From the NCBI GenBank assembly GCA_021730285.1, contig CP082962.1:3038001-3102000 (forward strand): 64,000 bases of DNA. Reading direction: 5' to 3'. A program made the translations under genes and the position numbers. Each line of letters opens with the position of its first letter. Position 1 is the first letter of the stretch. Positions 1 through 64,000 of this stretch are shown one piece after another. The DNA is from Desulfovibrio sp. JY. Lineage in GTDB: Bacteria; Desulfobacterota; Desulfovibrionia; Desulfovibrionales; Desulfovibrionaceae. The notes beneath the pieces were generated by a model. The model made no database searches. It had not been told where the DNA came from and worked only from the letters and a program-made list of their open reading frames with translations.

Positions 1-103
1 TCAAGGGAAGACGCGCAAATGAAGATGTATCTTCCCAAAATAACAGGGTGTTTCAAAAGGGGTGCAATCCTGGACAGCGACCGGAATCCCAGGGCCGGGC
101 GGC

Positions 104-802
104 TTACTGGGTGGCGAGCTCCTGGGCGTCGCTGCTGGTCCGGTCCATGGCTTCCAGGGCGAAACGCACGGCCGCATCGGGGTCCTTCTCGACGATGGCG
201 GTCAAAAGGCCCGTGTGGATGCGGTTTTGGTACTGGTTGACGCCCCGGTCGGCGATCAGCGTGTCGAGAAAGTCCTGAAAGACCATGCAGAAGCTGCGGT
301 AGAGGTCGGCCAGAAGGCCATTGCCGCTGGCCGCGGCCACGGCGGTGTGGAAGGCGATGTCGGCGGTCACGTAGCCGTGGGCATCGCCGGCGATCAGGGC
401 GGTCTGCTTTTTCTCCAGGCATTCGCGCATGGTCTCGATATCGGCGGCGCTGCGATTGGCGGCGGCCAGCCGGACCGTCTCCACCTCGAGGATGCGGCGC
501 ACCTCGCTTATTTCTTCGGTCTTGGCCCGGCGCAGGCGGTATTCCAGGGGTTCGTGCCCCGAGTGGCGTTCCAGGACATAGGTGCCGTCGCCCTGGCGCA
601 CTTCCAAAAGCCCGGCGCTGACCAGCACGCGCACAGCTTCGCGCACGGTGGAGCGGCCGACGCCGAGTTGGGCCATGAGCGTGGGCTCGGTGGGAATCTT
701 CGCCCCCGGAGGGAACACACCCAGGGAAATTTTCTCCTGGATCTGCTGGATGACGAGATCGCCAAGTTTGCGGCTGCGCACGGGGGTAAGACGGGAAGGC
801 AT
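104..802 (-). CDS. GntR/FadR-family transcriptional regulator
   Basis: A 232-residue DNA-binding regulator. Residues 1-75 form a GntR winged helix-turn-helix; the stretch with PTEPTLMAQLGVGRSTVREA is the recognition region. Residues about 90-230 are an all-helical FCD effector domain, as in FadR, LldR and PdhR relatives. The start was chosen because AAGGAGA lies about 10 bases upstream; the open frame continues upstream but without coding character. It is transcribed away from the Tat-exported binding protein gene, with 255 bases between them that hold a perfect inverted repeat (929-955). This suggests local control of the divergent pair. FCD regulators usually sense small organic acids, but the ligand here cannot be read from sequence. 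Confidence 0.9.
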   Translation of the reverse strand: MPSRLTPVRSRKLGDLVIQQIQEKISLGVFPPGAKIPTEPTLMAQLGVGRSTVREAVRVLVSAGLLEVRQGDGTYVLERHSGHEPLEYRLRRAKTEEISEVRRILEVETVRLAAANRSAADIETMRECLEKKQTALIAGDAHGYVTADIAFHTAVAAASGNGLLADLYRSFCMVFQDFLDTLIADRGVNQYQNRIHTGLLTAIVEKDPDAAVRFALEAMDRTSSDAQELATQ

Positions 803-928
803 CGTCTGATGATCTCCTTGGATTTCGTAGAGTCTTTTCGTGACCGTTGTCAACAGGTCGGCGGCTTTGAGCCCGAAGCATCGAGCCGGCGCGGCGGGCG
901 TGAAACGGCCCGGCCGGCGGGGAATCCC

Positions 929-955
929 TGGGGTATCGCTGTCGTCGATACCCCA
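929..955. promoter_or_regulatory. Perfect 10+7+10 inverted repeat between divergent genes
   Basis: Arms TGGGGTATCG (929-938) and CGATACCCCA (946-955) are exact reverse complements around a 7-base centre. It lies in the divergent intergenic region between the GntR-family gene (start 802) and the binding-protein gene (start 1058). It could be the operator of the GntR regulator. It does not fit the compact FadR-type operator (arms around 0-3 bases), so a transcript hairpin or another regulator's site is possible. Confidence 0.5.
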
Positions 956-1057
956 AGCGCGCTTGGATAGGAACAGGATATTGGATTGTGCCGTGTCGAT
1001 GCCGTAGGCTCGCCGCTTTCTGACATCCGGTCCGGAGAGGGACCAAAGGAGGGGGCG

Positions 1058-1912
1058 ATGCGGGAAAAATCGGATTGTCCGGGGCGGCGCACATTTCTCA
1101 AGGCTGCCGCCGTTTCCGCCTGCGGGGCGCTTTGCGGCGTCGCGCCGGCGCGGGCGGCCGGAACCGGGGAGATGCTGCGGGTCTGGTCGTGCGGCGGACT
1201 GGCCGAGGCCATGATGCCGGCCAACCTGGAGTTCGAGGCCAAGGCGGGTGCCAAGGTGGCCTATACCGGGGCCTTTGCCGCGGCGCTCGGCAAATCCCTG
1301 CTCGGCTCGGCCACCACCGACGTGTTCGCCGCCCGGGTGCTGGCCCTGGCCCAAAAGCTGCGCGCCACCGGCAAGATGGCCTGGTTCAAGCCGCTTTGCT
1401 TCACCCAGTATGTGCTGGTGACCCCGCCGGGCAACCCGGCCGGCATCAAAAGCGTCGAGGATCTGGCCCGGCCCGGGGTCAAGGTGGTGTTGGCCCCGGA
1501 AGCCTCGCCGCCCGGGGGCGCGGCTTCCCTGGCCCTGCTCAAAAAGGCCGGTGTACTGGAGGCGGCCCGGAAAAACGCCGTCACCAACGGCACCTGCGTC
1601 CAGCGCGTCATGGACGACATTCTGTCCGGGCGCGGCGACGTGTCCGTGGTCGAATTGCGCGTGACGCGGCTGCCCCAGTTTGCCGGCCGCATGGACGTCG
1701 TGCCCATCGACGAAGGGTTTTTCCCGCCGCCGCCCATGACCTTCACCGTCGGCGTCATGACCAGCGCGCCCAACAAGGCCCTGGCCGAACGGTACGCCAA
1801 TTTCCTGATTTCGCCCGAAGGCCAGGCCCATTTCGAACGACAGGGATTCATCGCGGCCACGTCGGACAAGGGCCGTCAACTGGTGGAAAAATACGGGGTG
1901 CGCGATGTCTGA
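1058..1912 (+). CDS. Tat-exported ModA-like substrate-binding protein
   Basis: A 284-residue periplasmic binding protein. The N-terminus has a twin-arginine signal (GRRTFLKAAAV, Arg10-Arg11) with likely cleavage after ARA near residue 33. The rest resembles the molybdate/tungstate-type (ModA-like) type II binding fold: LRVWSCGGLAEAM near the mature start, a DVFAAR segment, and a C-terminal NFLISPEGQAHFERQGF helix typical of the family. The start follows an AAGGAGGG ribosome site. It overlaps the next gene, a NapH-like Fe-S membrane protein, by 8 bases. No ABC ATPase or permease is adjacent, which is unusual for a binding protein. Tat export suggests folding before export or cofactor binding. 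The ligand is unknown; an oxyanion is the best guess by family. Confidence 0.75.
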   Translation: MREKSDCPGRRTFLKAAAVSACGALCGVAPARAAGTGEMLRVWSCGGLAEAMMPANLEFEAKAGAKVAYTGAFAAALGKSLLGSATTDVFAARVLALAQKLRATGKMAWFKPLCFTQYVLVTPPGNPAGIKSVEDLARPGVKVVLAPEASPPGGAASLALLKKAGVLEAARKNAVTNGTCVQRVMDDILSGRGDVSVVELRVTRLPQFAGRMDVVPIDEGFFPPPPMTFTVGVMTSAPNKALAERYANFLISPEGQAHFERQGFIAATSDKGRQLVEKYGVRDV

Positions 1913-2690
1913 GCTCGCCGTTGCCGGCAAGGTTTCCTCGGTGCGGGTGCGCCTGTGGCGGCGGATCGTGCAGATCGCCGGCCTGGCGGTGCTCGGCGAA
2001 TGGTCGCTTTACGGCCTGCTGCGCTGTCCGTTCGTGGTGCCTTTCGTAAGCTGCCAGAACTGTCCGGTCATCACCTGTCCGGGCCGGGTGTTTTCCACCT
2101 ACTGGGGCTTTTGGCTGCTTTTGCCGCTGTCGGTCCTGGCCGTGGGCCGGGCCTTTTGCGGCTGGCTCTGCCCCGGCGGGCTGGCCGTGCAGCTTTTGGG
2201 CAAGCTCGCCCCCTTTGGCCGCAAATACGGCGGCAAGGCCCTGCGCCTGGCCGGTTACGGCAAGTACCTGGCCCTCGCCGCCTGCCTTTACATCTATTAT
2301 ATCATGGGCCAGCCCCGGGCCGACGTGCCGATCCGGGTGGGGGCCTTTTTCGAATCCGCCATCCTGACCTTCGACCATGCCGGCCTGCTGTGGCTGGTGC
2401 GTTCCTTTCTCGTCCTGGGCTTTTTGGCTCTGGGACTCGCCTTGGCCGGGGCCTGGTGCCGGTTCGCCTGCCCCATGGGCGGCGCGCTGGAGGCGGTCAA
2501 GGGCGTGGCGGTCTGGAAGGTCTTCAAGACCAGCGCCTGCACCGGCTGCGGCAAATGCAACCGGCTCTGCGAACTGGCCACGCGACCCGAGGAAGCCAAC
2601 TGCACCAACTGCGGCGACTGCCTGGGCGTGTGCCCCGTCGACGCTATCGGCTTCGGCCGCAAGCCGAAGGAAGAGGGGAGGAAGGGGTAG
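1905..2690 (+). CDS. NapH-like membrane 4Fe-4S electron-transfer protein
   Basis: A 261-residue polytopic membrane protein of the NapH/NosR/CcoG-like group. It has about four membrane segments (near residues 22-45, 67-82, 118-135, 160-183), two CxxxCP motifs at membrane ends (FCGWLCP near 85-90 and CRFACP near 185-190), and an extra CQNCPVITC motif near 50-58. The C-terminus carries two 4Fe-4S ferredoxin motifs, Cys212/215/218/222 and Cys233/236/239/243. Such proteins pass quinol electrons to a periplasmic partner or take them up. Overlap with the Tat-exported binding protein implies a functional pair: the binding protein may deliver or sense an oxidant or metal for this redox module. No terminal reductase is adjacent. 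Confidence 0.8.
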   Translation: MSELAVAGKVSSVRVRLWRRIVQIAGLAVLGEWSLYGLLRCPFVVPFVSCQNCPVITCPGRVFSTYWGFWLLLPLSVLAVGRAFCGWLCPGGLAVQLLGKLAPFGRKYGGKALRLAGYGKYLALAACLYIYYIMGQPRADVPIRVGAFFESAILTFDHAGLLWLVRSFLVLGFLALGLALAGAWCRFACPMGGALEAVKGVAVWKVFKTSACTGCGKCNRLCELATRPEEANCTNCGDCLGVCPVDAIGFGRKPKEEGRKG

Positions 2691-2710
2691 CTTTTAAGGA
2701 GAGGGAAGAT

Positions 2711-2751
2711 GCGAGAGGGGAAACCCTTTAAAAAGGGTTCTCCCCTCTCGC
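2711..2751 (+). terminator. Terminator-like hairpin, repeat family A (41-base variant)
   Basis: Near-perfect palindrome (GCGAGAGGGG arm, short AT-rich loop) 20 bases after the NapH-like stop codon. Apart from one loop base it is identical, in reverse complement, to 40244-40284, and the shared sequence continues into GCTCTCCCCTTCCT. It is probably a transcription terminator that is also a dispersed repeat. Confidence 0.65.
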
Positions 2752-2839
2752 GCTCTCCCCTTCCTAAAGTTTATTATAAGGGGATCGTGCGGGAATACGT
2801 TGTAATGTGAAATGCTGAGAAGGGAGCCTGGGGGAACGT

Positions 2840-2873
2840 GGTCGGAAGGCCGGGTTTCCCCGGGCTTTTTTTG
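2840..2873 (+). terminator. Candidate rho-independent terminator
   Basis: A short GC stem (CCGGG/CCCGG around a TTTC loop) followed by seven T residues on the plus strand, between the convergent NapH-like and lipase-like genes. It may be a second-line terminator for the upstream operon. Confidence 0.45.
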
Positions 2874-2886
2874 TGTCCGGGCCTAC

Positions 2887-3738
2887 TCAGGCAGTGGGGG
2901 ATACGGTCAGCGTCAGGCCGCCCACCTTGGCCGTGGCCGTGATGAACGTGGTCACGTCGGTGGATGGGATGCCGGCCTTGGCCGCGTCGTAGCGGGCGGC
3001 GTCGTCGGCGAAAAGCGAAATGGAGTGGGTGGTGAGAAACGAGGCCGGATCGGTCAGCAGGGCCGAGAGGTCGAGGCCCGAGGACGTGCTGGTCTCGCCC
3101 GTCGCCACGGTGATGGTGAGCCCGGCCGTCTGGGTGCCGAGGGAATTGGTGAAATCCGAGCTGTCGGCGAAGGCCGTTATCCGGGCGTCCGTGCCCCAGG
3201 TCGCGTCGCCGCCGGAAAGGCCCAGGGAGCCGAACACCACGGCCGAGTAGTCGGTCGCGGCGGTGTCGGTATGCTCGGCCATGTAGGCCTGGGCGGCCGC
3301 GCCGCCGAGGCTGTGCCCGGTGACGTAGACCTGGCTTATGCCCAGGGCCGAGACCGCGGCGTCGAAGGCCTCCACGCCCTGATCGATCAGGTGGTAGTAG
3401 CCCTCGGTATCGAGCCAATAGGAGGCGTCGGTGCTGCTTACGTACGCACTGAGGCCGTCGAGGGAGTAGTTGATGTCGTCGGTGCCGCGAAAGGCGATGA
3501 TCGCCGCCGGTTCGCCGTTTATGACCGTGGTCCAGGCGTCGAAGGCGGCATTGGCGGCCACGTAGGTCCCCGTGCCGCTGCCGGTCAGGTCGAGCTGGGT
3601 CAGCCCGTCGGTCGTGAGCGCCGCGACGAGGTTCCCGTCGTCGCGGTAGGCGGCGTCGGACACCACGGCCATCACTTCCTCCAGGTTGGCGGCGGTGATG
3701 GGGGTGGTCGTAAAAGCGGCGTCGGTCAGGCTGTTCAT
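2887..3738 (-). CDS. Class 3 lipase-like alpha/beta hydrolase
   Basis: A 283-residue protein with the lipase-3 pattern. An oxyanion-strand motif FRGTDD lies near 83-88, the nucleophile elbow is GHSLGG (Ser143), candidate acids are Asp192 or Asp195, and His238 (TTHSI) fits as the catalytic base. No Sec or Tat signal peptide is visible. The protein is strongly acidic, rich in Thr, Asp and Ala and poor in Lys and Arg, as in many type I-secreted or surface proteins; its last residues (GGLTLTVSPTA) could be an uncleaved C-terminal secretion signal, but no RTX repeats or type I genes are nearby. It likely hydrolyses acyl esters. It stands alone, convergent with the upstream operon. Confidence 0.75.
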   Translation of the reverse strand: MNSLTDAAFTTTPITAANLEEVMAVVSDAAYRDDGNLVAALTTDGLTQLDLTGSGTGTYVAANAAFDAWTTVINGEPAAIIAFRGTDDINYSLDGLSAYVSSTDASYWLDTEGYYHLIDQGVEAFDAAVSALGISQVYVTGHSLGGAAAQAYMAEHTDTAATDYSAVVFGSLGLSGGDATWGTDARITAFADSSDFTNSLGTQTAGLTITVATGETSTSSGLDLSALLTDPASFLTTHSISLFADDAARYDAAKAGIPSTDVTTFITATAKVGGLTLTVSPTA

Positions 3739-3889
3739 GTCCGGTCCCGGTTGTCGGAGTGTGGCCTATCACCTGCTCTCTACGCGGGTGGCCCACAGCC
3801 GTCAATGACGCCGGGAAAGCAGTGGCTGCCGTCTGGCCGCGAGATGCGTTCCTCCAGATTTCGAAGGCGGCGCATTCGCGGGTTCCGTG

Positions 3890-4597
3890 TCAGGCCACCC
3901 GCACCATGGAGCGGCGCATGACCTCGGCCGGCAGGATCTCCTTGACCTTGCCTTCGGCGTAGTGGACCACGTCGCCGCCGAAAAAGGCCACGTCGGCCGG
4001 GTCGTGGGTGACCATGACCAGCGGGATGTCCAGGCGGTTTAAAATGCCGGCCAGCTCCACCCGCAGCCGCTGGCGCAGCGGCACGTCCAGGGCGGAGAAG
4101 GGCTCGTCGAGGAGCAGGGCCTTGGGGTCGCCGACAAGGGCCCTGGCCAAGGCCACACGCTGCCGTTGCCCGCCGGAAATGCGGGACGGCCTGACCTCGG
4201 CCAGGGGGATGATGCCGAAAAGGTCCATGATCTGCGTCACACGCTTGGTGTTTTCCGGGCTCATTCGCCCGAAAAGCCGTTTCAGGCCGAATCCCACATT
4301 TTGGCGCACGGTGAGGTGGGGAAACAGGGCGTAATCCTGGAAGAGGTAGCCGATGTTGCGCGAGCGGGGCGGCACGAACACGCGGGCGGTCGTGTCCACA
4401 AGGACACGGCCGTCCACGGTGATGGTGCCGGCGTCGGGCCGCATGAGCCCGGCGATGGCGCGCAGCGTCAGCGTTTTCCCCGAACCGGAAGGGCCAAACA
4501 GCACCACCCGGTTGCCCGTGGTGGCGAATTCGGACTGCAGGTGGAAGTCCCGCTGGGCCGATTTGTAGGACTTGGTGATGTTGACGGTGATGCGCAT
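3890..4597 (-). CDS. modC: Molybdate ABC transporter ATP-binding protein (short form)
   Basis: A 235-residue ATPase that powers molybdate uptake. Walker A is GPSGSGKT (35-42), the signature is ISGGQRQR, and Walker B is LLLDEP followed by FSALD. Typical ModC proteins are about 350 residues, with a C-terminal TOBE/Mop domain that binds molybdate; this one ends after the ATPase core, so it lacks that regulatory domain. Separate Mop proteins are encoded at 63.5-64.0 kb. It is the last gene of modB-modA-modC, 14 bases after modA. The start was placed at MRITVNI because upstream codons overlap modA and lack family similarity. Confidence 0.9.
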   Translation of the reverse strand: MRITVNITKSYKSAQRDFHLQSEFATTGNRVVLFGPSGSGKTLTLRAIAGLMRPDAGTITVDGRVLVDTTARVFVPPRSRNIGYLFQDYALFPHLTVRQNVGFGLKRLFGRMSPENTKRVTQIMDLFGIIPLAEVRPSRISGGQRQRVALARALVGDPKALLLDEPFSALDVPLRQRLRVELAGILNRLDIPLVMVTHDPADVAFFGGDVVHYAEGKVKEILPAEVMRRSMVRVA

Positions 4598-4611
4598 GGA
4601 CCAACCTTGCG

Positions 4612-5361
4612 TTACGGTTTCTTGAATCCAAACTTGCTCAGGATTTCCTGGCCCTTGGGGCTGGTGACAAAGGCGATGAAGGAGGCGGCGTCCTTCTTGT
4701 TGGCCGCATTGGAAAGCACGGCGATGGGGTAGCTCACCGGCTTTTCCAGCGGGATCTCGGCCATGATCGCGACCTTGTCCCCGCCCTGCTTGGCGTCGGT
4801 GCCGTACACGAAGCCGCAGTCGACCTCGCCCCGGGTGAGGTAGTTGAGCACCTGGCGCACGGACTCGGCCATGATGAACTTGGGCTTGAGGGCATCCCAC
4901 ACGCCGGCCTTGGTCAGCGCCGTCTTGGTGTAGGCGCCGGCGGGCACGGTTTCGGGGTTGCCCACGGCGATGGTCTTGACGCTGGCGCCCTTGAGGGAAG
5001 CGAGGTCCTTCACCTTGGCCGGGTTGGCGGCGGGCACGGCCAGGACCAGGGAGTTCTGGGCGAAGTTGACGCGGGTGGCGGTGTTGATGAGCTTTTTATC
5101 CACGGCCTTGTCCATGGTCTTCTGGTTGGCCGAGGCGAACACGTCGACGGGCGCGCCCTGTTCCATCTGGGAGAGCAAGGCTCCGGAAGCGGCGAAGTTC
5201 ATGTTGAGGGTAACGCCGGGATGCTCTTTCTGGTAGGCGGTTTTCACCGCGTTGAAGGCGTCGGTGAGGCTGGCGGCGGCGGACACGGTCAACTGGGCGG
5301 CAGCGGCGGGCAGGGCCATGGCCAGAACCAGTGTCAGGGCCAGCAGGGTTTTTTTCAACAT
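4612..5361 (-). CDS. modA: Molybdate-binding periplasmic protein ModA
   Basis: A 249-residue precursor with a Sec signal peptide (MLKKTLLALTLVLAM...AAA, cleavage near residue 21). The mature chain starts QLTVSAAASLTDAF, the classic ModA motif whose serines coordinate molybdate or tungstate. NFAASGALLSQMEQGAPVDVFASA follows in the family order. It binds the oxyanion in the periplasm and delivers it to ModB/ModC. A good ribosome site (GAGAAGGAGA) precedes the start, and modB ends 14 bases upstream. Confidence 0.95.
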   Translation of the reverse strand: MLKKTLLALTLVLAMALPAAAAQLTVSAAASLTDAFNAVKTAYQKEHPGVTLNMNFAASGALLSQMEQGAPVDVFASANQKTMDKAVDKKLINTATRVNFAQNSLVLAVPAANPAKVKDLASLKGASVKTIAVGNPETVPAGAYTKTALTKAGVWDALKPKFIMAESVRQVLNYLTRGEVDCGFVYGTDAKQGGDKVAIMAEIPLEKPVSYPIAVLSNAANKKDAASFIAFVTSPKGQEILSKFGFKKP

Positions 5362-5375
5362 CGCGCTTCTCCTTC

Positions 5376-6044
5376 TCATGTTTTGGGTTTGATGACTTTT
5401 GCCACGATGACAAGCAGGCTGACGCACACCACGGAAATGATGAGCACCAGCGTGTTGGCCAGGGTTTCGTTGTTGGCGGCCATGGCGCTGTAGACAGCCA
5501 GCGACATGGTCTGGGTCTTGCCGGGCAGGTTGCCGGCGACCATGAGCGTGGCGCCGAATTCGCCCATGGCCCTGGCCTGGGCCAGCATGATGCCGGCCAA
5601 AAGACCGCGCAGGGCCAGCGGCAGGGACACCCGGAAAAAGATGGCCGTCTCCGTGGCCCCGAGCGTTCGGGCCGCGTTCTCCAGATTCTCGTCCACACCC
5701 TCGAAGGCGGCCCTGGCCGATCGGTAGACCAGGGGAAAGGCCACCACCGCCGCGGCGATGACCGCGCCCTCCCAGGTGAACATGATGTTGAAGCCGAAGT
5801 GCTCCCACAAATACTGGCCGACAATGCCCCGACGGCCGAGGAACACGATGATGTAGTAGCCGAGCACGGTCGGGGGCAGCACCATGGGCAGGGTCAGGAC
5901 GGCGTCGGTGAGATCCCTGCCCGGAAATTTGCGCACCGTGGCCAGCCGGGCCAGGGCGATGGCCGGAATGCAGGCCGAGGCCGTGGCCAGGACGGAGATC
6001 TTGAGGGTCAACAGCAGGGGCGAGAGAACACTGGCGTCAAACAT
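5376..6044 (-). CDS. modB: Molybdate ABC transporter permease ModB
   Basis: A 222-residue inner-membrane permease with about five membrane segments and the EAA-type loop ENAARTLGATETAIFFRVSLPLA that contacts ModC. The NLPGKTQTMSLAVYSAM stretch is typical of ModB. It is the first gene of the modBAC operon, so gene order is B-A-C rather than the common A-B-C. A possible -35/-10 promoter lies about 110-135 bases upstream (6151-6178). Confidence 0.93.
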   Translation of the reverse strand: MFDASVLSPLLLTLKISVLATASACIPAIALARLATVRKFPGRDLTDAVLTLPMVLPPTVLGYYIIVFLGRRGIVGQYLWEHFGFNIMFTWEGAVIAAAVVAFPLVYRSARAAFEGVDENLENAARTLGATETAIFFRVSLPLALRGLLAGIMLAQARAMGEFGATLMVAGNLPGKTQTMSLAVYSAMAANNETLANTLVLIISVVCVSLLVIVAKVIKPKT

Positions 6045-6150
6045 GCGGGGGCGTTTTCCTTGGCGCGTTGGGCGCGGCGGGCTGCGGCGCGCCGCACATC
6101 CCGGGCGCCATGATCCATAGTGCGGAGACGATAGGGAAAGGATGGCCTTC

Positions 6151-6178
6151 TGTATAGAGTCACACGGATTTTGTTGAA
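6151..6178 (-). promoter_or_regulatory. Possible sigma-70 promoter of modBAC
   Basis: On the minus strand, TTCAAC (6178-6173) and TATACA (6156-6151) are separated by 16 bases, a moderate match to -35 and -10 hexamers, about 107 bases before modB. No ModE-type operator was recognised. Confidence 0.3.
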
Positions 6179-6575
6179 TGGGTGCCAGTCGCTTCCCTGT
6201 AACGTATTTCAGATGCGGTTTGTGCCGGAACTGAACTGGCGCTGTGGGAACTTATGGCTCCAGCAGTGTCTCAGGCTGGGACATTTTGTCCCTGTCTCGA
6301 AGCAAGGGCTTTCCTTGTCCCAGGCCGGCCACAGCATTGGCGGACGACGCAGGGGACCGGGAAATAGGGGCCGGTGGGAGGAAAAAACAGGGACAGTAGG
6401 CGTACAAGCATGGCGCACTCCTTGTTTGCAAGAAGCGGGAAGCAAGAACAGTGCCTGTCGGAAGGAACCGCACCATGGGAAGGGAAGGCGCTGGCGATCC
6501 CCGTTGCAGCTTCGAACGAACAAAATTGAAGGAGGGCTTGCGACGTTTTCGTTGCGAGGGGAACCCGGCGGGCGG
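6179..6575. other. Non-coding gap between modB and the PilZ gene
   Basis: About 400 bases without a convincing gene on either strand. Short open frames here lack ribosome sites and recognisable similarity. No strong hairpin or repeat was seen. It may hold the upstream promoter region of modBAC and the 3' region of the PilZ gene. Confidence 0.5.
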
Positions 6576-7229
6576 TCAGCCCAGCACCTGCAGGGCGGTA
6601 TCGAGGTAGTTGGCCAGGGCTTCCCGGATCTCCCGGGGGACTTCCCTGAATTTGAGCCCGAGATCCACCCGGCGGGCCGAAGGGAGCACCCGTTTGACCG
6701 CGCAGGGAAGTGTGGCCTTGGCGTTTGAGCCGATCAGCTCGCAGGACAGTTCCACCAAGGCGTCGATGGCCGGCTGCGGTGCTGCGGCCTCGCGCGGAAA
6801 GGAAAACTGGCAGCCGGAAATGCTGACGTCCCTGAGCAGGCCGGCGACGGTGACGTCGCCATGCTTCATGCAACCGGGCAGGCAGCAGGTGATACGCTTG
6901 TGCTTGCGCAGGTCGCGGGATTCGAGATTGGCCGGGTAGGTGAGAAAGACCAGGGGAAAAGGGATCTGGATGTATTTGATGAGGCGGGAGGAGAATCCCA
7001 CCACCGAGCCCTCATGCAGATAGCGGGCGATCACCGTGTTGTCGGGATAGAGCATCGGGTACAGGGCGTCGCGGGAGGTTTCGGTCGTCGACGGCATCTG
7101 CACGATCACGAACCGGCCCCGCTGATGGCCCACGCAGGTCGTGGCCAGTTTTTCCTCCAGGCCGGCAATTTCCAGCAGCACCTTGGTGCCGGGCGGGCAG
7201 TGCAGGGAGAAGGTCCCGGGAACGCTCAT
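6576..7229 (-). CDS. YcgR-like PilZ-domain c-di-GMP receptor
   Basis: A 217-residue protein. Residues 1-100 look like the YcgR-type N-terminal beta domain and residues about 103-217 are a PilZ domain. Both c-di-GMP contacts are present: RxxxR as Arg108-Arg112 and DxSxxG as DVSISG (134-139). In relatives, c-di-GMP binding slows the flagellar motor or alters surface behaviour. Its start codon overlaps the stop of the upstream TPR gene by four bases (ATGA), so the two are translationally coupled. A diguanylate cyclase that could supply the signal is at 32.6-33.5 kb. Confidence 0.87.
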   Translation of the reverse strand: MSVPGTFSLHCPPGTKVLLEIAGLEEKLATTCVGHQRGRFVIVQMPSTTETSRDALYPMLYPDNTVIARYLHEGSVVGFSSRLIKYIQIPFPLVFLTYPANLESRDLRKHKRITCCLPGCMKHGDVTVAGLLRDVSISGCQFSFPREAAAPQPAIDALVELSCELIGSNAKATLPCAVKRVLPSARRVDLGLKFREVPREIREALANYLDTALQVLG

Positions 7230-8062
7230 GCCGGCCCCGTGTCCTGGGCGGCGCCGTCGCCGGCGTCGGCGGCGAGCCCGTCGAGATGGGCCAGGAAGCG
7301 CCTGGCCTCGGCGAAGTCGGGGCGCAGGGCCAGGGCCTGGCGCAGATGCCCTTGGGCGGCCGGGATGTCGCCGCCTTCGGCCAGGGCCCGGGCCATGTTG
7401 AAGTGGAGGTTTTCGTCGTCGGCATTGCGCGAAAGGGCCTGTTCGTACAGGGCCAGCGCTTCGGCGAAGCGTTTTCCCTTGCGCAGGGCGATGGCGAAGG
7501 TGTTGAACAGGTGCCGCTCCTGTTCCTGGAACAGGGCGTCGATGCCGAGGATGCGCCGCATGGCCGAGGCCAGCTTTTTCCCGTCGCCCTTTTCCAGGGA
7601 GATTTTGCCCAGCTCGACGTTGGCCTTGGGGTGTTTTTCGTCCAGGAGCAGGGCCTTGACGAATTCCTTTTCGGCGGTGTCGAGTTCGCCCGCGTCCAGG
7701 TATTTGTCGGCCGTGGCGATTTTTTTCTTGAGGGATTCGAGAAACGGCAGACAGCGCTTTTCGTAATAGCCGGGGCGCGGCTGGTAGCTGCGAAGAAACT
7801 CGCCCTTGGTGAGCGTGGTTATGGGGCCGGATGGAATGGAATTGGCGTTTAAGGGTTGGACGCAATAGTCATCGTCGTTGATACGACGCACGAACCAGAG
7901 CGTCTCCTGGGCATAGCGTTTCTTTGTTCCGCCAAGGCCTGTCCGCGAATCCTGACTGAGTGCGTAGACGCCGAGGACATGACTTTCATCGGAAACGGGT
8001 TCGTCAGAACCTGTTTGCAGTTCGATACTGTCTATTATTTCGGTGTTCGCAGTGTTTTGCAT
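7226..8062 (-). CDS. TPR-repeat protein coupled to PilZ gene
   Basis: A 278-residue cytoplasmic protein. The first 90 residues are not repeat-like (LWFVRRINDDDYCVQPLN). From about 100 to 265 there are four to five tetratricopeptide units, such as AEALALYEQALSRNADDENLHFNMARALAEGG, ending in an acidic, Ala-rich tail. It resembles the repeat half of the REC-TPR protein at 51.1-52.2 kb. It is probably a scaffold for protein contacts; coupling to the c-di-GMP receptor by an ATGA overlap suggests they act together, perhaps in motility or a surface process. Confidence 0.8.
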   Translation of the reverse strand: MQNTANTEIIDSIELQTGSDEPVSDESHVLGVYALSQDSRTGLGGTKKRYAQETLWFVRRINDDDYCVQPLNANSIPSGPITTLTKGEFLRSYQPRPGYYEKRCLPFLESLKKKIATADKYLDAGELDTAEKEFVKALLLDEKHPKANVELGKISLEKGDGKKLASAMRRILGIDALFQEQERHLFNTFAIALRKGKRFAEALALYEQALSRNADDENLHFNMARALAEGGDIPAAQGHLRQALALRPDFAEARRFLAHLDGLAADAGDGAAQDTGPA

Positions 8063-8225
8063 GTCCTGTTACAGTGTCGACCAACGGAGGCATGCGCGGA
8101 TCGAATGTATTTTTTGTCTATTTTCAACTTGCCGTATGGCCCATTTTAAGGTGTTGCCAGGGAAATGGCCATATACCATGGAATCATGGAACGATAAATA
8201 TACCGACGCCACGCTGTTGTCAAAA

Positions 8226-8272
8226 AATGAACGGCGATCCACCCGGGAGTTTGGGTGAATCGCCGTTTTCAT
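8226..8272 (-). terminator. nifB terminator
   Basis: A long stem (AACGGCGAT plus CCACCC paired with GGGTGAATCGCCGTT) about 60 bases after the nifB stop, followed on the minus strand by a T-rich run. It closes the nifENB transcript. Confidence 0.75.
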
Positions 8273-8332
8273 AAATATCGACGCCTGGATACGCTACAGG
8301 AGTTTTCCGGCGTGCTGCCGTCCGGCCGGGGA

Positions 8333-9610
8333 TCAGCCGCAACCTTCGCCGCTGCCGCCGCTGCAGCCGCAGGCCTTGCCCAGGCCCTTGCGCCGGCTCT
8401 TGAGCAGGGACAGGTCCCCCGCGCCGTACACCTCGGTCAGGGCCGTTTCCAGGAATCCCGAGCATTCGTAGGGCAGCACCCCGGCCGCGGTCAGCACCTT
8501 GCGCGGCGTTTCGCCGTAAGCCGCCACCAGCACGGCCCGGCAGTCGGAGAGCACCTTGGCCAGTTCCTCCCAGCGTTTGGGGCCGGCCCCCGGGTCCGGG
8601 GCGTAGCGATCCTCGACGTAGGAGAATCCGATGCCTTCCTGTTTCCAGATCTGGAACTTGTGGGCCTCGCCCAGGTGCATGTTGACGAGCATGCCCTCGC
8701 GGGTGGCCACGGCCACGTAGGGGCGCTTGGACAGGTCGGCCCCGGGCACGGTGTGGGAGCATTCGCTTAGAAGCGGGGCCAGTTCGCCCGAGCGGTCGTT
8801 GCACAAGAGGCCCACGGCGTCGGCCCGGCAGCGCTTGCAATGGCTCATCTGGGGCAGCATCTCGCCGGCATTGGCCCGCAGCTCCTTGATCATCTCGGCC
8901 GTGGGCGCGGGCACTTCGGCAAAGGGCGTCTCGGCCACCGGGAAAAGCGGCATGATGTTTTGGATGTCCACCCCGAGTTCGGAGAGCTTTTTGGACACTT
9001 CCAGCACGTGCCGATCGTTGACCCCGGGGATGACGATGGTGTTGGATTTGACGATGACGCCATTTTCCTTAAGAATTTTGATTCCTTCCAGCTGCCGTTC
9101 GAGCAGCAGCCTGGCCGCGTCCTCGCCCCGGTGGATGACCTTGCCGTCCCGGGCCCAGGCATAGATCTTGGCCCCGATCTTCGGGTTTACGGCGTTGACC
9201 GTGACCGTGACGTGGGAGACGCCGAGTTCGGCCAGTTCCGCGGCCCGGGCCGGCAGGGCCAGGCCGTTGGTGGACAGGCAGAAAAGCATCTGGGGGAATT
9301 TTTCCTTGAGCAGGCGGATGGTCTCGATGGCTTCCGGATTGGCCATGGGGTCGCCCGGACCGGCGATGCCGGCCACCGTGATGCGGGGCTCTTTCTCCAG
9401 CACCTTTTCCATGTACAGGACGGCCTGTTCCGGAGTGAGCACGGCGCTGGTCACGCCGGGGCGCGATTCGCTCACGCAATCGTATTTGCGATTGCAGAAG
9501 TTGCACATGATGTTGCACTTGGGCGCAACGGGCAGGTGGACACGGCCGCAGGAGCCGGCGGATTCGCGGTTGAAGCAGGGGTGCTTGGAAAGGTCTTTGG
9601 TGGTGGTCAT
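8333..9610 (-). CDS. nifB: Nitrogenase cofactor biosynthesis protein NifB
   Basis: A 425-residue radical-SAM enzyme that fuses two 4Fe-4S clusters with a carbide carbon and extra sulfur to make NifB-co, the Fe8S9C precursor of FeMo-co. The radical SAM motif is Cys32-x3-Cys36-x2-Cys39 (CNIMCNFC). Other family cysteines are Cys12, Cys21 and CKRCRADAVGLLC. Residues about 300-400 form a NifX/NafY-like C-terminal domain. The tail is Gly/Cys-rich (CGCSGG). It is the last gene of nifE-nifN-nifB, 12 bases after nifN. Confidence 0.97.
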   Translation of the reverse strand: MTTTKDLSKHPCFNRESAGSCGRVHLPVAPKCNIMCNFCNRKYDCVSESRPGVTSAVLTPEQAVLYMEKVLEKEPRITVAGIAGPGDPMANPEAIETIRLLKEKFPQMLFCLSTNGLALPARAAELAELGVSHVTVTVNAVNPKIGAKIYAWARDGKVIHRGEDAARLLLERQLEGIKILKENGVIVKSNTIVIPGVNDRHVLEVSKKLSELGVDIQNIMPLFPVAETPFAEVPAPTAEMIKELRANAGEMLPQMSHCKRCRADAVGLLCNDRSGELAPLLSECSHTVPGADLSKRPYVAVATREGMLVNMHLGEAHKFQIWKQEGIGFSYVEDRYAPDPGAGPKRWEELAKVLSDCRAVLVAAYGETPRKVLTAAGVLPYECSGFLETALTEVYGAGDLSLLKSRRKGLGKACGCSGGSGEGCG

Positions 9611-9622
9611 TGCGCGCTCCTT

Positions 9623-10978
9623 TTAAAGATAGCCGTATCCGACGCCGCTGTCGGCCTGCTTGCGTTCGAGGATGGTGTTGACGAGCCGGTCGAAAAGCGT
9701 CTGGGTGCCGCGGTAGCCCACATGGAGCAGGCGCGGGCCGCCGAAGCGGTCGTGGATGGGAAATCCGACGCGAAGAAGCGGCACGCCCATGTCCTTGGCG
9801 TAGCGGTACCCCTTGCTATGCCCGACGAGGATATCCGGAGCGAGGTCGGCGGCCTGTTCGGCGATGTCGTGGAAGTCCACGCCTTCCCTGGCCTCGGGCG
9901 GTTCGGGCAGGATGCCCTCGGTCACATCGGCCAGGGCCTGCTTGAAGTTGCGACAGGTGGCGCCGGTGGCGGCCAGGATGGGCTTGACGCCGATTTCGGC
10001 CAGAAAGGCCACCATGGCGATGACGAGATCTTCCTCGCCGTAGACGATGGCCCTTTTCCCGGCCACGTACTTGTGGCCGTCGACGTAGGCGTCGATGAGC
10101 CGGCCGCGCTCGGCGGCGTGCTTTTCCGGCAGGGGCGTGCCGGTCAGCTCTTCCAGGGCGGCGAAAAAGGCGTCGGATTCGCGCACGCCGATGGGCAGGC
10201 CGACGCGGATGTTGCGCACCTCGAAGCGGCGCTCCAGGTTGGTCCCGGCGCTTTCGGCCATGTGGTCGGCCCGGCCGCATTCGATGGAGCCGAGCGCGCC
10301 GGACATGGCCCGGATGGAGGCCACGGGCGTGCCGCCGGCCGGCAGCTTCTCGTAGTCGAGCAGGGCCGGGCGGTCCATGGCTTCGGAAATGTCGGGCAGG
10401 ACCGTGTAGGCGACGCCGTAGTCGTCCAGGATTTCCTTGAAGTAGCGGATGTCGGCCGGGGAGACGAAGCCGGGGATGAGATTGACGCGGCGTTCGGCCG
10501 GGGCCTTTTCCCGCACGAGCTGGGAGGCCAGGGCCGCCGTTGCCGCGTGCCAGCCTTCCATGTGGGTGCCGGAGTAGCTCGGGGTGGAGACGTTGACGAT
10601 CTCGGGCAGGGGCAGGTCGCTGAACTCCTTGCGGAACTCGTAGAGAAGGCGCGGCACGTCGTCGCCGATGGTCTCGGTCAGGCAGGTGGTGGCCACGCCG
10701 ACCACCGTGGCCCCGTACTTGGACATGACGTTCAAGATGCCCTTTTTGAGGTTGGGGCCGCCGCCGAAGACCGCCTGCTTTTCGCCCAGCGCCGAGGAGG
10801 CGATGTCCATGGGCTCACGGAAATGGCTGATGATGTAGCGGCGCATGTAGGTGGCGCAACCCTGGGAGCCGTGCAGGAAGGGAATGGCCCCTTCCACGCC
10901 CCGGAAGGCCAGGGCCGCGCCGAGCGGCGTGCACAGCTTGCAGGCGTTGGTGGTGGAAACGTAGGGCGAATCGCTCAT
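9623..10978 (-). CDS. nifN: Nitrogenase cofactor scaffold NifN
   Basis: A 451-residue beta subunit of the NifEN scaffold on which NifB-co is matured with molybdenum and homocitrate. Early cysteines (NACKLCTPLGAALAF and GSQGCATYMRRYI) give P-cluster-like 4Fe-4S ligands shared with NifE. PSYSGTHMEGWHAA and GDDVPRLL fit the NifN/NifK family. Its start overlaps the nifE stop by four bases (ATGA), supporting equal expression of the heterotetramer. Confidence 0.96.
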   Translation of the reverse strand: MSDSPYVSTTNACKLCTPLGAALAFRGVEGAIPFLHGSQGCATYMRRYIISHFREPMDIASSALGEKQAVFGGGPNLKKGILNVMSKYGATVVGVATTCLTETIGDDVPRLLYEFRKEFSDLPLPEIVNVSTPSYSGTHMEGWHAATAALASQLVREKAPAERRVNLIPGFVSPADIRYFKEILDDYGVAYTVLPDISEAMDRPALLDYEKLPAGGTPVASIRAMSGALGSIECGRADHMAESAGTNLERRFEVRNIRVGLPIGVRESDAFFAALEELTGTPLPEKHAAERGRLIDAYVDGHKYVAGKRAIVYGEEDLVIAMVAFLAEIGVKPILAATGATCRNFKQALADVTEGILPEPPEAREGVDFHDIAEQAADLAPDILVGHSKGYRYAKDMGVPLLRVGFPIHDRFGGPRLLHVGYRGTQTLFDRLVNTILERKQADSGVGYGYL

Positions 10979-12384
10979 ATGCCTTCTCCCCCGGCCGCGC
11001 GCTTGGCGGTCTCCTGTTCCTTCAGTGCCTTGGCCATGGCCTCGCGCCTGGGCACGAAGCGCCAGATGGGGCTGGTGGCCGAGGCGTGCACTTCCTTGGC
11101 GAAATTGAGCATGCCGACGAAGCCTTCCAGGGCCTCCTTGCGCTCGTGGTTGTGGTCGCAGAAGCCGACCCCGAGCTTGTGGGCGATGGGCCGTTCCTTG
11201 ACCCCGCCGACAAAGAGATCCACGTCGAGTTCCCGGACGAATTTCGACAGCTCCAGCGGATTGGAGTCGTCGACGATGACCGTACCCGGGTCGCAGATGG
11301 AGGCCAGTTCCTCGTAGTCTTCCTTGGTGCCGGTCTGGGACCCGACCAGGACCACCTTCATGCCCAGGTGGCGAAAGGCCTTGATGAGCGAGAAGGCCTT
11401 GAACGCGCCGCCGACGTAGACGGCCGCCCGCTTGCCCTCGAGATCCTTGCGGTACTCCTTGAGCTTGGGCAAAAGCAGGCTCAGTTCCTCGCGCACGAGC
11501 TTCTGGGTGCGCTCGACGATGCCCGGATCGAGATGCTTGAAGCGGTCGGCCACGGCGTAGAGCGAGTCGGCCATGTCCTCGATGCCGAGGTAGGACACCC
11601 GCATGAAGGGCGTGCCGAACTTCTCTTCCATCATTTTGGCCAGTTCCATGGTGGAGCCGGAGCACTGTACGATATTGAGCCCCGCGCCGTGGCAGCGGCG
11701 GATGTCGGCCACCCGGCCGTCGCCAGTGATGTTGGCCACCACCTGGACGCCCATCTTCTCGAAATATTCCCGGATGATCCAGATTTCTCCGGCCAGGTTG
11801 AAGTCGCCCAGGATGTTGACCGACATGGGGCTGATGTCCGAGGTGTCGCCGGTGCCGGCCAGGGTGAAAAGGGCCTTGCAGGCGGCGGCGTAGCCTTCGC
11901 GCTTGTTGCCCTTGAAGCCTTCGGACTGGACCGGGATGACCGGAATGCCGGTCTTTGCGGCCACGTCGCGGCACACCGCGTTCACATCGTCGCCGATGAT
12001 GCCCACGATGCAGGTGGCGTAGACGAAGGCGGCGTTGGGCTTATGGCGTTCGATGAGTTCGAGCAGGGCGGCCTTGAGCTTTTTCTCGCCGCCGAAGATG
12101 ACGTCGCGTTCCTGGAGGTCGGTGGAGAAGCTTAGGCGATGCAGCTCGGGGCCGGAGGAAAGCGCGCCCCGGATATCCCATGTATAGACGGCGCAGCCGA
12201 TGGGGCCATGGACCAGATGCAGGGCGTCGGCGATGGGGTAGAGCACCACGCGCGAACCGCAAAAGACGCAGGCCCGCTGGGACACCGCCCCGGCCAGGCT
12301 GTCGCGGTTGCAGGCCAGTTCAAAAGGCCCTTCCCCCTTGCGGTGGATCTGATCGCGCCGTTCTTCGAAAATGGCCTGTTCCAT
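10975..12384 (-). CDS. nifE: Nitrogenase cofactor scaffold NifE
   Basis: A 469-residue alpha subunit of NifEN. The cluster ligand motif CVFCGSRVVLYPIADALHLVHGPIGCAVYTW is characteristic, followed by YATCIVGIIGDDV and the cofactor-holding Cys in NIVQCSGS. It is first in nifE-nifN-nifB and follows a candidate sigma-54 promoter 47 bases upstream. The structural nifHDK genes are not in this window, so this operon appears physically separate from them or they lie outside. Confidence 0.96.
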   Translation of the reverse strand: MEQAIFEERRDQIHRKGEGPFELACNRDSLAGAVSQRACVFCGSRVVLYPIADALHLVHGPIGCAVYTWDIRGALSSGPELHRLSFSTDLQERDVIFGGEKKLKAALLELIERHKPNAAFVYATCIVGIIGDDVNAVCRDVAAKTGIPVIPVQSEGFKGNKREGYAAACKALFTLAGTGDTSDISPMSVNILGDFNLAGEIWIIREYFEKMGVQVVANITGDGRVADIRRCHGAGLNIVQCSGSTMELAKMMEEKFGTPFMRVSYLGIEDMADSLYAVADRFKHLDPGIVERTQKLVREELSLLLPKLKEYRKDLEGKRAAVYVGGAFKAFSLIKAFRHLGMKVVLVGSQTGTKEDYEELASICDPGTVIVDDSNPLELSKFVRELDVDLFVGGVKERPIAHKLGVGFCDHNHERKEALEGFVGMLNFAKEVHASATSPIWRFVPRREAMAKALKEQETAKRAAGGEGI

Positions 12385-12430
12385 GAAGGCTCCTTTCCCC
12401 GGTCACCATCTGTCGGGGTCAGCGAGACTC

Positions 12431-12446
12431 TACAAGGATCATGCCA
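12431..12446 (-). promoter_or_regulatory. Candidate sigma-54 (-24/-12) promoter of nifENB
   Basis: The minus strand reads TGGCATGATCCTTGTA, matching TGGCACGNNNNTTGCW at nearly all positions with correct -24/-12 spacing; the -12 C is T. It lies 47 bases before nifE. No clear NifA site (TGT-N10-ACA) was found upstream. Confidence 0.6.
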
Positions 12447-12598
12447 GGAAAGGTCTTGTTGATTTATAAGGATTTTTTGTCACGACCCTGCCTGGGTATT
12501 ACAAAAATGTACGCGGGATGGCGACAGAAATGTAGAGACAGGCACGCTTGCCTGCAAAAGCGTGGCCGGAGCCGGCGCAACGTGTCTTGCCCCGGGTG

Positions 12599-13288
12599 TC
12601 AGGCCCTGGCCAGGCGCCGCGCCCAAAGCCGGCCGACGACCACCACGCCCACGGCCCCGACGACCTCGCCGGCGTACACGGCCGTTTGGCCGGGTCGGGC
12701 CAACGACGCCACCCAGGCGTCGGTCAGGATCATTTCGGCCGCCACCTTGCCGAGTACGGCCGCGCCAAGCGCGATGATGATCGGGAACCGGTCCATAAGG
12801 CGCGACAGGGCGTTCGCCGCGAAGACGACAAAGGGGATGGACAGCCCCAGGCCGAAGATCAGCAGGGCCAGGTTGCCCCGGGACGCGCCGGCCACGGCCA
12901 GGATGTTGTCCGTGGACATGACCAGGTCGGCCGCGACAATGGTCGTTATGGCCTGCAAAAAGGTCGTGCAGGACTTTTCCTTGTCCGCCGCGTCGCCCTC
13001 GGCGAAGAGCTTGACCGCGATCACGGCCACGAGCAGGCCTCCGGCAAGCTTCAAAAAGGGCAGGTCGAGGAGCTGCGCCGCGACGAAGGTGAGGGCCACG
13101 CGCAACACGACCGCCGCGCCGGCTCCCACGGCAATGCCCTTCGTGCGGGACCGGGGCGGCAGGTTGCGCACGGCCAGGGCGATGACCACGGCGTTGTCGC
13201 CGGCCAGGACCACGTCGATGGCCACGATGCTTAGAAGTTGCAGCAGGAAATCGAGGGAAAAGGAAAAACCGGAGAGAAAATCAGGCAT
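12599..13288 (-). CDS. TerC/YjbE-family membrane protein
   Basis: A 229-residue integral membrane protein with about seven hydrophobic segments. The family's paired acidic motifs occur twice: DVVLAGDNAVVIA (near 25-37) and ADLVMSTDNILAVAG (near 120-134). Relatives export manganese or load metal onto secreted proteins; the exact substrate is uncertain. The gene is single, upstream of nifE on the same strand but with a 214-base gap holding the nif promoter. No yybP-ykoY riboswitch was recognised in the leader. Confidence 0.85.
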   Translation of the reverse strand: MPDFLSGFSFSLDFLLQLLSIVAIDVVLAGDNAVVIALAVRNLPPRSRTKGIAVGAGAAVVLRVALTFVAAQLLDLPFLKLAGGLLVAVIAVKLFAEGDAADKEKSCTTFLQAITTIVAADLVMSTDNILAVAGASRGNLALLIFGLGLSIPFVVFAANALSRLMDRFPIIIALGAAVLGKVAAEMILTDAWVASLARPGQTAVYAGEVVGAVGVVVVGRLWARRLARA

Positions 13289-13481
13289 GGGTGCTCCCTT
13301 GGCCAGCCGGCTCTAGCAAACCGGGCCGGCCGGGGCAATGCCCCCTGGGCGGCAGGATTGTCTCACGCCCGTCACTGTCCCGTCGCCTGCCGGGCCGGGG
13401 CCTTGCGTATAAGCGGCGGTCAACAGCGCATTTTCCAACCAACCGGCCGTCCAATCGGCCAACCGGAATCCGCCCGCACCC

Positions 13482-14648
13482 ATGGCAAAAAAACTCCCCA
13501 CCCGCGTCCAGGACGCCTTTTTCCGCCTCGTTCACGGCAACCGCCTCGTCTACAACACCTGCTGGGAAGACCCGCGTCTGGACCGGCAGCTGCTCAAGCT
13601 GACCCCCCATTCCCGCGTGGCGGTCATCACCTCGGCCGGGGACAACGCCCTGGATTACCTTCTCGAAGATCCGGCCCGAATCGACTGCGTGGACGTCAAT
13701 TTTCGCCAAAACGCCCTGCTCGAGCTCAAGCGGGCCCTTTTCAGCCAGGCTTCCTTCGAGGAACTCTACGCCTTTTTCGGCGAGGGCGGCGGGGCGGCCT
13801 GCGCCGGCATCTACCAGCGTATCCGGGAGACGTTGCCGGCCTACGCCGCCGATTTCTGGGACCGCAACATCGACTATTTCAAAAACGGCCGCCTGTCGCG
13901 TTCCTTCTACTACCATGGTGCGTCCGGGGCGGTGGCCTTTGCCTTCTCGAAGATGCTCAGCGCACTCAAGCCCGGCCTGCGGCGAAACATCCCCCGGCTG
14001 CTTGGCGCGGCCAGCCTCGAAGAGCAGCGCCGCGTCTTTGCCGCAATCGAACCCGTCTTCTGGGATCGTTTCAGCCGCTGGCTGGTCGGGCGGCCCGAGA
14101 CCATGGCCCTGCTCGGTGTGCCGCGCCCGCAAATCGACCTTATCCGCGCCTCCCATCCCGGCGGCCTGGAAGGCTTCGTGCGCGACAAGGTCAAGCAGGT
14201 CTTTACCGGCCCGCCCATGGCCGAGAATTATTTCTGGCGCGTCTACCTGACCGGCCGCTACACCCGGCGCTGTTGCCCCGAGTACCTCAAGGCGGACAAT
14301 TTCGCGGCCATCCGCGACCGTCTGCCGCGCCTGGCCAGCCATACCGACACGTTAAGCGGTTTTCTGCGCCGCCATGACGGGCCCGGCTACAGCCACTTCA
14401 TCCTGCTCGACCACCAGGACTGGCTGGCCAGCCACGCGCCGGCCGCCCTGGCCGAGGAATGGGAGCTCATCTTCGCCAACGCCGCTCCCGGCGCGCGCAT
14501 CCTCATGCGCTCGGCCGGGCTAACCGTGGACTTTCTGCCCCGCGACGCCCGCCGGCGGTTGCGCTTTTTCCCGGAACTGACCGAACCGCTCCACGCCGCC
14601 GACCGCGTCGGCACCTACGGCAGCCAGCATCTGGCGGTGGTGGCATGA
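13482..14648 (+). CDS. btaA: BtaA-type SAM:diacylglycerol 3-amino-3-carboxypropyltransferase
   Basis: A 388-residue protein of the DUF3419/BtaA family. It transfers the 3-amino-3-carboxypropyl group from S-adenosylmethionine to diacylglycerol to give diacylglyceryl-homoserine, the first step to the betaine lipid DGTS. Visible features are the N-terminal LVYNTCWEDPRLDRQLL signature, the SAM-binding stretch VAVITSAGDNALDYLL, VDVNFRQNALLELK, and C-terminal HFILLDHQDWLA. Its stop overlaps the start of a methyltransferase gene (ATGA), matching btaA-btaB pairs described in alphaproteobacteria. Betaine lipids usually replace phospholipids under phosphate shortage; no clear Pho box was found. Confidence 0.87.
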   Translation: MAKKLPTRVQDAFFRLVHGNRLVYNTCWEDPRLDRQLLKLTPHSRVAVITSAGDNALDYLLEDPARIDCVDVNFRQNALLELKRALFSQASFEELYAFFGEGGGAACAGIYQRIRETLPAYAADFWDRNIDYFKNGRLSRSFYYHGASGAVAFAFSKMLSALKPGLRRNIPRLLGAASLEEQRRVFAAIEPVFWDRFSRWLVGRPETMALLGVPRPQIDLIRASHPGGLEGFVRDKVKQVFTGPPMAENYFWRVYLTGRYTRRCCPEYLKADNFAAIRDRLPRLASHTDTLSGFLRRHDGPGYSHFILLDHQDWLASHAPAALAEEWELIFANAAPGARILMRSAGLTVDFLPRDARRRLRFFPELTEPLHAADRVGTYGSQHLAVVA

Positions 14649-15283
14649 GCAGGAATGCCTGCGCCAACGAGGCGCTGCTCGGCTACTACAAGTGGCATTC
14701 GCGCATCTACGACGCCACGCGCTGGAGCTTTCTTTTCGGCCGCGACCGCATTGTGCGTCTGGCCGCTGCGGCCCTTGGCCCCCGTCGCGAAAAGCCCCTG
14801 CGCATCCTGGAGGTCGGCTGCGGCACCGGCCGCAATCTGACCCGCCTGCTGGCCACCTTTCCCGCCGCCCGCGTCACCGGCATCGACCTGTGCCCCTCCA
14901 TGCTTAAGCGGGCGAGGAGCGCCACGGCCGGTCAGGCCGCGCGCGTGCGGCTCCTCTGCGCGCCCTATGCCCCCGAAAGCTTCGATCCCGCCAGCGCCGA
15001 CCTCATCCTCTTTTCCTACAGCCTGACCATGTTCAACCCCGGCTTCGAGGCGGCCCTGGACGCGGCGCGCGGCCACCTCGCCGTGGACGGCCTTCTGGCC
15101 GTGGCCGACTTCCGCCGCAGCCGCTTCCCCTGGTTCGAGCGCTGGATGGGCGTCAACCACGTCCGCATGGACGACCACCTGCTTCCCGCCCTGGAGCGCC
15201 GCTTCATCGCCCGGTGCCAGGAATCCCGTCCGGCCTACGCCGGTTTCTGGGACTACTTCTGCTACCTGGGCCAGGCGCGGTAA
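14645..15283 (+). CDS. btaB: BtaB-type SAM-dependent N-methyltransferase
   Basis: A 212-residue class I methyltransferase with SAM motif ILEVGCGTGRN (54-64), an acidic residue after the second strand (VTGIDLCPSML), and motif IV LILFSYSLTMFN. In the bta pathway this enzyme trimethylates diacylglyceryl-homoserine to DGTS. The four-base overlap with btaA and the length (bacterial BtaB is about 210 residues) support the call. It ends the operon; no clear terminator follows within 60 bases. Confidence 0.82.
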   Translation: MSRNACANEALLGYYKWHSRIYDATRWSFLFGRDRIVRLAAAALGPRREKPLRILEVGCGTGRNLTRLLATFPAARVTGIDLCPSMLKRARSATAGQAARVRLLCAPYAPESFDPASADLILFSYSLTMFNPGFEAALDAARGHLAVDGLLAVADFRRSRFPWFERWMGVNHVRMDDHLLPALERRFIARCQESRPAYAGFWDYFCYLGQAR

Positions 15284-16150
15284 CGGCGCGGGCAGCGTCC
15301 GAGCCCCCGCAGAGCCCCGCCCTGGGGCCGCCGAAAGGCGAGCGTCTCCCCGGCATCGCTCGGGGTGTGTGATCTTCACTTTTTTCACAATTTCCGTGGC
15401 GTGTATCGCACGGCCAGTGCGTTGTTTGTGCGGCGAGGCGCAAACTTCGGCTCTTTTGCCGTTTGCATCATGCATCGGAGAAGTGAGGTTTAATGGATCC
15501 GGTGCGGGGAGAAAATTTTTCACGAATTGGAATTTTAAAAATAAATACAATAATATTAATATATTACATTTGTGCGTTTGCCTGCGGCCCAGGCATGGAG
15601 TCGTATTTCTATAATAGATGCTCTGGCGGCGGGTGAGGGGACATGCTACAATAAGGTAACTTTTTCATCCTTGACTGGCGTGGGGAAAGGGGTTTATAAG
15701 CTTCCGGCAGTCGTAACACAGATAGTAAAAATCATGACACGGCTAGCGCGATTGTTATTTGAAAATTGCAGCATGATACAAGCTACGCGGCAGCGTCGCT
15801 TCAATTCCAGGCGCAAATTGTGAAAAAAAGATCATAAAACGCCAGCCATGAAGGCTGGCGCTATTGTTGTTTTGAGTAACGCTGACTGTAAAAGGAAAGT
15901 AAAACATAGTGGCACTGGTTGCCAGAGTATGTTTGAATAGAAACTTGTAGAAAAGATTTGAAAGAATAAAACAAAAAAAGATACGGTCCGTGACAATTTC
16001 TAGATTGGATGTGCAAGTGGACATGCTGCTTTGACAAATATTGATGCTCAATGGCGTGTTTGATTTCTCAGGTATGGTTGTTTTTTAGTGTGGTTGACTG
16101 TTTTGTGGTGTCCATGTCCGGCTTTACCAACGGATGAGGCTTTTGACCGC
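15284..16150. other. AT-rich non-coding gap before the nuo operon
   Basis: About 870 bases without a supported gene. From about 15480 to 16100 the base composition drops far below the GC-rich surroundings, with runs such as AATATTAATATATT. The longest frame (minus strand 15755-16051, 98 codons) is AT-rich, lacks a ribosome site and resembles nothing known. A hairpin with a minus-strand T run sits at 15840-15860. The segment may be acquired DNA, a decayed gene, a small-RNA locus or a long promoter region for nuo. Confidence 0.5.
15840..15860 (-). terminator. Terminator-like hairpin in AT-rich gap
   Basis: Perfect 8-bp stem CGCCAGCC/GGCTGGCG around a 5-base loop. On the minus strand it is followed by TTTTATGATCTTTTTTT, so it better fits termination of a leftward transcript. 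No protein gene is seen upstream of it on that strand. Confidence 0.6.
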
Positions 16151-16197
16151 TGGAAATCAGCTTGTTCGATTTCCAAAATGAGAGCAGCGGGGCGCTT

Positions 16198-16713
16198 ATG
16201 AACGAAATGTATCTTGGCCAGTTCGCCTTCGCCTTTTACACCCTGATCGTCCTGGCCGGCGGCGGCCTTGCCGTTTCCGCCGCGAGCCTGGTCAGGGCCA
16301 TGCTGGGGCTTGTCGTGGCCCTTTTTGGCGTGGCTGGACTGTATCTTCTGCTTTTGGCCGATTTCGTGGCCCTGATGCAGATCCTCATCTATGTCGGCGC
16401 GGTCACCGTCCTGATCTTCTTCGCCATCATGCTCACCCGGGCCGCCGCGGACGGCGGCGAGGCGGAAGGACCCGGGGCCGGCGGCATCCTGCGCGCCATC
16501 CCGGCCTTTCTCGTCCCGGCGGGCATCCTGGTGCCGCTTCTGGCCGTGTACGGCGCGACCGGATTCCCCACGCCCAAAAACGTCAGCCCGGCCCAGCTCG
16601 GCGCCGGGTTGCTCGGCCCCTACACCCTGGCCTTCGAGCTGATCTCCGTGGTGCTGCTCGCGGCCATGGCCGGGGCTGTCATTCTGGCCTTTGAAAAGCG
16701 AGAACCCAGATGA
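16198..16713 (+). CDS. nuoJ: Complex I subunit NuoJ
   Basis: A 171-residue membrane subunit with five hydrophobic segments. The pi-bulge/loop motif of TM3 is visible as LLLADFVALMQILIYVGAVTVLIFFAIML. NuoJ sits in the hinge between the Q module and the proton pumps. A TTG at 16162 is in frame, but ATG 16198 was preferred for family length. It is the first gene of a 13-gene operon and overlaps nuoK by four bases (ATGA). Confidence 0.93.
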   Translation: MNEMYLGQFAFAFYTLIVLAGGGLAVSAASLVRAMLGLVVALFGVAGLYLLLLADFVALMQILIYVGAVTVLIFFAIMLTRAAADGGEAEGPGAGGILRAIPAFLVPAGILVPLLAVYGATGFPTPKNVSPAQLGAGLLGPYTLAFELISVVLLAAMAGAVILAFEKREPR

Positions 16714-17021
16714 ACAATCCGCTCGTGCTTTACCAGGTCGTGGCCGTGATGCTGCTGTGCCTGGGGCTTTATGCCCTGGTGGCCCGGCGCACCCTCATCG
16801 GCATGCTCATCGGCGTGGAACTGATGTTAAACGGCGCGGGACTTTCCATCGTGGCCGCCGCCCAGCTCACGCCCATGGACGCCGTCCTCGGCCAGCTCGG
16901 CGCGCTGCTGGTCATGGGGCTTGCCGCCGCCGAAGCCACGCTGGTCCTGGCCATTGTCCTGGTGGTCAACAAACGTTTCGGGGACGCCGCCGCCGACGGC
17001 CCCAGCGAACTGAAGGGGTAG
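16710..17021 (+). CDS. nuoK: Complex I subunit NuoK
   Basis: A 103-residue three-helix subunit, the usual NuoK length. Two membrane glutamates of the family are present: GVELMLNG in TM2 and AAAEATLVLAIVL in TM3. It is homologous to MrpC. Translation is coupled to nuoJ by an ATGA overlap, and the next antiporter-like gene starts 3 bases after its stop. Confidence 0.95.
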   Translation: MNNPLVLYQVVAVMLLCLGLYALVARRTLIGMLIGVELMLNGAGLSIVAAAQLTPMDAVLGQLGALLVMGLAAAEATLVLAIVLVVNKRFGDAAADGPSELKG

Positions 17022-17024
17022 CTC

Positions 17025-18518
17025 ATGGCCGTTGCCGCTCAAACCGTTGAAAGCGCTCGGGTCCTCGCCCCGATCATCATCACCTTCCTGGCTCCGTTCG
17101 CCTTGTGGCTCCTGCGCAAGAACCAGGACCTGCGCGAGGGCGTGTCTTTCGCCGCCGCGGCCATGGCCTTCGCCGCCGTGGTGTCCATGGTGCCCGGGGT
17201 GCTTGATGGCGTCGTCTGGACCTACCACGTCGTCACCTTCTTCCCCGGCGTGTCCATCACCTTCGCCGTGGACGGGCTGTCCTGCATCTTCGCCATCGTC
17301 GCCACGTTTTTGTGGTTCTTCGCCACAAGCTACAACATCGGCTACATGCGCACGCTCAAGGAACACGCCCAGACCCGTTATTACTTCTGCTTCGCCGTGG
17401 CCATCTTCGGCGCCGTGGGCGTGGCCTTTTCCGGCACCATCGTGACGCTGTACCTCTTTTATGAGGTCATCACCGTCTTCACGTATCCTCTGGTCGCCCA
17501 CCACCAGGACGCCGAAGGCTACCATGGGGCGCGCAAGTACCTCATCTACTTGATGGGCACCTCGAAGCTCTTCCTGCTGCCGGCCATGATCCTGACCTAC
17601 GTCCAGTGTGGCACGCTCGACTTCAACCTGGTCGACATCAGCCACGGCATGTTCCCTCCGGGGGCCAACCCGACGCTCGTGACCATCACCTACTTCCTGT
17701 TCATCTTCGGTCTGGCCAAGGCCGCCATCATGCCGCTGCACAACTGGCTGCCCTCGGCCATGGTCGCGCCGACGCCCGTCTCGGCCCTGCTGCACGCGGT
17801 GGCCGTGGTCAAGGCCGGCGTGTTTTCGGTCGCGCGCGTCATGCTGTCCTGCTTCGGCGTGGACCTGCTCTCCCATCTGGGACTGGGGCTCATCACCGCC
17901 TATCTGGCCGCCTTCACCATCCTGGTGGCCTCGATCATCGCGCTCACCAAGACCGACCTCAAGGCGCGGCTGGCCTATTCCACGGTCAGCCAGCTCTCCT
18001 ACATTATAATAGGCGTGGCCATGCTTTCGCCGCTGGCCATCAAGGGCGGTCTGCTGCACATCGCCAACCACGCCTTTGCCAAAATCACGCTCTTTTTCGC
18101 CGCCGGCGCGATCTTCGTGGCCACGAGTCTGCGGGAGATCCCACTCATGGACGGGCTTGGCCGCAAATTACCCTTTACCTTCGGCGCGTTTGCCGTGGCC
18201 TCGCTGTCCATGATCGGCGTGCCGCCGGTGTGTGGTTTTGTCAGCAAATGGTATCTGGTCAACGGAGCCGTCAGCATCCACCAGTATATTCTGCTGATCG
18301 CGCTTTTGGCCTCGACACTCTTAAACGCCGGCTACTTCGTGCCGGTGGTCTACCGGGCCTTTTTCCGGCCGCCGGTCGCCGGCATGGACCACTCGCAGTT
18401 CAAGGAAGCGCCGCTGGTCATGGTGGTGCCGCTTTGCCTGACGGCGCTCATCTCCGTGCTGATCGGCGTGTATCCGCAGTTTTTCCTGTCCTTCGTGGAC
18501 GCTTTCGGCAGATTTTAA
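17025..18518 (+). CDS. Antiporter-like subunit 1 (NuoL/MrpD family, extra copy)
   Basis: A 497-residue, about 14-helix proton-translocating subunit. Key charges are all present: TM5 glutamate Glu147 (LFYEV), TM7 lysine Lys232 (FGLAKAAIMPLHNWLPSAM) and TM8 lysine Lys263 (AVVKAG). The PTPVSALLHA loop is conserved. It has no long C-terminal extension, so length and ending are like MrpD or NuoM rather than NuoL with its lateral helix. Together with the 604-residue gene, nuoM and nuoN, it gives four antiporter-like subunits in this operon instead of three. Gene-family naming between NuoL and MrpD is uncertain. Confidence 0.85.
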   Translation: MAVAAQTVESARVLAPIIITFLAPFALWLLRKNQDLREGVSFAAAAMAFAAVVSMVPGVLDGVVWTYHVVTFFPGVSITFAVDGLSCIFAIVATFLWFFATSYNIGYMRTLKEHAQTRYYFCFAVAIFGAVGVAFSGTIVTLYLFYEVITVFTYPLVAHHQDAEGYHGARKYLIYLMGTSKLFLLPAMILTYVQCGTLDFNLVDISHGMFPPGANPTLVTITYFLFIFGLAKAAIMPLHNWLPSAMVAPTPVSALLHAVAVVKAGVFSVARVMLSCFGVDLLSHLGLGLITAYLAAFTILVASIIALTKTDLKARLAYSTVSQLSYIIIGVAMLSPLAIKGGLLHIANHAFAKITLFFAAGAIFVATSLREIPLMDGLGRKLPFTFGAFAVASLSMIGVPPVCGFVSKWYLVNGAVSIHQYILLIALLASTLLNAGYFVPVVYRAFFRPPVAGMDHSQFKEAPLVMVVPLCLTALISVLIGVYPQFFLSFVDAFGRF

Positions 18519-18610
18519 TCGGCAACCGCAAGGAAATGCCGGTCGTTTGTAAATGATGGCAGGGCCGCGCGTCCCTTGGGGCGGGCGGACACAGAGAAGG
18601 GGAGATCGCC

Positions 18611-18877
18611 ATGCAGGAACCGCAATCGCTTGGAAACTGGCTGGAGCGGGCCAGGGCCAACGCCGCCGGATGGAAAAAAGCGCTCTATGCCGTACTGGGC
18701 TTATGCGTGGTGCTCAACCTCTTCATCACGCCGCACCATCCCCATTTCCCCGGTGAAGGCATGCCCGGGTTCTGGGAGGTCTTCGCGCTCGTGGCCACGA
18801 TCGTCATGGTCGTGGTGCTCAAAAAGGTGATCTACCCCATCTTGGCGCGCCCGGAGGACGACAATGGCCGGTCTTGA
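18611..18877 (+). CDS. Small membrane protein within nuo operon
   Basis: An 88-residue protein of no recognised family. Two membrane segments are predicted near residues 23-41 (ALYAVLGLCVVLNLFI) and 56-77 (EVFALVATIVMVVVLKKVIYPIL), joined by a His/Pro-rich loop (TPHHPHFPGEGMPG). A ribosome site (AAGGGGAG) precedes the start. It overlaps the following 604-residue antiporter gene by 14 bases and follows the 497-residue one after 92 bases. Its position suggests an accessory subunit bridging the two NuoL/MrpD-like proteins. Confidence 0.75.
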   Translation: MQEPQSLGNWLERARANAAGWKKALYAVLGLCVVLNLFITPHHPHFPGEGMPGFWEVFALVATIVMVVVLKKVIYPILARPEDDNGRS

Positions 18878-20678
18878 AAACATCGTGGGCATCCATTTTC
18901 TGCACCCGGCCATCGGCTTCCTGGCCTTGGCCCTGGTCATGGCCTTTTTGTCCAATGAAACCTACAAGACATGGCGCTGGCTGCTGCTGGCCCCGCCAAT
19001 CATGGCCATCGCTTCGGTCGTTGCCCTGACGCTCGGCCCTGACGGCGTACGTAACCTGGCCTCCATTCCCTATCTCGGCCAGACGTTGGAGCTGGGCCGG
19101 GTGGACGCCCTGTCGCTCATTTTCGCCGACGTCTTCGCCATCCAGGCGCTTATAGGCTTCATCTACGCCCTGCACGTGCCGGATCGGGGCCAGCACATGG
19201 CCGCCTGCGCCTACGTCGCCGGTGGATTCGGCTGCGTGTTCGCCGGGGATTACATCACGCTCTTTATTTTCTGGGAACTGATGAGCGTCGCCTCGGTGTT
19301 CCTCATCTGGTTGCGCCAGACGCCCCAGGCCACGGCCGCCGGCTTCCGGTACTTCCTGTTCCACACCTTCGGCGGCTTGTTCCTCCTGGCCGGGCTGCTG
19401 CTGCGCTACGGGGCCATCGGCACCTTCGCCTTCACCCCGGTGGATCCGGCCACGGCCCACTACTACGACTACCTCATCATGCTCGGCTTCCTGGTCAACG
19501 CCGCCTTCGTGCCGCTGCACGCCTGGCTGCCCGACGCCTACCCCGAAGCCACGGTCACGGGCGCGGTGTTCATGAGCGCCTTTACCACCAAGACCGCCGT
19601 CTACGTGCTGGCCCGGGGCTTCGCCGGGTTCGAGATCCTGGCCGTCGGCGGCTGCATCATGGCGCTCTACGGCGTCTTTTACGCGACCATTGAGAACAAT
19701 GCCCGGCGCATCCTGTCCTACCACATCGTTTCCCAGGTCGGGTACATGGTCTGCGGCATCGGCATCGGCACGGCCATGGCCGTGGACGGGGCCTGCGCCC
19801 ACGCCTATGCCCACATCCTTTATAAGGGCCTGCTGTTCATGGGCACGGGCTGCCTGCTCTACGCCTGCGGCACGGCCAAGCTGTCCGAGCTTGGCGGTCT
19901 GGCCTCGCGGATGCCGCTGGTCATGATCGGCTACATGGTCGGCGCGGTCTCCATCTCCGGCATGCCGCTCTTCAACGGCTTCGTGACCAAGACCATGACC
20001 ATCACCGCCGCCGCCGAGGCCCATCGCACCTGGTTGGCCCTCGGCATGGAACTGGCCGCCGTGGGCACGTTCCTCTCCGTCGGCATCAAGCTGCCGTACT
20101 TCGCTTTCTGGGCCAAGCCGAAGAGCACCATGGAGATCAAGCCCATCCCCTGGAACATGTACCTCGGCATGGCCATCTCTTCGTTCCTGTGCCTCTTTAT
20201 CGGCCTGTTCCCGGGCACGCTCTATTCGCTGCTGCCCTTTCCCACGGACTACGTGCCCTACACCCCCTGGCATGTGTTGCAGGCCTGCTGCCTGCTCGGC
20301 TTCACCGGGCTCGGGTTCTACCTCATGCGCAAGATCATTCCGCCGCACCCCAGCCGCAACCTGGATTTCGACTTCCTGTACCGGGCCATTGGCCGGGGCT
20401 TTGTGAAGGTCGTTTCCGTGCCGGCTGCGGCTATCGATAACATCTGGACCGATGTCTACGAGAAGGTTGGGCTTAAGGCCCTGATCGAGGCCGGACACGG
20501 CACGAGCATCTTTGACGGCAAAGTCATCGACGGCGTGCTCGACGGCTCGGCCAGGAGCGTGCGTGAAGTCGGCGGGGCGACGGTCGCGCGCGGCCAGACC
20601 GGACGGCTGCAGGATTATCTCGCCGCGGCCGTGACCATAGGTCTTGTCATCTTCGCCATCGTCTGGTTCGTCGGCTGA
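18864..20678 (+). CDS. nuoL: Antiporter-like subunit 2 with NuoL-type C-terminal helix
   Basis: A 604-residue NuoL/MrpD-family protein. The core has the TM5 glutamate Glu138 (IFWEL) and the TM8 lysine Lys243 (TTKTAVY), but the TM7 position normally lysine is Asn212 (FLVNAAFVPLHAWLPDAYPEA). After the core, residues about 480-604 form an amphipathic stretch ending GQTGRLQDY and a last membrane helix (LAAAVTIGLVIFAIVWFV), as in the NuoL lateral-helix and anchor region. This makes it the likeliest distal NuoL equivalent. It overlaps the 88-residue gene upstream and is 26 bases from nuoM. Confidence 0.82.
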   Translation: MAGLENIVGIHFLHPAIGFLALALVMAFLSNETYKTWRWLLLAPPIMAIASVVALTLGPDGVRNLASIPYLGQTLELGRVDALSLIFADVFAIQALIGFIYALHVPDRGQHMAACAYVAGGFGCVFAGDYITLFIFWELMSVASVFLIWLRQTPQATAAGFRYFLFHTFGGLFLLAGLLLRYGAIGTFAFTPVDPATAHYYDYLIMLGFLVNAAFVPLHAWLPDAYPEATVTGAVFMSAFTTKTAVYVLARGFAGFEILAVGGCIMALYGVFYATIENNARRILSYHIVSQVGYMVCGIGIGTAMAVDGACAHAYAHILYKGLLFMGTGCLLYACGTAKLSELGGLASRMPLVMIGYMVGAVSISGMPLFNGFVTKTMTITAAAEAHRTWLALGMELAAVGTFLSVGIKLPYFAFWAKPKSTMEIKPIPWNMYLGMAISSFLCLFIGLFPGTLYSLLPFPTDYVPYTPWHVLQACCLLGFTGLGFYLMRKIIPPHPSRNLDFDFLYRAIGRGFVKVVSVPAAAIDNIWTDVYEKVGLKALIEAGHGTSIFDGKVIDGVLDGSARSVREVGGATVARGQTGRLQDYLAAAVTIGLVIFAIVWFVG

Positions 20679-20704
20679 CCGCCAAGGGTCAAAGGGAGCT
20701 TTGC

Positions 20705-22282
20705 ATGACGACGCAATACGGATTTCCGGTGGTGACGATGCTGATCGTCCTGCCTTTGGTGGTCGCGGCGGCCTTGCTGGTGCTGCGGCGAAACGAGCGC
20801 ACCGTGCGGCTCGTGACGCTCGGCGCGGGCATTCTCGAATGCCTGCTCGCGTTGCCGCTACTCTCCTACGCGCCAAACGGCCCGGCCTTTCAGTTCGTGG
20901 AGCAGGCGCCCTGGCTGCCGGCCCTTGGCATGTCCTACCACATGGGCGTGGATGGCCTGAGCCTCTACATGATCCTCTTAACCGCCCTGATGCTGCCGCT
21001 TTGCGTACTCGGCTCCTGGACGTACATCAGTAAGCGCGTCACCGAGTTCCACTTCTGCCTGCTGCTGATGACCTCGGCCTGCATCGGCGTGTTCGCGGCG
21101 CTCGATTTCGTGCTCTTCTACGTCTTCTGGGAGGCCATGCTCGTCCCCATGTACCTGCTGATCGCGGTCTGGGGCGGGCCGAGACGGCGTTACGCCTCCA
21201 TCAAGTTCTTCCTCTACACCCTGGCCGGCTCGACGCTCTTGCTCGCGGCCATCGTGGCCTTCCGCCACGTCGGCGGCACCTTCTCCATCCCCGAACTGAT
21301 GGAGAAGAGCTATTCCTTCCGCTTCCAGATGTGGGCTTTCCTGGCCATGGCCCTGGCCTTTGCCATCAAGGTCCCCATGTTTCCGTTCCATACCTGGCTG
21401 CCGGCCGCCCACGTCGAGGCCCCGGCCGCGGGCAGCGTGCTGCTGGCCGCCATTTTGCTCAAAATGGGCACCTACGGCTTCCTGCGTTTCTGCCTGCCGC
21501 TGACCCCGGCCGCCTCGGTCACGGCCGCCCCGGTCATGATCGCCATCTCCATCGCCTCCATCATCTACGGCGGCTGCATCGCGCTCGGGCAGACCGACAT
21601 CAAGAAACTGATCGCCTACTCGTCCGTGGGCCACATGGGCTTCGTGACGCTCGGCATCTTCCTTTTCAGCGTCAAGGGCGTCTCCGGGGCCATCCTCCAG
21701 ATGCTCAACCACGGCATCACCACCGGCGGCCTCTTCATGATGGTCGGACTCATCTACGAACGCAGCCACAGCCGCGAGATCACCGACAACCAGGGACTCG
21801 GCAAGTTCATGCCGGCCTTCATGTTCCTCTTCGGCCTTTTTTCCTTCTCGTCCCTGGCCTTTCCGGGCACCAACAGTTTCGTGGGCGAGATCCTGGTCCT
21901 TATCGGGGCCTTCTCCAGCAATACCTGGGTCGGCTTCTGCGCCGTGCCCGGGGCCATGCTCGCCGCCGCCTACATGCTGCGCCTGCTGCAGCGCGTGACC
22001 TGGGGCGAGCCGAGCTCCTTCAAGAAGAGCTGGCATGACCTCGGCGCGCGGGAATGGGTGACGCTCATCCCGCTGGCCTTGCTCGTCTTCTATATCGGCC
22101 TGGCCCCGTCGTTGGCCATCAAGACCATCGAGCCCTCCATCGAGCGTGTGCTTTCCGTCATGCACCAAAAGAATCAGGCCATGGGCTTGACCAGTGACAT
22201 GAAGTTCACCGAGCGCATGCGCCTTCCCGCGTCCATGACCGTGGCCACCGCCACGGACGCCGTCCGCAAGGAGCTTCCATGA
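20705..22282 (+). CDS. nuoM: Complex I subunit NuoM
   Basis: A 525-residue antiporter-like proton pump. Family landmarks are HMGVDGLSLYMILLTALMLPL, TM5 Glu143 (FWEAMLVPMYLLI), TM7 lysine in AFAIKVPMFPFHTWLPAAHVEAP, and LLKMGTYGFLRF. The C-terminus continues about 40 residues beyond the last helix. It overlaps nuoN by four bases (ATGA). Confidence 0.95.
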   Translation: MTTQYGFPVVTMLIVLPLVVAAALLVLRRNERTVRLVTLGAGILECLLALPLLSYAPNGPAFQFVEQAPWLPALGMSYHMGVDGLSLYMILLTALMLPLCVLGSWTYISKRVTEFHFCLLLMTSACIGVFAALDFVLFYVFWEAMLVPMYLLIAVWGGPRRRYASIKFFLYTLAGSTLLLAAIVAFRHVGGTFSIPELMEKSYSFRFQMWAFLAMALAFAIKVPMFPFHTWLPAAHVEAPAAGSVLLAAILLKMGTYGFLRFCLPLTPAASVTAAPVMIAISIASIIYGGCIALGQTDIKKLIAYSSVGHMGFVTLGIFLFSVKGVSGAILQMLNHGITTGGLFMMVGLIYERSHSREITDNQGLGKFMPAFMFLFGLFSFSSLAFPGTNSFVGEILVLIGAFSSNTWVGFCAVPGAMLAAAYMLRLLQRVTWGEPSSFKKSWHDLGAREWVTLIPLALLVFYIGLAPSLAIKTIEPSIERVLSVMHQKNQAMGLTSDMKFTERMRLPASMTVATATDAVRKELP

Positions 22283-23679
22283 CCATCTTCAAACTGTTGC
22301 CGGAATTGTGGCTGCTGGGCATTGTCTGCGCCCTGTTCGTCGCCAGCGTGCGCGGCTCGCGGCGGGTGATGTCCTGGTTGCCCGTGGCCGCCGGAATCGG
22401 CGTGCTGGTCGCCGTGGCCGGGCTCTCGTCCCGGGGCGAGATGCTCTACGCCACCTACAAGCTGGATGCCCTGTCGCAGTTTTTCAAGCTCGCCATCGCC
22501 TTCGGCTTCGCCGTGGTGGCCGGCATCGCCGCCGGCAAGAAAGAAAGCCGGGACCTGACCCCTGACTACTTCATGCTGCTGGCGCTTTCGGCCTGGGGAC
22601 TCATGCTTTTGGCCTCGTGCGTGGAGCTGGTCACGCTGTACCTGGCCCTGGAGCTTTCCTCCTACAGCCTCTACGCCCTTATTCCGCTGCGCGGCCAGGA
22701 TCGGCGCGCGGCCGAAGCCGGCATCAAGTATATCCTTTTCGGCGCGGCGGTGACGGCCATTGCCCTTTTCGGCCTGTCCTACATCATGGCCGCCAAGCAC
22801 ACGACCTACATCGCCGCCTTGGCCGCCTCCTCCTGGAGCTTTGCCGACGCGCCCCTGGCCGTGGTCGGGTTGACCCTCTTTCTGGCCGGCTTCTTCTACA
22901 AGCTGGCGCTGTTCCCGTTCCACTTCTGGTGCCCTGACGTCTATCAGGGGACGAAAAACGAGACGGCCGCCTACGTGGCCACCATTCCCAAACTCGGCGC
23001 CGTGGTGGTGCTGGTGCGTCTGGCCGCCATTCTCACCCCGCACATGGAAGTGACCACCATCCTGGCCATCCTCGGCGCGATCTCCATGACCGGCGGCAAC
23101 CTGGCCGCCCTGGTCCAGCGCGACGTCAAGCGCCTGCTCGGCTACTCCTCCGTGGCCCATGCCGGCTACGTCATGCTGGGCCTTGCCGCCGGATCGGCGG
23201 CGGGGCTGGCCGCCTCGGCCTTTTACAGCCTGGCCTACATCCTCATGAACCTGGCTGCCTTCTACGTCGTGTGCACCATCTCGAAAGACGGCGAGAATCC
23301 GAGCCTGGACGACCTCGACGGCCTGTATCACCGCGCGCCGGCCCTGGCCATGATCCTGGCCGTGGCCGCCTTCTCCCTGGTCGGCCTGCCGCCGACCGCC
23401 GGGTTCACGGGCAAGCTCTTCCTGCTCTCGGCCGCCTGGGATCAGGGCTTTTACTGGCTGGTGATCGTGGCCGTGCTCAATACGGCCATCTCCATCTACT
23501 ACTACCTGGGTCTGGTGCGCCACGCCTACACCGGCGAATCCGACGCTCCGGCCCTGGTCATCCCCAAGGGCACGTTGGTCTTTGGCGGCGTGCTGGCGGC
23601 GCTGGTGCTCCTGGCCGGCATCATTCCCGCGCCGCTGTACGATCTGGCGGCCATGGCCGGGACCCAGCTGCACCCCTAG
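22279..23679 (+). CDS. nuoN: Complex I subunit NuoN
   Basis: A 466-residue antiporter-like subunit next to NuoK/NuoJ in the complex. Conserved pieces include LALELSSYSLYALIPL (TM5 glutamate), FKLA-type FYKLALFPFHFWCPDVYQG (TM7 lysine), DVKRLLGYSSVAHAGYVMLGL and FSLVGLPPTAGFTGKLFL. Translationally coupled to nuoM; nuoA starts 36 bases later after an AGGAGGGA ribosome site. Confidence 0.95.
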   Translation: MTIFKLLPELWLLGIVCALFVASVRGSRRVMSWLPVAAGIGVLVAVAGLSSRGEMLYATYKLDALSQFFKLAIAFGFAVVAGIAAGKKESRDLTPDYFMLLALSAWGLMLLASCVELVTLYLALELSSYSLYALIPLRGQDRRAAEAGIKYILFGAAVTAIALFGLSYIMAAKHTTYIAALAASSWSFADAPLAVVGLTLFLAGFFYKLALFPFHFWCPDVYQGTKNETAAYVATIPKLGAVVVLVRLAAILTPHMEVTTILAILGAISMTGGNLAALVQRDVKRLLGYSSVAHAGYVMLGLAAGSAAGLAASAFYSLAYILMNLAAFYVVCTISKDGENPSLDDLDGLYHRAPALAMILAVAAFSLVGLPPTAGFTGKLFLLSAAWDQGFYWLVIVAVLNTAISIYYYLGLVRHAYTGESDAPALVIPKGTLVFGGVLAALVLLAGIIPAPLYDLAAMAGTQLHP

Positions 23680-23715
23680 GGTGCGGCGGCAGTCAACGAA
23701 AGGAGGGAAAGGCGC

Positions 23716-24114
23716 ATGGTCTTTACCTGGTTTCAAGCGGCGATACTGCTCTTCTTCCTGGGCGGGGTGCTCTTTGCCGCCGGCCCGCTTCTGGCCGAGC
23801 TGTTCCTCGCCCCCAAGGCCCGCGGCGGAGCCCTGGCCGAGACGTACGAATGCGGCGTGCCCACCCACGGCCGTTCCTGGGTCCGGTTCGGCATCAACTA
23901 CTACTTCTACGCCCTGATCTTTTTGGCCTTCGAGGTGGATATCCTCTACCTCTTCCCCGTGGCGGCCCTTTTCGCCAAGCCCCAGGGGATGGTCGCGGCC
24001 ATCAAGTTGCTGGTTTTCATCGCGGTGCTCGGCGCCGCCATCATCTACTTCATGCGTAAGGGAGTGTTCACATGGCCCCGCAGAATCCAGGTCCGTGTTG
24101 CGCCCCGGCCGTAA
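23716..24114 (+). CDS. nuoA: Complex I subunit NuoA
   Basis: A 132-residue three-helix subunit that frames the quinone entry region. [41 protein letters not shown] carries the hallmark E-C-G loop and FEVDxxYL motif. Its last 43 bases overlap the nuoB coding region in another frame, an unusually long overlap. Confidence 0.94.
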
Positions 24115-24608
24115 ACACGGTCGAACCGGCGCTCGTCGCCACGCCTGCGGTCCAGAAGATCGTGGATGTGTGCCGGGCCATGTCCATCTGGCCCATGACC
24201 TTCGGCATCGCCTGCTGCGCCATCGAGATGATGGCCGTGGGCATGGCCCGGTTCGACATCGCGCGCTTCGGCGCGGAGGTTTTCCGGCCCTCGCCGCGCC
24301 AGTCCGATCTGATGATCGTGGCCGGTACGGTCAACAAGAAGCTCGCCCCGCTGGTGGTGCGGCTTTTCGAACAGATGCCCGCGCCGCGTTTCGTCATGGC
24401 CCTTGGCAACTGCGCCATCTCGGGCGGCCCGTTCAATATTGAGGGCCAGTACAACGTGGTCCAGGGCGTGGACACCCTCATCCCGGTCGACGTCTACGTG
24501 CCCGGCTGCCCGCCCCGTCCCGAGGGATTGCTGGAAGGCCTGTTCGCCATCCAGCAGAAGATGACCGGCCGGCGCTGGTGGCAGGTCCCCGCTGGAGGCG
24601 AACGATGA
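24072..24608 (+). CDS. nuoB: Complex I subunit NuoB (N2 cluster)
   Basis: A 178-residue peripheral subunit holding the terminal 4Fe-4S cluster N2. Ligands are the tandem Cys48-Cys49 (GIACCAIEM), Cys114 (LGNCAISGG) and Cys146 (PGCPPRPE). The chosen start overlaps nuoA by 43 bases and has AAGGGAG upstream. An internal start near Met37 would remove the conserved lead-in helix, so the overlap is probably real. An extra Cys9-Cys10 pair near the N-terminus is not a family ligand. It overlaps nuoC by four bases. Confidence 0.94.
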
Positions 24609-25159
24609 ACCAGGCCCTTCTCGAAAAACTCCATCCGGCCTGCTCCGCGCCCCTGGATTTCAAGGCCACGGGCTGCGTGCTCTCCGTCACCCTGACGGCG
24701 GAAACCATCCACGACGCCGTGGCCGTGCTTTTCGCCGAAGGCTACCTGCTCGAGGACGTCATGGCCTCCGACCTGGAGGAGGGCTTCGAGGTGGCCTACC
24801 ACCTGAGCCTGCTCGACGGCGCCAACCGCATCGTGCTGCGCCTGACCGTGCCCCACGACAACCCGACGGTACCGACGGTGAGCGACATTTATTCCGGGGC
24901 CGACTGGCACGAGCGGGAATGCTTCGATTTTTACGGCATCACTTTCACCGGCCATCCGAACCTGCACAATCTGCTTCTCCCCGAGAACAGCGATATCCAT
25001 CCGCTGATCAAGGCGGAGAAGGCCCGCAAGTCCCTGGCCGATCTCGTGCCGCTTTCCTATCTCGTCGACTGCGGGCTGGCCGAGCCCGCTCCCGAGCCCA
25101 AGGAGAAGGCCAAACCCGCGCCGGTGGCCCCAAAAGCCGCCAAGGACGCCCAGGGCTAA
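24605..25159 (+). CDS. nuoC: Complex I subunit NuoC
   Basis: A 184-residue Q-module subunit. The signature [27 protein letters not shown] is intact. The last 30 residues form a Pro/Ala/Lys-rich tail ([20 protein letters not shown]). It is separate from NuoD, unlike the NuoCD fusion of enterobacteria. The start overlaps the nuoB stop (ATGA). Confidence 0.93.
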
Positions 25160-25168
25160 GGAGGAAGC

Positions 25169-26326
25169 ATGCAAGCCTTCGATCCGAATTCCTTGCGGGG
25201 TGATCTCGTCTCCGCGCGGTTCGAGCCCGGACCGACCGAGGACAAGCTCATTTTGAGCATGGGCCCGCAGCATCCCTCCACGCACGGCGTGTTGCGCATC
25301 ATGCTCGAACTCGACGGCGAGTACATCGTGCGGGCCGAGCCGGTGCTCGGCTACATTCACCGCATGCACGAGTGGATGGCCGAGCAGAAGACCTACATGC
25401 AGTTCATGCCGAACATGGGCCGGGTGGACTATCTCCATCCCATGGCCTGGAACTGGGCCTTTGCCGGTGCGGTGGAACGGCTGATGGGGCTCGAGGTGCC
25501 GGAGCGCGCCGAGTACATCCGCGTGGCCGTGACGGAACTCAACCGCATCACCTCGCATTTGCTGTGGTGGGGCGCCTATCTGCTCGACCTCGGGGCGTTT
25601 ACTCCCATCATGTACGCCTTCGACGATCGCGAGAAGATCCTCGACATCCTCCAGGACGTCACGGGTTCGCGCCTGACCTATTCCTACTTCACCATCGGCG
25701 GGCTGTACGGCGACGTGCCCGACGACTTCGCCTCGCGCTGCCTGGCCTTCACCCGGCACCTGCGGTCGCGGCTGCCCATGTACCGCGATCTGGTCACGGA
25801 CAACGTGATCCTGCGCGGGCGCTGCGAGGGCATCGGCGTCATGGACGTGGAACTGGCCCGCCGCTACGGCGCGACCGGCCCCATGATCCGCGGTTCGGGC
25901 GCGCCCGTGGACACCCGCCGGGCCGAGCCCTACGGCGTCTACAACCGCTTCGACTTCCACATCCCGACCTACACCGAAGGCGACGCCATGGCCCGCTACA
26001 TGGTGCGCCTCGACGAGCTGGTCACCAGCTGCGACATCATCGACCAGGCCGTGGCCAACCTGCCGGGCGGCCCGATTCAGACCAAGGTGCCGAAGACCAT
26101 AAAGCCGCCCAAGGGCGAGGCCTCCTTCGCCGTCGAAGGCGCGCGCGGCAAGATCCTCGTCCACGTGCGTTCCGACGGCGGCCCCAAGCCGTACCGGGTC
26201 AAGCTGCGCGCCCCGGGTTTTTCCAACCTGCACGTGTTCAGCGAACTGGCCGAGGGCACGCTCCTGGCCGACGCCGTTTCCATCCTGGGCAGCCTTGACC
26301 TTGTCATCCCGGAGATCGACCGATGA
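25169..26326 (+). CDS. nuoD: Complex I subunit NuoD (49-kDa homologue)
   Basis: A 385-residue quinone-site subunit related to NiFe-hydrogenase large subunits, without the nickel cysteines. SMGPQHPSTHGVLRIMLELDGE, GYIHRMHEWMAEQKTYMQ and the C-terminal PEIDR ending are diagnostic; the conserved quinone-site His and Tyr fall in these regions. Start follows GGAGGA by a proper spacing. Overlaps nuoH by four bases. Confidence 0.95.
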   Translation: MQAFDPNSLRGDLVSARFEPGPTEDKLILSMGPQHPSTHGVLRIMLELDGEYIVRAEPVLGYIHRMHEWMAEQKTYMQFMPNMGRVDYLHPMAWNWAFAGAVERLMGLEVPERAEYIRVAVTELNRITSHLLWWGAYLLDLGAFTPIMYAFDDREKILDILQDVTGSRLTYSYFTIGGLYGDVPDDFASRCLAFTRHLRSRLPMYRDLVTDNVILRGRCEGIGVMDVELARRYGATGPMIRGSGAPVDTRRAEPYGVYNRFDFHIPTYTEGDAMARYMVRLDELVTSCDIIDQAVANLPGGPIQTKVPKTIKPPKGEASFAVEGARGKILVHVRSDGGPKPYRVKLRAPGFSNLHVFSELAEGTLLADAVSILGSLDLVIPEIDR

Positions 26327-27312
26327 ACATGGACATGCTTTTAAGCCTCGATTATCCGCTGACGCGGCTGGTCATCGGCCTGCTGGGCATCTTCGCCTTT
26401 GTCGGCCTCAACGGCCTGATCCTGGTGTGGGTCGAACGCAAGGTGGCCGGCCATTGCCAGTACCGTCCCGGTCCCTTGCACGTGGGGCCTCACGGCCTGC
26501 TGCAGCCGCTGGTCGACGCGGTCAAGCTCATGGGCAAGCAGCTCGTGGCGCCGGCCCGGTGCGACCGGGTCCTTTTCTGGACCGCGCCGCTTCTGGCCTT
26601 CGCACCGGTGACCATCTGCCTGTTGCCGTTGCCCTACGGCCCCAGCCTTTCACCCATCCCCATGAACCTCGGGCTGGTGCTCATCCTGGCCTTTTCCGGG
26701 CTTGGCGTGCTGTCGCTGATCCTGGCCGGCTGGGGGTCCAACAACAAATACGGTCTGCTCGGCGCGGCCCGGGCCGTGGCCCAGTCGGTAGCCTACGAGG
26801 TGCCGCTGCTGCTGTCGGTCATGGCCGTGGCCCTGACCGCCGGTTCGCTCGACCTCTACACCATCTCGGCCCAGCAGGGCGGCTGGCCCTGGCAGTGGTA
26901 CGGCGTCAAGAATCCGCTGGCCTTTTTCATCTTCCTCATCTGCGCCGTGGCCGAGACCAACCGCGCTCCCTTCGACCTGCCGGAAGCCGAATCGGAACTG
27001 ACGGCCGGGTTCCACACCGAATACTCGGGCATGGGCTTCGGCCTGTTCTTCCTGGCCGAATACGCCAACATGATCGTGGTTTCGGGCGTTGCCGCCGCGC
27101 TGTTCCTGGGCGGCTGGCAGGGGCCGTTCCTGCCCGGCGTGTGGTGGTTTCTGGTCAAGATCTACTGCGTGCTCTTCTTCATCATCTGGCTGCGCTGGAC
27201 GTATCCGCGCGTGCGCTTCGACCAGCTCCTTAACCTCAGCTGGAAGTGGCTTACGCCCCTGGCGCTGATCGACCTTGCCCTGACCGTGGTCGTGGCGGGA
27301 CTTGGAGGCTGA
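26323..27312 (+). CDS. nuoH: Complex I subunit NuoH
   Basis: A 329-residue membrane subunit with eight helices that forms the quinone chamber. VWVERKVAGHCQYRPGPLHVGPHGLLQPLVDAVKL and the acidic loop AETNRAPFDLPEAESELTAGFHTEYSGM are the family's most conserved stretches, including glutamates of the E-channel. Confidence 0.96.
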   Translation: MNMDMLLSLDYPLTRLVIGLLGIFAFVGLNGLILVWVERKVAGHCQYRPGPLHVGPHGLLQPLVDAVKLMGKQLVAPARCDRVLFWTAPLLAFAPVTICLLPLPYGPSLSPIPMNLGLVLILAFSGLGVLSLILAGWGSNNKYGLLGAARAVAQSVAYEVPLLLSVMAVALTAGSLDLYTISAQQGGWPWQWYGVKNPLAFFIFLICAVAETNRAPFDLPEAESELTAGFHTEYSGMGFGLFFLAEYANMIVVSGVAAALFLGGWQGPFLPGVWWFLVKIYCVLFFIIWLRWTYPRVRFDQLLNLSWKWLTPLALIDLALTVVVAGLGG

Positions 27313-27313
27313 C

Positions 27314-27835
27314 ATGTCGCAACTTTCGCAACTTATCGAAGAAGCCTACACGGGGCTCAAAAGCCTGGTCATCGGCCTTGGCGTGACGGGAAAGGCGCTG
27401 TGCGAGCCCGGCGTGACCGTGATCTATCCCAAAGAGGAAGTGGACAACCTGGCCACCTTTCGCGGCCATGTGGAGCTGATCGGCAAGGACGACGACCCGG
27501 CCGTGGCGCGTTGCGTGGCCTGCGGCGCCTGCGCCAAGGCCTGCCCGTCGAACTGCATCTCGGTGTTGTGCCCGGTGCCGGTCAAGGAAGGCGAGGCGGA
27601 TACGGGCAAGCTGGGGCCGGCTCCCCAGAAGGGCAGCAAGACGCCGGCGCAATTCATTGTGGATTACTCGCTTTGCAGCCTGTGCGGCCAATGCGCCCGG
27701 GCCTGCCCCGTGGATTCGCTGCGCTTTTGCCACGACGCCTACACGGTGGCTTTTGACCGCAAGGCGTTTCAATTCGAACTGGTTTCCCGGCTGCGCCAGC
27801 AGGCGGAGCAGGCGCTCGAAGGCGGCGAGGAATAG
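27314..27835 (+). CDS. nuoI: Complex I subunit NuoI (two 4Fe-4S clusters)
   Basis: A 173-residue peripheral ferredoxin-like subunit. Motif 1 is CVACGACAKACPSNC, motif 2 is CSLCGQCARACPVDSL, giving clusters N6a and N6b that lead to N2. GGAGG lies just before the start. It closes the operon, and no nuoE, nuoF or nuoG follows, so NADH input is missing. A ferredoxin or flavodoxin is a likely donor, as in other 11-subunit complexes. Confidence 0.95.
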   Translation: MSQLSQLIEEAYTGLKSLVIGLGVTGKALCEPGVTVIYPKEEVDNLATFRGHVELIGKDDDPAVARCVACGACAKACPSNCISVLCPVPVKEGEADTGKLGPAPQKGSKTPAQFIVDYSLCSLCGQCARACPVDSLRFCHDAYTVAFDRKAFQFELVSRLRQQAEQALEGGEE

Positions 27836-27869
27836 AAACGCGACACGGCGTTTTCTTTCGCTGGATACG

Positions 27870-27908
27870 ACAAGCGCCCGTGGTTGCCCACGGGCGTTTT
27901 TTTTTGTC
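27870..27908 (+). terminator. nuo operon terminator
   Basis: Stem CGCCCGTGG/CCACGGGCG around TTG-type loop, then nine T residues, about 40 bases after nuoI. Confidence 0.9.
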
Positions 27909-27950
27909 CGCCGGGCACCTCTCGCCCGTTACGCATCGGCCGACGCGGCA

Positions 27951-28015
27951 CTATCCCTTTGAAAGTTTTGGAAGGGGGTCCAGGGGGAAACTTTTTTCAA
28001 AAAGTTTCCCCCTGG
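27951..28015 (-). repeat. Repeat family A element, 3' of glcD-like gene
   Basis: Perfect hairpin CCAGGGGGAAACTTTTT... at 27980-28015 with its flank GACCCCCTTCCAAAACTTTC (minus strand) ending near 27956. The same design recurs at 46059, 46299 and 63385: a hairpin with T/A core, then a CCC-rich flank and AAAACTTT. It lies 23 bases after the minus-strand stop and can act as its terminator. Confidence 0.65.
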
Positions 28016-28037
28016 CCGCCGGAGGCACGAGACATCC

Positions 28038-29408
28038 TCAACCTCTGTCGGGCAACACCTTGCCCGGGTTCATGACGCCCCGGGGATCGAACAGGTGTTT
28101 GAGGCCCTGTTGCAGGGCGATGGAGCGGGGTGAAAGTTCCATGTCGAGGAAGGGCTTTTTGGCCAGGCCGATGCCGTGTTCGCCGGACATGGTGCCGCCG
28201 AGTTCGAGGACGATGGCCACAAGCTCGCGCAAAAGCGCCTGGCCGCGCTCGCGGCTGCCGTCCTCGCCCGTGACGTTGACGTGGATGTTGCCGTCGCCGG
28301 CATGGCCGAAGGCGTAGACCGTCATGCCGAAGCGCTGTCCGAGCCCGGGCAGGCGGGCCACAAGCTCGGGGATGCGGGCTATCGGCACCACCGTGTCGTC
28401 GGAAAGGTAGACCGGCGCGCTTTCGTGGATGCGCGTGGAGGTCTGGCGGCGGATGTCCCAGAGCTTTTCGCGCTTGGCGGCGTCGTCGGCCGGCATGATG
28501 GCCAGGGCCCCGGCGTCGCGGCAGATGTCGGCGATGCGGGTGATGTCCCTGGCCGCCTCGTCCGGGTCGCCGTCGGCTTCGAGCAACAGCAGCGTCGGTT
28601 CGCCGTCCGGAAGGGGCAGGGGCAAAAGCTCCTCCACAAGCCCCAGACAGGCCCGGTCCATGAATTCCACGGCCGAGGGCGTGATGCCGCTGGTCATGAT
28701 GGCGGACACGGTGGTCACGGCGGCGCGGGCGTCGGCGAAAAGCGCGGCAACCGCCCGCACCGCGCGCGGATGGGGAATGAGCTTGACGGTAAGCTCCGTG
28801 ATGACGCCAAGGGTGCCTTCCGAGCCGACGAGCAGCCCGGTCAGGTCGTAGCCCACCACGCCCTTGCGCGTGGCCACGCCCGTCTTGAGGATTTCCCCGT
28901 CCGGCAGCACGCAGGTCGCGCCGAGCACATAGTCGCGGGTGACGCCGTATTTGACGCAGGCCGGGCCGCCGGCGTTGGTGGCGGCGTTGCCGCCCAGGGT
29001 GGAGGTGGCCAGGCTCGCCGGGTCCGGCGGGTAGAAAAGGCCGGTTTCGGCGGCGGCGTCGCGCAGGGTCTTGGTGACCACACCCGGCTCGACCACGGCC
29101 ACGAGGTTGGCCGTATCGATGGCCAGGATGCGGTCCATGGCCGTGGTCGCCACCACCACGCCGCCGGCCGTGGCCACGCAGCCGGCGCACAGCCCGGTGC
29201 CGGCCCCGCGCGGGGTCACGGCAAAGCCGTGGCGATGGGCCAGACGCAGCAGGCAGCTGATCTCGTCGGCGTTTCGGGGGAAAAAGACGGCTTCGGGCGC
29301 GGCGGCAATGCCCGAATCATCGGTCGCGGCCCCATTGAGCACTTCGGGGTCCGTGCGAAAGCCCGGCCCCAGCTCGCGGGCCAGGGCGGCAAGCAGCGCG
29401 ACGTCCAC
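28038..29408 (-). CDS. GlcD/LldD-type FAD-linked 2-hydroxyacid dehydrogenase
   Basis: A 456-residue flavoprotein of the GlcD/D-lactate dehydrogenase group. The PCMH-type FAD-binding half includes FFPRNADEISCLL, TPRGAGTGLCAGC, STLGGNAATNAGG and GSEGTLGVITELTVKL; the C-terminal substrate half has AFGHAGDGNIHVN and SGEHGIGLAKKPFL with the catalytic histidines. It should oxidise lactate or glycolate to the 2-oxoacid. Start is GTG two bases after the permease stop, with AAGGA upstream. Being fourth after an amino-acid-type ABC transporter is unexpected and hints that the transported solute is a 2-hydroxyacid or is metabolised through one. Confidence 0.86.
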   Translation of the reverse strand: MDVALLAALARELGPGFRTDPEVLNGAATDDSGIAAAPEAVFFPRNADEISCLLRLAHRHGFAVTPRGAGTGLCAGCVATAGGVVVATTAMDRILAIDTANLVAVVEPGVVTKTLRDAAAETGLFYPPDPASLATSTLGGNAATNAGGPACVKYGVTRDYVLGATCVLPDGEILKTGVATRKGVVGYDLTGLLVGSEGTLGVITELTVKLIPHPRAVRAVAALFADARAAVTTVSAIMTSGITPSAVEFMDRACLGLVEELLPLPLPDGEPTLLLLEADGDPDEAARDITRIADICRDAGALAIMPADDAAKREKLWDIRRQTSTRIHESAPVYLSDDTVVPIARIPELVARLPGLGQRFGMTVYAFGHAGDGNIHVNVTGEDGSRERGQALLRELVAIVLELGGTMSGEHGIGLAKKPFLDMELSPRSIALQQGLKHLFDPRGVMNPGKVLPDRG

Positions 29409-29410
29409 GG

Positions 29411-30103
29411 TCAATCCTTTTTGGCTTCGAATCCCGGCAGTTCCAGGCGCTTTTCCACCGCGCGCAGCACCAGGGTGGCCACGGTCACCAGCGCCAGATA
29501 GTAGACGCCGACCACGACGAAAACCTCGGTGTTGCGAAAGGTGGACTTGGCCAGGCTCCTGCCCATGCCGGTCAGGTCGCTGACCGTGATGATGGAGGCC
29601 AGCGACGAATATTTGATGAGGTAGATGATCTCGTTGCCGCAACCGGGCAGCGCCCGGCGAAAGGCCTGGGGCAGGACCACCGAGGTGATGGTGGTAAACG
29701 GCGTCATGCCGAGCGCCTGGGCGGCCCGCAGCTGGCCCCGCTTGATGGAGAGCAGCCCGCCCCGGATGTACTCGGACTGGTAGGCCCCGCTACACAGCGC
29801 AAACCCGATGATCGAGGCCCACATGGGCGACAGGATGCAGCGCCAGTCGCCGATGGAGACGTAGGGCAGGGCGAAGTACCAGAAGTAGAGCTGCACCACC
29901 AGCGGCGTGCCGCGAAAAAGCGACACGTACCATTCGAGGCCGCGCACCAGCGGCCGGGGGCCGTAGACCCGGGCCGTGCCCACGGTCACGCCGATGGCGA
30001 TGCCCAGGAGCGAGGAGGGGATGATCAGGAGAATGCTCGTCCACAGGCCCGCATTGAGCGTCGGAATGATGCGGCTGGCCGCGAAATGAAAAAAGCTGTC
30101 CAT
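29411..30103 (-). CDS. Polar amino-acid-type ABC permease (second)
   Basis: A 230-residue inner-membrane permease of the HisM/GlnP family with five membrane segments. The EAA loop is RAAQALGMTPFTTITSVVLPQAF, and the start of the family domain (SLFRGTPLVVQLYFWYF) is clear. It is translationally coupled: 4 bases after the ATPase stop and 2 bases before the dehydrogenase GTG start. Works as a heterodimer with the permease at 30895-31608. Confidence 0.9.
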   Translation of the reverse strand: MDSFFHFAASRIIPTLNAGLWTSILLIIPSSLLGIAIGVTVGTARVYGPRPLVRGLEWYVSLFRGTPLVVQLYFWYFALPYVSIGDWRCILSPMWASIIGFALCSGAYQSEYIRGGLLSIKRGQLRAAQALGMTPFTTITSVVLPQAFRRALPGCGNEIIYLIKYSSLASIITVSDLTGMGRSLAKSTFRNTEVFVVVGVYYLALVTVATLVLRAVEKRLELPGFEAKKD

Positions 30104-30107
30104 GGCG

Positions 30108-30893
30108 TCAGGCGGCCGGGGAGGCGAGTTCGCAGGTGGCTTCGCCGGCAAGTTCGCTGAGCTTGGCGCAAAACGACTGGGTGCGGCTGCCCGAGCCCGG
30201 AGCGAGCAGGACCGCGGGCGAACCGCGCTCCACGATGCGCCCCTGTTCCATAAACAGGAACTCGTCGGCCAGGGCGGCCGAAAAACTGATCTGGTGCGTG
30301 GCCATGATCATGGTCATGCCCTCGTCGGCCAGGTCGCGGATGACGGTGAGCACTTCGCCGATAAGCTCCGGGTCCAGGGCCGAGGTCGGCTCGTCGAGGA
30401 GCAGTACCTTGGGGTCCAGGGCAAGCGCCCGGGCCACGGACACCCGCTGCTTCTGGCCGCCGGAAAGCTGGGCCGGGTAGAGCGAGGGTTTGTCGGCCAG
30501 ACCCACCCGGGCCAGTTCCTCCATGGCCCGCGCGGTTGCGGCGCGCTTGTCCATGCCCTTGACCTTGATTAAGGCCACGCGCACGTTCTCCATGGCGGAG
30601 AGGTGGTCGAACAGGTTGAAATCCTGAAAGATCATGCCGACCTGCTGGCGCAGGGCGAGCAGTTCGCGCTTGCTTTTGCCGTCGATGGTCTTGCCTTCGA
30701 GGGAGATGGTGCCGGAGTCGGGTGGGGAGAGGAAGTTGATGCAGGCGAGCAGCGTGGATTTGCCCGCGCCCGAAGGACCGATGAGCACCTTGAGTCCGCC
30801 CCTTTTGACGGTAAGGGATACGTCGTCGAGGATGCGGTTCCCGCCGATGGTCTTGACGATGTTTTCGACGCGCAAAATGGGCTGGTCAACCAT
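30108..30893 (-). CDS. Polar amino-acid-type ABC ATPase
   Basis: A 261-residue GlnQ/HisP-family ATPase. Walker A GPSGAGKST, Q-loop FQDFNLF, signature LSGGQKQR, Walker [15 protein letters not shown], and switch histidine ATHQ are all visible. It lies between two permease genes with gaps of 1 and 4 bases. Its C-terminus extends about 20 residues beyond the usual end. Confidence 0.93.
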   Translation of the reverse strand: MVDQPILRVENIVKTIGGNRILDDVSLTVKRGGLKVLIGPSGAGKSTLLACINFLSPPDSGTISLEGKTIDGKSKRELLALRQQVGMIFQDFNLFDHLSAMENVRVALIKVKGMDKRAATARAMEELARVGLADKPSLYPAQLSGGQKQRVSVARALALDPKVLLLDEPTSALDPELIGEVLTVIRDLADEGMTMIMATHQISFSAALADEFLFMEQGRIVERGSPAVLLAPGSGSRTQSFCAKLSELAGEATCELASPAA

Positions 30894-30894
30894 G

Positions 30895-31608
30895 CTACAA
30901 TGATCCCTGGTGCGCGTATCCGGGGATGCGCACCTTGGCCTCGAGGCGTTTGAGGGCCTTGATGCCGGCCCAGGTGAGAAAGAAAAAGAGCGCCCCGGCC
31001 AAAAGGGAAAGGGGCAGCGGCTGGTGGGTGACGGCCGCCACCGACCGGGTGCGGGACATGACCTCGAGAACGCCGATGGTAAAGGCCAGGGCCGAGTCCT
31101 TGAGCAGAATGGAATATTCGTTGGACCAGGCCGGAATGGCCAGACGCAGCGCCTGGGGCAGGATGATGGCGCGGATGGCGGTGGCGTCGCTCATGCCGAG
31201 CGCCCGGGCGGCCTTGAGCTGTCCCGGCGGCAGGCCCTGGATGGCGCCCCGGAAAATCTGCGACTGGTAGGCGGCGCTGGTCAGGCCAAGGACCAGCACG
31301 GCGGACAGAAAGCCCGAGGACAGGGGCAGAAAGGACAGGGCTGGAATCTCGCTTAAGTAGGCCATGATGCCGAAGTAAAAGAGGTAGAGCTGGACCAGGA
31401 TGGGAATGCCGCGAAAAAGCCAGATGTAGGCCGAGACGAAGCGGCGCATGGCCTTGCCGCCGTAGACGTGGGCCACGGCCAGGGGAATGCCGAAGAGGAG
31501 CCCCAGGCCCATGGCGCCGATGATAAGTCCCGCCGTCCACCACAGGCCGCCGAGGATGTAGGGCAGGCCTTCCCAAATGGCCAGGGCTGCCTTGACGTAA
31601 CCGTCCAT
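30895..31608 (-). CDS. Polar amino-acid-type ABC permease (first)
   Basis: A 237-residue permease of the HisQM/GlnP family, with WLFRGIPILVQLYLFYFG early and EAA loop KAARALGMSDATAIRAIILPQAL. It is separated by 80 bases, including a strong hairpin, from the binding-protein gene upstream. Confidence 0.92.
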   Translation of the reverse strand: MDGYVKAALAIWEGLPYILGGLWWTAGLIIGAMGLGLLFGIPLAVAHVYGGKAMRRFVSAYIWLFRGIPILVQLYLFYFGIMAYLSEIPALSFLPLSSGFLSAVLVLGLTSAAYQSQIFRGAIQGLPPGQLKAARALGMSDATAIRAIILPQALRLAIPAWSNEYSILLKDSALAFTIGVLEVMSRTRSVAAVTHQPLPLSLLAGALFFFLTWAGIKALKRLEAKVRIPGYAHQGSL

Positions 31609-31632
31609 AATGATTTGTGTCCGGGAAAGGCG

Positions 31633-31678
31633 CGCCCGCGCCCGGAGCCGCCCGAAGAAGGACGTCCGGACGCGGGCG
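31633..31678 (-). promoter_or_regulatory. Intercistronic stem-loop between binding protein and permease genes
   Basis: Arms at 31633-31646 and 31665-31678 pair at 13 of 14 positions (CGCCCGCG core). No T run follows, so it is more likely to stabilise the upstream mRNA and lower permease expression than to terminate fully. A matching arrangement exists at 44452-44482 in the other such operon. Confidence 0.6.
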
Positions 31679-31688
31679 GCGCGGCGGA

Positions 31689-32441
31689 TTACAGGCCGTA
31701 CTTGGCCTTGAGTTCCTTCCAGTAGGGATCGGCCATAAGGAGCTTGAGCCCCTCGTTGATCTTCTTCTGGAATTCCTTGTCTTCCTTGCGCATGGCGTAA
31801 CCGTACTTCTCCGGCTTGGCGTCGAAGGTGCCGGCGATCTTGTAGCCGGGGTTCTTCATGGCTTCCTTGGCGATGGTGCTGTCCATGCCGGAGCCGGCGA
31901 TGCGGCCGATTTTCAGGTCCTCCAGGGACAGGTCCGTGGAGTCGTAGGGCACGACCTCGAACTTGTAGCCGGGCTTGGTGACCAGCTCCTCGAGCAGCTT
32001 GGCCGTGACCGTGCCGCGCTGTACGCCGATCTTCTTGCCGGAGTGCAGTATGTCGGCCAGGGAGGTGTTGTCCTTTTCCGGAACCACCAGAACCTGGGTG
32101 ACTTCATAATAGGGGATGGAAAAATCGACCTTTTTGGCCCGCTCGGCCGTGGCGCTCATGCCCGAGGCGATGATGTCGATTTTTTTGGCCAGAAGCGCCG
32201 GGATGATGCCGTCCCAGTCCATGGGCTGGTGCTTGACCTTGAAGCCCATTTTCTTGGCGATCCAATTGAGCGACTCGACATCGAAGCCGGAGGGCTTGCC
32301 GTCCTTGTCCACGAAGCCGAACGGCGGAAAGCCGAAATCGATGCCGTTGATGTAGACTTTTTCCTCCGCCGCGGCCAGACCGCCGAAGCACAGGACAAAG
32401 ACGGCCAGTGCGGCCAGAAGAAGGCCAAGACGCTTGCGCAT
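31689..32441 (-). CDS. Polar amino-acid-type ABC substrate-binding protein
   Basis: A 250-residue periplasmic binding protein with a Sec signal (MRKRLGLLLAALAVFVLCFGGLAAA, cleavage near 25). The mature chain follows family order: INGIDFGFPPFGFVDKDGKPSGFDVESLNWIAKKMG, DWDGIIPALLAKKIDIIASGMSATAERAKKVDFSIPYYE. The Arg in TAERAKK normally binds the ligand carboxylate. It is the first gene of an operon ending in a GlcD-like dehydrogenase. The ligand could be a polar amino acid or another small carboxylate. Confidence 0.9.
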   Translation of the reverse strand: MRKRLGLLLAALAVFVLCFGGLAAAEEKVYINGIDFGFPPFGFVDKDGKPSGFDVESLNWIAKKMGFKVKHQPMDWDGIIPALLAKKIDIIASGMSATAERAKKVDFSIPYYEVTQVLVVPEKDNTSLADILHSGKKIGVQRGTVTAKLLEELVTKPGYKFEVVPYDSTDLSLEDLKIGRIAGSGMDSTIAKEAMKNPGYKIAGTFDAKPEKYGYAMRKEDKEFQKKINEGLKLLMADPYWKELKAKYGL

Positions 32442-32619
32442 GGTACGCTCCCGGGTTGAGGTGGCGAGGTGAGGGCCAGGGCCGAAACCGACGATGCCGG
32501 AACTTCCGGCGTGGACAGACGATGCGGCGTTACGGAACCGTAACCGGATAGCAGAGATGCCGCATCCGGGCAAGGGCGCGGCACATGGGGAAGCGGCTGT
32601 GGGAAGGCGTGGACGCGGC

Positions 32620-33537
32620 CTAAAGGGCCATTTCGCCAAGAACCCGGTTGCGGCCGGCCTGCTTGGCCGCATAGAGCATGCGGTCGGCGGCGCCGACGAG
32701 CGCCTCGGGGGTCATGCCGGCCTTGGGCGTGAGCGTTGCCGCCCCAAGGCTCACCGTGACCACCTCGGCGGCACGTGAATCCTCGTGCCCGATGTCGATG
32801 TCGATGACGGCTAAACGCATGCTCTCGGCCAGATGCAGCGCGCCGCGAAGGTCGGTGTTTTCGAGCACCACGGCGAATTCCTCGCCGCCGAAGCGCGCCA
32901 CCAGATCGCCGGGGCGGCGCAAAGCGCCGGAAAGCGCCCGGGCCACGGAGCGCAGGCATTCGTCGCCGGCCATGTGGCCGTAGGCGTCGTTGTAGGCCTT
33001 GAAGTCGTCGATATCGGCCATGATCATCGACAGGGTAGTGTTGCAGCGCATGGCGTGACGCCAGGCCTGATCCAGGTATTCGTCGAAACGCCGCCGGTTG
33101 GGGATGCCGGTCAGCCCGTCGCGCATGGAAAGCGTTTCGAGCAGGTCCCCCCGGCGTTTGAGCTCCACATGGGCGCGTACCCGGGCCTGCACGATGGGCA
33201 CGGTGATGGGCTTGGTGATGTAGTCCACCGCTCCAAGGGCCAGCCCCAGCGTCTCGTCGGACACCTCGTTTTTGGCGGTCAGAAAGATGATCGGGATGTT
33301 GCGGGTGGAAAAGTCGGCCTTGAGACGGCGGCAGACCTCGTAGCCGTCCATCTCCGGCATGAGGATGTCGAGCAGGATGAGGTCCGGCGGGGTGTCGCAC
33401 ACGAGGCGCAACGCCTCGGGACCGCTCGTGGCGATACGCACGGCGAATTCGTTCCGAAGCGTTTCGGTCAAAATGGCCAGGTTCGACGGGGCGTCGTCAA
33501 CAACCAGGACATTGGCCGGGGTGGTGGGCGTATCCAT
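32620..33537 (-). CDS. Response-regulator diguanylate cyclase (REC-GGDEF)
   Basis: A 305-residue protein. The receiver domain (8-125) has the acidic pair Asp14-Asp15, phosphoacceptor Asp57 and Lys109. The GGDEF domain (about 135-300) has the active-site form GGEEF (217-221) and an intact inhibitory site RxxD (Arg208-Asp211), five residues upstream. It should make c-di-GMP from two GTP when phosphorylated, with product inhibition. No partner kinase is adjacent. The start has GGAGA upstream. Its product could act on the PilZ protein at 6.6-7.2 kb. Confidence 0.93.
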   Translation of the reverse strand: MDTPTTPANVLVVDDAPSNLAILTETLRNEFAVRIATSGPEALRLVCDTPPDLILLDILMPEMDGYEVCRRLKADFSTRNIPIIFLTAKNEVSDETLGLALGAVDYITKPITVPIVQARVRAHVELKRRGDLLETLSMRDGLTGIPNRRRFDEYLDQAWRHAMRCNTTLSMIMADIDDFKAYNDAYGHMAGDECLRSVARALSGALRRPGDLVARFGGEEFAVVLENTDLRGALHLAESMRLAVIDIDIGHEDSRAAEVVTVSLGAATLTPKAGMTPEALVGAADRMLYAAKQAGRNRVLGEMAL

Positions 33538-33604
33538 GAACAAGGTCTCCGGGACGGAAAAAGTGGCTATGCTGTAGCCGCAAGCGGGTGAAAGCGCAAG
33601 ACGG

Positions 33605-34498
33605 TTATCGGTTTTCATATGGTTTCATTTTCCGGTTGGTCAGCCAGACCCCGGCCAGCACCAGCGTGCCGCCAAGGGCCAGGGAGGAGGAGAGCGGCTC
33701 GCCGAGGAGCAGCCAGCCGAGAAAGACCGCCGTGACCGGCACCAGATTGATGAACACCCCGGCCTTGGTCGGGCCGATGGCGCGCACGCCTTCGTAGTAC
33801 CAGGAGAAACCGAAGCCGGTGGCCAGGATGCCGAAAAAAAGCAGACAGCCCCAGGCAACGACGCCGGCGGCGGCCACGTCCCGGACGAGCCCCGTGGCCA
33901 GGGCCGGGGGCAAGAGCATCGCCGCGCCGAGAATGCACGACCAGGTGACCGCGCCGTAGGGGGCCACCCGCTCCATAGCTTTTTTCCCGGCCAGCGTATA
34001 GGCGGCCCAGGTCAGCACGCAGCCGAAAATGCAGACGTCGCCGAAGGAAAGCCCCTGGCGTAAAAGCGCCCCGGGATCGCCGCCGGAAACGATGAGCCCC
34101 ACCCCGGCGAAGGAGACCGCGATGCCGCAGGCCTTGGCCACGGTGAAGCGTTCCTTGAAGAGTAGGGCGGAAAAAAGCGCCACCACGGCCGGAATCGAGG
34201 CCACGATCAAGGCCGCCCGGCCGGCCGGCACCGTGCGCAGCCCGGCGAAAAAAAGCGCGTTGTAGGCAAAGATGCCGGTCGCGGCCAGGAGCAGCAGCCA
34301 GGGCAGGGTCTGGCGGGTGAGCTTCGGCACCCGGCCTTCCAGGCGCGCCGTGAGAAAGACCAGGAAGATCGAAGCGAGCAGAAAGCGCATGAACGCGGCG
34401 GAAAAAGGCCCCATGTACCGGCCGAGAATCCGCCCGGCCACCCATGTGCCGCCCCAAAGCACGGCCGAACCGATCAGTTTGCAGTAGATGCCGGACAT
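33605..34498 (-). CDS. EamA/DMT-family drug/metabolite exporter
   Basis: A 297-residue ten-helix membrane protein made of two EamA repeats. The first repeat begins SAVLWGGTWVAGRIL and the second WAAYTLAGKKAMERVAPYGAVTWSCILG; GPTKAGVFINLVPVTAVFLGWLLLGEPLS is typical. The substrate is not predictable. GGAGGAG precedes the start. It is transcribed divergently from the GltD-like flavoprotein gene. Confidence 0.87.
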   Translation of the reverse strand: MSGIYCKLIGSAVLWGGTWVAGRILGRYMGPFSAAFMRFLLASIFLVFLTARLEGRVPKLTRQTLPWLLLLAATGIFAYNALFFAGLRTVPAGRAALIVASIPAVVALFSALLFKERFTVAKACGIAVSFAGVGLIVSGGDPGALLRQGLSFGDVCIFGCVLTWAAYTLAGKKAMERVAPYGAVTWSCILGAAMLLPPALATGLVRDVAAAGVVAWGCLLFFGILATGFGFSWYYEGVRAIGPTKAGVFINLVPVTAVFLGWLLLGEPLSSSLALGGTLVLAGVWLTNRKMKPYENR

Positions 34499-34624
34499 GG
34501 TCTCCTCCGATGGCTTCGGGTCTTTGACGCGTGGCAGGTCGTGGCACAAAGGCGGGGGAAAGTCATCCGGGCGTTGTGATGCCCCGGCCTTTCGCGTACC
34601 CTGGCATCGGAACCGGAGGCTTTC

Positions 34625-35728
34625 ATGGACGCCATGAATTTCAATTTCCTGTGCGACGAGCCGCCCCCGCCGAGCGGGGCCTCGGTCGGCATCATCGGGG
34701 CCGGTCCGTCGGGACTGGCGGCGGCCGGGTATCTCTCGTGCCTCGGCCATGCGGTCGAGGTCTACGACAAGATGCCAAAGCCCGGCGGGCTCATGCTTTT
34801 CGGCATCCCCGGCTACCGCATCCCGCGCGAGCGCATCGAGGCCGGCACTTTGCGCATGGCCCGGCGCTACGGTGTGGTCTTTCACACCCACACGAAAATT
34901 TGTTGCAGCGCGCCGCTTTTCGAGGAAGAGGGCGACCATTTCGCAACCGAGGTCAAGGGCCTTGGCGACATGGTCAAAAAGCACGACGCCATCATGATCG
35001 CCACCGGCTCCTGGAAATCGCGCCGGCTGGAGATCCCGGGCGAGGAACTCCCGGGCGTGCTGTCCGGGCTGGAATTTCTCTTTCCCATCCGGGCCGCACA
35101 CTACTGCGCCCCGAACGTCAAGGCCCCGGACGTGGCCGGCCGGCGGGTGGTGGTCATCGGGGCCGGGCATTCGGCCGTGGACGTGGCCCATGGGGCCGTG
35201 TCCCTGGGCGCGGCATCGGTCGACGTGCTCTACCGGCGCAGCCGCGCGGAGGCCCCCTGCGGCAGCCTCGAAATCGAACGCCTGGAGCGCGCCGGCGCCA
35301 CCTGGAACGAAGGCTGCGTGCCGGTGCGCGTGGTGGGCGAAGAGGCGGTCGCCGGCATCGAATTCAGGCGCGGCGGGGCGCTGGAAAGCCTGCCGGCCGA
35401 CCTGGTGGTGGCGGCCATCGGCGAGGTGGCCACGCCGCCCTTCGCCAAGGAACTCGGGCTCGAATCCGTGCGCAAGGGCGAGGTGCGCTGGCTCAATATG
35501 ACGGCCATCGAAAACGTGTTCGTGGCCGGCGACGCCTTAACCGGCCCGAGCAAGATCGGCAAGGCCGTCTATTCCGGGCTGCGGGCGGCCCGTTCCCTTG
35601 GCAATTGGCTGGAGCTCAAGGCCCAGAACCGGCAGACGGAATTCGCCGCCGACGAGCTTATCAGCCGCGAGGCCGACCGCTTCCCGGGCGGCGGCTTTCG
35701 GGACGCGCCCCGGGTGCGCGGGCTGTAA
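34625..35728 (+). CDS. GltD-like FAD/NAD(P) oxidoreductase
   Basis: A 367-residue flavoprotein resembling the small subunit of glutamate synthase but lacking its N-terminal Fe-S domain. FAD-binding GIIGAGPSGLAAAG (22-35), KPGGLMLFGIPGYRIPR, NAD(P)-binding VVVIGAGHSAVDVAHGA, and the C-terminal FAD motif NVFVAGDALTGPSKIGKAVYSGLRAA are present. Fifteen bases later starts a DmsB-like ferredoxin, so the pair probably forms an electron-transfer module between NAD(P)H and Fe-S carriers. No glutamate synthase large subunit is nearby, so glutamate synthesis is unlikely. Confidence 0.82.
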   Translation: MDAMNFNFLCDEPPPPSGASVGIIGAGPSGLAAAGYLSCLGHAVEVYDKMPKPGGLMLFGIPGYRIPRERIEAGTLRMARRYGVVFHTHTKICCSAPLFEEEGDHFATEVKGLGDMVKKHDAIMIATGSWKSRRLEIPGEELPGVLSGLEFLFPIRAAHYCAPNVKAPDVAGRRVVVIGAGHSAVDVAHGAVSLGAASVDVLYRRSRAEAPCGSLEIERLERAGATWNEGCVPVRVVGEEAVAGIEFRRGGALESLPADLVVAAIGEVATPPFAKELGLESVRKGEVRWLNMTAIENVFVAGDALTGPSKIGKAVYSGLRAARSLGNWLELKAQNRQTEFAADELISREADRFPGGGFRDAPRVRGL

Positions 35729-35743
35729 CGGACGGACGTCACC

Positions 35744-36274
35744 ATGACCGCGCGCAAGACGCTTTACATCGACTATTCCAAATGCATCGGCTGCGAGACC
35801 TGCGAGTATGTCTGCCGGTTCGTCCACGACGTGCCGCGCATCCACATGATCCGGGCCGTCTCGGGCCTCATGGCCCCGTTGTACTGCCGGCACTGCGCCG
35901 AGCCCAATTGCGCCAAGGTCTGCAAGCGCGGGGCCATCCGCCGCGACGTGGACGGGGCCATGGTGCTCCAGCCCATGCTGTGCCGGGGCTGCGAGTCGCG
36001 CCAGTGCATGCTGGCCTGCCCGTACATGGCCGTTTTCGAGACGGACAAGGGCGTCATGGTGGTCAAATGCGACCTGTGCGCCGCCCGCCGGCAGATCGGC
36101 CAGGAACCGGCCTGCGCCCAGATGTGTCCCTGCGGGGCCATTCATTACGTCGCGCCGGACGACATCCCGGCTTTGGCCTGCGAAGCGGCCCAGGACGCCG
36201 AGGAGCGGGTGTTGGCCTGCCTGCGTCCCCCGAAAAAAAACGGGAATCCGGGCGGAGGCGGCCAAACGTCTTGA
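35744..36274 (+). CDS. DmsB/HycB-like ferredoxin with four 4Fe-4S motifs
   Basis: A 176-residue iron-sulfur protein with 16 or more cysteines grouped in four clusters: CIGCETCEYVC (near 14-24), CRHCAEPNCAKVC (near 49-61), CRGCESRQCMLAC (near 81-93), and CDLCAARRQ...CAQMC with CGAI. This layout matches electron-transfer subunits of DMSO-reductase-family enzymes, formate lyases and aldehyde oxidoreductases. Here no catalytic subunit is adjacent; the partner appears to be the upstream flavoprotein. No signal peptide, so cytoplasmic. The tail is Pro/Gly-rich. Confidence 0.88.
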   Translation: MTARKTLYIDYSKCIGCETCEYVCRFVHDVPRIHMIRAVSGLMAPLYCRHCAEPNCAKVCKRGAIRRDVDGAMVLQPMLCRGCESRQCMLACPYMAVFETDKGVMVVKCDLCAARRQIGQEPACAQMCPCGAIHYVAPDDIPALACEAAQDAEERVLACLRPPKKNGNPGGGGQTS

Positions 36275-36362
36275 CCTCGCCGGAAAAGACCGTCACCCCA
36301 GCCGTACAACGCAAGCATCAATCGTAATACCGGCCGGCAGCGGCCGGCGCGGGAGGACAGAC

Positions 36363-36971
36363 GTGCACACACCCGAACAGGATGAAGCAGCCCTCGCCAA
36401 GGCCGAGGCCATCCACCAGACTGCCCTGGAAGCCCTGGAACGCAAGGAATTCGATGCCGCCCGGGACGGTTTTCTCAAGGCCCTCGAAGCCTTCCTTTCC
36501 CTGGACGATGCCGTGGGACAGGCCATGAGCCAGCATAACCTGGGATTGACCAGCCAGGAGATGGGTGATTTGGCCAAGGCTCGGGAATGGCTGGAAAAAT
36601 CCCTGGCCATCAGCGAAAAGGAAGAACTCGAAGGCGGCATCACCGTCACCTGCCATCAGCTCGGCGTGGTGGCCCAGATGGCCGAGGACTACCCCAAGGC
36701 CGTCGAATGCTACGAGCGCGCCCTGGCCCTCGAGGAAAAAAGCGGCAACATCGCCGGAGAAGCCAGGACCTGCCACCAGCTCGGTCTCGTCGCCAACTAC
36801 CAGGGCGATCTGGAAGCCGCCAAGGTCTGGTACGCCCGGGCCGTGGCCATCTTCGAGGAACTGGGCGACAAGGAAAACGCCGGCAAGACCAACAAACTGC
36901 TCGATTTTCTCACCGACTTCGAACGCAAGGGCAGCCACGAAGGCCACTCCGGCCCCTGCAGTCACGCCTAG
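36363..36971 (+). CDS. TPR-repeat protein
   Basis: A 202-residue cytoplasmic protein with four consecutive tetratricopeptide units of the TPR_12 type, for example HQLGVVAQMAEDYPKAVECYERALALEEKSGN. Start is GTG, with GGGAGGA upstream. The end is His/Ser-rich (SHEGHSGPCSHA). Probably a protein-interaction scaffold. It is about 90 bases after the ferredoxin gene and followed by a repeat cluster. Confidence 0.82.
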   Translation: MHTPEQDEAALAKAEAIHQTALEALERKEFDAARDGFLKALEAFLSLDDAVGQAMSQHNLGLTSQEMGDLAKAREWLEKSLAISEKEELEGGITVTCHQLGVVAQMAEDYPKAVECYERALALEEKSGNIAGEARTCHQLGLVANYQGDLEAAKVWYARAVAIFEELGDKENAGKTNKLLDFLTDFERKGSHEGHSGPCSHA

Positions 36972-36984
36972 CTGTCGAGCGGCG

Positions 36985-37045
36985 CGAGACTGGGGCTCTG
37001 CCCCAGACCCCGCCGGGAGGCCGAGGGCCCCCCGGGCCCCCCATC
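36985..37045 (+). repeat. Repeat family B element (copy 1)
   Basis: GC-rich hairpin chain beginning 14 bases after the TPR stop: TGGGGCTCTGCCCCA, then GACCCCGCCGGG..., then GGGCCCCCCGGGCCCCCC. Same module order as at 37385-37475 (reverse strand), 51022-51080 and 63058-63150, but without the middle hairpin. It continues with CCGGTGTGCTTTGG, shared with copy 4. Confidence 0.6.
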
Positions 37046-37101
37046 CGGTGTGCTTTGGCTGGGCGGAAGGCTTGGCTGGCGGCGGGGGGGGGGAAGTGCG
37101 G

Positions 37102-37205
37102 AGAAGATGGAGGCGGAATTTGTCGGGACGGTGCATGTCGCTTCGCGACAAGCTCGTCCCAGGCAAATTCCGCCTCCACCACGCCGGTCGCCCCTGCGGG
37201 GCGAC
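37102..37205. repeat. Repeat family C structured element (copy 1)
   Basis: A 104-base element with nested pairing: GGCGGAATTTG with CAAATTCCGCC, GGGACG with CGTCCC, and GTCGC-TTC-GCGAC at the tip, followed by a GTCGCCCC/GGGGCGAC hairpin. A second copy lies at 63198-63300. The two are almost identical, except for a paired change in the outer stem (GAGG...CCTC versus GCGG...CCGC). Confidence 0.75.
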
Positions 37206-37264
37206 ATTCGGAGAACATCTCTTCTTAATTCTCTTAAAATGCGGCGCTTCGCCGCTGGCGTGGT

Positions 37265-37335
37265 TGTTGCCGCAATCGTGTCCGGCGTCGAGGGGCGAAA
37301 GCCCCTCGTGCCGCCGGGCCGATTGCGGCAACAAG
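37265..37335. repeat. Nested 15-bp inverted repeat
   Basis: Arms TTGTTGCCGCAATCG (37265-37279) and its exact reverse complement (37321-37335) enclose CCGGCG/CGCCGG and an inner hairpin GAGGGGC-GAAA-GCCCCTC. The three-tier design resembles family C. No gene overlaps it. Confidence 0.65.
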
Positions 37336-37381
37336 CGTCTGGTCTCCCGCCGTCCCACCGCGCCTTCGCCCGGCAGAGCGT

Positions 37382-37475
37382 GAAGGGGGGACCGGGGGGC
37401 ATCAAGCCCCCCGGCGGTGGGGTGCAGGGGAGGCAGCGCCTCCCCTGCCGGGGTCTGGGGCGGAGCCCCAGCCAG
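37382..37475 (-). repeat. Repeat family B element (copy 2)
   Basis: Read on the minus strand, it starts 13 bases after the DASS stop: GGGGCTCCGCCCC, then GGGGAGGCGCTGCCTCCCC, then CCGGGGGGCTTGATGCCCCCCGG. This is the most complete copy, with all three hairpins. Confidence 0.65.
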
Positions 37476-37487
37476 TGAGTGCGTGCT

Positions 37488-38993
37488 TTATTTCGGTGCG
37501 ATGGCCCAGGCGGGCAGGTGGGACAGGTCGATGCCCCACAGCATCGGCATGAGGTAGAAGGTCATGCAGGTGATGATGAAGATGCCGAAGACATTGAGCC
37601 AGAATCCGGCCTTGCACATCTGTCCTATACTGACGCAGCCGCTGCCGAAGACGACGGCGTTTGGCGGCGTGGCCACGGGCAGCATGAAGGCGAAGGAGGC
37701 GGCCACGCAGGCGCCGATGATGGTGGCGTAGGGGTTGATGCCGAGCGCCACGGCGGCGCTGCCCATGATCGGGATGAGCAGGGTGGCGGTGGCGGTGTTG
37801 GAGGTCAGTTCGGTCATGAAGATGGTGATGGCCACCACGAGCATGACGAACAGCACCGGGGCCATGCCCTGCAGGGTGGACAGGTTGCCGGCGATCCAGT
37901 CGGCCAGGCCGGTCTTGGTGAAGCCGTTGGCGATGGCCAGGCCGCCGCCGAAGAGCAGGATCACGTCCCAGGGGATTTTCACGGCGGTCTTCCAGTCGAG
38001 GAGGAACTTGCCGTTCTTGAAGTCCGTGGGCAGGGCGAAGAGGATCAGCGCGCCGACGATGCCGATGGTGGCGTCGTGGACCATGCTGAGCGCGGGGATT
38101 TTGACGAATCCGCGCACGATCCAGCAAAAGCCCACGAAGCAGCCCACGGCCACGATCCACTTTTCCTCTTTCTTCATGGGGCCAAGCAGTTCGAGCTCGT
38201 GGTCGATGATCTGCTCGCCGCCGGCCAGGGTGAGCTCGCCCATGGGGAACAGGACGCGGGTGAGCAGGTACCAGCAGAAAAGCAGGGTGATGAGCGCCAG
38301 GGGCACGCCGAAGGCCATCCACTGGGCGAAGCCGATGTGCTGGCCGTACATCTTGCCGATCATGGCGACCATGATGACGTTGGGCGGAGTGCCGATGATG
38401 GTGGCCACGCCGCCGATGGAGGCGGCGTAGGCGATGCCGAGCATGAGCGCGGTGCCGAAGTTGTATTCCGGACCCGAGCCGGAGCCGTGCTTGAGGTCAT
38501 GGCCTTCGAAGCCGAAGGCCTGCTGGATGACGGCCAGGCCGATGGGCACCATCATCATGGTGGTGGCGGTGTTGCTCACCCACATGGACAGGAAGGCCGT
38601 TGCCGCCATGAAGCCGAAGATCATGCGGCTTGGGCTCACGCCGACGAGTTTGATGGTCCTGAGCGCGATGCGCCGGTGCAGGTTCCAGCGCTCCATGGTG
38701 ACGGCGATGAAAAAGCCGCCCATGAAGAGGTAGATGAGGTGGTCGGCGTAAGGCGCCGTGGCCGCTTTGGACGGCATGATCTTCAGGAGCGGAAACAGGG
38801 CGATGGGCAGCAAACTGGTGGCCGGAATGGGAATGGCTTCCGTGATCCACCAGATGGCCATCAATGCCGTTACGGCCGCCACGCGTTGGGCTTCCGGCTT
38901 CATGCCCGGCGGCAGCGGCATGAGCAGCAAGATGATGAACACCACGGGGCCAAGGAAGAAACCGACCTTGTTGGCTGTGTGATACTGACGCAC
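37488..38993 (-). CDS. DASS/SLC13-family anion:sodium symporter
   Basis: A 501-residue inner-membrane transporter with about eleven segments and the family's duplicated SNT motifs (MWVSNTATTMMMVPIGLAV and ELTSNTATATLLIPIMG). The C-terminal signature ASFAFMLPVATPPNAVVFGSG and internal ASIGGVATIIGTPPNVIMVAM are intact. Members carry sulfate or C4-dicarboxylates with Na+; in a sulfate reducer either is possible, and the dicarboxylate group seems more likely from the GTPPN motif. It is divergent from a TetR gene with a palindrome between them. Confidence 0.9.
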   Translation of the reverse strand: MRQYHTANKVGFFLGPVVFIILLLMPLPPGMKPEAQRVAAVTALMAIWWITEAIPIPATSLLPIALFPLLKIMPSKAATAPYADHLIYLFMGGFFIAVTMERWNLHRRIALRTIKLVGVSPSRMIFGFMAATAFLSMWVSNTATTMMMVPIGLAVIQQAFGFEGHDLKHGSGSGPEYNFGTALMLGIAYAASIGGVATIIGTPPNVIMVAMIGKMYGQHIGFAQWMAFGVPLALITLLFCWYLLTRVLFPMGELTLAGGEQIIDHELELLGPMKKEEKWIVAVGCFVGFCWIVRGFVKIPALSMVHDATIGIVGALILFALPTDFKNGKFLLDWKTAVKIPWDVILLFGGGLAIANGFTKTGLADWIAGNLSTLQGMAPVLFVMLVVAITIFMTELTSNTATATLLIPIMGSAAVALGINPYATIIGACVAASFAFMLPVATPPNAVVFGSGCVSIGQMCKAGFWLNVFGIFIITCMTFYLMPMLWGIDLSHLPAWAIAPK

Positions 38994-39286
38994 AAAACCC
39001 CCCTCTACGTTAAGGAAACAATGCCATGCCGGCGGATTCCGCAGGGAACCGTCCGGCCTTCGCGTCCGCGCTCCGGAGTCTGCTTCCCGGGAGCGTCGGA
39101 CACGTTCGCCTCATTGTCTGGGTGCGTTCTCACAGAACCGGACCGCGACTGCGCGCGGGGGCAATGCGCGGTCGCCATGTGGGGTGGCCGGAGCCGTCGG
39201 AGGCCGGGCGCTCTCCCGCAAACGGCATGGCGGGAAGGCGTGGCGGACGGATGCATTGCAGTGGAAAGAGCATAACATGGGTTGAT

Positions 39287-39300
39287 TGATTGGTCAATCA
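39287..39300. promoter_or_regulatory. Candidate TetR operator
   Basis: TGATTGGTCAATCA has six-base arms TGATTG/CAATCA around GT. It sits upstream of the TetR gene in the region divergent from the DASS gene, about 80 bases before the TetR start. This is the usual place for autoregulation. Confidence 0.5.
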
Positions 39301-39380
39301 GCCTAGAAAAAAAACTGGGGTTCCGGCTGATTGCGCCAGTCTTGCTAATGGCCGGCGAGTGCCCTAAGGTGCGACTCTCC

Positions 39381-40124
39381 ATGAAACGATCTCAAAATGA
39401 AACGTCAAACGCGCCATCCGAACCCGACGCTTCCGCCCGGGAGATGGAGCCTTTCGTACCGAGTGCGGGAGGCGATGCGGTGTCGGGCGGGGCCGGCAAG
39501 AAGGAGCGCATCCTGCGCGCGGCCCAGGCCATGTTCGGCCGTCACGGCTTTGCCAACACGACCATGAAGATGATCGCCGAGGAGGCCGGGGTGGCTTTCG
39601 GGCTGGTGGCCCATCATTTCGGGGGCAAGGAGAACCTGTTCATCACCGCCGGGTTCGACATGATCGGGCGGCTACTGACCCGGGTACGGGAAGAAGCGAG
39701 CGATGCGGAGTCGGGCTATGACGCGCTGACCCGGTTCATACGGGCCTATCTGCGCTTTACCCTCGACAATCCCGAGACGTTTCCCGTGCTCATCCGGTGT
39801 TCGCCTTTCGGGGAGCTTGGCGGGGACGACCACAAAGCGCTTGTGGCGGAAAAATTCGACCTGATTTTCGACGAGATCGCCGGCCATTTGAAGCGCGGTA
39901 TGGACGACGGTTCCATTCGTCTTTTGCCGGTGCGCAAGACGGCGCTGCTGCTCTATGGCAACATCCTGACCGCCGTGCGCACCCACTTCATCACGCCCTA
40001 CAAGTTCGCCGGTCTCTACGAGGAGACGCTACGCTACGTGCAGCACGCCGTGGCCAATCCCGAGGGGCTCGGGCGCGAAGCGGTCTTTCGCCGCAAGTTC
40101 CAGCATTTGTCGCTGATCGACTAA
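39381..40124 (+). CDS. TetR-family transcriptional regulator
   Basis: A 247-residue repressor-type protein. After an unusual 35-residue polar extension (MKRSQNETSNAPSEPDAS), the TetR helix-turn-helix reads KKERILRAAQAMFGRHGFANTTMKMIAEEAGVAFGLVAHHFGGKENLF. The remainder is a ligand-binding and dimer domain. The start was chosen at 39381; upstream codons lack similarity and span the palindrome. It probably represses itself and/or the divergent DASS transporter. Confidence 0.86.
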   Translation: MKRSQNETSNAPSEPDASAREMEPFVPSAGGDAVSGGAGKKERILRAAQAMFGRHGFANTTMKMIAEEAGVAFGLVAHHFGGKENLFITAGFDMIGRLLTRVREEASDAESGYDALTRFIRAYLRFTLDNPETFPVLIRCSPFGELGGDDHKALVAEKFDLIFDEIAGHLKRGMDDGSIRLLPVRKTALLLYGNILTAVRTHFITPYKFAGLYEETLRYVQHAVANPEGLGREAVFRRKFQHLSLID

Positions 40125-40243
40125 GGGGCGTCGCGCAAGGCCTGTTGGGAATCCATTTTGAAAAATGGTTTCCCACAGTTTTCGTTAGAGCCCCATTCTC
40201 TCGCAACCGAGTTTCAATACAAGAAGTTGAGGAAGGGGAGAGC

Positions 40244-40284
40244 GCGAGAGGGGAGAACCCTTTTCAAAGGGTTTCCCCTCTCGC
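40244..40284 (-). terminator. Repeat family A hairpin (41-base variant, copy 2)
   Basis: Reverse complement of the 2711-2751 hairpin with one loop base different. Read on the minus strand it follows the Sel1 gene stop by 27 bases and is followed by GCTCTCCCCTTCCT, as in the other copy. It probably terminates the DUF2905-AI-2E-Sel1 operon, and may work for the convergent TetR gene too. Confidence 0.65.
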
Positions 40285-40311
40285 ATTGTCTTCTCTATCT
40301 TCTCTTCTCTC

Positions 40312-40920
40312 TTATTTGCGGGGGGCCCATTGGCTGGCCATGGTCTTGATGGAGGCGATCTGGCGCTGGGTCAGCATGCCCTGGATCTGGTCGCGCAGGG
40401 CCTGGGCCCCGGGCTTGTCCTCGGGCGGCAGGTCGGCGGCGCCGGCGGCCAGGAGGGACCAAAAATAGGCTTTGACCGGATTTTGGGCCACGCCCTTGCC
40501 GTACAGGTACAGGGTGGCGAGCAGGTATTGGGCGCCGCCTTTGCCGGCAAGGGCGGCTTCGGTCAAAAGCTTGGCCGCGTCCTCGAAATTCTGGGGCACG
40601 CCCTGGCCGTAGTAGAGGAGCTTGCCCAGGCAGTACTGGCCGTCGGGATTGCCGGAAGCGGCGGATTTTTTGAACCACTCCGCAGCCTTGGCATAGTCCT
40701 GCGGGACGCCAAGACCGGTGTAGTACATGGCTGCCACCTGGTTTTGCACGGCGGCGTCGCCGGCATCGGCCAGGGGCAGGAATTCCTCGAGGGCCTTGGC
40801 GTAATCGCCGGCGCGATAGGCCTGCTTGCCTTCCTCGAGTCCGGCCCGGGCCAGGCCGGGCAGCGCCAGACACAGCACAACGACCAGCCCTTTCACCAGC
40901 CGGGGGAGATACCGTCGCAT
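40312..40920 (-). CDS. Sel1-repeat exported protein
   Basis: A 202-residue precursor. Sec signal MRRYLPRLVKGLVVVLCLALPGLARA (cleavage near 26). The mature part has three to four Sel1-like repeats, e.g. AAMYYTGLGVPQDYAKAAEWFKKSAASGNPDGQYCLGKLLYYGQGVPQNFEDAAKLL. Such proteins are periplasmic adaptors. It is 2 bases after the AI-2E family gene, so co-translated. No function is predictable. Confidence 0.82.
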   Translation of the reverse strand: MRRYLPRLVKGLVVVLCLALPGLARAGLEEGKQAYRAGDYAKALEEFLPLADAGDAAVQNQVAAMYYTGLGVPQDYAKAAEWFKKSAASGNPDGQYCLGKLLYYGQGVPQNFEDAAKLLTEAALAGKGGAQYLLATLYLYGKGVAQNPVKAYFWSLLAAGAADLPPEDKPGAQALRDQIQGMLTQRQIASIKTMASQWAPRK

Positions 40921-40922
40921 GC

Positions 40923-42044
40923 TTATTTTTTCCCGTGACCGGCTTTCGCTTTGGTGTCGTCCGGGCGGCAGTTGGCGCTTTTTTCCCCGGGCAGGCACTG
41001 TTGCAGGTCGTTGCCGAGGATGACGTAGCGGAAGATGAACACCGACACCGGCACCCCGAGCACCATGCCCCACAAGCCGAAGAGCTTGTGCCCCACGTAG
41101 AGGATCATCAGCGTGACCAGCGGGCTGATCTTGAACATGGCGGCCACGATGCGGGGGTTTAGGATGTAGGTCTCGATGGTGTGCACGATGATGATCATGA
41201 CGATGGCCCACAGGGCGTGGTGGGGGCCCGTGGTGTTGACGGCCACGAGCACGATGGGGGCCGAGGAGATGAACGTGCCGAGCACCGGGATCAGGCCGCA
41301 GAAGAAAACCACCGTGGACAGGAGCATCACGGGTTGGATACCGAGGAAATGCATGCCGATGGCGGTCAGTATCGTGTTGACCGCGGCGATCAGCATCTGG
41401 GCGCGAAACCCCATGCCGACCACCACCGCGAAACGCACCACGCTGCGGGCCGTGACGTCGTAGATGTCGCGCAGCCGCGAATCGCGCATGGCGATGGTCT
41501 TGGCCCGGAGGTTGGGGAAGTCGAGCATGATGAGGAAGCTGAAAAGCGTGCCCAGGAGGAACGTCGAAACGTAGGTGGAAATCTGGTTGAAGGAGTTGAC
41601 GGCGATGGTGAAAAGCGTCTGCGCCTTGACGCCGACCAGGGCCTCGATGCTCAGGTAATCCTTGACCTTGGCGATGGGCGCGGCCATGTCCGGGGCCAGC
41701 CAGGCCCAGTTGTCCAGGTGGCCGCGCAGGGTCTCCAGGGTGTCGGGCAGCTTTTTGAGGAACGACGTCGATTCGCTGCCGAGCTTGGGCAGCACCGAGG
41801 AGACGATGGTGAGCACCACGGTCACGAACACGATGTAGACCACGGCGGCCCACAGGGTGCGCGGCAACTTGGTTTTGACGGCCAGGGTGTGGATGAGGCC
41901 GTTAAAAAGGAAGCACAGGATGTAGGTGATGAAGACCAGTCCGAACAGGCCATAAAAGTTGGCCAGCCAGACCAGACCGAAAAAGGCGGCCCAAATGGTG
42001 AGGGTCTTGTTGGTGCGCAAGAACTGGACGATGTCGAATGCCAT
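40923..42044 (-). CDS. AI-2E-family (PF01594) transporter
   Basis: A 373-residue membrane protein with about eight segments. The C-terminal core GLIPVLGTFISSAPIVLVAV...HTIETYILNPRIVAAMFKISPLVTLMILYVGHKLFGLWGMVLGVPVSVFIFRYV is diagnostic. Family members include TqsA-like proteins and Na+/H+ antiporters, so the AI-2 link is not proven. The charged tail holds Cys residues (QQCLPGEKSANC). It is the middle gene of DUF2905-AI-2E-Sel1. Confidence 0.87.
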   Translation of the reverse strand: MAFDIVQFLRTNKTLTIWAAFFGLVWLANFYGLFGLVFITYILCFLFNGLIHTLAVKTKLPRTLWAAVVYIVFVTVVLTIVSSVLPKLGSESTSFLKKLPDTLETLRGHLDNWAWLAPDMAAPIAKVKDYLSIEALVGVKAQTLFTIAVNSFNQISTYVSTFLLGTLFSFLIMLDFPNLRAKTIAMRDSRLRDIYDVTARSVVRFAVVVGMGFRAQMLIAAVNTILTAIGMHFLGIQPVMLLSTVVFFCGLIPVLGTFISSAPIVLVAVNTTGPHHALWAIVMIIIVHTIETYILNPRIVAAMFKISPLVTLMILYVGHKLFGLWGMVLGVPVSVFIFRYVILGNDLQQCLPGEKSANCRPDDTKAKAGHGKK

Positions 42045-42112
42045 GGTGAAGGGCAGTCGCTAGCACAAAAAAGTGCGGTGGACAATCGCAACCATGCAGG
42101 AAACGCCGATTG

Positions 42113-42358
42113 TCATTTGCGGAAGATCCAGGCCAGAACCGTGAGGGCGATGCTCACCACAAGGCAGGTGACCCAGGGAAAATAAAAGGAAAAACCCTCG
42201 CCCCGGTAGCGGATGTCGCCGGGCAGCCGGAAAAGGGGAAAACGCTGCCACAGCCCCTGCCAGAATCCCGGCCGGTCGGCCAGGAGAAGGACCGCCAGCC
42301 CCAGGCAGGCCACAGCGAGGCCCACCACCAAAAGAACCTTGCCGACCGCGTGATTCAT
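42113..42358 (-). CDS. DUF2905 small membrane protein
   Basis: An 81-residue protein with two membrane helices separated by the family loop FPLFRLPGDIRYRGEGFSFYFPW. The function of DUF2905 is unknown. It lies 68 bases upstream of the AI-2E gene on the same strand and back-to-back with an aminotransferase gene. Confidence 0.83.
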   Translation of the reverse strand: MNHAVGKVLLVVGLAVACLGLAVLLLADRPGFWQGLWQRFPLFRLPGDIRYRGEGFSFYFPWVTCLVVSIALTVLAWIFRK

Positions 42359-42420
42359 GGGTATGTCCGCTTGTTTTCGATTCCCCAACCTATCCATCCT
42401 TGAAAAGGAAAGCAAACGCC

Positions 42421-43551
42421 GTGCCCTTGCCCCCATTTCGCCTGGAACGTTTTTTCGCCTGTCATGAGTTCACCGCTCCAAGCCTGCTGTGCGCCTCGGA
42501 CGGCGAGACCATAAGCGTGGCCGAACTGCTCGACCTCGTGCCCGGATCGGCCGAGGGCCTTTCCCGCCTGCGCCTGGGCTACACCGACTCCCGCGGCGCG
42601 CCCGAACTGCGGGAAGCCATTGCCGGACTCTATACGACCATATCCCCGGACGACGTGCTGGTTCACGTCGGGGCCGAGGAGGCCATCTACACCTTCATGC
42701 AGGCGGCGCTTGCCCCGGGCGACGAAGTCGTGGTGCCAACGCCGTGCTACCAGTCCCTGTCCGACGTGGCCGGGAGCCTGGGCTGCCGGGTGGCTCCCTG
42801 GCGTTGCGATCCGGCCTGGGGGTTCGCCCCGGACATGGGGGAACTCGGTGCACTGCTCGGGGACCGGGCCAGGGCGTTGGTGCTCAATTTTCCCCACAAC
42901 CCGACGGGCTACCTGCCCTCGCCGGAAGTCTTCGCCGCCATGATCGGGCTGGCCCGGGAACGCGAGGCGCGGGTTTTCTCCGACGAGGTGTATCGTTTTT
43001 CCGAAGCCGAAGGTGTGGCGACGCTGCCTGCCGCCTGCGACCTCGATGCCGGGGCCGTTTCCCTTGGCGTGCTGTCGAAATCCTTCGGCCTGGCCGGACT
43101 GCGGGTGGGCTGGGTGGCCTGCCGCGACCGGGAGTTTCTGTCGCGCATGGCCATGGTCAAGGACTACCTGTCCATCTGCGGCTCGGCGCCGTCCGAGTAT
43201 CTGGCCGTGTGCGCCCTTGCGGCCAAGGACGCCCTGCTTTCGCGCCTGCGGGCGCTTTTGGCCAAGAACCGTTCGTTGCTGGAAGCCTTTTTTCATGAAC
43301 GCTCGGACCTTTTTCATTACGTTTCGCCGCGCGGCGGGTTGACCGCCTTTCCGGGACTCGTGTCCGGGGACGCCGACGGGTTTTGCCGGGCCGCCCTGGA
43401 GCGCGGCGGGCTGTTGCTCCTGCCGGGCCGTTTGTACGGCGAGGAGTGGCCGGACCGGTTTCGCATCGGGTTCGGCCGGGCGGATTTCCCCGATAATTTG
43501 GAGAAATTTGCTGATTTTTGTCAAAATTGGCAGCACGGGGCCAAGGCGTAA
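42421..43551 (+). CDS. Class I/II PLP-dependent aminotransferase
   Basis: A 376-residue fold-type I aminotransferase. Landmarks are NFPHNPTGYLPSPEVF (substrate Asn), DEVYRF (PLP Asp/Tyr), SKSFGLAGLRVGW (Schiff-base lysine), and C-terminal FRIGFGR (carboxylate Arg). A GTG start at 42421, preceded by AAAGGAAAG, was preferred over a TTG at 42400. The amino donor is unclear. It stands 137 bases before an amino-acid ABC operon on the same strand, which suggests amino-acid catabolism or salvage. Confidence 0.85.
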   Translation: MPLPPFRLERFFACHEFTAPSLLCASDGETISVAELLDLVPGSAEGLSRLRLGYTDSRGAPELREAIAGLYTTISPDDVLVHVGAEEAIYTFMQAALAPGDEVVVPTPCYQSLSDVAGSLGCRVAPWRCDPAWGFAPDMGELGALLGDRARALVLNFPHNPTGYLPSPEVFAAMIGLAREREARVFSDEVYRFSEAEGVATLPAACDLDAGAVSLGVLSKSFGLAGLRVGWVACRDREFLSRMAMVKDYLSICGSAPSEYLAVCALAAKDALLSRLRALLAKNRSLLEAFFHERSDLFHYVSPRGGLTAFPGLVSGDADGFCRAALERGGLLLLPGRLYGEEWPDRFRIGFGRADFPDNLEKFADFCQNWQHGAKA

Positions 43552-43688
43552 AATAGTCCGAAAGAGGTGAAATACGGAGTCCCACGGCTTGAATTTTGGT
43601 GTTTTTTCGGCCACAAGGGCGTGACACACAGTTCGTTGCGCTGGGGATGTCCCTTTTGCCTTGCCACTTCCAACAACAGGAGTTCTCC

Positions 43689-44429
43689 ATGGTCAAAAAA
43701 TTTGTTTTGGCCCTGGCCCTTGTGGCCATGACCGCCTCCCCGTCCCTGGCCAAGACCATCGTCTTCGCCACCGACGCCACTTGGCCGCCGATGGAATTCG
43801 TCAACGCCGACAAGCAGATTACCGGCTACGCCATCGAGTACATGAAGGCCGCCGCCAAGGAAGCCGGGTTCACGGCGGAATTCAAGGCCGTGGCCTGGGA
43901 CGGCATCTTCGCGGGCCTTGCCTCGGGCAAGTACAACGCCATCTGCTCCTCGGTGTCCATCACCCCCGAGCGCAAAAAGACCATGGATTTCTCCATCCCC
44001 TATTTCAAGGTGCGCCAGGCCCTGGTCATCCCGGCCAAGTCCACGGCCAAGTGCATCGACGACATGAAGGGCAAGACGCTGGGCGCACAGATCAGCACCA
44101 CTGGCCACTTCGCCATCAAGAAGGCCGAAGGCGTCAAGGACAAGTCCTATGACGAGGTCGGCCTGGCCTTCGAAGACCTGTACAACGGCCGCATCGACGG
44201 CGTGGTTTGCGACGATCCCGTCGCCGCCCAGTACGCTCTGCAAAACGAGAAGTACAAGGGCGCGCTCAAGATCGCCTGCATCATCGAAGCCGGCGACGAG
44301 TACTACGGCATCGCCGTGAAAAAGGGCGACAAGGAAGACCTCGACCTGATCAACAAGGGCATTGAGGCGGTCAAGAAAAAGGGCATCGACAAGCAGCTGC
44401 TTGCCAAGTGGATCGGCGGCGGCAAATAG
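43689..44429 (+). CDS. Amino-acid ABC substrate-binding protein
   Basis: A 246-residue precursor with a Sec signal (MVKKFVLALALVAMTASPSLA, cleavage at 21). The mature chain reads KTIVFATDATWPPMEFVNADKQITGYAIEYMKAAAKEAGF, WDGIFAGLASGKYNAICSSVSITPERKKTMDFSIPYF, a typical HisJ/GlnH-type protein. Two cysteines (Cys86 region and Cys near 216) are unusual. First gene of a three-gene operon; AGGAGTT ribosome site. Confidence 0.92.
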   Translation: MVKKFVLALALVAMTASPSLAKTIVFATDATWPPMEFVNADKQITGYAIEYMKAAAKEAGFTAEFKAVAWDGIFAGLASGKYNAICSSVSITPERKKTMDFSIPYFKVRQALVIPAKSTAKCIDDMKGKTLGAQISTTGHFAIKKAEGVKDKSYDEVGLAFEDLYNGRIDGVVCDDPVAAQYALQNEKYKGALKIACIIEAGDEYYGIAVKKGDKEDLDLINKGIEAVKKKGIDKQLLAKWIGGGK

Positions 44430-44451
44430 CGCTCGCGTAAAACGCAACCTG

Positions 44452-44482
44452 ACGTCCGCCGGCCCCGAAAGCCGGCGGACGT
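44452..44482 (+). promoter_or_regulatory. Intercistronic stem-loop after binding-protein gene
   Basis: A perfect 12-bp stem ACGTCCGCCGGC/GCCGGCGGACGT with loop CCCGAAA, 22 bases after the binding-protein stop and 18 before the permease start. It has no T run. Likely an mRNA-stability or partial termination element raising binding protein over permease levels. Confidence 0.65.
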
Positions 44483-44500
44483 GTCTGGCGGAATCGTCTC

Positions 44501-45296
44501 ATGACCAAGCAATGCAATGATCCTGGCGAGGAAGGGAATACCGTCATCGACGTGGGCGAGGGGGCGGCCATCCCCAAGCCCTCGGACAAGGGCCTGGTTT
44601 CGGCCTGGCGTATCTCGTTCGCCGGCGCGCTTCTCACCCTCGGCTGCCTGCTTTATTTCAAGCCCGATCCCTACCTGAAGATTTTCCGGTTCGTTCCCGA
44701 CGGTATCCTGATCACCTTCCAGGTCACGGTCTACTCCATCGTCCTGGCCCTGATTTTCGGCCTCATCACAGGGCTTGGCCGCATCTCGCGCAACAAATAC
44801 ATCAACCTCATCGCCTCGACCTACGTGGAGGTCGTGCGCGGCGTGCCGCTGCTGGTCCAGCTCTTCTATATCTACTACGCGCTGGGACGCCTCGTGCAGG
44901 TCCCGGATCTGCTCGCGGCCGTCATTTCCATGAGCGTGTGCTACGGAGCCTACATGGGCGAGGTCTTCCGGGCCGGCATCACCGCCATCCCGGTCGGCCA
45001 GACCGAGGCGGCCCGGTCGCTTGGGTTCACCCGGGCCCAGACCATGTACTACGTCGTCCTGCCCCAGGCCTGGCGCACCATCCTGCCGCCGGTCGGCAAC
45101 GAATTCATCGCGCTTTTGAAGGACACCTCGCTGGTCTCGATCCTGGGCGTGGCCGACCTGCTGCGACGCGGCCGCGAATACGCCTCGGAGTCCTTCGAGT
45201 ACTTCGAGACCTTCACCATGGTGGCCGTGATCTACCTGATCATCACCCTGATCCTGTCCAAGCTCGTGAGCATCATGGAGGAGCGGTTGTCCAGCC

Positions 45297-45310
<14 letters not shown>
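44501..45310 (+). CDS. Amino-acid ABC permease
   Basis: A 269-residue GlnP/HisM-type permease. About 30 polar N-terminal residues precede the first helix. [20 protein letters not shown] opens the conserved domain and EAA loop [23 protein letters not shown] contacts the ATPase. Only one permease gene occurs, so it probably acts as a homodimer. It overlaps the ATPase gene by 14 bases. Confidence 0.92.
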
Positions 45311-46037
<727 letters not shown>

Positions 46038-46058
46038 GGTGGGCTTGGGGGAACGGAA

Positions 46059-46135
46059 CCGGGGGAGGGGACCCTTTTTTGAAAAAAAGGGTCCCCTCCC
46101 CCGGACCCCCACCCTCCCCAAAAACTTTCAAAGGG
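46059..46135 (+). repeat. Repeat family A element (copy after ABC operon)
   Basis: Perfect hairpin CCGGGGGAGGGGACCC... (46059-46104) with a TTTTTTGAAAAAAA top, then flank ACCCCCACCCTCCCC and AAAAACTTTC. It follows the ATPase stop by 21 bases, so it likely terminates the operon. Confidence 0.7.
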
Positions 46136-46184
46136 GTGGTTCCTTGTAAAGTTTTCGAAAGTAAAATTCCGTATTTCCTGAATG

Positions 46185-46219
46185 GAAAAGGGGGATTGGC
46201 TCGGGCCAATCCCCCTTTC
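46185..46219. terminator. Hairpin GGGGATTGG/CCAATCCCC
   Basis: Stem AAAGGGGGATTGG with CCAATCCCCCTTT around CTCGGG, between two family A elements and between convergent genes. A/T runs on both sides allow bidirectional termination. Confidence 0.6.
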
Positions 46220-46264
46220 ATTTTTCGATCGCTCCTCTCGGAGACGCTCCGCATCCCCAACTCC

Positions 46265-46350
46265 TCCCCTATAAGAGTTTTTCGGGGAGGGTGGGGGGTG
46301 TGGGGGGCGGGAACCCCCTTTTTGCAAAAAGGGGGTTCCCGCCCCCCACA
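46265..46350 (-). repeat. Repeat family A element after FecR-like gene
   Basis: A 52-base perfect palindrome (46299-46350: TGTGGGGGGCGGGAACCCCC arm, TTTTTTGCAAAAA top). On the minus strand the flank is CACCCTCCCC then GAAAAACTC, the same order as at 46059 relative to its own gene. It lies 4 bases after the FecR-like stop. Confidence 0.7.
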
Positions 46351-46354
46351 TAGC

Positions 46355-47011
46355 TTACTCCACTTCCCAATGCGCCAAGGTCTGGTTGTCGGGGTGCGCT
46401 TCGCGCAGGCGGCGCAGTTCCTCGGTGAGGCGGCGTTTCTGGCCCAGGCGGGCGAGTTCTTCGAGCAGCACGATATCCGGTTCCATATCGCCGGGGGCGG
46501 CGGTGGCGCGCATTTGGGCCACTTGTTTTTCGACGGCGTCCAGGTCGGCGCGTTCGTCGTCGCTCAAGGTTTTGTCCTCGGGCACGGTGACGTCACGGGT
46601 GCGTACCTGGGCGGTGGCCTGTTCGCCGGCCTGGGTCAGGATGGACGAAGCCTGGCCGCCGGCGGGCTTGGTGCGCAGCGGCAGCTTGTCGATGACGGGC
46701 GGGGTGTCGCTGTCGGCGCTTTGGCCGCCGTCGGCGGTGATGACCACCTGGGCCGGGCCGGTCCAGGTTTCGCGCACGCCTTTTTGCAGGAAGGCGAGCT
46801 GGACGTCCGCGCCGCGCGGCAGGTCGAGCCTTTCGCCTTCGCGTAGCCGGGTGAAGACTTCCAGTGGTTTTTTCGGCCCGTCGACGGGCGACAGGGTTAT
46901 CTGGCCGTTTAGGGCGGAAACGAGGCACACCAGGCGGGGCGCTTCGGCCGAGACCGACGTGCACAGGGCCGCCAGCAGCAGTGTGGTGAGAAGGAGTGTA
47001 CGGCGACGCAT
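46355..47011 (-). CDS. FecR-like exported protein
   Basis: A 218-residue precursor with a Sec signal (MRRRTLLLTTLLLAALCTSVSA). Residues 28-105 resemble the FecR periplasmic domain (LVSALNGQITL..., LREGERLDLPRGADVQLAFLQKG). The C-terminal half is helical and charged (DDERADLDAVEKQVAQMRA). It follows a CHASE2-cyclase gene by 13 bases and is probably its periplasmic partner. The same pairing is reported between FecR and CHASE2 proteins in other bacteria. Confidence 0.72.
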   Translation of the reverse strand: MRRRTLLLTTLLLAALCTSVSAEAPRLVCLVSALNGQITLSPVDGPKKPLEVFTRLREGERLDLPRGADVQLAFLQKGVRETWTGPAQVVITADGGQSADSDTPPVIDKLPLRTKPAGGQASSILTQAGEQATAQVRTRDVTVPEDKTLSDDERADLDAVEKQVAQMRATAAPGDMEPDIVLLEELARLGQKRRLTEELRRLREAHPDNQTLAHWEVE

Positions 47012-47024
47012 GGATCGCTCCTTT

Positions 47025-48869
47025 TTATTGGTCGGCCAGCCCGAGGATTTCCAGGGCCGGCACGGGTTCGCTCTTGCCTTTCACTTGGGCCTGCTCGGCA
47101 CGTCCCGTCAAGATGCCGGGCCCGGCCAGTTCCACCGTGGCCCGGCTGGCCACCACCGGGCAGCCCATGACCTTGGTGAAGCCTTCCAGGCGCGAGGCGG
47201 TGTTGACGGTGTCGCCGATGACCGTGAAATCGAGACGCTGGCGTGAGCCGATGTTGCCGACGACGGCCGGGCCGCTGTGCAGCCCCACGCCGATGTGAAA
47301 TTCCCAGTCGCCGAGTTTGGGGAAGCGCTGCCGCATCCAGCCCTGGAATTCCCGGGCCGCTTCCACCATGCCGAGCGCCGTGGCCAACGCCTGCCGGGCG
47401 TGGCTGGGATCGGCCAGGGGCGCGCCGAAAACGGCCATGACCGCGTCACCGATGAATTTGTCGATCATGCCGCCGTGAGCCAGGATGATGTCGCAGACCT
47501 TGGAGAAGTAGGCGTTTAGCAGTTCGACGACTTCCTGCGCCGAGAGCTTCTCGCTCAAGGTCGTGAAATTGCGGATGTCGGAGAAAAGGATGGTGACCGT
47601 GGCCAGCGATCCGCCAAGGGCTGGCGGCTGGCCGCTTTTGAGGATGCCGGCGATGGCCGCCTCGGACACGTATCTGCCGAAGGCGTGGCGGATGTGGGCC
47701 TTTTCGCGTTCGCCTCGCGTCAGGCGCACCGCGTTGGCTCCGGCCCAGGTGAGCGTCAGGCCGACATCAAGCCCGGCCAGGGGCAAAAGCCAGCCGGTGC
47801 GAAACAGGCCGTAGCCCAGGCCGAAGGAGGCCAGGCCGCAGGCCATGGTTGCCAGCACCGACCGCCCGGGGCCGAGTCGGGCGCAGGCCAGGGCGCAAAG
47901 GGCCAGGAAGGGCAGCCAGAGGGCGGACGCCGTGACATGCCCGATGGGCTTCAGGCTGCGGCCGGTCAAAAGCGCCTCCACGATGTTGGCGTGGATTTCC
48001 GGGCCGGGCATGAATTCCTTGGGCGCGCCGAAAAGCGGCAGGGAGTAGGGGGAGGCCAGCCGGTCGTGAGCGCCGTGGATGTCGATGCCGAGGATGACCA
48101 CCTTGCCGGCCAGCGCCTTCACTTCGGGATCGTCGGCCGCGTCCTTGGCCAGGAGTCTGGCGAAGCTTATGTGCTTGAAGGTCTCGGGCGGGCCGGAAAA
48201 GACGATGGGCCGCGGGGCCAGGGCCGCCGGCGTGTCGATGTCGGCCAGCCCCGGGGCCTTGGGATCGGCTTTTTGGGCCAGGGCGGCGGCGAACGACAGC
48301 CTGGGCTCTCCCTTGGAATAGAGCGCCGGGGCGAAGCGGCGCACCACGCCGTCGCGGTCGAGCGGCACGTTGGTGAGCCCCAGATCCGCCTCGTGTCCGG
48401 GCAGGGCGATCAGGTAATCGGCCGCCGGCAGGCTGAAGGCCGGTTCGCCGGATTCGTTGGAGACGCTGGCGGCCAGGATGACCTTGCCCTTGGCCAGCTC
48501 CAACATGAAGTCGCGGTCGAAGTCGCGGCTGGCATCGGAGCCGATGATGTCCATCCAGGTGACAGGGGAAAGGGCCGGCTGGATGTCCAGGCCGATGGCC
48601 GCCACGCCCACCTTGTGCAGCGTGGCCAGGATCTTGGCGTACAGCGGTCCCCAGAAGACCAGCGGCCGGTCCGGTTCGGCGGCGAGGGCCTCGTCGTCGA
48701 GCAGGGCCACGGCCACGCGCGTGGGCTCGTGGCGCTTGCCGGCGAGGACGTGCCACAGATCCGAGTTCCAGGCATCGACGCGCCTGGCCGGTTGCAGCGA
48801 GGAAAAGAAAAGCCCCGCCGTCAAGGCGGCGAGGATGAGGCAAACATAAAAAAAGGGCTTGAAGTGCAT
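47025..48869 (-). CDS. CHASE2-domain class III adenylate/guanylate cyclase
   Basis: A 614-residue membrane protein. An N-terminal helix (residues 8-25) leads into an extracytoplasmic CHASE2 sensor (about 30-300: VAVALLDDEAL..., VDIQPALSP, GKVVILGIDIHGAHD). Three membrane helices follow (about 310-380), then a class III cyclase domain (about 415-600) with the metal aspartates in TVTILFSDIRNFTTLSE and MIDKFIGDAVMAVFGAP and the transition-state residues in NTASRLEGF. It makes cAMP or possibly cGMP in response to an outside cue. First of a two-gene operon with the FecR-like gene. Confidence 0.92.
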   Translation of the reverse strand: MHFKPFFYVCLILAALTAGLFFSSLQPARRVDAWNSDLWHVLAGKRHEPTRVAVALLDDEALAAEPDRPLVFWGPLYAKILATLHKVGVAAIGLDIQPALSPVTWMDIIGSDASRDFDRDFMLELAKGKVILAASVSNESGEPAFSLPAADYLIALPGHEADLGLTNVPLDRDGVVRRFAPALYSKGEPRLSFAAALAQKADPKAPGLADIDTPAALAPRPIVFSGPPETFKHISFARLLAKDAADDPEVKALAGKVVILGIDIHGAHDRLASPYSLPLFGAPKEFMPGPEIHANIVEALLTGRSLKPIGHVTASALWLPFLALCALACARLGPGRSVLATMACGLASFGLGYGLFRTGWLLPLAGLDVGLTLTWAGANAVRLTRGEREKAHIRHAFGRYVSEAAIAGILKSGQPPALGGSLATVTILFSDIRNFTTLSEKLSAQEVVELLNAYFSKVCDIILAHGGMIDKFIGDAVMAVFGAPLADPSHARQALATALGMVEAAREFQGWMRQRFPKLGDWEFHIGVGLHSGPAVVGNIGSRQRLDFTVIGDTVNTASRLEGFTKVMGCPVVASRATVELAGPGILTGRAEQAQVKGKSEPVPALEILGLADQ

Positions 48870-49102
48870 GGCGGTTCCGCGATTGCCGGCTCAAAGGCGC
48901 GGCGGGTGGGTTGGCCCGGGACGGGCGACGGAGCCCTTGTCGCGCGAACGGCTGCCGGCGTCCACGAAAAAATGCGGGGGTCCGCCCGGTCGGTGGCGGC
49001 CCGACTTTTTTGCGCGGACGGCTTGCCTAAGACGCGGGAGTGCTCCACAATTGGCAGGGCTTGCAACCGCTGCCGTGGCAGCGGTCGAAAAGGAGGATAT
49101 CT

Positions 49103-50032
49103 ATGCGCGTTGCCGACGATATGACGCAACTGACGGGCCATACCCCCATGGTCTGGCTGACCCGGCTGGCCGAGGGCTGCGTGGCCCGGGTGGCCGCCAA
49201 GCTGGAATCGTTCAACCCCTGTTCCTCGGTCAAGGACCGCATCGGCGTGGCCATGATCCTGGCCGCCGAGCGCGACGGCCGCGTGCGCCCCGGGACGGTC
49301 ATCGTCGAGCCCACCTCGGGCAACACCGGCGTCGGACTGGCCTTTATGTGCGCCGTTCGCGGCTACAAGCTCGTCCTGACCATGCCGGAGTCCATGAGCG
49401 TGGAACGCCGGGCGCTTTTGCGCGGTTTCGGGGCCGAGCTGGTGCTGACCCCGGCGACTCAGGGCATGCGCGGGGCGGTGACCCGGGCCGAAGAGCTCGT
49501 GGCCGATCTGCCCGACGCCTTCATGCCCATGCAGTTTTCCAACCCGGCCAATCCCGATGCCCATTACCGGACGACCGGCGTCGAGATCTGGGAGGACACG
49601 GACGGGCTGGTGGATGTCTTCGTGGCCGGCGTGGGCACCGGCGGGACGCTGACGGGCGTGGCCAGGGCGCTCAAGGAGCGCAAGCCGGCGGTTCGGGCCG
49701 TGGCCGTGGAACCCGCCTCCTCGCCCGTGCTTTCCGGCGGCAAGCCCGGACTGCACGCCATCCAGGGCATCGGGGCCGGATTCGTGCCCGAAGTGCTGGA
49801 CATGGGCGTGGTCGACGAGATCTTCCCCGTGGAAAACGAGGCGGCCATGACCACGGCCAAACGCCTCATGCGCGAAGAGGGCATCCTGTGCGGCATCTCT
49901 TCCGGGGCCAACGCCCATGCGGCGATCACCATCGCCAAGCGTCCGGAAAACGCCGGCAAGATCGTCGTGTTCGTGGTGTGCGACACCGGCGAACGCTACC
50001 TGTCCACGTCGCTTTTCGCCGAGGAGGCCTGA
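49103..50032 (+). CDS. cysK: Cysteine synthase (O-acetylserine sulfhydrylase)
   Basis: A 309-residue PLP enzyme that makes cysteine from O-acetylserine and sulfide. Schiff-base Lys44 lies in CSSVKDRIG, the substrate loop is PTSGNTG, the phosphate-binding loop is GTGGT, and GISSGAN is near the end. Excellent ribosome site (AAAAGGAGGAT). Serine acetyltransferase follows 5 bases later, so both cysteine steps are co-expressed and the two proteins may form the cysteine synthase complex. Confidence 0.95.
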
Positions 50033-50037
50033 TCGCC

Positions 50038-50979
50038 GTGAGTCCCATCACCCAGCCGCCGCGCCGTAAACCTTCGCCCGTGGAGTGGGTGGCCGAGATG
50101 CTGTGCGAGGAAGCCTCCTACCGCACGGTCTACCACCGGCCCCTGCACGACGAGCCCATGCCGGCCATCAAAACCCTGGCCGAGCTCATGGAACGCCTGC
50201 GGGCCGTCATCTTTCCGGGCTATTTCGGCCATTCCGACATCACCCCGGAAAACATGCGCTTTCACATCGGAGCCAACCTCGACGCCATCTACCGGTTGCT
50301 CACCGACCAGGTGCGCCGGGGCTTCTGCTTCTTTTGCGACCTCGACGGCACGGGCGACTGCCAGGAATGCGAGGAAAAGGCCCGGCGGCTGGCCGGCGAC
50401 TTCCTCATGCGCCTGCCGGAAATCCGCGAGGCCCTGGCCGAGGACGCCCAGGCCGCCTACGAAGGCGACCCGGCCTCGCGTTCGCCCGGGGAAACCATCT
50501 TCTGCTACCCGAGCCTCACTGCGCTCACCCACCACCGCGTGGCCCATGAACTGCACCTGCTCGGCGTGGACCTCATCCCCCGCATCATCACCGAAATGGC
50601 CCATTCCGCCACGGGCATCGACATTCATCCCGGCGCCACCATCGGCCGGCGGTTTTTCATCGACCACGGCACCGGCACGGTCATCGGGGAAACCTGCATT
50701 ATCGGCGACAACGTGCGCCTGTACCAGGGCGTGACCCTCGGGGCGAAAAGCTTTCCCAAGGACGAGGAGGGAATGCTCGTCAAAGGCATCGCGCGCCACC
50801 CGGTCGTGGAAGACGACGTGGTCATCTACTCCGGGGCCACCGTGCTTGGCCGCATCACCATCGGCAAAGGCTCGGTGGTCGGCGGCAACGTCTGGGTCAC
50901 CCGCGACGTGCCTCCCTATTCGCGCCTGATCCAGCAGGGACCGGGCGGCGGCGTCAGTTGCGACGGCGGAGGGATTTGA
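50038..50979 (+). CDS. cysE: Serine O-acetyltransferase
   Basis: A 313-residue enzyme producing O-acetylserine. The C-terminal half is a left-handed beta-helix with hexapeptide repeats (GIDIHPGATIGRRFFIDHGTGTVIGETCIIGDN); the catalytic His lies in FIDHGTG and HPVVED. The N-terminal 170 residues are the longer helical domain found in anaerobes' enzymes, with a FCFFCDLDGTGDCQECEEKA cysteine-rich insert. It starts with GTG after GAGGAGG and ends ...GGGVSCDGGGI, slightly different from the usual CysK-inserting tail that ends in Ile. Confidence 0.92.
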   Translation: MSPITQPPRRKPSPVEWVAEMLCEEASYRTVYHRPLHDEPMPAIKTLAELMERLRAVIFPGYFGHSDITPENMRFHIGANLDAIYRLLTDQVRRGFCFFCDLDGTGDCQECEEKARRLAGDFLMRLPEIREALAEDAQAAYEGDPASRSPGETIFCYPSLTALTHHRVAHELHLLGVDLIPRIITEMAHSATGIDIHPGATIGRRFFIDHGTGTVIGETCIIGDNVRLYQGVTLGAKSFPKDEEGMLVKGIARHPVVEDDVVIYSGATVLGRITIGKGSVVGGNVWVTRDVPPYSRLIQQGPGGGVSCDGGGI

Positions 50980-51021
50980 GCGGGATGGAGAGGGTAGGGA
51001 TAGGGCAGGGATAGGAAGGGA

Positions 51022-51080
51022 GAGGGCAGGGGCGCTGCCCCTGTACCCCGCCGGGGGACTTGATGTCCCCCGGACCCCCT
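51022..51080 (+). repeat. Repeat family B element (copy 3)
   Basis: GCAGGGGCGCTGCCCCTGT, then CCCCGCC, then GGGGGACTTGATGTCCCCC, followed by GGACCCCC, beginning 43 bases after cysE. Module order matches 37382-37475 read from its own gene, but the first hairpin is absent. Confidence 0.6.
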
Positions 51081-51139
51081 TTTACCGGGTTGGGATGACG
51101 GGTGGAACTGCTGCTGGCAAGCGGCGAAGCGCCGCTTCC

Positions 51140-52228
51140 TCAGTCGTCGCGCAGCGATTCCGCCGCCTGTTGCCGATCGTCCGGTGGCGGGGCTGGGGGA
51201 GCGGCGCGGGGATATTCGCGGCCGAAAAGTTTGCGGTAGAGTTTGCGCCCTTCCTCGAATCCGGGGCTGCTGTCCAGGGCCTTTTCCACGCAAAGCTTGG
51301 CGTCCTCGGTATTGCCCATGAAGTAGTAGGCCTTGGACATGTTGAAGTGGATATTTTCGTCGCTTGGCGTGAGGGAAAGGGCCTGCTTGTAGGCGTGCAG
51401 GGCGCCGGCGAGGTCGCCGCTCTTGCGCAGCTTGACGCCGAGGGAGTTGAAGGGGTTCGGGGTGTTGGGATCGTATTTGAGGATCTCGATGAACAGTTCC
51501 TTGGTCTCTTCCATGTGGTTGAACTGGGCGTGGATTTCGGCGGCCTTTTGCAGGTTGCGCTTGAATTCGTCCAGGTCTCCCTTGCCCTTGTAGGCATCGG
51601 CCAGGCCTTTGTAGGCTTCGGCGTACAGGTCGTTTATCTTGATGGCCTTTTTGAAGGCGATGATGGCCTGGCCGTATTTCTGGCGCACCAGGCAGCGGCA
51701 GCCCATGTCGTAGTACTTCTGGGCCATGTTTTGTTCGGTGATGATTTCCTCGAAGGCCTCGATGGCGTCGTCGAAGTTGCCCATGGCCACCATTTCGCGG
51801 GCGTCTTCGATCTGCTGGCGTTCGATCTCGGTGACGCGTTCGACCTGGCAGCCGCGCAGCACGTGCTTGCGGAAGGTCTCCTCGGAGTAGGGGCGCAGGA
51901 TGTAGCCGGCGCAGCCCACGGCGATGGCGTCGAGAACCTTGTCGCGCTGGCTCTGGGAGGTGACCATGACAATGGGCACGTCCTTGAGGCGCCGGTCGCG
52001 GCGGCTGGCGCGCAGGAACTGGGTGCCGTCCATGTCGTCGAGCTGGCTGTCGAGGAGCACGACGTCGGCGCGGTTGGCGGCGAGGAAGGCCAGGGCTTTT
52101 TCCCCGGAGGCGAACTGTTCCACGCACCGGGGGCGAAAGGGGGCCAGGGAGCGCCGGTCGCGTCGGACGTTTTCCTCGTTGCCGCTGACGATAACGACTG
52201 TATCGAAGAGGATCGGGGAGAAGTCCAT
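51140..52228 (-). CDS. Degenerate receiver-TPR protein
   Basis: A 362-residue protein. Residues 10-125 form a receiver-like domain keeping Asp60 (VVLLDSQ) but lacking the acidic pair (SGN at 15-17) and with Arg replacing the usual switch lysine (LRPY). Phosphorylation is therefore doubtful. Residues 135-330 hold about five TPR units, e.g. YGQAIIAFKKAIKINDLYAEAYKGLADAYKG, and the end is Pro-rich. It is last in an operon after a small membrane protein and an HD protein, and probably acts as a protein scaffold. Confidence 0.85.
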   Translation of the reverse strand: MDFSPILFDTVVIVSGNEENVRRDRRSLAPFRPRCVEQFASGEKALAFLAANRADVVLLDSQLDDMDGTQFLRASRRDRRLKDVPIVMVTSQSQRDKVLDAIAVGCAGYILRPYSEETFRKHVLRGCQVERVTEIERQQIEDAREMVAMGNFDDAIEAFEEIITEQNMAQKYYDMGCRCLVRQKYGQAIIAFKKAIKINDLYAEAYKGLADAYKGKGDLDEFKRNLQKAAEIHAQFNHMEETKELFIEILKYDPNTPNPFNSLGVKLRKSGDLAGALHAYKQALSLTPSDENIHFNMSKAYYFMGNTEDAKLCVEKALDSSPGFEEGRKLYRKLFGREYPRAAPPAPPPDDRQQAAESLRDD

Positions 52229-52242
52229 GGCGCCTCCGTTCG

Positions 52243-53034
52243 TCAGGGGGAAACCGTTTCGCGTGGGGCGAACCGGTCGTGGTAGCGTGTCTTGAAGGCG
52301 AGCAGGTCGGGCAAGTCCGGCAGCGCGTCGAAAAGGCCGGCAACGAGGCCGCGGGTGAAGAATTCGCGCCGCGTCCGGGCGAAGTTCATGTCGTTGATCC
52401 AGCTTAAAAGCAGCAGGGCGAAGTCGTTGGTGGAGCCCATGGCGTAATAGTTTCCGATGCGGCCGGCTTCGATGTCTTCGAGGAAGACGGGGTTGTAGGC
52501 GTCCGGGATGTCGGGCAGCCCCAGGAACACCACGGCGTCCTTTTCCTTCGGGTCTTGAAAATGTTCGAGCATGACCCGGACGATATCGAGCTTGTCGGCG
52601 TCGCGCGCGATGCGGACAAGGGCCAGGGCGTCGGCATCCGCACCGGAGGCGACGCGCGCCGGAATGGCTCGTTTATTGTGGCAGATGATGGCCGTGCGCA
52701 CAAGGGTTCGGGACCGTTTGTCCAGCTCGGCCAGGGCCTTTTCGCGGGCCAGGGCGATGGTGCCGAGGATGGCGTGGTTGGCGCTGTCGGCGTCGCGGAA
52801 GGTGTGAAAGCGCCGGTATTGGGGAAAACGGCCGGTATCGTGCAAAAGTCCCGTGATGACGGCTAGTTGGCGCATCTTCCCGGACAGGTCCAACGCTTCG
52901 GCCTGGGCCCCGGCCTCGTCCATGACATGCAGGCTGTGGGTGCGCTTGAGATCCAGATGGGCGTCGTGGTCGGGTGTTCCCTGGCGGTGCGCGTCGACAA
53001 AGGTCTCGAACCAGGCGCGAATGGCCGTGATCAT
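52243..53034 (-). CDS. HD-domain phosphohydrolase
   Basis: A 263-residue protein with metal-binding histidines and aspartate: THSLHVMDEAG (His33), GLLHDTGRFPQ (HD at about 64-65), and a later ICHN plus DADKLD. This is the HD superfamily pattern of nucleotide or phosphate hydrolases; the exact substrate is unknown, and it is not an HD-GYP protein. The start overlaps the upstream small membrane protein stop (ATGA). Confidence 0.86.
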   Translation of the reverse strand: MITAIRAWFETFVDAHRQGTPDHDAHLDLKRTHSLHVMDEAGAQAEALDLSGKMRQLAVITGLLHDTGRFPQYRRFHTFRDADSANHAILGTIALAREKALAELDKRSRTLVRTAIICHNKRAIPARVASGADADALALVRIARDADKLDIVRVMLEHFQDPKEKDAVVFLGLPDIPDAYNPVFLEDIEAGRIGNYYAMGSTNDFALLLLSWINDMNFARTRREFFTRGLVAGLFDALPDLPDLLAFKTRYHDRFAPRETVSP

Positions 53035-53294
53035 TGTTCGCGCCGGTCCTTGTCCTGGTTTGCGGGGTCTTCCGGGTCCGGTTCGTCGAATTCCTTGTCG
53101 CGCATGGGGCCGCCGGGGCCGAAAAGATAGCGCAACAGCCAGGCCATGCCGCCGAGGATGGCCAGGATGAAAAGCCCTTTGAGGATGACCGAGAAAAAGC
53201 CTTCCTCGAGACCGGGGCCGAAAGGCCAGGTCTTGTGCCAGCTTGGTTCCACCTTGCTGGCGGCTTGGATTGCCAAGGCGTTCAAAAAAAACAT
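53031..53294 (-). CDS. Small single-span membrane protein
   Basis: An 87-residue protein of unknown family: a hydrophobic segment near 34-59 (FFSVILKGLFILAILGGMAWLLRYLF) and a highly charged C-terminal tail rich in Asp, Glu and Pro (FDEPDPEDPANQDKDRREQ). Translationally coupled to the HD gene, suggesting it tethers that enzyme to the membrane. Confidence 0.72.
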   Translation of the reverse strand: MFFLNALAIQAASKVEPSWHKTWPFGPGLEEGFFSVILKGLFILAILGGMAWLLRYLFGPGGPMRDKEFDEPDPEDPANQDKDRREQ

Positions 53295-53534
53295 GCGGTT
53301 GCTCCATGGCGCCGATAGCGCATCCCATGCGACTTACGCGGGATCGGGCCGTGTTGCAAGACGCGCCGGCCCATGGACGGAACGGGGAGCGGTTGATTAC
53401 AGGATTAACGTCCCGGCGCATTGCTTTCCCCGCGCTTTGCGCTTACAAAAGACCACTAGGCTTCTTCGCGTCTTTTGTCCGCGAGGCCACTTCAGCACAG
53501 GGTTATTACAGGCGGTACGGTTGAGGAGGCGGCG

Positions 53535-53933
53535 ATGCGAGTGTTGGTAGTCGAGGACGACTTTACGAGTCGGAAGATCCTCCAGAAAATTCTCGGCCCC
53601 TATGGCGAGGTCGACATCGCGGTCAACGGGCTTGAAGCCGTCGAGGCCTTCAGTCAGTCCCTCGAGGACGACAATCGCTACGACCTGATCTGCATGGACA
53701 TCATGATGCCGGAGATGGACGGGCAGACGGCGCTCAAGACCATTCGCGCCATCGAGCGGGAGCGCGGCATCACGCCGGCCCAGGAAGCCAAGGTGGTCAT
53801 GACCACGGCCCTGGACGATCCCAAAAACGTGGTGGAAGCCTATTACAAGGGCGGGGCCACCTCGTACGTCCCGAAGCCCATCGACAAGCACATGCTGCTG
53901 CATCTGCTCAAAAACCTCGGCATCATCGAATAG
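53535..53933 (+). CDS. CheY-like single-domain response regulator
   Basis: A 132-residue receiver with acidic residues Glu7-Asp8-Asp9, phosphoacceptor Asp55 (LICMDIMMPEMDG), Thr in MTTAL and the switch lysine near 112 (VPKPID). No output domain, so it signals by protein contact or phosphotransfer. GAGGAGG precedes the start. It stands alone and is followed by a terminator; its kinase is not adjacent. Confidence 0.9.
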   Translation: MRVLVVEDDFTSRKILQKILGPYGEVDIAVNGLEAVEAFSQSLEDDNRYDLICMDIMMPEMDGQTALKTIRAIERERGITPAQEAKVVMTTALDDPKNVVEAYYKGGATSYVPKPIDKHMLLHLLKNLGIIE

Positions 53934-54089
53934 CCGGGGGCGGCCCCTCCCCTTGCCGGCGCGCGGACGGCGCTCTCCCCGTCCTCTTGCCCCACGGAAC
54001 TCTTCGCGGCTTTCGCGGCGCGATGCGCGCCAGGCGGCTCTTTTTTGCCTTTTCCGCCATGGCGGCCGCGCAACCGCCCCTTCACAATA

Positions 54090-54130
54090 CAAAACCCCGG
54101 CCCGCCACATGACGGACCGGGGTTTCGCCC
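54090..54130. terminator. Bidirectional terminator
   Basis: Stem AAAACCCCGG/CCGGGGTTT with a 16-base loop between the convergent CheY-like and TauE-operon genes; T runs occur on both strands. Confidence 0.75.
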
Positions 54131-54148
54131 TTTTGGGGGGCGGGGGGG

Positions 54149-54859
54149 TTACACTTCCTTCTTCATCTTGGACCGGGTCATGGAAAGCCCGATGCCGTTG
54201 AAGATGTCGAAGATGGCGAAGCCGTACCAGACGGTGTAGAGGAGGTAGAAGGCCAGCATCCCCGTGACGAGCAGCATCTTTTCGCTGACGTGCTCGGCCG
54301 GGATGCCGTAGAAGTTGTAGGCCGGCTCGATGGCCTTCTGGTTGACGTCGTTGACGACGTTGGCTTCATGGATGAGCTTTTGCTTTTGCAAGGGCTGGAT
54401 CATGGCGGCCAGCATCGTGTACCAGGTCTCCATGGCCTTCTTCTCGTCCATGCCATAGAAGTCCGCCACGGGCTTGCCCTCGTCCTTGTACATGTAGTCC
54501 GAGTCGGTCAACACCTGCGACAGGATCTTGTGCAGGTTGCCCTTGATCTCATAGAGGTCGCCCTTGGCCTCGCCGCTCGCGCCGACCTTGGCCAGCAGGA
54601 TATCGGCCGTCTTGGCGATAGTGGGGTCCTTGAACTTGACGGTGACGTCAAGCTGCTTGTCCATGACCGTGTCGACTTCCGCCTTGACCTTGGGGATGAA
54701 GTACGAGGACCCCTTGGCCAGCTTGTTGAAGAAATCGTCGGAGAATTCCAGCCCGTTTCGACCCTGGCCGAATATGGGCAGGAAAATCACTATGAGAACG
54801 CCGATGAAGGAGGCCATCAGGAGAATGCCTGTGGTCAGCTTTTTCTTGCTGGCGATCAT
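54149..54859 (-). CDS. Membrane protein partnered with TauE-type exporter
   Basis: A 236-residue protein with a membrane helix near 9-30, a soluble, lysine/aspartate-rich region (about 35-190) and a second helix near 195-220 (MLLVTGMLAFYLLYTVWYGFAIFDI). The long loop is probably periplasmic and resembles no family I know. It starts 2 bases after the TauE-type gene stop. It may be a sensing or stabilising subunit of the exporter. Confidence 0.75.
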   Translation of the reverse strand: MIASKKKLTTGILLMASFIGVLIVIFLPIFGQGRNGLEFSDDFFNKLAKGSSYFIPKVKAEVDTVMDKQLDVTVKFKDPTIAKTADILLAKVGASGEAKGDLYEIKGNLHKILSQVLTDSDYMYKDEGKPVADFYGMDEKKAMETWYTMLAAMIQPLQKQKLIHEANVVNDVNQKAIEPAYNFYGIPAEHVSEKMLLVTGMLAFYLLYTVWYGFAIFDIFNGIGLSMTRSKMKKEV

Positions 54860-54861
54860 GG

Positions 54862-56130
54862 CTAGTTCACCTCCTGGTGATGGAGATTGGCGAGGTTGGT
54901 GACGAACTTGCTGATGACCCAGACCATGAACACGGCCACCACGATCCAGAAGAGGATGTTGCCGACGAACTCGATATTGCCCACCACGGCCTTGGGCCAG
55001 TTGATATAGCCCATTTCCATGAACTTCTTCGGCAGCGCGGCGATCCGGTTGATGAAGCCGGCCAGGATGGTGATGGCGTAAAAGCCCCGGATATGGATGC
55101 CCTTGACCACCTTGGTGGTCAGCGCGCCGACCTGGATGCCGAGCAGGGAACCGAGCAGCATGCCGACGGCCAGGGAATAGAACACGTAGCCGTAAATGGC
55201 GTACTGGGCGATGGAGCCGACGCCGGCGGTGAAGATGATCTGGAAAATGTCCGTGCCCACGGTGGTCATGGAAGAGACGCCGAAGATGTAGACGAACATG
55301 GGGAAGGTGACGAAACCGCCGCCCATGCCCATCAGCGCGGACAGGATGCCGACGAGCAGGCCGCCCGAGGCCACGATCCAGCCGGAGATGCGCTTGCCGC
55401 CGGGCACGAAGTCCTCGTCGAAGGGGATCATGGGGGCGACGTTGAGATTTTGCAGTTTCGCGCCGATGCTGGTGACGCCCGTGGCTCCGCCGTGACTGTC
55501 AGTGCTGCTGCTGGCGGCCGGGGCCGTCTTGCGGGTGGCCCGGATGTAGTCCGTCATGGCGTAGATGCCCAGGAAGCCGAGTATCAACACGTAAATGATG
55601 CTGATGAAGGTATCGGAAAGGAGCGGGTCCTTGTTGTAAAACCATTTGTTGATGGCGCCGCCGACGAAGGTGCCGGAGATAGAGCCCACCAGAAAGGCGA
55701 TGGCCAGTTTGACCGAGACGTTGCCAAGCTTCTTATGGACCGTGGTGCCCATGATGGCCTTGGCGAAGATGTGGAAGAGGTCGGTGCCGACGGCCAGGAT
55801 GCCTTTGACGCCGACGGACATGAGCGCCGGAGTGATGATAAATCCGCCGCCCGCGCCGATGCAGCCGGTGATAAGCCCGGCGGCCAGGCCCACGGCGATG
55901 GAGGCAAAGAAGATCGTCGAGGTGTAAAAGGCCGGGGCATAGGCGTGCTTGCCGCCGAGATAACCGCCGGCTTCGGCAAAGGAGACCGCGATGATGGGCA
56001 GCAACAGGATCCCGAGAATGAGCAGCTTTTTACGATTTTTTATGATGGATGTGGATACTTCCAAATCCCATTGCGCATGAGCGATCGATCCTGCCTTGAG
56101 GAATTCATAGACCTGCCTGCCGAATCCCAT
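54862..56130 (-). CDS. TauE/SafE-family membrane exporter
   Basis: A 422-residue transporter with about nine membrane segments in two TauE repeats: GLAAGLITGCIGAGGGFIITPALMSVGVKGILAVGTDLFHIFAKAI and GILSALMGMGGGFVTFPMFVYIFGVSSMTTVGTDIFQIIFTAG. A soluble loop lies between (about 190-250). An N-terminal 35-residue cytoplasmic segment (MGFGRQVYEFLKAGS) is extra. The family exports sulfite, sulfonates or similar anions; sulfite or sulfur species are plausible in a sulfate reducer. It is the middle gene of the receiver-TauE-membrane protein operon. Confidence 0.88.
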   Translation of the reverse strand: MGFGRQVYEFLKAGSIAHAQWDLEVSTSIIKNRKKLLILGILLLPIIAVSFAEAGGYLGGKHAYAPAFYTSTIFFASIAVGLAAGLITGCIGAGGGFIITPALMSVGVKGILAVGTDLFHIFAKAIMGTTVHKKLGNVSVKLAIAFLVGSISGTFVGGAINKWFYNKDPLLSDTFISIIYVLILGFLGIYAMTDYIRATRKTAPAASSSTDSHGGATGVTSIGAKLQNLNVAPMIPFDEDFVPGGKRISGWIVASGGLLVGILSALMGMGGGFVTFPMFVYIFGVSSMTTVGTDIFQIIFTAGVGSIAQYAIYGYVFYSLAVGMLLGSLLGIQVGALTTKVVKGIHIRGFYAITILAGFINRIAALPKKFMEMGYINWPKAVVGNIEFVGNILFWIVVAVFMVWVISKFVTNLANLHHQEVN

Positions 56131-56216
56131 TCCTTCTTCCTCCGTTTTGAAAGTCCGTGTTCGCGCGCTTTACGTCGCGCGATACCCCAACCCCGCGACG
56201 TTTGCTTCGCTTTCCC

Positions 56217-56606
56217 CTAGCCTGCCTTGCCGGGTTCGTCCTGTCCGGCCCGATTGGCGAGCACCTCGCGCACGACGTGCTTGAGGCGCTCGAAATCCCC
56301 TTCCTTGCGCACCCGCACCACGCTGCCTTCGTCGCCTTCCTGGCCGGCGAAGACGTGCAGCACGACGGGCAATCGGGGGAAGAGCCGGGTCAGGCGCGGC
56401 ACAAGGCTTGCGCCGTCGCTGCCGCCGATCTCGGCGTCGAGCACGAGCAGATCCACCAACTCCGGTTCCCGCAGCAAGGCCAGGACTTCGGCGCCGGAGC
56501 TCGCCGTGGTGACGGCGTAGCCCTCGCGGCCGAATTCCCGGCGCAGCAGTTCCCGGATATTGGCGTTTCTCTCGGCTATGACGAGCGAGGCCTGGCAACG
56601 TTTCAC
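56217..56606 (-). CDS. Degenerate receiver-domain protein
   Basis: A 129-residue single receiver. Asp57 (LLVLDAEIG) is kept, but the acidic pair is reduced to Glu12 (IAERNANI) and the usual Thr/Ser strand is altered (LHVFAGQ). It is the first gene after a consensus sigma-54 promoter and shares the operon with TauE and its membrane partner. It may bind the adjacent kinase or regulator and tune signalling, or act without phosphorylation. Confidence 0.8.
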   Translation of the reverse strand: MKRCQASLVIAERNANIRELLRREFGREGYAVTTASSGAEVLALLREPELVDLLVLDAEIGGSDGASLVPRLTRLFPRLPVVLHVFAGQEGDEGSVVRVRKEGDFERLKHVVREVLANRAGQDEPGKAG

Positions 56607-56615
56607 CGCATGCTC

Positions 56616-56635
56616 CCTGACAAGGTTTTGTCAGG
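56616..56635. promoter_or_regulatory. Perfect 20-base palindrome at the sigma-54 start region
   Basis: CCTGACAA-GGTT-TTGTCAGG, 8-bp perfect arms, between the -12 element and the receiver start codon, overlapping the expected transcription start. Possible repressor operator, or a 5' mRNA hairpin. Confidence 0.55.
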
Positions 56636-56639
56636 ACAT

Positions 56640-56655
56640 CGCAACTCCCGTGCCA
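56640..56655 (-). promoter_or_regulatory. Consensus sigma-54 promoter of the TauE operon
   Basis: The minus strand reads TGGCACGGGAGTTGCG, an exact match to TGGCACGNNNNTTGC with correct spacing, 34 bases upstream of the receiver gene start. The adjacent gene encodes an NtrC-type activator. Confidence 0.85.
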
Positions 56656-56705
56656 GGGAGAGGGGAATCTGGGGAAGAGCTAGTTCGTTGTAATAAAACG
56701 ATTTT

Positions 56706-56753
56706 TCAAAAACAGCCGATCAACGCCGCAAGCGTTGCGACATCCGGGCTGTC
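56706..56753 (-). terminator. Terminator of the NtrC-type regulator gene
   Basis: On the minus strand, ACAGCC pairs with GGCTGT with an inner CAACGC/GCGTTG stem, then TTTTTG. It separates the kinase-regulator operon from the sigma-54 TauE operon. Confidence 0.6.
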
Positions 56754-56786
56754 AGCTATTTTTACGGCTTGTAAAAGGGAACGGGA

Positions 56787-58223
56787 TCAGGAGCGGCTGT
56801 CGCGCACGCGGGATTCGATGCGCAGGCCGTACTTTTCGATCTTGGCGATCAAGGTCGGTCGGGACAGGCCGAGGAGCCTGGCGGCCTGGGTGCGGTTGCC
56901 GCCCGTGGCTTCGAGGGCCTCGCGGATGACGAGCTGGCCGAAGTGGTCCATGAGCTCCTCGAACAGGCTTTCCCGGCCGGAGGCGAGTTGCCGGCGGATG
57001 AAATCCGCCAGGGCGTCGCCCGTGGCCTGGGCGGCGAGGTCGCCGTTTCGCAGCGGTTCGCCCGAGGCCTTCTGGATTTCCTCCGGGCCAAGGGTTGCTC
57101 CCCGGTTGAAGATGAGCGCCTTTTTGACCGTGTTGCCAAGTTCGCGCACATTGCCCGGCCAGGGATTGGCGGTGAGAAGCGCCATGGCCGCCTCGGACAC
57201 GCCGGGATCGGGATGGCCCATCTCCTTGGCGTAGCGGGCCATGAAATAGCGCACCAGAAGCGCGATGTCGCTGGGGCGTTCGCGAAGCGGCGGCAGGGTG
57301 AGGCTGACGACCTTGAGCCGGTAGTAGAGGTCCTCGCGGAACTGCCCCTGGCGCACGGCCTCTTCCAGGTCGCGGTTGGTGGCGGCGATGATGCGCACGT
57401 CCACCGGGATGACCTGCCGTCCGCCGAGCCGCTCCACGTTTTGCTCCTGGAGCAGGCGCAGGATCTTGGCCTGGATGGCCAGCGGCATGTCGCCGATCTC
57501 GTCGAGGAAGACCGTACCGTGGTTGGCCTGCTCGATCTTGCCCACCTTGCGGCCGGTGGCCCCGGTGAAGGCGCCTTTTTCGTAGCCGAACAGCTCGGAT
57601 TCCAGAAGGGTTTCGGGGATGGCCACGCAGTTGATGACCAGGAAGGGTTTGTCGGCCCGTAGCGAGTGCTGGTAGACGGCCCGGGCCACCAGCTCCTTGC
57701 CGGTGCCGGATTCGCCGCGGATGAGCACCGTGGCGTCCGTGGGCGCGGCGCGGCCGATGGCCTTGTAAAGCTCCTGCATGGCCGGGCTGCGGCCGATGAT
57801 GGCGTCGGCGGCCAGGGCCTGCTCGCCTTCCTCGCCGACGGCCACGCGGCTGCGCATGGACCGGCCGGCGGCGATGGCCTTGTTGATGAGCTTCAGGATG
57901 TCCGGGATGTCGAAGGGCTTCAATATATAGTCGAAGGCCCCCAGCTTGGTGGCCTCGATGGCGATGTCCGTGGTGCCGTAGGCGGTCATGATGATGACCG
58001 GGAGCCTGGGCTCGATCTCGCGCATGGCGGCGTAGGCCTCGAGCCCGGAGATGCCGGGCATGCGCACGTCCATGATCACGACGTCGGGCGCGGCCTCGCG
58101 TACGGCCGTGATGCCGGCCTCGCCCGAGGAGGCGGTGCGCACCTCGAAGCCCTCGGCGGCCAGCAGCCGTTCGAAGCTCATCCGCAGCTGATGATCGTCG
58201 TCGACGATCAGGATCTGTTCCAT
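56787..58223 (-). CDS. NtrC-family sigma-54-dependent response regulator
   Basis: A 478-residue activator. Receiver (1-120) with Asp8-Asp9-Asp10, phosphoacceptor Asp52 and KPFD. AAA+ domain (about 145-380) with Walker A GESGTGKE, the sigma-54 contact loop GAFTGA, Walker B TVFLDEIGD and arginine finger region. The Fis-type helix-turn-helix is C-terminal (NRTQAARLLGLSRPTLIAKIEKY). It needs sigma-54, and the nearest consensus promoter lies 130 bases beyond its stop, driving the TauE operon. Its start overlaps the kinase gene by 16 bases. Confidence 0.95.
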   Translation of the reverse strand: MEQILIVDDDHQLRMSFERLLAAEGFEVRTASSGEAGITAVREAAPDVVIMDVRMPGISGLEAYAAMREIEPRLPVIIMTAYGTTDIAIEATKLGAFDYILKPFDIPDILKLINKAIAAGRSMRSRVAVGEEGEQALAADAIIGRSPAMQELYKAIGRAAPTDATVLIRGESGTGKELVARAVYQHSLRADKPFLVINCVAIPETLLESELFGYEKGAFTGATGRKVGKIEQANHGTVFLDEIGDMPLAIQAKILRLLQEQNVERLGGRQVIPVDVRIIAATNRDLEEAVRQGQFREDLYYRLKVVSLTLPPLRERPSDIALLVRYFMARYAKEMGHPDPGVSEAAMALLTANPWPGNVRELGNTVKKALIFNRGATLGPEEIQKASGEPLRNGDLAAQATGDALADFIRRQLASGRESLFEELMDHFGQLVIREALEATGGNRTQAARLLGLSRPTLIAKIEKYGLRIESRVRDSRS

Positions 58224-59725
58224 TCGCCTGCCCCTTCGTACGGAAAGACCATGGTGAACGTGGCCCCCTTGCTCTCCGGGGACTGGACCGTGATCCAGCC
58301 GCCGTGCTCCTCGACGATGCGCTTGACGATGGGCAGCCCCAGGCCCGACCCCTCGCCCTTGGTGGTGAAAAACGGCTGGAAGATGTTCTCGATGAGCGCT
58401 TGCGGGATGCCTGGCCCGCTGTCCGAGATGCGCACGGCCAGGATATGGCCGTAGGAGTCGAGCACGCCCACCTCCTCGCGGATGTGAATCTCGCCGCCTT
58501 CGATCATGGCTTCGCAGGCGTTGAGCACGAGGTTGACGAGGGCTTCCTTGAGCTGGTCGGGATCGGCGTTGATCGGGGGCAGGGGGCGGACCCGGTCCAG
58601 GGTGACGGTGACGTTGTAGGATTCCAGGCGGTGCTTGAGCAGGGTCAGCGTCGTGTCGACCACGTCGGAGAGGCTGACGGGCTGGGCGGTGAGCTTGGGC
58701 GGCCGGGCGAACTCCAGGAAGTTGCGCACGATGGTGTCGATATGGCCGATCTCCTCGGCGATGACCTCGAAATCCTCCTTCTGGGTCGGGTCGAGCTTGA
58801 GCCCGCGCTCCAGGGAGAACAGCCGCATTTTGACCGAGGTCAGCGGATTGCGGATGGTATGCGCCACGCCGGCGGCGAGCCGTCCGGCCATGGCCAGCTT
58901 TTCGGACTGCATGAGGTGCCCCCGGCTTTGCTCCAGGTCCAGATGGGCCTGGTCCACGTCCTTTTCCAGGTCGCGGAACTTCTGGCCAATGGCCTTGACC
59001 TCGTTGGACACGCCGGCGAGCGCCTCCTTGCTCCGTTCGCCCCGGGCCAGCCGGCGGATGGGGTCGAGGATCTGGCTGACCAGGACGTAGGCCAGGAAAA
59101 AGCCCAGGCTGGCGTTTATCGCCACGCCGATGACGGCCACGCCCATGACCATGTCGGTCCGTTCCAGATAGATGCGGCCGGTGCGGCGCATGCGGTTGCG
59201 GAAGAAGTCCTTGAACCGCTCGCACAGGTCGCGCAGGTCGTCGAACTCGTCGCGCACCTCCCAGTGCTGGTCCTTGGCCGCCTCGATGCGTCCCTGCTGG
59301 TAGAGGTCGATGACGTTGTCCTTGGCGTCGGCGTATTTCTTGTACGCCCGGGTGATGGCGTCGAGCAGCTGGATTGCCTCGGGCGCGTCCACCTGCTGGC
59401 GGATGCGCTCCAGCCACTGGCTGAAGTTGCGCCGGCTTTCGTCGAGTTTGCCGAGCCAGGAGGCGTCATGGCTCAAATAATAGTAGGTGGCGTAGCCCTT
59501 CTGGTTGAGCAGGGCGTTTTCCAGCTCGTGGGCGGCGGTCAGGGCGGCCAGGTCCTTGTCGGCCGTGGCCGTGTAGAGGTCCCGGGCCATGGCCGCGTAC
59601 CAGATCATGATGACCGGGCCGGTCATGTTGACCGCAAGCAGGCTTCCGAGCAGCAGATAGACCCGGGCGCGTAGGCCCAGGCGGGAGAGCGCGGCGAGTC
59701 CGAAGGCGGTTTTGGCGTCGGTCAT
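58208..59725 (-). CDS. Membrane sensor histidine kinase
   Basis: A 505-residue kinase. Two membrane helices (about 22-45 and 192-217) flank a helical periplasmic sensor. A HAMP-like segment (DPIRRLARGE...), then the HisKA domain with His289 (VAHTIRNPLTSVKM; Thr in place of the common Glu after His), and the ATPase domain with N-box LNLVLNACEAM, DSGPGIP, and GSGLGLPIVKRI. It should phosphorylate the NtrC-type regulator, encoded next and overlapping by 16 bases. The sensed signal is unknown. Confidence 0.94.
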   Translation of the reverse strand: MTDAKTAFGLAALSRLGLRARVYLLLGSLLAVNMTGPVIMIWYAAMARDLYTATADKDLAALTAAHELENALLNQKGYATYYYLSHDASWLGKLDESRRNFSQWLERIRQQVDAPEAIQLLDAITRAYKKYADAKDNVIDLYQQGRIEAAKDQHWEVRDEFDDLRDLCERFKDFFRNRMRRTGRIYLERTDMVMGVAVIGVAINASLGFFLAYVLVSQILDPIRRLARGERSKEALAGVSNEVKAIGQKFRDLEKDVDQAHLDLEQSRGHLMQSEKLAMAGRLAAGVAHTIRNPLTSVKMRLFSLERGLKLDPTQKEDFEVIAEEIGHIDTIVRNFLEFARPPKLTAQPVSLSDVVDTTLTLLKHRLESYNVTVTLDRVRPLPPINADPDQLKEALVNLVLNACEAMIEGGEIHIREEVGVLDSYGHILAVRISDSGPGIPQALIENIFQPFFTTKGEGSGLGLPIVKRIVEEHGGWITVQSPESKGATFTMVFPYEGAGEWNRS

Positions 59726-59917
59726 GGGTGTTTGTCTTCTCGGCGTCCGCCGGTGCCGGGGGTAAGGCCATGGTTGCGACCCGCCGTATCGACGTCGATG
59801 CCGGTTAGGGTCTTACCGACGCCGGCCGGCCGTGGCAACGTTTTCCGTCACCGCGGCCGGGATCGGGCGCTTCCACGGGGTTTCCAAGGCACCGGCAGGC
59901 CGTTTGGGGCTGCGCGG

Positions 59918-61921
59918 TCAGGCGGCCAGGGCGCGGGGGCCGGGAAGCGCGGCCTGATCGCCGCGCAGCCGGGCAATGAGCGCCTTGAGCTCGTCGGCCA
60001 TGGCGGCCAGGGAATGGGCGGCCTTGGCCGTGGCCTCGACGCCGGCCACATTGTCGTCGGCCACCTGGTTGATCTCGGTTATGGCCCGGCTGATCTGCTC
60101 CGAGGCGGCGGACTGCTCCTCGGCCGCCGTGGCGATGGACTGGACCTGACCGGTCGTGGCGTCGGCATGGCCCACGATGGCGAGGATGGCTTCGCCGGAG
60201 TGTCCGGCCAGGGCGTTGGCGTCGGCCACGGCGGAAACGGCCTGGTCCATGCTCTTGATGTTGCGCCCGGCGGCTTCCTGAATGGCCCGGATGCGCGATT
60301 CCACTTCCTTTGTCGCCACCATGGTCTTCTCGGCCAGCTTTCTGACCTCGTCGGCCACGACCGCGAATCCCCGTCCGGCCTCGCCGGCCCTGGCGGCCTC
60401 GATGGCGGCGTTTAGGGCCAGCAGGTTCGTCTGGTCGGCAATGTCGTTGATCACGCCGACGACCTCGCCGATGGACTGGGCTTCCTGGCCGAGGCTCCCC
60501 ATGTCGGCCTTGAGCTCCATGGCGATGTCGTTGACCTTGGCCATGGACTGTCCGGCCTGCTTGACCACGTCCGCGCCCGTGGTGGCGTTGTCGCGGGTTT
60601 CCTCGGCGGTTTGCGCGGCGGCGCCGGCGTTCGAGGCGATTTCGAGGACGGTGGCGTTCATCTGGCTGACGGCGGTTGCGGTCTCGTCCACGCGGCGGCG
60701 TTGCAGCTCCACGCCGGAAGCCGACTGTTCGGTCTGGGCGGAGAGGTCCTTGGCGGCGGTGGACAGGCGGCGCGAGATATTGCCCGCTTCATCGGCCACG
60801 GCCTGCATCCGGGAAAGCGTGGCGGCCAGTTCCTCTTCCTTGCGCTTGGTTTCGAGCATGGCTTCCTCGGCGGCCCGGGCCTGCCGGCTGGCCTCGGCCT
60901 GCTTCTCGGCCACCTGACGCATCTTTTCCTTGAGGTTGGCCACCATGGCGGTGATGTCGTCGCGCAGCACCGCGCATTCGCGTTCGAAGTGGCCCTTGGG
61001 CCGGGCGTCCAGGTCGCCGGAAGCCACCTGTCTGGAATAGGCCCCGAGCGCCGAAAGTGAGCCGGTGATGCCGCGAATGATCCACAGGATCACGAACAGC
61101 ACGACGACCCCAAGCGATCCCTGGACGGCCAGCATGGACCAGTCCACGATCGTCTGGACCTCGCCTCGGCGGGCGGCGTAGAAGCGCTCGATCTTTTCGA
61201 AATGGGGCATGAGATCCCGGCCGTTTTGCACCATGGCGGCGGCGATATTCTTGGCCTTGGCGCTGGCCGCGACGTAATCCTTGAAACTGCGCTGGTAGGT
61301 GTCGAGGACCGTGGTGAAACTCTTTTTCTGCTCCGGGGTCAGGTCCGGGTTGCCGGCGACCATGGTTCCGAGTTGCTTCACCGCCGCGTCCACCTTGCCC
61401 ACGTAGGTCTCCGCGTCACGTAACTGCCAGTTTTTCTCATGGCGGCGGATGCTGAGCAAAACGATCTGGAAATCCTTGTCCGTCACCGGCTTGAACTTCG
61501 TATCCAGGTCCCTGGCGGCGTACACGAAATTGCGCATCAGCCCCTGGTTTTCATCGAATCCCTTGCTGCGCTGGGTGGCGACAAGATCCTCGAAGCCCTT
61601 GCGGTAAGCGGCCAGTTCCGTCAACGCTCCCCGGACCTCCTGCGCCATGGCCGCATCCAGGCCCGACAGCAGCGTGATGTCCTCCCTGACCTTGTCGGCA
61701 TGGGCCAGGGTCGGCGCGACATACTTCGGGTCCAGGTGCAGCAGGAAGTTCTTCTCTTCCCGTCGGGCCTGCAACAGTTCGGTATAGGCATCCGCCGCCA
61801 GTCCCTCGAGGTTGCGGTATTTGGCGGCATAATACTTGCCGGTCCGGTCCGCGGCGACCGAGCAGAGAAAACCCAGCGCACATACGCCTATCAAGAGGAA
61901 CAATTTCCGCCGGATACCCAT
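59918..61921 (-). CDS. Methyl-accepting chemotaxis protein
   Basis: A 667-residue chemoreceptor. Helix 1 (about 7-25) and helix 2 (about 272-295, [16 protein letters not shown]) flank a helical periplasmic sensor domain that begins near residue 30 ([11 protein letters not shown] fits a HBM/nitrate-type helical bundle). HAMP follows, then the signalling hairpin with tip [41 protein letters not shown]. There is no C-terminal CheB/CheR-binding pentapeptide. GGAGGGGG precedes the start. Confidence 0.93.
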
Positions 61922-62206
61922 TGCAACCCCCTCCGGTCCATCTCTATATGGACCGCATCCCGTATCGCCTTGCCCACACGCGCTCTGCCATGTTGTCGCA
62001 AAAGTCATGAAAACCCGCGGGACGACATGGCCCCGCCACAAGCATCACGCAAAGGACATGCCAACATGCAAAGCGTGAATGCTCATGTATTTCATATCGT
62101 ACCGACCGGTTGCTCCATTTTCGGGGGAAGGGGGGTGTCAGGAATTTTTACAGGGCGTCAAGTCTTGCGCATTGACTTGGCCGGGCGGCTTTGACAAAAA
62201 AACAGT

Positions 62207-63019
62207 ATGGAGAAGCACCCTCGTATCGCATTTCCCCTTGGCCGCTTCTGGCGCTGGCGCGGCCGTGCCGCCCTGGTCGGGGCCGGCTGCCTCGGTTTTG
62301 TTGCCGCCGCGCCCGGCGTGGCCCTGGCCGACCCGCTGACCGGGGGCGTGCTCGGCAGCGTTTTGCGCGGCGACGAGTTCACCGGGCCACGCGTCCTCGA
62401 CCTGCTCGTGATCGGATTGGTCATCTTCCTGCTTCTGCGCCTGCTGCTCGGCCGTTCGCGCCGTTCCGGCCAAGGCCAGTCGCAGCCGCCCTACGACCGC
62501 TCCGGTCCCGCCGAACCCTACGACGCCACGCCGCCGCCGGCTCCCCCGCAACGGGCAAAACGCGACATGTACACCAATGCCCAGGCCACCTGGGATGCCC
62601 TGCGCTCGACGCCATCGGCCAAGACCGCGGCCCAGCCCGCCGGCCAACCCCCCGCAGACGCGACGCCGGACGAGGAATTCCTGGCCGGAGCAAAAATGGC
62701 CTACGGCCGCATTCTCCCCGCCATCGCCAAACGCGATTTCGACGATCTGGCTAATTTCACCACGCCCGGGTTTCTGGCCAACCTCAAAAACAGCCTGCCC
62801 CTGTCGCCGCCGCCCGCGCCGGACATCCTGCTCGTCGAGGCGACCCTGGCCGAACACCGCGAGGAAGGCTCCCAAACCGTCATGGTCGTGGATTACAAAG
62901 TGCTCATCCACGAGAAGGACGCCCCCCACAACACCGACCGCTTCGACCACTGGCGCTTCGTCCGCGACAACGCCTCGCCGGGAGCCAACTGGCTGCTCGA
63001 CGCCATGGAGCAACGCTAG
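62207..63019 (+). CDS. Tim44-like domain membrane protein
   Basis: A 270-residue protein with an N-terminal helix or signal (about 20-42), a second helix (about 64-81, LDLLVIGLVIFLLLRLLL), a Pro-rich linker (95-150), and a Tim44-like C-terminal domain (about 155-268; FLAGAKMAYGRILPAIAKRDFDDLANFTTPGFLANLK, DYKVLIHEKDAPHNTDRFDHWRFVRD...WLLDAMEQ). Bacterial members are poorly known, membrane-linked proteins. It is a single gene, followed by repeats. Confidence 0.83.
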   Translation: MEKHPRIAFPLGRFWRWRGRAALVGAGCLGFVAAAPGVALADPLTGGVLGSVLRGDEFTGPRVLDLLVIGLVIFLLLRLLLGRSRRSGQGQSQPPYDRSGPAEPYDATPPPAPPQRAKRDMYTNAQATWDALRSTPSAKTAAQPAGQPPADATPDEEFLAGAKMAYGRILPAIAKRDFDDLANFTTPGFLANLKNSLPLSPPPAPDILLVEATLAEHREEGSQTVMVVDYKVLIHEKDAPHNTDRFDHWRFVRDNASPGANWLLDAMEQR

Positions 63020-63057
63020 GCGTTAGGCGTTCTGCTGGCTGGCGGGCTGACGGGCTG

Positions 63058-63150
63058 GCGGCTGGGGCCCTGCCCCAGGCCCCGGCAGAGGCTCTGCCTC
63101 TGCATTCCGCCGGGGGGCGAGCGCGCCCCCCGTGCCCCCCGTCCGGTGTG
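63058..63150 (+). repeat. Repeat family B element (copy 4)
   Basis: Begins about 40 bases after the Tim44-like stop: CTGGGGCCCTGCCCCAG, then GCAGAGGCTCTGCCTCTGC, then GGGGGGCGAGCGCGCCCCCC. It continues with CCGGTGTGCTTTGG, shared with copy 1. Confidence 0.62.
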
Positions 63151-63197
63151 CTTTGGTCGGGTGGAGGCGGGGATGGTTGCCGGCAAGGCGGAGAGTG

Positions 63198-63300
63198 GAG
63201 AAGATGGCGGCGGAATTTGTCGGGACGGTGCATGTCGCTTCGCGACAAGCTCGTCCCAGGCAAATTCCGCCGCCACCACGCCGTCGCCCCTGCGGGGCGA
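63198..63300. repeat. Repeat family C structured element (copy 2)
   Basis: A 103-base copy of the element at 37102-37205, identical except for the compensated outer-stem pair and one single-base deletion near the end. As in copy 1, it directly follows a family B element. Confidence 0.75.
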
Positions 63301-63356
63301 ATGGATATGGAAGAAGACTCTCGGAAGCCTTGGAAGAGTGAGCGCTCTTCGACCCC

Positions 63357-63430
63357 GTTAAGAATTTTTGGGGAGGGTGGGGGTCCGGGGGAGGGAACCC
63401 TTTTTTGCAAAAAAGGGTTCCCTCCCCCGG
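63357..63430 (-). repeat. Repeat family A element near mop genes
   Basis: Perfect hairpin CCGGGGGAGGGAACCC... (63385-63430), with flank ACCCCCACCCTCCCC then AAAAATTC on the minus strand. Same orientation relative to the leftward mop genes as other copies relative to their gene. Confidence 0.65.
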
Positions 63431-63455
63431 TTCCTTCTCCTCCTCCTCTCCCCAT

Positions 63456-63497
63456 AAAAAAAGCCCGGTCGCCTCGCGAGAGGCGGCCGGGCTTTTG
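63456..63497 (-). terminator. mop terminator
   Basis: A strong stem AAAAGCCCGG(T)CGCCTC with GAGGCGGCCGGGCTTTT, ending about 20 bases after the mop stop, with T/A runs on both sides. Confidence 0.85.
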
Positions 63498-63515
63498 GCT
63501 GGCGCGATAATGCTG

Positions 63516-63725
63516 TTAGTCGGTCACGATCATGACGCTGGTGGCCTTGACCATGGCCTTGACCTTGGCGCCGGCCTTGAGGCCCAGGCCTTCGGCGGAT
63601 TCCTTGGTGATCACGGAAACGATCTCGACGCCGGGGGCGGCTTCGATGACGACCTCGGCGTTGACCATGCCGATGGAAACCTTCTTGACGGTGCCGGGGA
63701 TCAGATTGCGAGCGCTGACTTTCAT
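63516..63725 (-). CDS. mop: Molybdate-binding Mop protein (copy 2)
   Basis: A 69-residue single Mop domain (SARNLIPGTVKKVSIGMVNAEVVIEAAPGVEIVSVITKESAEGLGLKAGAKVKAMVKATSVMIV). Such proteins form hexamers that bind molybdate or tungstate and buffer it in the cytoplasm. It differs from the copy at 63768 by two residues (Ala for Ser, Ile for Val). The two genes are about 97% identical in DNA. The short ModC in this window lacks this domain. Confidence 0.93.
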   Translation of the reverse strand: MKVSARNLIPGTVKKVSIGMVNAEVVIEAAPGVEIVSVITKESAEGLGLKAGAKVKAMVKATSVMIVTD

Positions 63726-63767
63726 GGTATTTCTCCTTGAGTTTTTGGTCGGTTGTTTGCGGCGAAA

Positions 63768-63977
63768 CTAGTCGGTGACGACCATGACGCTGGTGGCCTT
63801 GACCATGGCCTTGACCTTGGAACCGGCCTTGAGGCCCAGGCCTTCGGCGGATTCCTTGGTGATCACGGAAACGATCTCGACGCCGGGAGCGGCTTCGATG
63901 ACGACCTCGGCGTTGACCATGCCGATGGAAACCTTCTTGACGGTGCCGGGGATCAGATTGCGGGCGCTGACTTTCAT
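63768..63977 (-). CDS. mop: Molybdate-binding Mop protein (copy 1)
   Basis: A 69-residue single Mop domain, upstream copy of a tandem pair with 42 bases between genes. AAGGAGAAC precedes the start at 63977. Both copies share the leader segment with its ribosome site, so the duplication unit (about 252 bases) probably includes it. Expected role: molybdate/tungstate storage or homeostasis supporting nitrogenase and molybdoenzymes. Confidence 0.93.
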   Translation of the reverse strand: MKVSARNLIPGTVKKVSIGMVNAEVVIEAAPGVEIVSVITKESAEGLGLKAGSKVKAMVKATSVMVVTD

Positions 63978-64000
63978 GGAGGTTCTCCTTGTTTTTATGG

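What the first reader, a model, noticed from the sequence alone, without database searches (positions are those of the whole stretch)
37102..37205. Structured dispersed element with a compensatory base-pair change
Two copies (37102-37205, 63198-63300) share about 98% of bases. Of the few differences, two are paired: GAGG...CCTC became GCGG...CCGC in the outer stem. This preserved pairing across nested stems argues for selection on a folded RNA or ssDNA, such as a structured RNA, an RNase or protein binding site, or a REPIN-like mobile element.
Basis: seen in the sequence. Interest (0 to 1): 0.7.

Follow-up and report, generated by a model that had tools for sequence, protein, structure and literature searches.

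The report
Mirror-image hairpin repeats at gene ends
The repeat is real and belongs to a family of at least 44 DNA palindromes lying behind genes in one group of sulfate-reducing bacteria; the two sides of each palindrome change together, but the evidence points to the DNA copying itself from arm to arm and from copy to copy rather than clearly to selection on an RNA.

Summary
The two window copies differ by a double change in the outer stem. They are 2 of at least 44 strong copies in the 4.69-Mb genome, and the structure covaries. The family is seen in 13 of 14 genomes of the genus (probably Solidesulfovibrio) and in 0 of 45 others searched.
The hairpin is one module of a roughly 400-500 bp palindromic mosaic behind genes: 26 copies convergent, 18 tandem, none divergent (one corrected by eye). 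No Y1/RAYT gene reaches the cut-off in this genome.
RNA selection is not shown. G.T and A.C mispairs in the outer stem are equal (8:8). Orientation in tandem gaps is 12:6 (not significant). Stem double changes are 28 transversions to 4 transitions (28:13 with tip and small hairpin).
Positions are kept (42 of 44 have a counterpart in a close relative), yet sequences are homogenised within subfamilies of a species. Two of 106 distinct copies carry an inverted tip, one beside a normal ortholog.
Best reading: an old REP/BIME-like mosaic repeat whose pairing is renewed largely at DNA level. A function behind genes remains possible. REPIN membership fails on tag, length and transposase.

The parts
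36363..36971 (+). upstream gene of copy 1, TPR-repeat protein, ends 131 nt before the element
   Evidence: gene call, distance, Pfam TPR_12 6.5e-22
36990..37006 (.). small GC hairpin CTGGGGC-TCT-GCCCCAG at the start of composite 1
   Evidence: read
37010..37042 (+). L module (CCGCCGGGAGGCC..GGGCCCCCCGG.CCCCCC)
   Evidence: 72 matches in the genome with up to 3 mismatches; 38 of them beside an H1 copy
37103..37204 (+). copy 1 of the H1 unit (the finding): flank GAAGAT, big hairpin, CCACCACGCC, small hairpin
   Evidence: 125.2 bits
37109..37177 (+). big hairpin H1, about 69 nt, outer 14-bp stem, asymmetric internal loop, inner stem, tip
37188..37204 (+). small hairpin TCGCCCC-NNN-GGGGCGA
37205..37237 (.). 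AT-rich spacer between the two facing units; such spacers are poorly conserved between orthologs
37238..37340 (-). second, inverted hairpin unit H2 (small hairpin 37241-37255, big hairpin about 37264-37334)
   Evidence: searches (this stretch as query: 40 candidates scored of 96; the model of H1 hits H2 units at other loci on the opposite strand), fold
37385..37470 (-). right-hand GC-rich module, inverted counterpart of the L module, plus GC hairpins
   Evidence: read; comparison of filled and short sites
37488..38993 (-). downstream convergent gene of copy 1, DASS-type anion symporter
   Evidence: TIGR00785 7.7e-88
62318..63019 (+). upstream gene of copy 2, Tim44-like domain protein
63062..63145 (+). 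GC hairpins and L-module variant of composite 2
   Evidence: read; too diverged for the 3-mismatch pattern (one search lists it among 6 copies without a match)
63200..63300 (+). copy 2 of the H1 unit (big hairpin 63206-63274, then CCACCACGCC and small hairpin)
   Evidence: 121.7 bits
63358..63430 (.). type B right half: G-run stretch and T-rich 20-bp palindrome, terminator-like
63516..63725 (-). downstream convergent gene of copy 2, molybdopterin-binding Mop/TOBE protein

Best explanation
Shown: the hairpin is a module of a genus-restricted, palindrome-rich mosaic repeat that sits behind genes, keeps most of its chromosomal positions against a close relative, and is homogenised among copies of a subfamily within a species. 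Inferred: it is an old, REP/BIME-like repeat that is now hardly mobile in this lineage. Its two arms stay complementary mainly because of DNA processes. One arm is re-copied from the other when replication switches template inside the palindrome, and whole or partial hairpins are overwritten by other copies (ectopic gene conversion). Placement only behind genes is what remains after selection against copies in promoter regions, or reflects a weak role there as a transcript barrier or cruciform.
For: Copy number and mosaic: 44 strong H1 copies. L module at 72 places, 38 with H1. H2 unit at 40 scored places (capped list), 21 with H1. In 46 element gaps, 22 have H2, 21 the type B half, none both, 3 neither. 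Gene context: convergent 26 of 46 with element versus 23 of 136 without, Fisher p = 6e-7. Divergent 1 of 46 (a missed small gene, so 0 by eye) versus 54 of 136, p = 2e-7 (background taken near the elements and in the window). No transposase over cut-off here; 8 of 14 genus genomes have Y1_Tnp, and 6 loci examined hold no hairpin match. Positions kept: 42 of 44 copies have a counterpart in G011. Six placements at 5 G000 copies are shared among 21 G003 matches. Homogenised: at those placements cross-species identity is 0.62-0.75, like the mean to other G000 copies (0.64-0.75), while the best other copy within the species is 0.84-0.98. DNA-level changes: in the outer and inner stems of 42 ortholog pairs, 28 transversion and 4 transition double changes versus 74:70 in unpaired columns, p = 1e-4. 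Outer mispairs 8 G.T and 8 A.C. Tip inverted in L158 while its ortholog L033 is normal, and in L197: 2 of 106 distinct parsed copies. In L148 the asymmetric tip seen in L133 of the same genome is replaced by a perfect copy of the 3' arm. Chimeric stems in 2 of 98 copies, L070 and L110. Precedent for template switching making and mending hairpins: PMC8794818 (abstract and discussion).
Against: If the tip and small hairpin are counted too, double changes are 28 transversions to 13 transitions, and the contrast with unpaired columns is no longer significant (p = 0.07); the 7 tip transitions go with swaps between two tip types or within them. The length asymmetry of the internal loop is kept in 79 of 96 parsed copies and the loop is perfect in only 11; fast arm copying should have removed it, so some selection for the imperfect shape is possible. 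Hairpins are better conserved between orthologs (0.92) than the spacer (0.72) or upstream part (0.81), which purifying selection would also give. Within G003 as a whole copies are only 0.75 alike because there are several subfamilies (0.94 within the main one); G003 versus G000 is 0.71, so homogenisation is within subfamilies. In 11 of 16 loci with outer-stem double changes a same-stem donor exists, so conversion and template switching cannot be separated there; 5 have none. Tip inversions are rare. Positions shared across species could be insertion hot spots. No experiment or RNA data were available.
Confidence: 0.55

Rival explanations
1. Functional 3' UTR RNA: the hairpin pair caps or stabilises transcripts (or helps termination) and base pairing is kept by purifying selection on the RNA.
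For: Always behind at least one gene: 26 convergent, 18 tandem, 0 divergent of 44 (one corrected by eye). Distance from the upstream stop 97-180 nt in the 37 copies called co-oriented. 98.6% of outer-stem cells paired, covariation in 24 of 30 pairs genus-wide. Hairpin better conserved than spacer and upstream part. Internal length asymmetry kept in 79 of 96.
Against: No G.U preference (8:8 in the outer stem; 11 G.T to 22 A.C over outer, inner and small stems, p = 0.08, 10 of the A.C in one column). Orientation 12:6 in tandem gaps, p = 0.24. Double changes in the main stems avoid the G.U route (28:4). No U tract behind the big hairpin of the two window copies, and the terminator scan finds nothing on it. 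No Rfam family at the gathering threshold in the window.
Confidence: 0.25
2. Cruciform or ssDNA site bound by a protein (gyrase, nucleoid protein, nuclease), as proposed for BIMEs (recalled); pairing selected as DNA.
For: Symmetric outer-stem mispair counts. Very stable DNA fold of the whole pair, -98.2 kcal/mol, z = -12.6. Convergent-gene positions, where supercoils collide (established idea, not tested here). Kept positions.
Against: The middle of the stem differs widely between copies of one subfamily in other species, so a sequence-specific site inside the stem is unlikely; a purely shape-reading protein is not excluded.
Confidence: 0.13
3. Active REPIN/MITE moved by a transposase in trans.
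For: Dispersed, palindromic, two facing units in about half of the copies. Of 6 G011 copies whose G000 site was read, 3 G000 sites lack the whole composite. Y1 transposase genes exist in 8 of 14 genus genomes.
Against: No Y1 transposase over cut-off in G000. None of 6 Y1 loci in relatives holds a hairpin match (the loci reach about 1.5 kb either side at most). No transposase among the 25 families shown of 128 in 83 flanking proteins (103 families not shown, 5 of 88 flanking proteins not sent). No plasmid or phage match. 42 of 44 copies have a counterpart in G011. Three of the 6 short sites keep the right module and look like deletions.
Confidence: 0.07

Closest known systems
REP / BIME mosaics (E. 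coli, Pseudomonas)
   Same: Dispersed extragenic palindromes combined in mosaics of several modules, two facing units, mostly between convergent or co-directional genes (PMC3733652, passages; PMC8266576, passages).
   Different: Hairpin about 69 nt instead of 20-50, no GTAG tag, no associated TnpA_REP here, extra GC and T-rich modules, homogenisation at kept positions.
CGTC-tagged REPs, mostly of alphaproteobacteria
   Same: Palindromes that apparently lack a dedicated transposase (PMC3733652, passages).
   Different: No unpaired CGTC tag at the stem base in A1, much longer stem, restricted to one genus in the genomes searched.
Template-switch mutations in hairpins (quasipalindrome correction)
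   Same: Multi-base compensatory changes, arm homogenisation and loop inversion (PMC8794818, abstract and discussion; PMC8604942, start of the abstract in a listing).
   Different: Here a dispersed repeat family with many orthologous copies rather than RNA genes or coding sequence.
Intrinsic transcription terminators
   Same: GC-rich hairpins behind genes; the type B half of copy 2 is scored as terminator-like; one short site in G000 carries a plain GC hairpin followed by a T-rich stretch (L165).
   Different: The big hairpin itself has no T tract on either side in the window copies.

Membership tests
REPIN/REP with RAYT | many dispersed extragenic palindromes | tested here: met
   44 strong copies; no called gene overlaps in the 40 rows printed (3 of them weak copies); the downstream gene called at 4303376 overlaps by 9 nt
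REPIN/REP with RAYT | two REP units in inverted orientation | tested here: inconclusive
   H1 and H2 face each other in 21 of 44 copies (22 of 46 gaps); the model of H1 hits 10 H2 units at 56.6-61.3 bits. About half of the copies have a different right side
REPIN/REP with RAYT | GTAG-type tetranucleotide before the stem | tested here: not met
   conserved flank is GAAGAT in all 30 rows of A1
REPIN/REP with RAYT | RAYT (Y1_Tnp) gene in the genome, flanked by the repeats | tested here: not met
   0 over cut-off in G000 (one 12.3-bit hit, E 0.52); 6 Y1 loci of relatives, of 15 matches, without a hairpin match at E <= 1
REPIN/REP with RAYT | length 20-50 nt per palindrome | tested here: not met
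   about 69 nt
CGTC-tagged REP | unpaired CGTC at one end, CCA-like tail | tested here: not met
   flanks GAAGAT and CCACCACGCC; the CCA at the 3' side resembles the tail but the tag is absent
MITE of a DDE transposon | terminal inverted repeats with target-site duplication at clean empty sites | tested here: inconclusive
   6 short sites read by eye: no clean duplication seen; 3 keep part of the composite, and the others keep GC hairpins
intrinsic terminator | GC hairpin followed by a T tract | tested here: not met
   (the two window copies): no terminator-like site on the big hairpin; one palindrome on the type B half of copy 2, and one short site in the L region of copy 1 within shuffle range
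Rfam structured RNA family | score at or above a gathering cut-off | tested here: not met
   0 in the whole window; with E up to 1 only 4 hits, all below cut-off, on 36900-37520
cis-acting structured RNA (general) | covariation with strand-specific G.U tolerance and transcription | tested here: inconclusive
   covariation met; G.U preference not seen; transcription not testable here

The most novel reading that the evidence does not exclude
A genus-wide family of position-keeping palindromes behind genes that renew themselves: both arms are rewritten together by templated DNA synthesis and spread from copy to copy, so that stem sequences become typical of a species and subfamily while outer-stem pairing stays near 98-99%. 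If so, strong covariation can arise and persist without any selection on RNA, and tests for conserved RNA structure will call such DNA repeats false positives. The family would be a ready natural data set, with dozens of ortholog pairs and visible tip inversions, to measure template switching in wild bacteria.
Probability: 0.33. Interest if true: 0.7.

Novelty: new variant of a known kind. Interest (0 to 1): 0.5.

Why it matters
Compensatory base changes are commonly taken as the best comparative proof of a functional RNA. This family shows strong, genus-wide covariation together with several signs that the paired changes come from DNA copying: mostly transversion pairs in the main stems, no strand bias in mispairs, tip inversion, homogenisation at kept sites. 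It is a direct test case for how far covariation can be trusted in repeated palindromes, and a mosaic repeat family that my paper searches did not find described in this group of sulfate reducers.

Tried and rejected
Known RNA family: none at gathering threshold; the relaxed search gave only 4 hits below cut-off, three of them microRNA models. RAYT or other Y1 transposase as partner: none over cut-off here, unlinked in the 6 loci examined in relatives. Autonomous copy: the one gap of about 1.4 kb (465748) holds a 569-aa ORF that my caller missed; it does not look like a transposase to me, but I did not search it against a library. Plasmid or phage origin: no match; the exact pattern is absent from viral contigs. 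Strict 3' UTR element with fixed strand: first looked strong (37 of 44 with a co-oriented upstream gene), but convergent gaps carry no information and the tandem split is 12:6. Replication-strand bias: 24 of 44 co-directional if base 1 is the origin, which I assumed and did not test. The count that the L module is nearly confined to element gaps (45 of 46 versus 1 of 136) rests on a sample around the elements; genome-wide only 38 of 72 are beside H1. Papers: searches listed nothing that names this repeat in Solidesulfovibrio or Desulfovibrio; the library is open-licence PMC only. PMC3116915 was seen in the listing only.

Full report
WHAT WAS CHECKED. The two stretches exist as described. The model built from 30 copies places them at window 37103-37204 and 63200-63300. 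They fold with z-scores near -8; no shuffle of 200 folds as well. The opposite strand of copy 1 folds almost as well (-73.5 kcal/mol), as a palindrome must. The paired difference in the outer stem is real.

HOW MANY. The window is G000:C1:3038001-3102000 of a single-contig 4.69-Mb genome. The model gives 96 matches at E <= 1, with 150 candidates scored. I took the 44 above 80 bits as strong copies. The rest are mostly the same places read on the other strand, plus related H2 units and a few diverged or deleted copies (795002, 589667, 3105347, 1154170). Among 59 genomes (own included), 13 of 14 of the genus have matches and 0 of 45 others (stricter filters, so weak relatives may be missed). A pattern of the alcoholivorans-type stem in 84,980 species genomes hit 15 stretches, in records titled Solidesulfovibrio or Desulfovibrio sp.. 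The window-type pattern hit none there, where the near genome may be left out.

ANATOMY. In the element's own direction: gene stop; GC hairpins such as CTGGGGC-TCT-GCCCCAG; the L module; GAAGAT; the big hairpin (14-bp outer stem, an internal loop mostly with one extra base on the 3' side, inner stem, tip); CCACCACGCC; a small hairpin TCGCCCC-NNN-GGGGCGA; an AT-rich spacer; then one of two right halves. Type A is an inverted second unit H2 with its own small and big hairpin and an inverted GC module. Type B is a G-run stretch with a T-rich palindrome. In 46 element gaps, 22 are type A, 21 type B, none both, 3 neither. Window copy 1 is type A, copy 2 type B. As single-stranded DNA the type A pair folds into two long arms around a stem formed by CCACGCC and GGCGTGG (-98.2 kcal/mol, z = -12.6). 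The modules also occur apart: 72 L modules (38 with H1) and 40 scored H2 places of 96 candidates (21 with H1). This is a mosaic, not a fixed cassette.

GENE CONTEXT. A simple codon-usage gene caller was run on stretches of about 10 kb around the copies. Of 44: 26 convergent, 11 tandem with the upstream gene co-oriented, 6 tandem the other way, 1 called divergent. The last has a small plus-strand ORF that the caller missed, so by eye it is 26 convergent, 12 and 6 tandem, 0 divergent. The upstream stop is 97-180 nt away in the 37 copies called co-oriented. Against 136 gaps of at least 150 bp without the element, from the window and the same stretches (23 convergent, 59 tandem, 54 divergent), convergent is enriched (p = 6e-7) and divergent depleted (p = 2e-7) (the 46 with-element gaps include weak copies). 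The tandem split 12:6 is not significant (p = 0.24).

COVARIATION. In A1 (28 distinct rows) 5 pairs change on both sides; 98.3% of cells are paired against 95.5% in shuffles, 0 of 500 reaching it; the number of further pair types is not above the shuffles. In A2 (104 distinct rows, aligned to the model, so leaning towards it) 18 pairs and 277 cells change on both sides, against 12.2 and 56.6 in shuffles. In A3 (40 rows from 6 genomes, aligned by MAFFT without structure) 24 of 30 predicted pairs have a two-sided change. In other species the middle of the stem can differ widely between copies of one subfamily and still pair, for example L138, L143, L146 and L152 and L194, L195, L198 and L199.

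WHY THIS IS NOT YET EVIDENCE FOR RNA. First, mispairs: in 98 copies of G000 and G011 the outer stem has 8 G.T and 8 A.C cells; inner stem 2 and 10, the 10 all in one column; small hairpin 1 and 4. The tip has 2 and 38, of which 37 come from one column where a bulge shifts, so I left it out. An RNA read from one strand should favour one kind. Second, in 42 ortholog pairs between G000 and G011 the outer and inner stems show 32 Watson-Crick to Watson-Crick double changes and 31 one-sided changes; 28 of the 32 are transversions, against 74 of 144 in unpaired columns (p = 1e-4). With tip and small hairpin the figure is 28 of 41, p = 0.07 against unpaired columns and p = 5e-4 against one-sided stem changes. 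Stepwise change through G.U would favour transitions. Third, in L158 the inside of the hairpin is inverted relative to its ortholog L033, and in L197 relative to its own subfamily: 2 of 106 distinct parsed copies (a regular-expression parse, so copies with odd tips were not counted). Fourth, in L148 the asymmetric tip of its relative L133 has become an exact copy of the other arm, and 11 of 96 copies have a perfected internal loop; two ortholog pairs differ there by combined substitution and deletion (L035 and L090, L051 and L117). Fifth, L070 and L110 carry a 5' arm of one common stem and a 3' arm of another, as expected from partial conversion. Template switching is known to make such changes (PMC8794818, abstract and discussion read).

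POSITIONS KEPT, SEQUENCE HOMOGENISED. G011 is about 91% identical in aligned flanks (stretches mostly 87-95%). 42 of 44 G000 copies have a counterpart in collinear sequence, a few at contig ends with one flank only; the sites of the other two (L038, L043) were not found among the G011 stretches fetched. Of 54 G011 copies in A2, 12 have no matched G000 copy. Six of these sites were read in G000: three lack the whole composite though GC hairpins remain, three keep the right module and look like deletions; two more were unresolved and four not examined. Hairpin identity is 0.92 between orthologs, 0.86 between non-orthologs of the two genomes, 0.88 within G000; the ortholog is the best or tied match in 18 of 42 for the hairpin and 19 of 42 for the spacer. 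Against G003, 6 placements at 5 G000 copies are shared out of 21 G003 matches, 3 of which are H2-like; the flanking proteins there are 73-92% identical. At these the cross-species identity is 0.62-0.75, no higher than the mean to other G000 copies, while within each species the best other copy reaches 0.84-0.98. G003 holds several subfamilies: 0.94 within the main one, 0.75 over all. In five species, 10 of 30 loci lie beside orthologs of genes flanking G000 elements by my reading. Inheritance with concerted evolution fits best; repeated insertion at hot spots is not excluded.

AGAINST MY READING. The internal length asymmetry is kept in 79 of 96 copies, which fast arm copying should erase. Hairpins are better conserved than spacer and upstream part, as selection would also cause. 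The transversion excess weakens when tip and small hairpin are included. In 11 of 16 loci with outer-stem double changes a donor with the same stem exists, so simple conversion is enough; 5 have none. No expression data exist here.

MOBILITY. No Y1 transposase above cut-off in G000 (best 12.3 bits, E 0.52); 8 of 14 genus genomes have one or more, 6 of the 15 matches with a stop inside. Six such loci held no hairpin match. No plasmid or phage match. Among 83 of 88 flanking proteins no transposase family appears in the 25 families shown of 128.

VERDICT. Observation confirmed, interpretation partly supported. It works like a REP/BIME-type mosaic repeat, but strict REPIN membership fails on tag, length and transposase. 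The structural signal is best explained by DNA-level renewal of palindromes, with a role behind genes still open.

Noticed in passing
63516-63725 and 63768-63977 (minus strand): Two adjacent, closely similar 69-aa molybdopterin-binding (Mop/TOBE) genes, apparently a tandem duplication.
   Followed up: partly
63385-63430: T-rich 20-bp palindrome with a G-run stretch before it (four or more runs of three or more G); the same type B half occurs in 21 of 46 element gaps and looks terminator-like.
   Followed up: partly
L165 (G000 4000513-4000600): Short site matching the composite-bearing G011 locus L101: only a plain GC hairpin followed by a T-rich stretch, as if the composite sat inside an older terminator.
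   Followed up: partly
L164:3951-4016 and L077:5001-5045: Collapsed copies in which the inner stem is missing but the remaining stem is still paired.
   Followed up: no
L124, L129, L134, L128, L148, L153: In two fragmented relatives (G009, G001) these six copies lie within about 300 bases of the start of a contig, so the palindromes seem to break assemblies and copy counts there are lower bounds.
   Followed up: no
L118-L123: Y1-type transposase genes in sister species; one of these six (L123) has a stop inside, as do 6 of all 15 matches; none of the six loci holds a hairpin match.
   Followed up: partly
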